Of a DNA stretch of 64,000 nt, positions 1-64,000 are shown one piece after another. Source of the stretch: Neoarius graeffei (taxonomy: Eukaryota; Chordata; Actinopteri; Siluriformes; Ariidae); contig NC_083587.1 of the NCBI RefSeq assembly GCF_027579695.1, forward strand, positions 62,293,238-62,357,237, read 5' to 3'. Numbering within the stretch: position 1 is the stretch's first letter; each line of letters begins with the position of its first letter. The notes beneath the pieces are model-generated. The model was given only the letters and a program-made list of their open reading frames with translations. It did no database searches and was not told the origin of the DNA. A program made the translations under genes and the position numbers.

Positions 1-386
1 AGTCAATGCATCCGTATACCAGAAGAATTTAGAGCACTTCATGCTTCCATCTGCTGATAAGCCTCATGGAGATGCTGATTTCCTTTTCCAGCAGGACTTA
101 GCACCTGTCCACAGTGCCAAAACTACTCTCAAATGGTTTGCTGACCATAATATTACTGTGTCTGATTGGCCAGTCAACTCACCTGACCTGAGCCCCAGAG
201 AATCTATGAGGTATTGAGAAGAGGAAGATGAGAAACACCCAACCCCAAAATACAGACAAGCTGAAGGCTGCTATCAAAGCAACCTGGGCTTCAGTTACAA
301 CTCAGCAGTGCCACAGGCTGATCGCCTCAGTTCCACGTCGCATTGATGCAGTATTTCGTGGTAAAGGAGCACCAACCAAGTATTGA
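1..386 (+). pseudogene. Tc1/mariner transposase, C-terminal fragment
   Basis: One frame reads the second half of a DD34E-type transposase: a second-Asp block (FQQDLAPVHSAKTT), then WPVNSPDLSPRE, which corresponds to the usual SPDLNPIEN block with the catalytic Glu, and a C-terminus ending GAPTKY then TGA. A frame break lies just after the Glu block (around 205-215). The 5' part is outside the window. It is a dead DNA-transposon copy; the family is clear, the subfamily is not assigned. Confidence 0.8.
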
Positions 387-394
387 GTGTATAA

Positions 395-904
395 ATGAAC
401 ATACTTTTCAGAAGTTGGATATTTCTGTATTGTAAATCCTTTTTTGATTGATCTTAGGAAATATTCTAATAATTTGAAATACTGGATTTCTGATTTTCAT
501 TCACTATAAGCCATAATCATAAAATTAAAACAGAAAGAGACCTTAAAATATTCACTTTATGTGTAATGAATACAGAAAATATGAAAGTTTACCTTTTTGA
601 ATTAAATTACAAAAAATTAACTTTTTATGATATTCTTTTTTTTGAGATGCAATATTTAATATGTACTTGCAACATCAGTATGCTGCATATTAAATCCTTA
701 ACATCATTAATGCCATTGAAATTTAAAAGCCTATGTGTTGAAAGCTGAATTTAATATTATAATTATTATCATTATGTCATGCTCTGATTGACTTTCCATC
801 AAATAATAACAGATGTGTTGTCATTTTTTGTGTTACTTACTCACTTCAATTTTTTTCTTAAATCACCATCTCTATGTACAGCAGCCATTTCATTCCAGTG
901 TCTG
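395..904. other. AT-rich spacer, nothing recognised
   Basis: Low-complexity AT-rich sequence between two Tc1 relics. A 60-codon open frame at 566-748 has no recognisable motif and is taken as chance. Confidence 0.5.
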
Positions 905-1112
905 TGCTGGAATTCCAACACAAACACACCTCATTTTACTTAATGAGGTACTGATTAGGTGATCACCTGAACCAAATCTTATTTAATGAGGAAAAATATA
1001 AAAACCACTGCTATGGTCATCGCTATCCTCTTGCAATAGGACCAGTTTGGATGGTAAAAGCGGTGCTAGTAGTACTTTAAATTTAATTGGAATACAAAAA
1101 TATATATTCATC

Positions 1113-1846
1113 ATGACAAAAGAGTTAAAAAGAAAAGTTTTGAGTGAGAAAAAAAAGGGTTCAATTCTGCCTTTACTGGCAGAGGGATACAGTGAGTGTC
1201 AGGTTGCTTCCATCCTCTAAATTTCAAAGACGGCAGTTCATAAGAATATGGTCAAGTAGCAGACATTGAGGACAACAAAGTTACAGACTGGCAGAGGGTG
1301 AAAATGACTCTCCACTGATGATCGTCAGCTCCTTCGAATGTCACTCAACAACCGTAGGATGATATCAAGTGACCTACAAAAAGAATGGCAAATGGCAGCC
1401 GGGGTTTAGTGCACAGCAAGGACAGTTTGAAAAAGATCCTCTGGGTGGAGTTGAAGTCATGCAAAGCTAGAAAAAAGCCTTTCGTCAATGAAAAGCAAAA
1501 CAAGAGCCAGGCTGAGGTTTGCTCAAGCCCATAAGGATTAGACTATAGAGGACTGGAGTCAGGTCATCTTCTCTGATGAGGCCAGTTTTCAGCTTTTCCC
1601 ATCACCTGGTCATCTCATGGTGAGATGGAGACCTGGAGAGGCCTACAATACACAGTGTCTCACACCCATTGTCAAATTTGGTGGAGGATTGGTCATGATT
1701 TGGGGTGCTTCAGCAAGGCTGGAATGGAGCAGATTTTTGTTTGTGAAGGACACATGTACAAGGTGAATCAAGCCATGTACAAGGTTATCCTGGAAGAAAA
1801 CTTGCTTCCTTCTGCTCTGACAATGTTCCCTCCAAACCAGGAATAA
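1113..1846 (+). pseudogene. Tc1-like transposase, N-terminal and catalytic relic
   Basis: Begins MTKELKRKVLSEKKKGS, a helix-turn-helix DNA-binding start, and later shows the first catalytic Asp block (QVIFSDEASFQLF) followed by GGGLVMIWG, the order expected of Tc1 transposases. Many in-frame stops and frame shifts occur throughout, so it is non-functional. It ends before the second Asp block. It is a different copy from the fragment at the left edge, being more decayed and holding the opposite half. Confidence 0.75.
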
Positions 1847-2097
1847 TTCTTCATTTATCAGGAATTAATCAGGAATAATTCTTCGCTTATGTAGCCTTTA
1901 TGTAAACTTCAGTAATGACAATTATGTGATGTAGAATTTATGTTCACTCTCCAAAACATCATCTTTTAAGTTTTCTCACTTTGTCAAATGAATTTTAATG
2001 AATAATTCAAAACTATTGGAGTCACACTGTAAGCTGTGATCTGCTTGGATTTCTTCTACTTTTTTAATTATCATTTGTTAATGATTGAATTGAATGG

Positions 2098-3188
2098 GGG
2101 GCGGCACGGTGATGTAGTGGTTATCACTGTTGCCTCACAGCAAGAAGGTCCTGGGTTCAAGCCCAGTCACTGGCGAGGGCCTTTCTGTGTGGAGTTTGCA
2201 TGTTCTCCCCGTGTCTGTGTGGGTTTCCTCCGGGTGCTCCGGTTTCCCCCACAGTCCAAAGACATGCAGGTTAGGCTAATTGGTGGCTCTAAATTGACCG
2301 TAGGTGTGAATGTGAGTGTGAATGGTTGTTTGTCTCTATGGTGGGGTTTACATTAGACCATATCAGCGGATCATCAGATTAACGTTTTTAAAATGATTAG
2401 TGTGCACACAGCAACGCCAATACATGATTTGCGTGCACACAGCAACACCAATACATGGATACGCTTGGCTCCGCAGGCATCCTGCGCTCCAAATCACTCC
2501 GCCCTGAACAGCGAGTGCCCTCTGGAGGGTGCGCACTCCGGCCCTGCGCAGCTCACAGAGCGCGCGAGTGGAGTGCACGAGCAGTGATTTGGGACTGAGC
2601 CGCTGTGTGTGTGATCTCAGTGCATGTCGGGCATGCGCGTCACTTACCACTTGCAAGTGGAAGGATGGCAAGCCTAAAGACAATCATAACTACATAATGG
2701 GCAGTATTTGCATCAGTATTTGCAGTATTTTCATACTTTTATACTCTTTAATGAAAGGTGATACAAGGCGGAAGTCTGCGCCGTTTTTCAGCAGTCGCAT
2801 CACATGACCAACGCCAGCGAATCAGGAAGGTGGATGTCACAGTGACGTTGTCCAATGACGACGCCAGCTAGAACTCAGCACAGCGTATCCGCGTATTCTC
2901 AATGTTTACACAGCACCGGACCAGACACGATCTGGATTGAATACGTGGACCCTGACGGATTCCCGTTTCCCGGCGTTTCCAGGCGTTTTAATGTAAACGG
3001 ACAGTGCATCCGCGAAGAAAACGAGACAGATACGGTCTAATGTAAACTTGGCCTATGTGTCAGCCCTGTGATGACCTGGCGACTTGTCCAGTGTGTATCC
3101 CGCCTCTCACCCATAGTCAGCTGGGATAGGCTCCAGCTTGCATGCGACCCTGTAGAACAGGATAAGCGGCTACAGATAATGGATGGAT
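2098..3188 (+). mobile_element. tRNA-headed SINE (family A), split by a MITE
   Basis: Head has A-box-like TAGTGGTTATCAC and B-box-like GGTTCAAGCCC, followed by the body shared by all family A copies and a tail ending ATAATGGATGGAT. An 11-bp target-site duplication GAATTGAATGG is seen at 2087-2097 and 3189-3199. The SINE is interrupted at 2340-3053 by another element, so the two halves are 2098-2339 and 3054-3188. Confidence 0.9.
2340..3053. mobile_element. MITE inserted in SINE, 3-bp TAT duplication
   Basis: 714 bp with ~20-bp terminal inverted repeats sharing GTTTACATTAGACC, flanked by TAT on both sides (2337-2339, 3054-3056); the SINE consensus has a single TAT there. No coding potential recognised. 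A 3-bp duplication suggests PIF/Harbinger-like mobilisation, which is inference. Confidence 0.8.
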
Positions 3189-3414
3189 GAATTGAATGGA
3201 ATTTTATTTTAATCTTGTTTGGAACTTGGTTCCAACACTATCCTCTACTTTGGACTCTACAATGAACAGAACCCCAATCCAACCAGAGACCCGGGCTACA
3301 TCATCATGTCCCCTTATCTAATTTTTTAGAAGTGATTATAAAACATACTTTCACTGTACATTAAAATCATGATTTTCTTTGCCTTGTTTCTTGAACAAGC
3401 TGCAGGTTCTTGTC

Positions 3415-3541
3415 CATCCATCCATCCATCCATTATCTGTAACTGCTTATCTTGTGCAGGGTAGCGGGCAAGCTGACTATGGGCGCAAGGCGGGGTACAC
3501 CCTGGACAAGTCGCCAGGTCATCGCTGGGCTGACACATAGA
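3415..3541 (-). mobile_element. SINE family A, 3' half
   Basis: Antisense copy of the SINE body and (GGAT)n tail only; the tRNA-like head is missing, as expected of a 5'-truncated retroposed copy. Confidence 0.85.
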
Positions 3542-3542
3542 T

Positions 3543-4086
3543 AGCTTTCTTTCATCTCAGAAATATTGCTAAGATAAGAAATTTAATGCCATTACATGAT
3601 GCAGAAAAACTAGTTCATGCTTTCGTTACCTCCATGTTGGATTATTGTAATGTCTTACTGTCTGGATGTTCCAATAATTGCATAAACAAGCTCCAGTTAG
3701 TTCAAAATGCAGCAGCAAGAGTCCTTACTAGAACTAGAAAATATGACCACATCACCCCTGTCTTATCCACACTGCATTGGCTCCCAATTAAATTTCGTAT
3801 TGATTATAAAATACTACTATTCACCTTCAAAGCACTGAATGGTCTCGTACCACAGTACCTGAGCAAACTTCTGGTCCTTTATGACCCACCACACCTACTT
3901 AGATCAAAAGATGCAGGCTATCTGCTGGTACCTTGTATAGTGAAGGCTACATCAGGGGGCAGAGCCTTTTCTTACAAAGCCCCACAGTTATGGAACAGCC
4001 TTCCAAGTAATGTTCGGGAATCAGACACAGTCTCAGCATTTAAGTCTTGGCTAAAAACGTATCTGTTTAGTCAAGCCTTTCCTTAA
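3543..4086 (+). pseudogene. L2/CR1-like LINE reverse transcriptase C-terminus
   Basis: An open frame of about 180 residues matches the thumb and C-terminal region typical of fish L2-type LINE reverse transcriptases: HAFVTSMLDYCNVLLSG, LQLVQNAAARVL, HWLPIKFRIDYKILL, then SGGRAFSYKAPQLWNSLP and a KTYLFSQAF end. The RT catalytic block is absent, so it is a 5'-truncated insertion. The reading frame has stayed open, which suggests it is fairly young. It starts straight after a SINE fragment. Confidence 0.85.
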
Positions 4087-4151
4087 TGGTGCTTATGAGG
4101 TAAAGGTGTAGATCTGGAGGGTTCTCAGACATAGAGTGTTTTGGTAAACTG

Positions 4152-5401
4152 TAATGTGACCAGACGTCCCAGTTTGACCTGGACAGTCCCGATTTTGAGT
4201 TGGGTGTCCCCAGTCCCAACAAAGGTTCGTCGGGACGCTGAAATGTCCCGGTTTACACCAAACACTAACAAACTGTCCCGGTTACAGCAATCATATACGT
4301 ATGGCCAACGAGATGTCAATAAAGCTTCTAGCAATTCGGCATCAATGTGCGTGTGTGCGCAGTCAACCTTACAATGTATCTATTTGTACATTGTTGCAAT
4401 ATAGAGGCCGTGTTATAACATTTTTTTCGCTAGTGGCTGTCAACTACTATGCGACAATGCCGAATGGATGAGCACTGGGTGGAGATGTTCGCACACTTCA
4501 AGAGTAGGGAGATTCCTTACAGCAATGTCAGCCAGCTTTGCCAGTTTGCCATGTGCCTACCTGGCACCAATGCTCCAGTTGAGTGAATATTTTCACTCAT
4601 GAGCAACACCTGGACTGATGAGAGGAATCGCATGACCGTGCCTACTCTTGAAGCCTCGCTCATTACCCGGGCCAATTTCGACGATACTTGCTCACAGTTT
4701 CACAGCAGGATCTCGGGCAATAAAGCACTACTGGAGCAAATTCACTCATCATGTAAACACATGCAATAAAATGGCATCTTCTTTCGGGTGGGTGGGTTGG
4801 GTGGCTGTGTTTCTGACACATTTTTTGTTGTCTTTTCATCTGTTTCATCTGTCTTTAATCTGTATCACAGGTTGTCTTGACTTGTTTGATGTTGTCAACT
4901 CAGGGTTCACGTTTTCAAAATAGTTAATAGCCTACACTGGTTAAGATTAAACAGAGGCATTTTGGGTAAAGGTTCGGAGGTGACAACGATTAGGCTCATG
5001 AGCTCATTCCTGTTACAATGCATAGCCTATTGTTTAAAAAAAAAGTTCATCGCATAAAATGTTGATGTTAATATGCAAGCAATGCATTTTCTTGGCGCTT
5101 TCACAAAGGTGAAATAAATCAGTTGAAATGTAGGCTATTGGCCTATTCCCTATCATCACATCTGTTGTCTGATTTTCTTACTTTAACTGAATTGTGATAG
5201 AAGTACATGTAGATAACAAGAAAATACTTAATTATTCTCTGAAATGTTGATAAAAGTGAGCTTCTACAAAATGATAAAAGCACCTGTCTGAGCCATGGTT
5301 TGAGCCAGCGCATGTTTACATCAAAACGCATGTGCGTGCACGAGTATCATGGTCATGCGCAAAGTGTCCCGGTTTTAGACTTGGGAAATCTGGACACCCT
5401 A
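4152..5401 (+). mobile_element. hAT transposon relic with 8-bp TSD
   Basis: Flanked by a perfect 8-bp duplication GTAAACTG (4144-4151, 5402-5409), the hallmark of hAT elements. Imperfect terminal inverted repeats: TAATGTGACCAGACGTCCC and its counterpart TAGGGTGTCCAGATTTCCC. Around 4450-4770 a broken frame resembles a hAT transposase C-terminus, with LPGTNAPVE then IFSLMSNTWTDERNRM and PTLEASLITRANFD; it has a stop after APVE. The rest of the transposase is deleted. It is non-autonomous now. Confidence 0.82.
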
Positions 5402-5639
5402 GTAAACTGGGATGTATGGATGCGGTCAGTCCCCCACTCTCTTGCTCACTTGAGTTTGTTGATGGTGTAGTGGCTGTGCTGCTTTATGTCCCAGGGCTCC
5501 CTCATGCCTGTGTTACCTTCTGGCTCTCCCCTTTTAGTTATGCTGTCATAGTTAGTTTTGCTGGAGTCCCTGTTTGTACTCAGTGCAAAATGTATACTGT
5601 ACCTACTTATTCAGGTGACATTGGGCATACCTAACAACC

Positions 5640-6238
5640 GGTGTTTTCTCTCTCTTCTCCCCCCCCTCCAGTCTGTCCCTCTGAGTTACATGTCAATCCT
5701 GGGATCGAGGTGCTGACCTCTTCTGCTCCTCGGACCTGCCTGATCCATCCTGATGCCCTGTGTCTGGTTGGAGTCTCATCACATCGCTCCTGTGGAGGAC
5801 GGCCCCATATGGACAGTTGAAAGTCACACTTGGAAGACACTCTGGACACTTACAGTAATGCTTTTGTGGCTGAGGACTACAGTTGGCTTGCTAACTTGAC
5901 TGCAGTTGTCATGAACAGTTTTGCACTCAAGTTTCCATTAATGAAGAGTTTATAACATCAACAAAACTGACTTCATGTTAAAACTGTCAATGTTATAGTC
6001 ATGTTGTCTGTTGTTGTCCAGGTGAGGTTGTCCAGTTCCCTTTTGGGTCTGGTTCCTCTCGAGGTTTCTTCCTCGTGTCGTCTGGGGGAGTCTTTCCTTG
6101 CCACCATCGCCATGGGCTTGCTCATTGGGATAGATTAGGGATAAAATTGGCTCATGTCTTGGGTCATTCAGATTCTGTAAACCTGCTTTGGGACAATGTC
6201 TATTGTTAAAAGCACTATCCAAATAAACTTGACTTGAC
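5640..6238 (+). repeat. Dispersed fish repeat ending in CTTGACTTGAC
   Basis: Non-coding block containing the segment GGTTTCTTCCTCGTGTCGTC and ending AAATAAACTTGACTTGAC, a combination I recognise as a common dispersed teleost repeat, probably a LINE or DNA-element 3' region. The microsatellite-like ACTTG end suggests a retroposed tail. Class uncertain. Confidence 0.6.
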
Positions 6239-6458
6239 ATAGAGACAAACAACCATTCACACTCAATTTAGAGCCACCAATTAGCTTAACCTGCATGTCT
6301 TTAGACTGTGGGGGAAACTGGAGCACCCAGAGGAAACCCAAACAGACATGGGGAGAACATGCAAACTCCACACAGAAAGGCCCCATTGGCCATGGAGCTC
6401 GAACCCAGAACCTTCTTGCTGTGAGGCAACAGTGCTAATCACTACACCACCATGTCAT
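6239..6458 (-). mobile_element. SINE family A, 5' half
   Basis: Antisense tRNA-like head and first half of the body (B-box GGTTCGAGCTC at the right side); the 3' half is missing. It abuts the repeat that ends at 6238. Confidence 0.85.
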
Positions 6459-6627
6459 CTGCTGGTTATTGTGAAGATAATGAAATCTAATGTAATAAAA
6501 TAATGTAGGCATGTCCTATTCTACACAGTGGTGGAAAACATACTGGGAAATTATACTTCAGTGAAAGTACAGATAATGGTTATGACAAACTCTTAATCAC
6601 AAGTAGAAGTATCCAGCCATTAAAAAA

Positions 6628-6630
<3 letters not shown>

Positions 6631-6704
<74 letters not shown>
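6631..6704. repeat. (TCTA)n microsatellite
   Basis: About 18 units of TCTA. Confidence 0.97.
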
Positions 6705-6705
<1 letters not shown>

Positions 6706-6808
6706 TTGTTTATTTGGAGAATGCCAGATGAATATAATAAATTTAAAATAAAGTTTAGATATTTTAAAAAGCTGTACAGTTGTACCAATCATTTGAAACC
6801 AGTCACTG

Positions 6809-6810
<2 letters not shown>

Positions 6811-6854
<44 letters not shown>
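6811..6854. repeat. (TTA)n microsatellite
   Basis: About 14 units of TTA/ATT; opposite-strand frames through it are artefacts. Confidence 0.97.
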
Positions 6855-6855
<1 letters not shown>

Positions 6856-7706
6856 AACAACAACAACACTGGTCAACAATTTTTCAGAAGTTGTCTGATT
6901 CAGCCCCTCCTAGAACTGCCACCTTATTGTGGTGGAGGAGTTTGTGTGCTTGAATGATCCTAGGAGCTATGTTGTCGGGGTATTATGCCCCTGTTAGGGT
7001 CTCCCAAGGCAAACAGGTCCTAAGTGACAGGCCAGACCAAGAGCAGTTCACCAAACCCCTTATAGAAATTAACAAAACAAGGACCATGTATGGTGCCCGG
7101 TATGGTGCAACCGGGGCCCCACTCTGGAGCCAGGCCCGGGGTTGGGGCTCGTATGCGAGCGCCTGGTGGCCAGGCCTTTGCCCACAAGGCTCAGCCGGGC
7201 TCAGCCCAAAGCGGTGACGTGGGTCCGACCTCCTGTGGGTTCACCACCCACAGAGGTAGTAGTAGGGGGCCGGTGCAGTGTGGATTTGGCGGCAGTTGAA
7301 GCCAGGGGCCTCGACGACCTGATCCCCGAACACAGCAGCTAGCTGTTGGGACATGGAATGTCACTTCGCTGGGGGGGAAAGAGCCTGAGCTTGTGCGGGA
7401 GGTTGAGAGGTACCAGCTGGAGATAGTCGGGCTCACCTCCACACACAGCTTGGGCTCTGGCACCCAGCTCTTCGAGAGGGGCCGGACTCTCCACTTCTCT
7501 GGAGTCGCCCACAGTGAGCGGCGGCAGGCAGTTGTGGGCTTGCTTATAGCTCCACAGCTCAGCCGCCATATGTTGGAGTTTACCCCAGCGAACGAGAGGG
7601 TCTCCTCTCCACGCCTTCGGGTCAGGGAGAGGGCTCTTGCTGTTGTTTGTGCCTACGGGCTGAATAGCAGTATAGAGTATTCGGCCTTTTTCGAGTCCCT
7701 CCCTTA

Positions 7707-8014
7707 CAGAAAAAAACACATGAATTTCCCATGTATTTCACATGTGATCACATGTTACCATATGTGATCACGTTACCACATGTGGTAACATGTGGAATAC
7801 ATGGTATCAGATTTTGTAACGTATGTTACCATGTAGAGCACATGTGTAAAACATGTTACCACATGTGTAAAACATTCCATCATGTGATTCACATAAAATT
7901 GGGCCAAAGCCACATGTTTCCCATGTGCAAATAGCATGTTTCCCATGTGCAAAACACATTTTCCACATATTTCACATGTGAGAAATCACATGTGAAGTTC
8001 ATGTGGTTTTTCTG
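7707..8014. mobile_element. Tc1/mariner-type MITE inside LINE copy 1
   Basis: 308 bp flanked by TA (7705-7706, 8015-8016), with terminal repeats starting CAGAAAAA and ending TTTTTCTG. The interior is packed with ACATGTG/CACATGT palindromes. It splits the LINE endonuclease frame, so it is younger than the LINE. Confidence 0.85.
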
Positions 8015-10567
8015 TAAGGGCTGGGAGAGGTACTGAGAGGTGCTCAGACTGGGGACTCCATTGTTCTACTGGGGGACTTCAACGCTCATGTGGGCAACAA
8101 CAGTGACACCTGGAGGGGCGTGATTGGGAGGAACGGCCTCCCCAATCTGAACCCGAGTGGTGTTTTGTTATTGGACTTCTGTGCTAGTCATGGTTTGTCC
8201 ATAACTAACACCATGTTCAAGCATAGGGGTGTCCATAAGTGCACGTGGCACCAGGATGCCTTAGGTCAAAGGTCGATGATTGACTTTGTTGTCATTTCAT
8301 CTGATCTCCGGCCCTATGTCTTGGACACTCGGGTGAAGAGAGGGGCTGAGCAGTCAACTGATCACCACCTGGTGTTGAGTTGGATCCGCTGGCAGAGGAG
8401 GAAGTAGGACAGACCTGGCAGGCCCAAACGTATGGTGTGAGGGTCTGCTGAGAACGTCTGTCCGAGCACTCTGTCAGGGAGGTCTTTAACTCCCACCTCC
8501 GGGAGAGCTTCTCCCAGCTCCCGAGGGAGGTGGGGGACATTGAGTCTGAGTAGACCATGTTCTCTTCCTCCATTGTTGACGCGGCTGTTCGGAGCTGTGG
8601 CTGCAAGGTCTCTGGTGCCTGTAGTGGCGGCAATCCCTGAACCCGGTGGTGGACACTGGAAGTAAGGGATACCATCAAGCTGAAGAAGGAGTCCTATTGG
8701 GCCATGTTGGTCTCCGGGACTCCTGAGGCAGCTGACGGGTATCGGCAGGCCAGGCGTGCTGCAGCTCGGGCAGTAAAACTCAGAACCAGGAGGAGTTCGG
8801 TGAGGCCATGGAGGAGGACTATTGGTCGGCCTCGAAGAAATTCTGGCAAACCGTCCGGTGCCTCAGGAGGGGGAAGCAGTATTCTGCCAACACTGTTTAC
8901 AGTGCAGGTGGGGAGCTGTTGACCTCGACTGGGGATGTTGTCGGGTGGTGGAAGGAATACTTCGAGGATCTCCTCAATCCCACCATCTTGTCTTCCATTG
9001 AGGAAGTGGAGGCTGATGACTCAGAGGTGGACTCGTTCATTACCCAAGCCAAAGTCACTGAGGTGGTTTGCAAGCTCCTCGGTGGCAAGGCACCGGGGGT
9101 GGATGAGATCTGCCCTGAGTATCTCAAGTCTCTGGATGTTGTGGGGCTGTCTTGGCTGACACGCCTCTGCAACATCGCATGGCAGTTGGGGACAGTGCCT
9201 CTGGAGTGGCAGACCAGGGTGGTGGTCCCTCTTTTCAAGAAAGGAGACTGGAGAGTGTGCACCAATTATAGGGGAATCACACTTCTCAGCCTCCCCTGGA
9301 AGGTTTACTCCAGGGTACTGGAGAGGAGAATTTGGCTGATAGTCGAACCTCAGATCCAGGAGGAACAATGCGGTTTTCGTCCTGGTCATGGAACACTGGA
9401 CCAGCTCTATACCCTTCATAGGGTGACCGAGGGTTCATGGGAGTTTGCCCAACCAGTTCACATGTGCTTTATGGATCTGGAGAAGGCATTCAACAGTGTC
9501 CCTCGTGGTATTCTGTGGGGGGTGCTTCGGGAGTATGGGGTTCGGGGCTCTTTGCTAAGGGCTGTCCAGTCCCTGTACGAATGGAGCAGGAGTCTGGTTC
9601 GCATTGCCGGCAGTAAGTCAGACCTGTTCCCAGTGCATGTTGGACTCCGGCAGGGCTGCCCTTTGTCACCGGTTCTGTTCATAATTTTTATGGACAGAAT
9701 TTCTAGGTGCAGCCAGGGGCCAGAGGGAGTCCTGTTTGGGAACCAAAGGATTTCATCTCTGCTTTTTGCGGATGATGTTGTCCTGTTGGCTTCTTCAAAC
9801 CAGGACCTTCAGCATGCACTGGGGCAGTTTGCAGTCGAGTGTGAAGCGGCTGGGATGAGAATCAGCACCTCCAAGTCCGAGGCCATGGTTCTCGACCGGA
9901 AAAGGGTGGCTTGCCCTCTCCAGGTTGGTGGAGAAGTCCTGCCTCAAGTAGAGGAGTTTAAGTATCTTGGGATTTTGTTCACGAGTGAGGGAAGGATGGA
10001 GTGTGAGATCGACAGGCAGATTGGTGCAGCCTCCGTAGTGATGCGGTCGCTTTACCGGTCTGTCGTGGTGAAGAAGGAGCTGAGCTAAAAGGCAAAGCTC
10101 TCGATTTACTGGTCGATCTACGTTCCGACTCTCACCTATGGTCATCAGCTTTGGGTAATGACCGAAAGAACAAGACCGCGGATACAAGTGGCCAAAATGA
10201 GTTTCCTTCGCAGGGTGGCTGGGCACTCCCTTAGAGATAGGGTGAGAAGCACAATCACTTGGGAGGAGCTTGGAGTAGAGCCGCTGCTCCTCCACATCGA
10301 GAGGAATCAGCTGAGGTGGCTCAGGCATCTGTTTTGGATGCCTCCTGGACGCCTCCCTGTGGAGCTGTTCCAGGCATGTTCCCCTGGGAGGAGGCCCCAG
10401 GGAAGACCCAGGACACGCTGGAGGGACTATGTCTCTTGGCTGGCCTGGGAACGCTTCAGTGTTCTTCCCAAGGAGCTGGCCAAGGTGTCTGGGGAGAGGG
10501 AAGTTTGCGCTTCCATGCTCAGATTGCTGCCTCCGCAACCCGGCTCCGGATAAGCGGATGAAGATGA

Positions 10568-10596
10568 GATGAGATGAGATGAGATGAGATGAGATG
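10568..10596 (+). repeat. (TGAGA)n tail of LINE copy 1
   Basis: Pentameric tail immediately after GGATAAGCGGATGAA; the same pentamer ends the SINE family A copies. Confidence 0.9.
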
Positions 10597-10919
10597 TCTG
10601 CTTCAGCGATGAAATTGGCTGTTTGTTGTGAAATTTGGTGAGTTGAATTCAAATATGACAATTAAAACAGCTGATTGGCTAGGGCTTCCAAGAGATTTAA
10701 GATTTTACATTTTATACTTATGTACATTATGTAGATAGTAACAGTTTAAGTATAAATTGTAAGCCTGGGTCTTGTCATGTGTTTATGGTTGGTTTACATG
10801 ATATTTCACCTGTTCTCTTTATGTAACACTAGAAAACAGCAAAAAGTTTATATAAATAAAATGTATTATGAACCAAATAGCAAAAACCAATTATGTATAA
10901 GTACTGAATAGGTTTATAA

Positions 10920-13900
10920 AGATGGCGCCACAAGAGTGGCAGCTAGTTGCAGTAGCTCCAAGCGTGTTTGTGTTTTGGTATGTTTTTGTACTTTTTTTGT
11001 GTTTCTTTCTGCACTACTCTCAGTTGGAAGTGTGGATCTAGGGATGTACTACTTGCGAGACTGTGCATTTGTATTTTTCTCTTTTTCTTTCTGGGGCTAG
11101 TTAAATCGGCATCAGCGGACCCTTTTAGCCACGGCTCCATTGTTTACACTCGGGAGCAGCTGTTAGCACTGTGCAACACCAAGGTACTCCCCGTGGAAAG
11201 ACCGGTGATCCCCGCGGAATTAAGGAGAAGGGGATGCAGAGCTGGATTGAAGTGCCGGGTGAAGAAAAGATGGTATAAACTATGCATACTATCTGTCATC
11301 ATGGGAAACGTAAGATCTCTCCCTAATAAGATGGATGAGCTAACGGCGCTAACCAGGCTGCAGATGGAGTACCAGGAGTGTAGCCTTATGTGCTTCACAG
11401 AGACTTGGCTGAATGAACTCTCACCTGACTCACACGTCACTCTGGATGGATTTCAACTCGTGAGAGCGGACAGGAAAGCCAAGGAGAGCGGTAAAAGGAA
11501 AGGAGGGGGTATAGCGATGTTTGTGAATGACAGATGGTGTAACCCAGGGCACATCAGGGTAAAGGAGCAGTACTGCAGTAAAAACATTGAACTGCTAGCG
11601 GTTAGCATTCGGCCACATTACCTCCCGAGGGAATTCTCACACGTTATCGTGATAACTGTGTACATCCCCCCAGCAGCCAATGCTGCTGCAGCCTGTGAGC
11701 TCTTACACACTACATTGTCAAAGCTTCAGACATCGCATCCCCAGTCCCTGCTACTAATCTCCGGTGACTTCAATCATGCTTCCCTGTCCTCCACTCCCCC
11801 AACCTTCACTCAGTATGTGAAACGTCACACCAGAGACAAGAGAACTTTGGACTTAATGTACTGTATGTGAACACCAAGGATGCATATAGCTCATCCCCCC
11901 TCCCCCCACTGGGCCGTTCTGACCGCAATCTGGTTCATTTGTCCCCTACATATATACCTATGGTGAATAAACAACCACCCACCAAGAGGTGTGTAAGGAG
12001 CTGGTCTGAGGAGACCAGTATGGCACCGAGGGACTGCTTTGACACCACGGACTGGGATGTGTTGTGTGAACCTCATGGGGATGACATTGATAGCCTGACA
12101 ACCTGCATCACGGATTACATTAATTTCTGTGTTGAAAACACTGTGCCAGTCAGGAAGGTACGGTGTTTTCCCAACAATAAACCCTGGGTGATCTCTGAAC
12201 TAAAACCCCTATTAAACGAGAAGAAGAGGGTTTTTAAATCTGGCAACAAGGAGGAGATGAGGAGAGTGCAGAGGCAGCTGAAGAGGGGGATAAGGAGAGG
12301 CAAGGACAGCTACAGGAGGAAGCTGGAGGAGCGCCTCAAGGGGAGCAACACCGGAGAGGTATGGAGATGCCTGAAAACCATCTCTGGCCACAGAAAGGAC
12401 AGTGGGAGGGGCCCTGTATCTGGGGGCCAGGACTGGGCAAATGAGTTGAATCTCTTTTTCAACAGATTTGACTGTGCCACCCCACCCTCCCCCACTCACC
12501 ATAGTCCTGACCTGTCTGTGATATCACTCCACCACCACCCCTCTCCCCTCATAATATCTCTGACACCAACAGCTTCCTCCTCACACCACATCACCCCGCT
12601 CCGCTCCCTGCCAGACCAATCCACACACTCCACCCCTGACCTCACGCTACAGGAATCACACTTTGGCTACACCCCTTGCCTCTCCATAACAGCTGATCAG
12701 GTGTTGAAGGAGCTGAGGAGGATCAAGACAAGGAAAGCTGCTGGCCCTGATGGTATCAGCTCCAGACTGCTTAAGGACTGTGCAGATCAGCTTTGTGGGA
12801 TTCTTCTGTACATTTTCAACCTGAGCCTCAGTCTGGAGAAAGTTCCACTTCTGTGGAAAACATCATGTGTGGTTCCAGTTCCCAAGACTGCGCACCCCAG
12901 GGAGCTCAACCACTTTCGGCCAGTAGCTTTAACGTCTCACCTAATGATCATGGAGAGGATTGTTCTCTCCCACTTCTGACACCTGGTGAACAGCGAGATG
13001 GACCCCCTGCAGTTTGCATATCAACTGGGCATTGGTGTGGATGACGCTGTCATTTACCTGCTACACCGGTCACTTTTGCACCTGGAGGGCACTGGGAGCA
13101 CTGTGAGAATCATGTTCTTTGACTTCTCCAGTGCTTTCAACACAATCCAGCCATCACTGCTTAGGGGGAAGCTGGAGGGAGCTGGTGTTCACTGCCACCT
13201 GGCTGCATGGATCATCGACTACCTCATTAACAGACCACAGTATGTGAGGCTCCGTGACTGTGTGTCTGATGTGGTAGTCTGCAGCACAGGGGCTCCACAG
13301 GGTACAGTGATCTCTTCTTTCCTCTTTACACATTTGACTTCAGCTACAACACGGACAGCTGCCACCTCCAGAAGTTCTCAGATGATACAGCCATCGTTGG
13401 ATGTGTGTCAGAGGGGGACGATCTGGAGTACAGAGAGGTCATCACCAACTTTGTCGCCTGGTGCGAACTGAACCACCTGCACATCAACGCCAGCAAGACA
13501 AAGGAGGTGGTGATCGATTTCAGAAGAACGGCTCCTCAAATTGCACCAGTGAACATCCAGGGTTTGGACATTGAGATCGTGGAGGAGTACAAATACCTGG
13601 GTGTTCACCTCAATAACAAACTGGACTGGACTAACAACACAGATGTCCTGTACAAGAAGGGCCAAAGTCGTCTCCACCTGTTGAGAAGACTGAGGTCTTT
13701 TGGTGTGTGCAGGACACTGCTTAGGACTTTTTATGACTCTGTGATAGCATCAGCGATTTTCTACGCTGTGGTCTGCTGGGGCTGTGGAAGTTCAGAGAGG
13801 GACAGGAAGACGCTTAATAAACTGGTCAGAAGGGCTGGCTCAGTCTTGGACTGTCCTCTGGACTCCATTGAGGTGGTGGGTGAGAGGAGGATGTTAGCCA

Positions 13901-14484
13901 AGCTGACATCAATCATGGATAACCCCTCTCACCCCCTATATGAGGCTGTGGGGGCTTTAAGCAGCTCTTTTAGTAGTAGACTGCTACACCCACAGTGTAA
14001 GAAGGAGCGATACCGCAGGTTATTCATACCTGCTGTTGTCAGACTGTATAACACCCATAACTTGTAATGTAGCACCAATAACCTGTTTGTCATTATATTT
14101 GCACTACTTCACCACTACTACCTCTGCCATTGCTCATCAATACAATTATTATGTGCAATAATATAGGCCTTAAACTATTTTTATGCATACTTATATAAAA
14201 TTTATGTATATATGTGTGTATATATACACAGAGTCTACCTGTAATGTGCAATTTTTCCGAGCCTCTCAATAATGCAATTTTTCTATCATTTTTCACTGTA
14301 GATAATGCAAATAGCCCTCTGTATTTAATCTTTCATTTGTCTAATTTTTAATTCAGTTTTATTTGTTATCTGTATGACATTTTCTTGCTACTGTAACACG
14401 TGAATTTCCCCAATGTGGGATGAATAAAGTGAATCTAATCTAATCTAATCTAATCTAATCTAATCTAATCTAATCTAATCTAAT
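10920..14484 (+). mobile_element. Near full-length LINE (copy 2), CR1/L2 group
   Basis: Starts AAGATGGCGCCACAAGAG and ends in (TCTAA)n at 14432-14484. The endonuclease reads from about 11300 (MGNVRSLPNKMDELTAL, MCFTETWLNE, LLISGDFNHASL). The RT reads from 11867 in pieces: RKAAGPDGISSRLLKDCADQ, LNHFRPVALTSHLM, IMFFDFSSAFNTIQ, STGAPQGTVISSFLF, KFSDDTAIVG (catalytic DD), then a C-terminus to 14067. Breaks: a frame change near 11867, a stop at 12977-12979 and a frame change near 13405. Rex1/Babar or L2 affiliation is likely but unproven. It lies 96-340 bp downstream of LINE copy 1. Confidence 0.9.
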
Positions 14485-14893
14485 CCTTATTCAGTGTGTA
14501 CTCAATGCTTTTTGGCAGCTTATCAATTTTATTCATGAAACGGAGCATCTCTTGTCAAGCTTGTCAAGCAAAGACTTAATCTCGAGTGTATAGCACTGTA
14601 TGATTTTTTTTTGAGCTGATATAGGGCAATTTGTTCAGCAGAGTGATGTAAGTTGACTTATGATTGACTTCTAGGAATAACATGGTATCATGTATGATGC
14701 AATACCAGCTTCAGATTGCATCATTCATTGTTTTGCCAAAAAAAGTACTACCCAAACCCAATCATAGATTTATTCGTCAATCTTGAAAATTAGAGCCAAT
14801 GAACAATTTTAAGTTTCATTTTCATTCTCAGCGACCCAGAATTAGTAAAGTTTGACTATATTTATTTCTGAAGCATTTTGGCTGTAGACCAGT

Positions 14894-14931
<38 letters not shown>

Positions 14932-15050
14932 CTGCAAATTATAGTGATACATAAATCTTCCTAATTATACTGATAAAGATTTTGCTCTCTTTACACAGTT
15001 CCATGAACTAGTCATTTCTAACATTTCATAAAATCACATTTTTTATATTT
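14485..15050. other. Spacer with (AAT)n microsatellite
   Basis: No gene or classed repeat recognised except an (AAT/ATA)n run at about 14897-14932. Confidence 0.5.
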
Positions 15051-15245
15051 CTTCCTCTTCTTCTTCTTCTTCTTCTTCTGGTTGCTCCCATTAGGGGTCA
15101 CCACAGCATATCTGATCTGCATATTTAATTTGGTGTAGGCTTTTTTACATTGGACGCCCTTTCTAACGCAAGCCTCTGCATTCTATCCGGGCTTGGGACC
15201 AGTACTAAGTATACACTGGTTTGTGCTACCCCAGTAGCTGGGTAT
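15051..15245 (-). mobile_element. SINE family B, 3' part with (AAG)n tail
   Basis: Antisense copy of the block that forms the 3' end of the 41883-42223 SINE: a segment ending TGCTGTGGTGACCCCTAA then AGAAGAAGAAG. The head is missing. Confidence 0.8.
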
Positions 15246-15255
15246 ATTTTTTTAT

Positions 15256-15784
15256 ACTGCAGTGAACAGTTTTCCAACAGCCTCTACTTCTATAGCTAAC
15301 CATTGTATTCAAATAGCATACATTTTTTTATATTATTTAAGCAAAAATGGTTAAGCTGGGGCGGCACGGTGGTGTAGTGGTTAGCACTGTCACCTCACAG
15401 CAAGAAGGTCCGGGTTCGAGCCCCGTGGCTGGCGAGGGCCTTTCTGTGCGGAGTTTGCATGTTCTCCCCGTGTCCGCGTGGGTTTCCTCCGGGTGCTCCG
15501 GTTTCCCCCACAGTCCAAAGACATGCAGGTTAGGTTAACTGGTGACTCTAAATTGAGCGTAGGTGTAAATGTGAGTGTGAATGGTTGTCTGTGTCTATGT
15601 GTCAGCCCTGTGATGACCTGGCGACTTGTCCAGGGTGTACCCCGCCTTTCGCCCGTAGTCAGTTGGGATAGGCTCCAGCTTGCCTGCGACCCTGTGGAAC
15701 AGGATAAAGCTGTTAGAGATAATGAGATGAATGAGATGGTTAAGCTATAGAAGTAGAGGGCGTTGAAAAACTGTTGATTGCAGT
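15256..15784. mobile_element. Foldback element hosting a SINE
   Basis: Outer arms are inverted copies of each other: ACTGCAGTGAACAGTTTT...CTCTACTTCTATAGCT on the left, and its complement ending TTGCAGT at 15784 on the right. A SINE sits between them. It is small, non-coding and of unknown class. Confidence 0.65.
15358..15735 (+). mobile_element. Full-length SINE family A
   Basis: Complete tRNA-like head with B-box GGTTCGAGCCC, body and GAGATGA tail. Perfect target duplication ATGGTTAAGCT at 15347-15357 and 15736-15746. Confidence 0.95.
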
Positions 15785-16100
15785 CTCCACTCAAACACAA
15801 AGACCTCTTCACAAGAAGCATCGTGGACTTTGAACGCTTCCTGTTCTGGTTTTTATACGTCACATTTTTTGCTTATCATTCCATCATTGAGAATATTTGC
15901 ATTGTGATGTGTATCGAGCTAGCTTTGTGGTCTACCTGGACTGTTTTACCTGGAAGTTTTTTATCACAGACAGACAGAACTGTGTATTTTATGAAGTGCA
16001 GTGACATTTACAATTTGATTTGAGAGACTCTTGGCCTCTGTTGTTTTGTCGAGCTGAGGAGAAGCTTGTTTCATCAAGGTTTTAAGGTAATGTTTTGTCA

Positions 16101-16103
<3 letters not shown>

Positions 16104-16135
<32 letters not shown>
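16104..16135. repeat. (GT)n microsatellite
   Basis: About 16 GT units, followed by a GGTCATTAGAAGGTTT block that reappears upstream of the c1galt1 coding start at 23524. Confidence 0.95.
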
Positions 16136-16137
<2 letters not shown>

Positions 16138-16664
16138 TCATTAGAAGGTTTAGACTTTGTCCTTTGAAGGTTATATTTCGTCTTTAGATCGTTATGCTTT
16201 GCCTTTGCGAGATACCATTTTTTTCTCTTTAAAATGTCATGTTTACTTTTGTCTCATCACTCAGATCTTTACACTTGCCCATTTTTCCTGCTTCCAACAC
16301 ATCAACTTCAAGAACTGACTGTTCTCTTGCTGCCGAATATATTCCACCACTTGCCAGGTGTCACTGTAATGAGATAGTGTTATTCACTTCACCTGTTAGT
16401 GGTTTTAATTTTATGGCTGATCAGTGTGTGATGTATGTATGTGTATAAGATATGTATGTGTACACACACACACACACACACATATATGGGTCCATCTCAG
16501 AAACTGGTCTCTCATTTGGAACATTATGGTCACAGAATAAATTTTCTAATTTTGCTATTTTTTTTTGCATTTACCTAACACTCAATGTTTCTTTTGTCAT
16601 GTTTAATAAGAATAAAGATAGCATCTTGCTTTATCTGGCCTCCACTGTGGAAAAGTTTTTTGAT

Positions 16665-17030
16665 CTCATCTCATCTCATTATCTCTAGCCGCTTTATCCT
16701 TCTACAAGCTGGAGCCTATCCCAGCTGACTACAGGCAAAAGGCGGGGTACACCCTGGACAATTCGCCAGGTCATCACAGGGCTGACACATAGACACAGAC
16801 AACCATTCACACTCACATTCACACCTACGCTCAATTTAGAGTCACCAGTTAACCTAACCTGCATGTCTTTGGACTGTGGGGGAAACCGGAGCACCCGGAG
16901 GAAACCCACGCGGACACGGGGAGAACATGCAAACTCCACACAGAAAGGCCCTCGCCGGCTACGGGGCTCGAACCCGGACCTTCTTGCTGTGAGGCGACAG
17001 CGCTAACCACTACACCACCGTGCCGCCCCC
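16665..17030 (-). mobile_element. SINE family A
   Basis: Antisense copy with target duplication AAGTTTTTTGAT at 16653-16664 and 17031-17042. A short internal deletion lies near the tail (the CAGGGTCGCAGG segment is missing). Confidence 0.95.
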
Positions 17031-17569
17031 AAGTTTTTTGATTACGATTCAAATGCTTTTGTAAAATTGATTTACATATAAAATAGCTACATCATGAAGA
17101 ATTAAAGCCCCTCCTTCACAGATGAGTGAAAATATTGAATAAATGTCCTCTTTTTGATTGCTTGGGTTAAAAATGCCAAGTTATGATGACTGAATTGATT
17201 ATTCACTTAAATATGAATAATATGATACATTTTGGGTATTTGATATGGCGAAATAGGACAATAGGACACAATGGAAAAATCAAGAACATACTGGAAAGAT
17301 GAGAATAACAGCGTGGATAAAAGAACAGCGACTGTACCGGCTGAAGGTCGCGCGGTTCTCTGCTACAGCGTGCGAGCAACGGGACGTCACTACCACACCG
17401 GATGGAGCATGAGGTGGGGGCGGGGCAAAATGACTGGTTGTAGAGTCTACCAAAAGTTCGATCTAAATTGACCATGGTTGCAAAATATTGGCCAAAAATA
17501 CGCAAACACTACGAAATATGAAAGTAAGATGAAAAAGAAACATTCTATTGCCTTATACTGGGTAATTCT

Positions 17570-17762
17570 GTGCCAAATCACCAGAAGGCGCCCAACTTAC
17601 CATCTCAGATTTGCTTTATAATTTTTTATTTTGATGCCCTTGTAACTAATAATTACTGTGCAAAATTTTAGGCCAATATCTCCACTAGTTTTGGAGATAG
17701 TAAGCCTTCAAAAAGGGGGCGTGGCCCCATATTTAGCATAAAAACAAGTGTTACAATCAAAT
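17570..17762 (+). repeat. Left long inverted repeat of transposon
   Basis: Starts GTGCCAAATCACCAGA and ends ACAAGTGTTACAATCAAA. It pairs in inverted orientation with 21652-21851; shared blocks include GCAAAATTTTAGGCCAATAT and TAGCATAAAAACAAGTG. Confidence 0.9.
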
Positions 17763-18002
17763 ATATATACCAAATACGAAGTTGGCATTGTGAAGAAAAC
17801 GATTTTATTCATCTTGAATATAGAAGGTTTTATGACATGCGAAAATGCCATTCACAAGGTTACATCACATGCTACATCATTATTAATTCAAATTCTCTTG
17901 ACTATACATATATGTTGTATATTTGTAAATATGATAAATGATTTACAAATCTCACAAAAGTCAATTACACAAATTTAATTCTATTTAGTAGACTTAGCAT
18001 GT

Positions 18003-19110
18003 CTATTTGAAGCGTTTGAATAACTGGTCAATTTCTTTCACCACGCCAGACGGAACTACATATTGTCTACCAGTTGATGTGATTGGTGCATCTATGATCT
18101 TTATGATGTGTATCAGTGGAACCCAACAGATATCTTTTCTTCTGGGCCAACTGTAAGACTTTGCAGGACCATGAGGGTGCATAAATTGTACTTGCACATC
18201 CTGTTCCTCCTCCGATATTGCACAGATATTACCAATCCACCATTGCTGGTCATACAAACATGCAACATATTTTCCTGGGATCATGTCTGACAGGGTGTAA
18301 CCTTCTTTCACAGCATCATCTCCAACCTGGGGATGAGTGCCACTCATGTCCACAATGAAGCTTGGTCCACCAGACACTCTGCTGATCTGCAACTCGCTCT
18401 CTGAGATAGGAACAAATGAGTGGTTGTCCCTTGCTTGTTACTTCCCCCTTTTCAATCCAAATGAAATGGATGTTTTTTATGGTTTTTTTCTGCCCACACA
18501 CAGAGATCTCGTGGTGTCAGTATGTGTTGTGAAGTAACTGCCTGTAAGCTGGCTCAAGCTGCAGAATGCTTCATGGTGCCACCTATCCCGTCACAAGGTG
18601 ATTTTCCATGGGAAGTAGCAAAAAAGTGCCATTCAGCTGTCATACCAAAGTCTTCCTGGTGATGCAAAAGACTTGTACAGTTTTTGTGGTTTTTGTACTG
18701 GGCAGCTGATCCATCACTAAACTATATAAGTTTTGAAATTTGGGGACTGAGTTGTTGAATGTATGGAATCACTGCTTTTAAGAATGTGTGAACGGCTACA
18801 GTATCATGCTTCAGGCAGTCACTTATGACACATATAGATATGCATGTTGTTTCATATGTCCCATCTTCTTCATGTAAACAGCAAATGGATGAAGGGTGCA
18901 CTGGCTGTTGTCCCAGTGGTACCCCTGCGCTGCATCCTGTACCAAAAAAGAGTAGTTCTCAGCAAAATCCAAAAGTACTATACAGTCATCAATTGCCAGG
19001 TTTTGCTTCATGTCTCTCAAATATTTGCACATCTCAACATGCGATGACAGGCGGCACGGTGGTGTAGTGGTTAGCGCTTTCGCCTCACAGCAAGAAGGTC
19101 CGGGTTCGAG
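18003..19110 (-). pseudogene. Broken DDE-like transposase with C-terminal Tudor-like domain
   Basis: Reading leftward from about 19110: DDCIVLLDFAENYSFLVQD and GYHWDNSQCTLHPF (candidate first acidic residue), after a frame shift SDCLKHDTVAVHTF, then FSDGSAAQYKNHKN (candidate second Asp), EWHFFATSHGKSPCDGIGG (candidate third site), and the last open 130 codons (18392-18003) with VACLYDQQWWIGNI and VQFMHPHGPAKSYSWP then CWVP, like a small beta-barrel reader domain. At least one frameshift and three stops break it. Similar uncharacterised proteins occur in fish and cnidarians by my recollection; assignment to a named superfamily is not possible here. It lies between the long inverted repeats. 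Confidence 0.6.
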
Positions 19111-19412
19111 CCCCGTGGCCAGCGAGGGCCTTTCTGTGCGGAGTTTGCATGTTCTCCCCATGTCCTCGTGGGTTTCCTCCGGGTGCTCCGGTTTCCCCCA
19201 CAGACCAAAGACATGCAGGTTAGGTTAACTGGTGACTCTAAATGGACCGTAGGTGTGAATGGTTGTCTGTGTCTATGTGTCAGCCCTGTGATGACCTGGC
19301 GACTTGTCCAGGGTGTACCCTGCCTTTCGCCCGTAGTCAGCTGGGATAGGCTCCAGCTTGCCTGCGACCCTGTAGAACAGGATAAAGTGGCTAGAGATAA
19401 TGAGATGAGATG
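19051..19412 (+). mobile_element. SINE family A in transposase relic
   Basis: Target duplication AACATGCGATGACAG, 15 bp and perfect, at 19036-19050 and 19413-19427. It interrupts the transposase-like frame, so it is younger. Confidence 0.97.
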
Positions 19413-20479
19413 AACATGCGATGACAGAGTATAATCTTTTCTTTAACTTACCATAACTAGGTTTTATGCTATGTTTTAATCATTCAATTACAGATCTATT
19501 TTTGATAAACATGCAATTAATTTAACATATTTAGAATCTATAAAAAATATGTTTAATTTTGATATATAAATGTATGCATACTGATTAAGTTAAACATTCA
19601 GTTTAAGCAAGTTGTTACTCTGGTACATTAAGTGTCAACCCTCCATTCCAAAAGAATTTTTTCTAAAATTTTTGTTTAGAATTTTTGTTAATAAATTAAT
19701 TTTTAAATTTAAACATGTCACTTTATTAGGGAGCTTCAAATGAGGTCAATGCTGATCAGTCAAAAACCACGAACATACAGTTATACCACTATATAAATGA
19801 TGAATATGCTAACTCCATGTGACCTGTCTATCTTCAAGACAAAAATTTGCCTATTAATATTTATCTGAGTAATTAGTACATTAGGCTTTTCTCATTCCCC
19901 GGCCTGAGCTACCCTATCATATGGTTAGTGAAAGTGTACACTGAACTTTATCACTCAAAGTAAAACTAGGTCACGCAAAGTGATTTTATGTCATCGTGTC
20001 CTTGACCTCATTAATATTGACCTAATTAAAGTCAGCTGCACATCCTTGACCTCTCCCCAACAGAAATCTATGATGGGTCATTAAATAGGATTAAAATCCT
20101 AGCAGGAGTTTTATGCCAAAGGAAAGAGCAGAAGAACAAAAAGAATAATAAGGAACCGTGCAATTACAATGTATTTTGCCTTTTAGAAGGCAAAATACAA
20201 TGATGTAGCATGTGATGTAACTTTGTGAATTGCATTTTCTCATGTCTTAAAACCTTCTATATTCAACAGCTTGAATGAAATAGTTTTCTTCACAGCACCA
20301 ACTTCATACTTGGTACATATATCAATTAGACATTGCTCTTTTCACTGATCTAATTTGTTTTCTGGTTGACCTTGTCAGATTTTTGCTATAAGCATTCAAA
20401 ATACAGACGCGACAAGCTTTTTTCCATTTTTATGGGCCTATATATGAGACTACTGTTTATTGCATACCTAGACATTGTC

Positions 20480-21333
20480 CTTCAAGAAGTTAACAAATAA
20501 CAGACTGACATATTCCAAACTTTTGGATATGCAGATGACATTTGCCAATGGGAAAGGAGTATAGACGCAATAATGTACGCCTTGGAAAGGCATGTTGATG
20601 AGTTCACAAACGCAGGAATGAAAATGAACAAAGAAAGTGGCAACCAGAAGTCTTGGTCTTTGGTAGAAACCCCCCAAACACTGAAATTACAGTCAACGGA
20701 GACACTATTGGGAGGGTTGAACAGGCCAAGTACCTAGGCTCAGTTGCATCCAAAGAATCAGGTAACAAAGCTGAAATCACAGAAAGAATCAGTAACTTCA
20801 GCAGACAAGCTGCCGCCCTCCAACCAGTGCTCCAAGACAAACTAGTCTCAAACGAAGTAAAGAAGACAATTTTTAACACCATTTTAAAACCAGGCCTTCT
20901 ATACGGCTGTGAATCCTGAGTGTTAGCCAAGAAAGACATCAGTAGACTACAAGCTGCGGAAATGAAAGTGGTCCGTACTATGCTAGTGACGACGAGAGTG
21001 GACAGACTGAGAAATACCCACCTAAGAGGAATCCTTGGCATAACATCGATAGAGGAAGACATAGAAAGGGCAGCCCTTAGATGGCTAGGGCATGGCGAAA
21101 GAATGGAAGATGGAAGGATTCCAAAAATAGCATTCAAATACAAACCCAAGGGCAAGCGCCCTCTCGGCAGACCTAGGAAAAGGTGGAAGGACAACATACA
21201 AGAAATATTAACAAAGTACAGACTGGGCAGACTAGACAGACTTGAGGAGGAGGGGGTCTTCCAAGACCGAGAGGAATGGAGAAGGCAATGCTCTCAACTG
21301 ACAGGCCCTAAGGCCTATCTGGGGAAGATGTAA
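20480..21333 (+). pseudogene. LINE reverse-transcriptase 3' fragment
   Basis: Begins at the catalytic block (QTFGYADDICQWE) and runs through KYLGSVASKES, KPGLLYGCES (then a TGA at 20918-20920), GILGITSIEEDIERAALRWLGH and RPLGRPRKRWKDNI to a stop after GKM. One frame break lies near 20650. It is a 5'-truncated retroposed LINE of a different lineage from copies 1 and 2, inserted inside the large transposon. Confidence 0.8.
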
Positions 21334-21651
21334 GTAAGATATATGAGACAAGGATAATTTTTGTCACAGATTTAACATGTTTTCCTGATAGTACAATAAC
21401 ATGTCTCATATATTAAAAAGAATCAGACATCTGGTGTCATTAAATCTGGAGATATAGAGAGCCAAAAGTGCTACCATGGACAAATGTGCATTCCAGGAAG
21501 CCATATTTGGTACACCATAAATCTGCAAATATGTCACATGCAAAGCTCTCCTTCTGTATACAGAGCTTTATTATATCACAGAATCATGTGTGTAAATTTG
21601 AACCATTTAGTGTGAACAGATCAAAAGTTATTAGCCATCAAACTATGGATG

Positions 21652-21851
21652 TTTGATTGTAACACTTGTTTTTATGCTAAAAAACAAAAAAAAGCCTTTT
21701 TGAAGGCTTAATATCTCAGAAACTAGTGGAAATATTGGCCTAAAATTTTGCACAGCAGTTATTAGTAACAAGGACATTAAAATAAAAAAAATATGAACAA
21801 AATCTGAGATGGTCAGTCGGGAACTTTCTCTAAAATCTGGTGATTTGGCAC
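21652..21851 (-). repeat. Right long inverted repeat of transposon
   Basis: Inverted partner of 17570-17762; ends CTGGTGATTTGGCAC at 21851. Confidence 0.9.
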
Positions 21852-22691
21852 GGACTAAAACAAAATAAAACTGTCAAAACTCACCTTTTCAGTGACAACG
21901 TCCAAGCAGATCACTCGTGTAACAGAAAGGCCGCAAATGGAAGCACGATCAACTTCTAACTGTTGGAGTGGAAAATTCCATTCTACACATGCAAATTGTT
22001 AATGTGTGTCCTTCCCCGTACACAAATAACACGCTACGGTAAAAAACAGACCACAACTCATTTTATAGCTCAGAAATTCATACAAGACCAGCTACCATCG
22101 TAACATATTCTGTAAGAAACATATTCTATACCTAACTTTCAGCTTTCATTTTAAAAAACAAAATCGCAGATTTATAACTAAATGTTTATATGGCATAGTG
22201 ATTTTAAGTGAATACTTTTGGTGAGGTTGTGACCTTGACCCTGAGGCTTTCCGTTTAGATCAAAACACACGATCGTATTGGTTTTGGGTTTGCGGAAAAT
22301 GGAGTTACAACGGTGATCAAATATTTTGCATGATGTTTTATTATGGTTATGATTATTCTGTGAGCGCACCAATCCTTAGGTGTATAAAGTTATAACTTAA
22401 AATACAATTAGTGATAACCGTAGACTTTTCAGTGGACTACAACCTTTTTATAGGAATATGATGTAGTCAACCATTTATCATGTCCCAGATCAAGCTGCCA
22501 TTTTTCCACAAATTTGCAGAATTTTTGCCAAATTCTGAATATTCACATCAAAGATTTAGTTTTATCTGTATTATTTCTTTCATCATTTTATTTCAAATTA
22601 AAACCAACATCACCAATCAAAACTGTATAGTTTATTGACTTTGAGTATATTTAGTGGGGGACCCCCACAGTACCCAGTTTCTGAGACAGAC

Positions 22692-22692
<1 letters not shown>

Positions 22693-22765
<73 letters not shown>
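22693..22765. repeat. (TA)n microsatellite
   Basis: Long uninterrupted AT dinucleotide run next to the transposon end. Confidence 0.95.
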
Positions 22766-22768
<3 letters not shown>

Positions 22769-22798
22769 GTATACAGTATATATAAAATGCATGCATGT

Positions 22799-23512
22799 TG
22801 TACGATGAGATTGAGTGAATAACTGTTTTATTCTATCCTCATTCACTGGATTTTGAGAAACAGAGGGTTTTTTATTTTTATTTTTTGCAAATTTGATAAA
22901 TAAAAACTTTATACAAAACGTCCAACAAAATGATTTCTGCTTAGAATGTAAATAAACCGGCAAAATAACAGGAACAATTCGTGAACAATGCGATAATAAT
23001 AATTATTGAAAAATAAAAAAGATACCTTCTAGCCATCAAATACTTTTATTCCATATTTTGTTGCTTTTTTTGTATTTTTGGGGGTTTTGTTTTCAAGTAG
23101 AGTTTTTGTTTCGTCCTTGGTTGGTTCAGCAGCACACTCTGCCATAAGTAAGTAAGTAAGTTGATCTTTATTGTCTCTGCAGAGAAATTTGTCTTGAGCA
23201 TACAAGAGCGCTGGCGTCACACATAACATACACATCAAAAGACACCAACAAAAAACATCAACAGTTACATTGAACATACAGTCCTACCTACTGCCTAATG
23301 GCAGTCTTTGCACACACACACCCCACACACACACGCACACACACACACCACACACTGTTTTCAAGTAGAGTTTTTACTTCGTCCGTGGTTGGTTCAACAA
23401 CACGCCGCCATTTTGTTTTTCTCTGCTCATGGTATATGAGCTGATATCCTAGTAGTAGAGTAGCCAATCAAAGCGCGCGATTGCTCATATCCAGTGAATG
23501 TGGACAGAATAA
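22799..23512 (+). mobile_element. TIR element family T, copy 1
   Basis: The body starts TTATTCTATCC.CATTCACTGGA and ends with the inverse, TCCAGTGAATGTGGA.AGAATAA. Non-coding. Other copies are at 35328-36032 and 61108-61641. This copy lost its 5' hairpin at the (TA)n and was interrupted at about 23139-23355. Confidence 0.75.
23139..23355 (-). mobile_element. LINE 3'-end insertion plus (CA)n
   Basis: A segment with TTGATCTTTATTGTCTCTGC, as seen in many fish LINE 3' ends, followed by CA-rich repeats. After it, about 60 bp of the host element are repeated (TTTTCAAGTAGAGTTTTT occurs on both sides). Confidence 0.5.
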
Positions 23513-23523
23513 ATATACATATA

Positions 23524-23924
23524 TGGTCATTAGAAGGTTTAGATTCTGTCCTATGAAGGTTATATTTTGTTTTTAAGTCATTAAATTTTTGTCTTTAGAA
23601 GGTTATCTTTTGCCTTTACAATGCTATTTCATCTTTTGCAGGTTTAAGTTTAGTCTTTTAAAGGTTACGTTTTGTGTTCAGAGGGTTATGTTTTGCCTTT
23701 CTGAGATTACAGTTTTCTCTTTAGAATGCTACATTTTCGTCTTCACAAGGTTGCATTTCATCACGAGGTTATGTTTTGTCTTTAAAAGTTTGTCTCGTCT
23801 TCAGAACATTTAAATTTTTAAATCTTTCATCATTCTTTTATGAAAGTTTAATTTTTAGAAAGTTTTACTTTGACTTTAGGAACTTGTGTTTCATCTCTAG
23901 AAGGTTGTTATGTTTCATCCTTAG
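23524..23924 (+). repeat. Degenerate ~20-bp minisatellite before c1galt1 start
   Basis: Repeats of an AAGGTTATGTTTTGTCTTTAG-like unit, diverged, run up to the coding exon. Each unit carries a TTTAG that resembles a splice acceptor. A related block lies at about 16136-16265. Confidence 0.7.
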
Positions 23925-23925
23925 G

Positions 23926-24088
23926 ATGCTGTCGAACCTGAAATTTTTAATCTGTGGAGGGATCATTGGCTTTATCTCAGTTCACATGTACCTGAAGTTT
24001 AACACTGATCTAACTGTCACATTGCGCACGTATAACGAAATTCACTGTCACCTTCCAATTAAGGTCAACATCTCTATCCAGAAATCAG
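23926..24088 (+). CDS. c1galt1: c1galt1 coding exon 1 (cytoplasmic tail, membrane anchor, stem)
   Basis: Starts MLSNLKF; the donor is GTATGT. 163 bp, ends in phase 1. The preceding CCTTAG makes an acceptor at 23924-23925, so the 5' untranslated part is spliced. Confidence 0.88.
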
Positions 24089-27000
24089 GTATGTAAATAC
24101 CACATTTTACTACATTACATATTTTTTCCAGTTTGGTTTTAGCAGATAACTTTGGATAAACTTTCCAGATGAAGTAGCAAAGCAGCTGAGCTCAAAGGTT
24201 CAAATCTTGTGTTGGATCATGACCTACCCCAAAAACTTGGAGAAGAAAACAAAACATGTCCAAGCCACTTGGGCCAAACACTGCAACATGGTGCTCTACA
24301 TGAGCTCGAACACCAGTGACTTCCCAACTGTTGGACTGAACGTGTCTGAGGGCAGGGATCACCTCTACTGGAAAACCATCCGAGCCCTCCAGTACATCCA
24401 TGCTCACCACCTAGACACGGCTGAGTGGTTCCTCAAAGCCGACGATGATACATTCGTGGTGGTGGAGAACCTGCGACGGGTCCTGAGCAGATATGACACT
24501 GATAAGCCTGTCTACCTGGGACACAGGTTCAAGGTGTTTGTGAAGCAGGGCTATATGAGTGGCGGAGCCGGCTATGTCCTAAGCAGAGAGGCTCTAAGGA
24601 GGTTCTGTTAAATTCATTTTCTTCAAATGTGAACTAAAACTTGCTGAGATTGAGGCAGTTGCTTTATAAATCATGTCATTTTCATCTCTATGGAAAATAT
24701 ACCAGGTTCGTCCAAGGTTTCAGCTCAGGACAGTGCACACACACCAGTCCGGTGGAGGACATGGCCTTGGGGAGATGCATGGAAACCATGAAGGTTGAAC
24801 CCAGTGATTCAAGAGATGAGAAGTTGAGAGAAACATTTCATCCTTTCGCTCCAGATTCCCAATTGCAGCGGCCAGTCAACAAGAAACATACCTTTTACTA
24901 CAGTTACTATCCGACAAAAAGAGTAAGTACAGGTTTCACAAATTACATCAATTTATGGTAATTTGTGATAGAGAAGCCCTCTGTGTGGCAGCAAGCATAT
25001 GGTTGAGTGTCGGCTGTGAATAGTAATGCTTCAGCACCTCATGGACCAAATCCTCCGTCCCCACAATGTCTATGCTGCTGCCTGTTTAGCTGACGTCATT
25101 GTTTATAGTAATGATTGGCAGCAGCATGTACAACATCTAAGGACTGTCCTGAGGTCGCTGAGGTAACAAATTGTTACTCTCACTCAGGATCTTTCTACTT
25201 TATTTTTCCTCTTCTTCTTCCCCTAACATTTTTAGGATGCTATTTCTCCCTCAGTTTTCAACCCATCATCACCAAATTTCACATGAAGAATATCTCTGGA
25301 CTGAATTAAGTTATGGATTTTGGTGCTGATCTGGATCAACAAACCAGACTGATCCATGAAAAATAGGCTTTTTTCATTGCTAAGCGTCATTGTCTATCTC
25401 TTACCATTCCGGAGCTATAGGGTACTGTGACCAGACGTCCCGGTTTATAAGAGCTAGTGCAACTCACTATCTAGAGTGGCTTAGTGGTTAGTGTGTCTGC
25501 CTCTCGATTGGGAGATTGCAAGTTCTACTCACAGTTGGGTCATACCAAAGACCATCATAAAAATGGTGCCTACTGCCATCTGGCAAGGCACGCTGCAATA
25601 CAGATGCAAGTGGGGAGTCAAACTCTCGTGGTTACCAGAGGACTAGCCCCTCACTGTAACCCTAGCTATGTAATATACTGTAGGTAAGAGGCAGAGGGCT
25701 ACGAAACAGAGATCGGCGCTGCCAAATTGGCCTTGAATGGTGCAGGAAGGATTTTGACCTATCTAGATAAAAATTCTAGTGTGTTAAGGGTTCTACCTTT
25801 TGTTGTCCTTTCTTTTAGTTTTATTAGTATTGTTTGCATTCATTTTACATAATTTACATTTTATTACTATTATTTTCTTTTTTCATGCACAGTGATGTAT
25901 CTGTTCAGTGCCCTTAGGTACCCTGAAAGTCACTTAAATGTTAATAATAACATCTCTCATCTCATCTCATCTCATTATCTCTAGCCGCTTTATCCTTCTA
26001 CAGGGTCGCAGGCAAGCTGGAGCCTATCCCAGCTGACTACAGGCGAAAGGCGGGGTACACCCTGGACAAGTCGCCAGGTCATCACAGGGCTGACACATAG
26101 ACACAGACAACCATTCACATTCACACCTACGGTCAATTTAGAGTCACCAGTTAACCTAACCTGCATGTCTTTGGACTGTGGGGGAAACCGGAGCACCCAG
26201 AGGAAACCCACGCGGACACGGGGAGAACATGCAAACTCCACACAGAAAGGCCCTCGCCGGCCCCGGGGCTCGAACCCAGGACCTTCTTGCTGTGAGGCGA
26301 CAGCGCTAACCACTACACCACCGTGCCGCCCAATAATAACATTATTATTATTATTATTATTATTATGCTAGCATTAGCATATGCACATGCTAGCTGTTAG
26401 CATGTTAGCATTAACATGTTAGCATCTTAACAATTAGCATGTTAACATTAGCATGCTAGCTGTTAGCTTGTTAGCATGGTAGCATTGACATTTTAGCATT
26501 AGCATGTTATCATTAGCCTGTAAGCATGTTAGCTGTTAGCTCTGAGCATGTTAATTAGCGAGTGTTAGCATGTCAACCTTAGCATGTTCGCATGCTAGCT
26601 GTTAGCATATTCTTCGTTCATCCATTGCATCGACGAAGACCACTTTGTCATCCTAGGGCTGGGAGGTTGGCCTGTGAGTCCTCAAGTGGCTAATTAGGCC
26701 AATCCGGTCCCAAAAAGTCCTGTTGCAATGTGGGCAGGGGAGGTGGGTGATGTCATCTAGAGGGTTTCTGTCCCGCTCCTTTCTGGCCTGTCTCTTCTGA
26801 TGAGCTGTGGGAATACATGATTCCTCGTAGATGACAGCTCTCTCATGGGTTAGGTGTCTCCATTTGGATCGGTCAGTGGCAGTTTGTTCCCATGTGTTGA
26901 AGTCTATTCCAAATGATTTCAGAGAAGCTTTCAGTGAGTCTTTGAAACGCTTTTTCTGGCCACCACGGAGCCAAGCACCTTTTTCAAGTTCACAGTAGAA

Positions 27001-30000
27001 TGGCCTCTTTGGAAGCCGGTGGTCTGGCATACGAACCAGGTGTTCTGCCCATCAGAGTTGGTGCTGCTTTAGAATGGTGTGGATGCTGGGTAGGTCTGAC
27101 ACAGTGAGTACATCTGTGTCTGGGATTTTGTCCTGCCATTTGATGTTGAGTAATTTCCTGAGACATGAAATGTGAAAGTAGTTTAGCTTCTTGGCATGGC
27201 GTTGATAGACTGTCCATGTTTCACAAGCATACAGGAGTGTTGGGAGAACAACTGCTTTGTACACCTTCAGTTTTGTCTCCATGCAGATGCCTCTTCTGTT
27301 CCAGATGCTGCCATGTAGTCTGCCAAAGGTAGCATTTGCTTTTGCGATCCTGGCATTTACTTCATCATTAATGTTGACATTCTGGGAAAGTGTGCTGCCA
27401 AGGTAAGTGAACCTTCTCACGACATTGAGTTTTCCATTGTTGACTGTGATGTTCGGCTCCACAAAGGGTTTCCCCGGGGCTGGTTGGTGGAGTACTTCTG
27501 TCTTCTTTATGCTTATTGTCAAGCCAAAGTTTTTACAGCCAGATGAAAACTTGTCAACGCTACACTGTATGTCGGCCTCTGAGTCAGCATTGAGGGCACA
27601 GTCATCTGTGAACAGAAAGTCTCTAATAAGATCTGTCTTGGTTTTGGTTTTAGCCTGCAGTCTTAAGTTGAATAACTTTCCATCAGTTCTGTATCTGATG
27701 TTAATTCCAACGTCTCCTTCCCTGAAGGCATCTGACAACATTGCAGACAACATAATGCTGAACAAAGTGGGCACTAGTACACAGCCTTGTTTTACACCAT
27801 TTGTGACAGGAAATGGGTTGGAGAAGTCGCCATTCTCCTGAACATGTGCTTGCATGCTGTTGTGGAACTGTTTGATGATGTTAATGAACTTAGATGGGCA
27901 CCCATATTTGGCCATGATCTTCCATAGGCCTTCTCTTGAAACAGAATGAAAGGCCTTTGTTAGATTGACATAGATGGAGAATAGCTCAACATTCTGTTCC
28001 TGACACTTCTCTTGCAAATGTCTTGCAGCAAAGATCATGTCTATGGTTCCTCTATTTTTCCTAAATCCACACTGGCTCTCTGGTAGGAGTCCTTGGTTGA
28101 GGTGTCTTATGAGTCTATCAAGGAGAATTCTAGCAAGTATCTTTCCTGCAGAAGAGAGAAGGGATATGCATCTATGATTGTCACAAGCCTGACGGTTCCC
28201 TTTGCGTTTGTACAGGTGAATAATTGTTGCATCTTTGAATTCCTGTGGAATTGTCTCTTGTTGCCATATTTGAGAGAATAGCTGATGGAGCTTATCAGCC
28301 ATTGCTGTGCCACTTTCCTTGTAGATCTCAACTGGGATGGAGTCTGGGCCAGGAGCTTTACCATTGGAGAGTAGACTTACTGCTTTCTGTATCTCTGAAG
28401 GGACTGGAGGGCCATCAAGCTTCTTGTTTATTGGCACTTGTGGAAGCCAGTCAATGGCTGCATCATTAATTGATGAAGGACGATTTAGTACACTGCTGAA
28501 GTGTTCAGCCCATCGTTCCAGGATGTTTTCCTTCTCGGTGATCAGTGTGCTTCCATCTGCACTCAACAGGGGAGATGATCCTGATGATGTAGGTCCATAG
28601 ATTTCTTTTAGGGCATCATAGAAGTTCTTGAGGTTGTGCTTGTCAACATAGCTTTGAGTTTCATCAGGTTTATTGCTCAGCCATGTGTCTTGCATGATTT
28701 GTAGTTTCACCTGCACGGTCCTCTGAATATTTGTGAATGCATCTTTCTTTGAGGTAGATTTGGGGTCGTTAAGGTAGTTTTTGTGTAGTTTGTGTTTGTC
28801 ATTACGTAGTTGCTGGATTTCCTCATTGTTTTCGTCGAACCAGTCCTTGTGTTTCCTATTTGTGTGCCCCAAGACCTCAAGTGCAGTGTTGTAGGTTATG
28901 TTTCTGAGGTTTGCCCAGCTGGCTTCTACATCCTGATCATCCAGTGACGTGGACTTCAGGTGATCTTGTAACATTTCAGCAAGGGATTGCTTGGTTTCAG
29001 CATTCTGTAGCTTCTTGGTGTTTAGTCATTTTGGAGCTTTCCTGCCCTGTGGGCGCATCTTGGGTTGAATTCAAATGTTGAGTTTTATTATTATGAGATG
29101 GTGGACAGTCCAGCATTCAGCACCACACATGGATTTGGTAATTCTTACATCTTGTCTATCCCTCTTTCTGACAATGATATAGTCAATAAGATGCCAATGT
29201 TTGGACCATGGGTGCATCCAAGAAGTTTTGTTGTGTGTGGGGATTTGAAAGATGGTGTTGGTTATCAGCAGTTCATGTTCAGCACAGGTCTGAAGCAGCA
29301 ACAGACCATTACTATTACAGTGTCCTAGACCATGTTTACCAGTGATGGTCTCCCAGGCACTGTCAGACCCTACCCGAGCATTGAAGTCACCAAGTATGAC
29401 AAGCTTGTCAGCTTTTGGGACATCCATAATTGTAGAGTGCAGGTCTTCGTAGAATTTGTCTTTTACTGCCTCAGGGTTTGACATGGTTGGGGCACAGGCA
29501 CTGATGAGGGTAAGGTGCTTTTTTCCAGACAGAAGGGGAAGTTTCATAATCATCAACCTGTTGTTCACTCCCTTGGGAAGTCCTGCTAGCTTGCCGATCA
29601 GGGATGTCTTCACTGCAAAACCAACACCTGCCTCACGTCTCTCTTCATCTCCTCTTCTGCTCCAGAAGAAGGTGTAACCAGAGCCCCTTTCACATAGCTC
29701 ACCTGTGCAGGCAAGTCAGGTCTCACTCAATGCTGCTATGTCAATATTGTAACATGCAAGTTCCTTTCCAATAAGTGCTGTTTGTTTCTGGGACCTGTCT
29801 GTCTTTTCTCTATCAAGAAGGGTGTGCACATTCCATGCGCCAAGAATAAGGGAAGCAGTCCTTGTCTTTTTCTTTGATTCTCGACCGCTGTAGATAGGGC
29901 CCCCTCCAGCCACGGCGAACTGGATAGGGTGAGGCGGAGCAGGCAATTTTTAGGGCACCTTTTCTAGCCCCTTCCTCAGGCTATGGAGGTGAGCAGTGCT

Positions 30001-30189
30001 GTCCTGAATAGGGCTGCTCAGACACCCAGACGACTGCCGGCTTCCCCATCTGCTGAGCATATTAGTCTCAGCATGTTAGAATACTCACAATTAACATGTT
30101 AGCCATTAGCATGTTAGCATGCTTACTGTTACTGTTATTGTTACTCAGCAAGCACACTTTGCATTTTCTCTGCGGAAATGCAATCTAGT

Positions 30190-30225
<36 letters not shown>

Positions 30226-30729
30226 TTGTCTTGCATACATCTAGATTGATAACATAGATCCTTGCAATTAAAAAAATCTATAAATAAAATAAACGAGATG
30301 AGCTATAAATCTTAGACATATTTATACATTGCAAACTTAGAAATAATGAAACGAACATGCCATGTCCCAAGAACTACTAATAAGCCATGCTGAACTGGAT
30401 CTGGATTTTACGACTGACATAATTCGATTACTTTTCAGTTATTTTCAGAGTTTCTGTGTAGTTCTCCTGGTGTAGTCTTCACTAATTTATGGGACGTGTA
30501 AGTGTGTAAAAGCCTATTTGAATATTTCAGAAAAAAACAGCTGATAAAGGCTGTGTAGCTGTGTAGAATGGTGTGTCAGTAAACAATCACATGAAAGAGG
30601 TTTTATTTACCCTTTTAATGTTGACCAGAGGTGTGACGGCTTCAGCAAATATATTTTCTGGGAAAAATGGGTGGGAACGCAAAGACAACAGTCGTGTCAC
30701 ATACATTTCCTTGTCCTGACGGTGTGTTA

Positions 30730-30777
<48 letters not shown>

Positions 30778-30937
30778 ACAGGGACCGCAATACTGTTCAG
30801 ATTACGCCATCAGCTTTCACTACATCCCACCTCATAGGATGTACGAGCTGGAGTACTACACTCATCACCTCCGACCTTTCGGATATCAGTACAGGTTTGA
30901 TCCGGCTGTCTCGGCAAACGTCACGGTGAAACCCTGA
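23926..30937 (+). CDS. c1galt1: Core 1 beta-1,3-galactosyltransferase (T-synthase), 4 coding exons
   Basis: Transfers galactose from UDP-Gal to GalNAc-Ser/Thr to make core 1 O-glycans in the Golgi. Join 23926-24088, 24169-24601, 24706-24922, 30782-30937 gives 322 residues (human about 363; the stem is shorter here). Visible: type II membrane anchor near residues 6-24 ([17 protein letters not shown]), [20 protein letters not shown], catalytic DDD in [39 protein letters not shown], and a C-terminal [12 protein letters not shown]. All junction phases agree (1, 2, 0). The start is the first Met after a CCTTAG acceptor, so a 5' non-coding exon lies upstream. The donor of exon 2 (GTTCTG) is weak. 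The neighbour col28a1 is tail-to-tail, as I recall in mammals. Which fish paralog (a or b) is not decidable. Confidence 0.95.
24169..24601 (+). CDS. c1galt1: c1galt1 coding exon 2 (catalytic core)
   Basis: 433 bp after CTTTCCAG. Carries the [11 protein letters not shown] and GGAGYV motifs. Ends phase 2 at a weak GTTCTG donor; joining to the next exon restores the expected LRRFV. Confidence 0.93.
24706..24922 (+). CDS. c1galt1: c1galt1 coding exon 3
   Basis: 217 bp after ATACCAG, donor GTAAGT. Encodes [18 protein letters not shown] and the SDSRD and FHPFAPD motifs shared with vertebrate T-synthases. Ends in phase 0. Confidence 0.93.
24961..25163 (+). pseudogene. Ty3/Gypsy reverse-transcriptase scrap
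   Basis: 46 codons from 25026 read [20 protein letters not shown] and [12 protein letters not shown], matching the YLDD region of Gypsy RT with the first Asp of LDD changed to Ala. A few matching codons may precede it. No LTRs seen. It lies in c1galt1 intron 3. Confidence 0.75.
25421..25455 (+). repeat. hAT terminus scrap
   Basis: CTGTGACCAGACGTCCCGG matches the left end of the hAT relic at 4152. Confidence 0.6.
25466..25780 (+). mobile_element. SINE family C (tRNA-headed)
   Basis: Head GTGGCTTAGTGGTTAGTGTG has an A-box-like core; the body has GGTCATACCAAAGACCATC and GTGGGGAGTCAAACTCTC. Antisense relative at 47900-48236. Confidence 0.75.
25954..26331 (-). mobile_element. SINE family A
   Basis: Full-length antisense copy; duplication AATAATAACAT at 25943-25953 and 26332-26342. 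Confidence 0.95.
26369..26615. repeat. TTAGCATG minisatellite, left part
   Basis: Irregular array of GTTAGCATG / TTAGCATTAGCATGC words. It resumes at 30057-30125 on the far side of a LINE, which therefore inserted into it. Confidence 0.85.
26616..30056 (-). mobile_element. Near full-length antisense LINE (copy 3) with C2H2 C-terminus
   Basis: Reading leftward: endonuclease start [13 protein letters not shown] (about 29855), [13 protein letters not shown] and HLIDYIIVR (29613-29071), then RT (28974-27052) with [55 protein letters not shown], the catalytic [12 protein letters not shown] and [12 protein letters not shown]. The C-terminal frame (27030-26653) ends in a C2H2 finger, [20 protein letters not shown]. 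Breaks: a TGA at about 27049, and gaps near 29000 and 29650. Candidate target duplication AGCATATT on both sides. It is antisense to c1galt1 in intron 3. Clade not assigned. Confidence 0.9.
30057..30125. repeat. TTAGCATG minisatellite, right part
   Basis: Continuation of 26369-26615 after the LINE. Confidence 0.8.
30193..30225. repeat. (AAT)n microsatellite
   Basis: About 11 AAT/ATA units. Confidence 0.95.
30733..30776. repeat. (GT)n tract at c1galt1 last acceptor
   Basis: About 22 GT units ending 5 bp before the acceptor TTAACAG. It takes the place of a normal polypyrimidine tract. Confidence 0.95.
30782..30937 (+). CDS. c1galt1: c1galt1 terminal coding exon
   Basis: 156 bp, phase 0 in, TGA at 30935-30937. 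Encodes [20 protein letters not shown] and [11 protein letters not shown], the conserved end of T-synthases. Mammalian enzymes have CCSD at the start of this block by my recollection; here the first Cys is Tyr. Confidence 0.94.
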
Positions 30938-30999
30938 GTTTAAAAAAAAAAAAAAGACAAATGAATCTAAGACTGGATAAGAGTAGAGGAAGAAGATCC

Positions 31000-31370
31000 C
31001 CTCATCTCATCTCATTATCTCTAGCCGCTTTATCCTTCTACAGGGTCGCAGGCAAGCTGGAGCCTATCCCAGCTGACTACGGGCGAAAGGCGGGGTACAC
31101 CCTGGACAAGTCACCAGGTCATCACAGGGCTGACACATAGACACAGACAACCATTCACACTCACATTCACACCTACGGTCAATTTAGAGTCACCAGTTAA
31201 CCTAACCTGCATGTCTTTGGACTGTGGGGGAAACCGGAGCACCCGGAGGAAACCCACGTGGACAACATGCAAACTCCACACAGAAAGGCCCTCGCCGGCC
31301 CCGGGGCTCAAACCCAGGACCTTCTTGCTGTGAGGCGACAGCGCTAACCACTACACCACCGTGCCGCCCC
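31000..31370 (-). mobile_element. SINE family A in c1galt1 3' region
   Basis: Duplication GGAAGAAGATCC at 30988-30999 and 31371-31382. It lies 62 bp after the stop, so probably inside the 3' UTR. Confidence 0.95.
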
Positions 31371-31736
31371 GGAAGAAGATCCATTTATTGAAAATTGGAA
31401 CTCATTCACAGTTAATTTATTACAAACCCGAGTTTATTAATGAGTTTCTTTTCTTATTATTCTTTAATTTGCAAGAGACTTTTGTAAATATGCAAAATAG
31501 AAGGACACTTATATTTATTAAAGTTCCTTAAAGTAGCTGTGAAGCTTGCCTGTCTTTTGTCTATCAGAACTGAAAAGGGTTGATGTCAGTGAGTGTATAA
31601 GGATTTGCATGATAATAGTCTTGTTGTTTACGCTGTTACCAGAAAACACCCTGATTCTTATATTAATGCTGGAGCTTATATTAATCTGCATAATCTGAAA
31701 ATATCAACGTTTTTATGTTATTTGAACCCCAAAACA

Positions 31737-31742
31737 AATAAA
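31737..31742 (+). promoter_or_regulatory. c1galt1: Candidate poly(A) signal AATAAA for c1galt1
   Basis: First AATAAA I found on the + strand after the stop codon, 800 bp downstream. Use is unproven. Confidence 0.35.
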
Positions 31743-32559
31743 TTACACAATTTTAGATCGATGACCCACGATCAGAACCATTTCTAGTTTGTGTCTTATT
31801 ATTTTGTCATGACCTTAACATCAGCATCCAGTCTGACAGTTTTAAAGCTGCAGTAAGTAACTTTTAGCTGTAGGCATTCTACATCCTGTGGGTGGGGCTC
31901 AAATTCCTGAGCCTTCTAGTCAACATTATTCTGTTTTTCATTCTTTTCTCATTGAATTTGAGTTTTTTTATTCGCAGTTCTATTACATTGCAATGGCGCT
32001 ATAATGAACTGTTTTACGACCAACTAAGTTTGTGTCCCCTGCCTTTAGTGACAATGAGTCGGAGTCTTCAAAAAAAAAAAAACCTTCACTGAGCCATGTG
32101 TACCTCTTCCCCCAGAGACAAACGGTAAGTCATTAAATCTGCCGTCAAGTTGATGATACGTGTTAAAGCCATAAAACAAAGGCTTACTTAGATGTTGGTC
32201 ATTAACAGTTATTGATAATGGTGATCAAAGAGTGAAATGACTACAAAAGGATGAAATGACTGTTGATACCACTAAACTTAAGACCTAGGTAAAGCACACC
32301 AGTGGGATTTTTATACCCCTGCCCCACCCAGCCCTGCGGTGTGACATAAATGACATTGTTGGTGATTTCCAACACTTGAATGAACTGAATGGTGAATATT
32401 TAGAAAACATTGTAAGTCAGTGGATGGACATTGACAACGATACACCAGTAGCCTCCGTCATTTCCATAACAGATGAAGAAATCAATCATTGCCTCCATTC
32501 GTGATCCTTGAACTCAGCCAGTGAACTGCGATAGCGACTCAGAAGGAGAAATTCATGCC
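31743..32559. other. Intergenic, nothing recognised
   Basis: No coding motif or classed repeat seen between c1galt1 and the MITE. Confidence 0.5.
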
Positions 32560-33826
32560 CTGTGTCCGAAATCACTCACTACTCACTATATAGTGGACTA
32601 TATAGTGAGTTCACCATTTTGTAGTGCTGTCTGAATGTATAGTGAGAACTATTACACCCTATATAATGGACTCATCGTATCCCACAATGCACTGTGAAAA
32701 GTAGTGTACAACCGATGGTCACGAACCAAGCAATATATACCATCATGCATTGCGGTCGTGTATTTTCACAGAGCTGTAAAAGCTGTTTCATAAGGAGCGT
32801 TAAGTATTTTAGATTGAGCATTGTGGTAGTTTGGGGCGGCATGGTGGTGTAGTGGTTAGCGCTGTCGCCTCACAGCAAGAAGGTCCGGGTTCGAGCCCCG
32901 TGGCCGGCGAGGGCCTTTCTGTGCGGAGTTTGCATGTTCTCCCTGTGTCCGCGTGGGTTTCCTCCGGGTGCTCCGGTTTCCCCCACAGTCCAAAGACATG
33001 CAGGTTAGGTTAACTGGTGACTCTAAATTGACCGTAGGTGTGAATGTGAGTGTGAATGGTTGTCTGTGTCTATGTGTCAGCCCTGTGATGACCTGGCGAC
33101 TTGTCCAGGGTGTACCCCGCCTTTCGCCCGTAGTCAGCTGGGATAGGCTCCAGCTTGCCTGCGACCCTGTAGAACAGGATAAAGCGGCTACAGATAATGA
33201 GATGAGATGAGATGAGATGAGATGAGACATTGCGGTAGTTTGTTTTTCTTTATGACAATGTGCACAAGACAAATTTATAAGTTGTGGTGTGAAAATGGCA
33301 ATAATATTGTAGTGTGTTGGGGTGAACGGACGGAGGAAGAAACACATTATAAATGGACATTCAAGTCCAAATAAAAATAGTAAGAGAATAGGAAAAAAGC
33401 TAAAATAGAATAAGACAGATAAAATACAAGAATAAAAGTTAGAGTGCAGAGCAAGGAATTAATCAAAAGCCTGAAATTTGATTTCATAAAAGGCAGCAGC
33501 AAAGAAGAAAGGATTCAGCCTTGATTTCAAAGAACTGAAAGATGCAACAGACACAGAGTACTTTGTACTTATTAATGTAGGAAATACGCTCAGTATAATA
33601 TGGATTTATCACAAAAACACATGCATGTATTTATTATTTTGAATGAAAACCCACCAGCTGACTGATCTGGCACGTTTTAACTGTGCGACAATAACAGCGC
33701 GCTAGAGTAGTGTCCGAAAGTGTTGGGTTTTTTTTTATTTACCAATGAGCTCACTATATAGTCCTCTATATAGAATTCCCTAGATAGTGAGTAGGGAGTA
33801 GTCAATGAGAGTGATTTCAGACACAG
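32560..33826. mobile_element. hAT-like MITE hosting a SINE
   Basis: Ends are inverted: CTGTGTCCGAAATCACTCAC at the left and the complement of CTGTGTCTGAAATCACTCTC at the right; both continue into ACTATATAG-rich arms. Non-coding. A common fish type, class inferred. Confidence 0.75.
32834..33227 (+). mobile_element. SINE family A
   Basis: Full-length; near-perfect duplication CATTGTGGTAGTTTG / CATTGCGGTAGTTTG at 32819-32833 and 33228-33242. Confidence 0.95.
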
Positions 33827-34010
33827 CTATGATCAGGAGAATGTGTCTAAAATTCTGCATATAATGTGTTTGGTGTGACAACTGGGTCCATTTCAGTATT
33901 ACGAACTTTTCTGTAAAACGAACGATGTGGTTGTCCCCCAGTGTATCAGGAACAACTTGAGTGCAAAGTAAAATCATACAAACATTTATATGAATATCAG
34001 AATTTTGTGA
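33827..34010. other. Intergenic, nothing recognised
   Basis: No feature seen. Confidence 0.4.
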
Positions 34011-34087
34011 TAAGTGGTTACGGATAATGGATGGATGGATGGATGGATGGATGGATGGATGGATGGATGGATGGATGGATGGATGGT
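34011..34087 (+). repeat. SINE tail remnant with (GGAT)n
   Basis: GATAAGTGGTTACGGATAAT followed by ~14 GGAT units; the SINE family A tail with an expanded microsatellite. Confidence 0.75.
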
Positions 34088-35327
34088 TGAAAATCCCACT
34101 TTCTTATTCAGCTCCAGATTCACCAAAAAAAAAAACATTAATCATTAAAGCTCAGTGGTTTGGCAAACAAACGTGAACGCCAGCAACAGCAAAAAGGAAA
34201 CACGAAGATCTCTTCTAAAATATATGAGGATTATTACACACACAACTGGATTAATTCAAGCAAATAACACACTGGAGAAAATCGCCTTGGGACAATCTAG
34301 ACCTGCCTGTTTTTTTTTTTGTTTTGATATGTCTTTTTAAGCCTAAGTTCATTTATCAGATTTCTGACCATGAATCCAATATGGAGGAACTGAATTCCAG
34401 TTAGGAATTGTGTCTTTAATATTTAATATCAATGTTTTAAATGAAGCAAATCCTGTATAATGGTGTTTAAATGATGGAAAGGCAAAACAGGAGCCTGTGA
34501 AATAACATTCCTTTCAATGTCACATCCAACATGCAGCTTATTTGTTAAATGACAGGAATGTGATTAAGAGCACGGCAGGTATAAATGCTATAAAACGAGT
34601 TGATCAGAATCAGAAACAGGTTTATTAGCCAAGTAAGGTCACACTTACAAGGAATTTGACTTGACTTTTGCTCCTAGATCAATACAGTCAATACAAACAA
34701 AACAATGAACACTGACCGTTATTTAATGTATTAAAGAAGGATAAGTATAGAGTAATACTGTACTGTATATTCTAAAAGTTTATGGACATAAGGAGAAATA
34801 CAACTCCAAACTGAGGCCCATTAAATATGCGTATAATGAATGATTTATGATGCGTTCTGAAATTTCTGGTGCTAATTTGTTGATCAGTGCTGTATGTTTT
34901 TTCACTTTGTATTTTTCAGCTCACTGATGTCACAGAGGAGTGTGTGTGTGGGGGGGGTTGTTATTGCTAGCGCAGTTACAGTGGCCTTGATAAGAATAAG
35001 GAACAATCTCAAACATAGAAACATCAGAAACTCAGGAAAGTGTGAGATATGGATTATGGATAGATGGCTAGATGAAACTGACCGGTTTTCAAAAGATATA
35101 AGAAGATAAGCGTTCATTTTGCTTCAAAAGATTTACAGGATCGTTTGTCCTTCCCCGCTTCCCAGGAAAGAGATACTGATGGGATAAACTTCTCAAACCT
35201 ACTTTAGCTCTGGTCATCAAGATGTGACAGAAACAGAAATATAAAGAACTTTTTTGTTTGTTTGTTTGTTTGTTTGTTTCCCAAACAATCACATCTCCAT
35301 TATATCAATGTTGAGAACTGTGTATTT
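34088..35327. other. Intergenic, one possible LINE 3' remnant
   Basis: About 34605-34680 contains AGGTTTATTAGCCAAGTAAG, resembling an antisense LINE 3' end. (GTTT)n at about 35252-35279. Nothing else recognised. Confidence 0.4.
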
Positions 35328-36032
35328 AACAGTTATTCCATGAAATCGAGTCGTACATGAGCTGATAGCTGACGAGGCACGTAGCACCGAGCTATCTATA
35401 AGCCGTGTACGACGAGATTGAGTGGAATAACTGTTTTATTCTATCCACATTCACTGGATTTTGAGAAACAGATCATTTTTATTTTTATTTTTTGCAAATT
35501 CGATAAATAAAAACTTTATACAAAACGTCCAACAAAATAATTTCCGCTTAGAATGTAAACAAACTGGCGAAATGACCGGAGCAATTTGTGAAAAATGTGA
35601 TAATTATTGAAAAATTTCAAAAAAGATACGCTCTTACTATCAAATACTTTTATTCCATATTTTATTGCTTTTTTTGTATTTTTTGTGGCGTCCTTCTTCT
35701 TCTTCTTTAGGGTTTTTTTGGCAGTTGGTAAACCAACTTAAAGGTGCATTACCACCACTGACTGGGCTGGAGTGTAGAACAGGAGATATTGGGGGGGGGG
35801 GGGGGGGGGATTATATTATTTTAACTATTTCTGTTTCTTTTAGATACCTGATAACAATTTTTGGGGTTTTGTTTCCGAGTAGAGTTTTTATTTCATCCTT
35901 AGTTACAGTACTTCAGCAACACACTCCACCATTTTGTTTTTCTCTACTCACGATATATGAGGTGATATCCTAGTAGTAGCGTAGCCAATCAGAGTGTGCG
36001 ATTGCTCATATCCAGTGATGTGGATAGAATAA
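35328..36032 (+). mobile_element. TIR element family T, copy 2
   Basis: Starts with a hairpin: AACAGTTATTCCA (35328) pairs with TGGAATAACTGTT (about 35423-35435). Then the body 35436-36032 has ends TTATTCTATCCACATTCACT and its inverse. A G18 run is at about 35791-35808. No coding potential. Confidence 0.78.
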
Positions 36033-36715
36033 TGTAAGGTATTAGAAGTGCTCTGACAGTGGGCCTTATTTATCACTCGTTTAAGAAAGCCCTTTTGTGT
36101 GTACTCTTCTTGTATTTTCTTCGTACTCACATACTTATGATGATAAATTCCCAAAAAGCTGTAAATTATGGCACAAAATTTCATGGCGCAGCTGATTTAC
36201 ATTTAGCCATGCCCACAAAACTCCTTAAAAGGAGCTGAAAAAGACAAAATGACAACTAAAAGAAGTGTGGCAAATGTAAAATATCGACACATGAACACAT
36301 GCTAACTCTTTGTCTTTATATAGTGTGCCATTATGTACTTCTGTCCTAATTTAATTACTAATCCTATTGAAATATACCATGTATGTGATTGAAACTTGAT
36401 CGTATAATCAGTATATAAAATCGCAGTAAGTCATCAGCAGTTATATGATTCGAAGCTGGTCATTCGAGGTTCACATTAATGAAACAAAATGAGAGCAAAA
36501 TGAACATTTTTACACTTTCATGAGCAGCTCGTTTCTTGTGTGAACGCGCTTGCGAGAGATTTGATAAGTGAGGCCCAGTGTTAGCACCCGTGTTCGTCCA
36601 CCTCCTCAACCTCCCCGCCTTTAACAGTCCACTGCTTGGCTTCAATAAATAAAAGGAAATACTCTTTGTTTCATAGCCTTGGTTTTTCATTACTTAATGG
36701 TCAGCAAGAGGTGGT
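36033..36715. other. 3' flank of col28a1
   Basis: Probably contains the col28a1 3' UTR (- strand). No close AATAAA on the - strand was found; an ATTAAA is at about 36350. No repeat recognised. Confidence 0.4.
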
Positions 36716-60712
<23,997 letters not shown>

Positions 60713-60719
60713 CTGAATA

Positions 60720-61107
60720 AAACACAGACAAAAAGCACTGAGGCAAACAGTGAACTTTGTACTTTGTGATAATTTACTAGGGTACTGCTACATTTATTAT
60801 CAGATTTTTCTGGATGCTTCTTTATAGATTATATGTGATTTTATATCTCATTGAACAATCAGTGTAACTATTAATAATTAAAGCATACAAAGGTGTTAAA
60901 TAATAATTATCTCTAGTGTAAGAGGAATGAAACACTTGGGGAAGTGCTGTTATTGGAAATGATAGATTATTTTCCGATGTGTGTGTGTTGGTTAGTTATT
61001 AATAGTGATGCAGTGGGAACAAATAGAAATATTGAATTATACTGTATATAGTACTGTAATAGTTTATATAATACATAGGGTCTATAGAGAATCAATTGAT
61101 ATATTTA
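60720..61107. other. col28a1 intron, nothing recognised
   Basis: AT-rich, no feature seen. Confidence 0.4.
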
Positions 61108-61641
61108 ACAGTTATTCCATGAAATCGAGTCGTACATGAGCTGATAGCCGATGAGGCGCGTAGCACCAAGTTATCTATAAGCCGTGTACGACGAGATTGA
61201 GTGGAATAACTGTTTTATTCTATCCACATTCACTGGATTTTGAGAAACAGAGCATTTTTATTTTTTGCAAATTCGATAAATAAAAACTTTATACAAAACG
61301 TCAAACAAAATAATTTCCACTTAGAATGTAAACAAACCAGTGAAATGACAGGAGCAATTTGTGAAAAATGTGATAATAATAATAATAATAATAATAATAA
61401 TTCTTGAAAAATAAAAAAAAGATACGTTCTTACTATCAAATACTTTTATTCTATATTTTGTTGCTTTTTTTGTATTTTTAGGGTTTTGTTTTCGAGTAGA
61501 GTTTTTACTTCGTCCTTGGTTGGTTCAATAACGCCGCCATTTTGTTTTTCTCTACTCATGGTACATGAGCTGATATCCTAGTAGTAGAGTAGCCAATCAG
61601 AGCACGCAATTGCTCATATCCAGTGAATGTGGATAAAATAA
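61108..61641 (+). mobile_element. TIR element family T, copy 3
   Basis: Same 5' hairpin (AACAGTTATTCCA.../...GGAATAACTGTT) and body ends as 35328-36032; includes an (AAT)n run at about 61372-61400. Confidence 0.78.
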
Positions 61642-62424
61642 TAGCGGAGCTTTAAGGCCCGCGTGAGCGGAGCTCCATACTTAAGACAATATGGTAACCC
61701 ATCGAGTTGATTTTTCATGGACACACAGAGATCCCAGCCGTGTACGTATGTCCATCCCTGCCCCTCGTGATTCTGATTGGCTGTTTGATTTTGGCGGGAA
61801 CTAGAAGCGCGAGCACGCCTACATAACTTATTTTTGTCTACAGATAATTTCATATTTATCAGGTTTTTCCACTGAGAACAACTCAAACAGCACAACAAAA
61901 TAATAATCATTTTTACACACTTTAATACAAACTTTAAAAAGATGTCAGAACAAGTTCACCAAGGAGAGAAAGATGAAGTCAAAACCGGGAAGAGAAAGAG
62001 AGTTTTAACAGAGGAAGAAAAGGAAAGAAGTGGTGGAAGAGCGAGAGAAAGGCGAATAAATCTTTCACAAGAAAAGCGACAAGCTGAAAGGGAAAAGAAA
62101 ACGTGTAAAAAATGATTTAATAGAAATGATGAGTTGTAGGAACTTAATTCTAAATAGTGATGTTGATTTTGAAATCACTGCAAAAAATTTCGGGATCTGA
62201 CAAGTTGACCTGAATCCACTCAGTGTTTTCATGAATCGTCTATCTTATAGCAAAACATTTTGCTATAAATCCCTAAAGCACACTGTAGTTTATAGTAACA
62301 AAAAGAATATTATACATGTGAGTTTGGAGAAATGTATCTTCTCATGATAAAACTGAAATTGAAACACATCATAGTACGTCATCTGTTGCATGTTTGTTTT
62401 CATCTGAATGGAAGCTCCGCTATT
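61641..62424 (+). mobile_element. TIR element with TAGCGGAGCTT ends
   Basis: Left end TAGCGGAGCTTTAAGG, right end the inverse of TAGCGGAGCTTCCATT. It abuts copy 3 of family T directly. Contains one small frame. Confidence 0.7.
61942..62115 (+). CDS. 57-residue highly charged ORF in TIR element
   Basis: MSEQVHQGEKDEVKTGKRKR, then LTEEEKERSGGRARERRINL and a Lys/Glu-rich end. Charged, no hydrophobic core; it looks like the N-terminal stub of a transposon-encoded protein with the KRKR.LTEEE start found in several fish hypothetical proteins (recollection). Probably truncated and possibly untranslated. Confidence 0.4.
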   Translation: MSEQVHQGEKDEVKTGKRKRVLTEEEKERSGGRARERRINLSQEKRQAEREKKTCKK

Positions 62425-62454
62425 AGGTAGTACCTAATTTTATATTAGTTATTA

Positions 62455-63125
62455 GTAGTGCTGTCAAGCGATTAAAATATTTAATCGCGATTAATGTCGC
62501 GACTGTCATAGTTAACTCACGATTAATCGCAATTTAATCGCACATTTTTGTCACATGAAAAACCATTGTAATTCTCTTATCAGCATAAAAAAGTGAATGG
62601 GCTTGCTCACCGTTCGAACTACGGGGGTACTTGGGGGATCCGAGATCCCCTGAAACAGACATGAGATCCCTTGAAAACATGATTTGGGAAATGTTGGGGG
62701 GGTCTCTAAAATATTTGCAAAATGATGTTTATTGACATAGCAATCGTGTGTAACGGGAAGCATTTGCATATCCGAAGTGAGCGCGCGATGGAGATCCGCG
62801 CTCTGAGACAAGCGCAAGCACCCCCCCCAAGGGAAAAAAGGGACCCCTGAAAATATCGGCATAGTTCGAACACTGGTTGTACCAATGTTTGTTTGGTTTT
62901 TTTATTGCAGAGCATAACACGTCTTGTCACAGCCACTGCAAAGTGGGGCTGGAGCCGCCGATGGGAAAACGAAACCTAAGCCGAGCACCGTGGGGGAGGG
63001 CAGAGGACTCTGGCTGTGCGGGGCGTGGCATCATGTCACACAGCGTTAATCTCGCGATAAAAAAATTATCGCCGTTAAAATTGAGTCAAGTTAACGCGTT
63101 AATAACGCGACATTTTTGACAGCAC
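62455..63125. mobile_element. hAT-type MITE with nested insert
   Basis: Ends GTAGTGCTGTCAAGCG and the inverse of GTGCTGTCAAAAATGT; duplication TAGTTATTA at 62446-62454 and 63126-63134. AATCGCGATTAAT-type palindromes near the ends. A secondary insert at about 62612-62872 has inverted GTTCGAACTA ends. Confidence 0.8.
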
Positions 63126-63174
63126 TAGTTATTAGTATAAATACACAGATGATTATAGAAAATCATGCACACTG

Positions 63175-63955
63175 ATTAGTACAGGTAATCGTATCGGGCC
63201 GAGTAAAATTAAGGATTAAGTTCATGAGTGATTTCAAACACTTTGAAATCACGAGTGAAATTGATCCTTAATTTTACGAGGAGCCATACGATTACTTGTT
63301 TATAATATATAGGGCCAAATTCATACTTTGGAAGCCATTCAAGTTCACAACATTTGTCATTCACATTTTCAGAACCAATCAGGGCACGCGACTATCTTGT
63401 ACGTTTGAATCAGTTTCTAAAGCATTCCTTGTTTTCGCAAATCTCTCGCTTTTCTCTCGAGGACTTTTCGTGATTGTTGAAAAGTAACATCTTTCAGGAT
63501 CGATCCCCGATATTTCTCTTGTCTCAGATGCCGATCCAATGCTGCGTGCATTACTTTAAGAGAGTCTGGTTCGTAGTTTTCCCCATTTTCTTTCCTCACT
63601 TCTGCATAAAACTGCGATAGCACCTTGTCTAACTCACAGCATTCATACGCCACTAGAGAGTCGTTTATCTGTCTTTCTGCGGCCCATTTCTTAAACACGG
63701 AAAGCCAAAAATTCGTACTTTTTTTGGTATTTTCATTTTCACTTGCAGCTTTCAATTGGCTTATCATTTCTTTGTCAAATATAGCGAAACGCGGCATTGC
63801 AGAGTCAGCCATTTTGTTGACAAAATTTGCTAATTTTTGTAACCAGAACCAAGCAACGAACTAGCCAATAGCATTTCAGAAATACGGCCCCATGTTAAGG
63901 AAAAAAGTCCTCCTTGATTGACCAATCAGAATTGAGTAAATTGGCCCTATGTATT
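63175..63955 (-). mobile_element. Inserted element carrying Crypton-like ORF
   Basis: Contains a palindrome at 63186-63297 (GTAATCGTATCGGGCCGAGT pairing with ...GATTAC) and inverted TATAATATATAGGGCCAA / TTGGCCCTATGTATTATA ends at about 63300 and 63953. Carries the ORF on the - strand. Confidence 0.55.
63417..63812 (-). CDS. Crypton/DUF3504-like tyrosine recombinase N-terminal exon
   Basis: 131 codons, ATG in the context ACAAAATGG. PRFAIFDKEMISQLKAASEN, NTKKSTNFWLSVFKKWAAER, ELDKVLSQFYAEVRKENG and ILKDVTFQQSRKVLERKARD: the pattern of the N-terminal core-binding region of Crypton-derived proteins (KIAA1958, QRICH1 and ZMYM type). Ends TAG after QGML; the catalytic R-H-R-Y part is absent. Either the first exon of a spliced element gene or a truncated copy. 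The frame is open, unlike its neighbours. Confidence 0.6.
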   Translation of the reverse strand: MADSAMPRFAIFDKEMISQLKAASENENTKKSTNFWLSVFKKWAAERQINDSLVAYECCELDKVLSQFYAEVRKENGENYEPDSLKVMHAALDRHLRQEKYRGSILKDVTFQQSRKVLERKARDLRKQGML

Positions 63956-64000
63956 ATAAGTCGAGAAATTCAAACTATTTCTCGATAATCACCTCAAGTG

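Follow-up and report, generated by a model that had tools for sequence, protein, structure and literature searches.

A nest of two DNA transposons in Neoarius graeffei whose inner member probably derives from a DDD cut-and-paste lineage

The window analysed in this study, a 64,000-nucleotide stretch of the Neoarius graeffei genome (GCF_027579695.1, contig NC_083587.1, positions 62,293,238 to 62,357,237), carries two transposons of different families, one inserted in the other, at a place where an initial annotation had seen a single transposon. The locus is very probably a nest in which the inner element, a member of family A, descends from a cut-and-paste transposon moved by a single DDD transposase. 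Such a layout shows how two transposons, when nested, can have their ends taken for those of one new element. The features are as follows.

16488..22693, no strand: outer element, a non-coding DNA transposon (candidates, both-ended copies and empty sites)
16653..17042 including duplication, minus strand: second SINE, inside the outer element (SINE proper 16665-17030; 12-bp duplication AAGTTTTTTGAT)
17560..21853, minus strand: inner element of family A, decayed and derived by deletion from a probable DDD-type transposon (33 genome loci; empty site in six outer copies)
17560..17764, plus strand: left terminal inverted repeat, shortened here, fuller copies such as L012 having about 0.75 kb
18006..18371, minus strand: C-terminal barrel-like domain of the transposase relic (YDQQWWIG ... 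SWP ... CWVP), open frame
18455..18886, minus strand: relic fragment carrying proposed catalytic Asp residues two and three (FSDGSAAQYKN, SHGKSPCDGIGG), invariant in four families
18850..19041, minus strand: relic fragment carrying the first of the proposed catalytic Asp residues (LLDFAENY), invariant in four families
19036..19427, plus strand: SINE 19051-19412 in the inner element, with a 15-bp target duplication (19036-19050 and 19413-19427)
20440..21349, plus strand: LINE-like insert (20451-21338) that encodes a reverse-transcriptase-like C-terminal part and has an 11-bp duplication ATATATGAGAC
21649..21853, minus strand: right terminal inverted repeat, outer part, with an inward extension to 21339 and then 20450-20199 beyond the LINE-like insert

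The nesting is seen in other copies of the outer element. Six of the seven copies read have an uninterrupted site for the inner element (TTATACTGCAAGACTAAAAC, with small variants), and the seventh stops short of the insertion site and is uninformative. In the window, the junctions around the inner element are TTATACT/GGGTAATTC ... GGCACGG/ACTAAAAC. In addition, the outer flanks (16488-16655, 17036-17558 and 21860-22693) were matched at none of the 33 loci around copies of the inner repeats (E <= 1e-3). The initial annotation had treated 16488-22693 as a single autonomous element bearing two inverted-repeat sets, and the outer ends are indeed inverted and flank the coding part on either side. 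Because of the empty sites and the unmatched flanks, this reading is rejected, with next to no probability left to it; 16488 and 22693 delimit a different transposon from the coding element, which spans 17560-21853.

The outer element is abundant, with 1233 first-look candidates in the genome, and the 40 candidates scored share 95-100% identity and all start at query base 1-4. Five both-ended copies measure 1,439-1,535 bp, in line with a length of about 1.5 kb for the window copy without its inserts. Its ends are GGGTCYRTCTCAGAAACTGG, and its flanks are AT-rich. The ~20-bp outer inverted ends noticed initially (16488-16507 and 22674-22693) agree at 18 of their 20 bases, compared with a maximum of 16 in 60 mononucleotide shuffles of both flanks. 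The SINE at 16665-17030 was missed by the initial annotation.

The inner inverted repeats, initially put at ~200 bp, were also confirmed, with 79% identity over 208 columns between 17567-17764 and 21649-21854 (E 1.4e-46), and they are far from unique to this locus, family A having hundreds of candidate copies in the genome; the refuting condition named in the initial annotation, inner repeats confined to this place, does not hold. The last ~9 bp of the right end are lost in the window. In L012, L014 and L027, the segments 21854-21339 and 20450-20199, or most of them, are present at both ends; the inverted repeats of fuller copies measure ~0.75 kb. The termini of the family are GRG...CYC; the third base outside TAATTC, which was not used in finding the ends, is G in 49 of 50 ends. 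Among 14 paired copies, whose ends lie 291 to 4,024 bp apart, seven have exact 4-bp target duplications, three more agree at three of the four bases and four at two or fewer, while 20,000 reshuffled pairings gave a mean of 0.49 and a maximum of 4 exact duplications. The duplications AAAA and ATAA are pure A/T, and TTTG, TGAG, CATT, ATCA and ACTT contain G or C. Since the duplication of the window copy itself has been deleted, we infer the stagger from the other copies.

Two later insertions lie in the inner element. The SINE with its exact 15-bp duplication is present as initially described, and L037 lacks a SINE at the matching position. The initial claim that the element predates this SINE holds. 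The LINE-like insert measures 888 bp, and L012, L014 and L026 are uninterrupted at its site; this reverse-transcriptase-like insert had escaped the initial annotation. The nest was very probably built as follows: AT-rich DNA first received a ~1.5-kb non-coding DNA transposon, this in turn received a family A copy at TTATACT/GCAAG, and the family A copy was later hit by the SINE and the LINE-like fragment.

The minus strand at 18006-19041 carries the decayed remains of a transposase, and the three motifs and the C-terminal YDQQWWIG / MHPHGPAKSYSWP initially reported in it are all present. The piece at 18455..18886 is frameshifted relative to that at 18850..19041 and has two in-frame stops. An alignment with one sequence per family shows that D7, D90 and D131 are invariant across four families, with spacings of 83-87 and 37-40 residues in families A and B. 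As initially proposed, the relic belongs to a lineage of cut-and-paste type with a conserved acidic triad. The copy in the window has lost the N-terminal half of its transposase, a loss that the initial annotation did not mention, and as it now stands it could not be autonomous.

The window copy belongs to a large, partly young cut-and-paste group. The genome yielded 103 scored matches at 46-100% identity, 12 of which fall in frames of 700 or more codons free of stops, and such frames reach up to 853 codons. Family B is represented by eight full-length matches at 99-100%, including the query's own place, and one of the eight has a stop; its termini are GGG...CCC, its inverted repeats cover 537 + 382 columns, and CTTT was read by eye on both sides. 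A complete relative from family D (L053) measures 4,664 bp. Its 844-bp inverted repeats are 95% identical, it is flanked on each side by CCAT, and it holds an open frame of 842 aa beginning at TTG. Open frames as numerous as these could suggest a transposase-like host gene family, made up of domesticated copies or a multigene family. This is highly improbable, however, given that both-ended copies have inverted ends, many with direct 4-bp duplications, and that the 14 paired family A copies vary so widely in the distance between their ends.

Searches of Pfam, NCBIfam (one protein) and PDB returned nothing significant for the transposase, indicating that an abundant and diverse transposase set goes unrecognised by these sequence searches. 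The fold initially proposed as a check for an RNase H core leaves that core unproven: both predicted folds are of low confidence (pLDDT 45.7 and 46.4), and the predicted order of the core piece, strand-helix-strand(D2)-helices-strand-...-helix, is a compatible one at that low model confidence. Foldseek of the core piece gave 0 of 945 matches at E <= 0.001, the best (0.033) being to an unrelated protein. A match to HTH_23 reached E 0.12, alongside a chance match at E 0.084. If these assignments are right, the N-terminal helix-turn-helix and Cys/His parts would bind the long inverted ends, the RNase H-like core would cut at GRG...CYC and attach the 3' ends to the target with a stagger of 4 bp, gap repair would yield the 4-bp duplication, and the barrel at the C-terminus may direct targeting by way of chromatin. 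The intact copies would allow a direct test of a DDD mechanism with a 4-bp stagger and of the part played by the possible chromatin-reading domain.

The anatomy of the lineage fits the Sola superfamily, to which it may belong. In the sections of the sources available, Sola elements are described with a DDD transposase, 4-bp duplications, inverted repeats of 11-1124 bp and a size of usually 2-9 kb (PMC10741241), and Sola2 with AT-rich 4-bp duplications, AWWT in Dictyostelium families (PMC3627910). The lineage here shares the 4-bp duplications (exact in 7/14 family A copies, CTTT in family B and CCAT in family D) and has inverted repeats and an element size within those ranges (844 bp in the 4,664-bp element, and repeats of 537 + 382 columns in family B). 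Its three Asp invariant in four families would correspond to the DDD triad, with a low-confidence fold and no significant Foldseek match. Of its duplications, AAAA and ATAA are pure A/T, and several others contain G or C, a difference from the AT-rich ones reported for Sola2. Sola2 ends are GRG; no mention of Sola2 together with GRG was found in the literature searched. The barrel-like C-terminal part goes unmentioned in the available sections of the Sola descriptions (PMC10741241, PMC3627910). A separate superfamily, marked by GRG...CYC ends, by long inverted repeats and by a C-terminal domain resembling a barrel, would agree with the lack of significant Pfam, NCBIfam and PDB matches and with duplications beyond A/T only (TTTG, CATT, TGAG, CCAT and CTTT), but it is unlikely, given that Sola itself is described, in what is available of PMC10741241, with a DDD transposase, duplications of 4 bp and inverted repeats whose length range takes in those seen here. 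Also unlikely is a superfamily-level DDD lineage distinct from Sola1-3 that would combine these ends, duplications and long inverted repeats with Cys/His and helix-turn-helix parts, a DDD core, a Tudor-like domain and several families young enough to still move; if it were real, the Tudor-like domain could steer insertion by reading chromatin.

Membership of IS3EU, Kolobok, hAT or Tc1/mariner is improbable. All four use RNase H-like transposases, which counts for such a membership, while hAT duplications are 8 bp, which counts against it. Kolobok, in the available part of its description, also shares 4-bp duplications and purine-purine ends but duplicates TTAA (PMC9587614), whereas the duplications here are varied (AAAA, TTTG, ATAA, ATCA, CATT, ACTT, TGAG, CTTT and CCAT). 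IS3EU/GingerRoot elements likewise have a DDD/E transposase, but in the sections available they are described with duplications that are usually 6 bp long and with ends that are TA..TA (for GingerRoot, in most cases), and Tc1/mariner with TA duplications in general (PMC10045372), in contrast to GRG...CYC and 4 bp here. None of the four therefore fits the observed ends and duplications. IS3EU, the superfamily suspected first, was ruled out by its ends and duplication length, a 6-bp reading fitting only 3 of 14 family A copies, and the TA duplications of Tc1/mariner do not agree with those found here.

The reader domain initially placed at the C-terminus may be a reader-type barrel, as suggested by sub-threshold matches. 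The domain aligns over its first ~30-40 residues with the PHF19 Tudor and the BRWD/PHIP ancillary domain below significance (E 0.39-0.68), this likeness reaching a best, non-significant E of 0.013 in two of four members; a fucosyltransferase (E 0.15) and Pfam GH97_C (best E 0.022, two of four members) match about as well. Protein scans of viral and genome contigs confirmed no relatives outside this genome, the scans requiring short exact peptide patterns that distant relatives can escape. Two viral contigs with the DNA pattern of the third-Asp motif were chance matches (tblastn E 0.055 or worse). The motif strings of this transposase type were not found in the literature, and no literature title pointed to the lineage. 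A shared word, CRTCTCAGA, was also noted and is suggestive only.

The outer element, a non-coding DNA transposon of ~1.5 kb with ends at 16488 and 22693, and the inner element, a copy of family A at 17560-21853 (-), were compared with their relatives in the assembly (2.34 Gb, 38 contigs, window included). The repeats of the window appear fish-like. A search with the first 168 bp from 16488 gave 1233 first-look candidates, and all 40 that were scored (window included) matched at 95-100% identity, starting at query base 1-4. Seven further copies of the outer element were read (loci L044-L050). Five of them, with both ends inside the fetched stretch, are 1,439-1,535 bp long and share the inverted ends GGGTCYRTCTCAGAAACTGG. 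The flanks of the copies are AT-rich and TA repeats are common, so the length of the target duplication could not be read. At the position of the inner element, six of the seven copies carry the uninterrupted site TTATACTGCAAGACTAAAAC, with small variants; in the seventh, L044, the match ends short of this site. In the window, TTATACT is joined to GGGTAATTC at the left junction of the inner element and GGCACGG to ACTAAAAC at the right. The empty sites, together with these junction sequences, indicate that the inner element is an insertion at the TTATACTGCAAGACTAAAAC site of the outer element. On this comparison, the window would lack the last ~9 bp of the inner element, the right-hand duplication copy and some five bases of the target, so that no duplication is readable there.

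The initial annotation had proposed one transposon carrying both sets of inverted repeats. The features it listed are present in the window, but they do not make up one element: outer copies exist without the inner element, and none of the 33 fetched family A loci matches the outer-element flanks. A 60-bp direct repeat (87%) brackets the outer element at 16135-16194 and 23524-23583, and with two weaker copies at 23567 and 23629 it resembles a decayed tandem array.

Features in and near the inner element are as follows.
19041-18006, - strand: transposase relic, in three frames
20451-21338, + strand: LINE-like insert, with 3' end TAAGTAAG and 11-bp duplication ATATATGAGAC
about 15400-15730, 16665-17030 and 19051-19412: one SINE, three copies in about 4 kb

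The insert appears to encode the C-terminal portion of a reverse transcriptase of the non-LTR type (GRPRKRWKDNI...); Pfam returned no significant domain for it. The SINE copy at 16665-17030 lies inside the outer element and has a 12-bp duplication.

The left 193 bp of the inner element found 695 candidates, with 92-100% identity in the 40 scored (window included). Surroundings were fetched for 33 of the other 39, the last 13 over only ~2.5 kb each, and most alignments end within a few bases of two common boundaries. A G stands three bases outside TAATTC in 49 of 50 ends, which were found by a pattern starting at TAATTC; the family A ends are therefore GRGTAATTC...GAATTACYC. Among 14 paired copies, with 291-4,024 bp between the ends, the 4-bp flanks are identical in seven (AAAA, TTTG, ATAA, ATCA, CATT, ACTT and TGAG), against a mean of 0.49 expected from reshuffled pairings; three bases agree in three copies and at most two in four. 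A 6-bp duplication fits three of the 14. Fuller copies, such as L012, have an inverted repeat of ~0.75 kb, whereas the window copy has a shortened left arm and a right arm interrupted by the LINE-like insert. The N-terminal coding part was found at one locus, L015, among the 33, some of which were fetched only partially. At another, L037, the core holding the proposed catalytic aspartates is joined to the same upstream stretch as in the window, with small differences and without the SINE, and on this shared junction the window copy had probably lost its autonomy by the time it moved. The word CRTCTCAGA occurs in most checked ends of families A and B, about 41-54 bp from the inner-element ends, and also at bases 6-14 of the outer element's left end; it is absent from the left end of L012, and L012 and L015 each have a single internal occurrence. 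It could be a chance word or a shared binding word.

Three related families were read in the same genome: B (at L042/L022), C (at L054) and D (at L053). A search with the protein of family B found 1219 candidates, of which 103 were scored, every one at 46-100% identity; in 12 of the 103 the match falls in a frame of 700 or more codons without stops. Eight full-length family B matches, including the query's own place, are 99-100% identical, one of them with a stop. The ends of family B are GGG...CCC; it has long inverted repeats, is flanked by CTTT at both ends and lies within the end of a Tc1-like element, whose 340-aa open frame (L042 2488-3510) presumably resembles a Tc1-type transposase. 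The inverted arms of this element lie at 2120-2329 and 3519-3669; the latter resumes past family B, which was therefore inserted in the Tc1-like right end. Family D, read at both ends, is 4,664 bp long, with 844-bp inverted repeats at 95%, CCAT flanking both ends and a single 842-aa open frame, if a TTG codon is taken as its start. Three Asp residues, in LLDFAENY, YFSDG and PCDGIGG, are invariant among one sequence each of families A-D, as are many further residues; their spacings in A and B are 83-87 and 37-40.

Inspection of the 842-aa protein by eye showed clusters of Cys and His and a stretch resembling a helix-turn-helix; its only two Pfam matches, to SDA1_dom (E 0.084) and to HTH_23 (residues 232-265, E 0.12), are not significant. 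The core piece from the window, without the first strand, folded as strand-helix-strand(D2)-helices-strand-...-helix (pLDDT 46), a predicted fold weakly compatible with an RNase H core. Foldseek on this model gave no match at E <= 0.001, the best being MITD1 (0.033); an RNase H chain came 34th in the ranking (E 0.53), which counts as no evidence. The C-terminal piece folded into several strands (pLDDT 46). Its four-family profile matched PHF19 Tudor chains at E 0.39-0.68, outranked by a fucosyltransferase (E 0.15), and the Pfam BRWD ancillary domain matched two of four members (best E 0.013, far short of the cut-off), nearly equalled by the unrelated GH97_C (two of four, best 0.022). 'Tudor-like' is a lead for this piece.

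Among known superfamilies, IS3EU, with TA..TA ends and usually 6-bp duplications, and Kolobok, which duplicates TTAA, do not match the present elements. PMC10741241 describes Sola elements as having DDD transposases, duplications of 4 bp, inverted repeats 11-1124 bp long and lengths of mostly 2-9 kb; the duplications, inverted repeats and element length measured here agree with these figures, and Sola is a candidate placement for the present elements. The duplications of Sola2 families are AT-rich 4-bp sequences according to PMC3627910, whereas those of the present families are of mixed composition.

For family A and its relatives, the data show a movable unit with its ends and target duplications, as well as intact-frame relatives and near-identical copies. 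In the proposed mechanism, the N-terminal part would bind the element ends, the DDD core would cut and join with a 4-bp stagger, deletion derivatives like the window copy would be moved in trans, and the C-terminal part may have a targeting role. A further relative, 50% identical to the family B protein and with a 552-codon stop-free frame, lies about 46 kb past the window (G000 C20:62403123-62404229).
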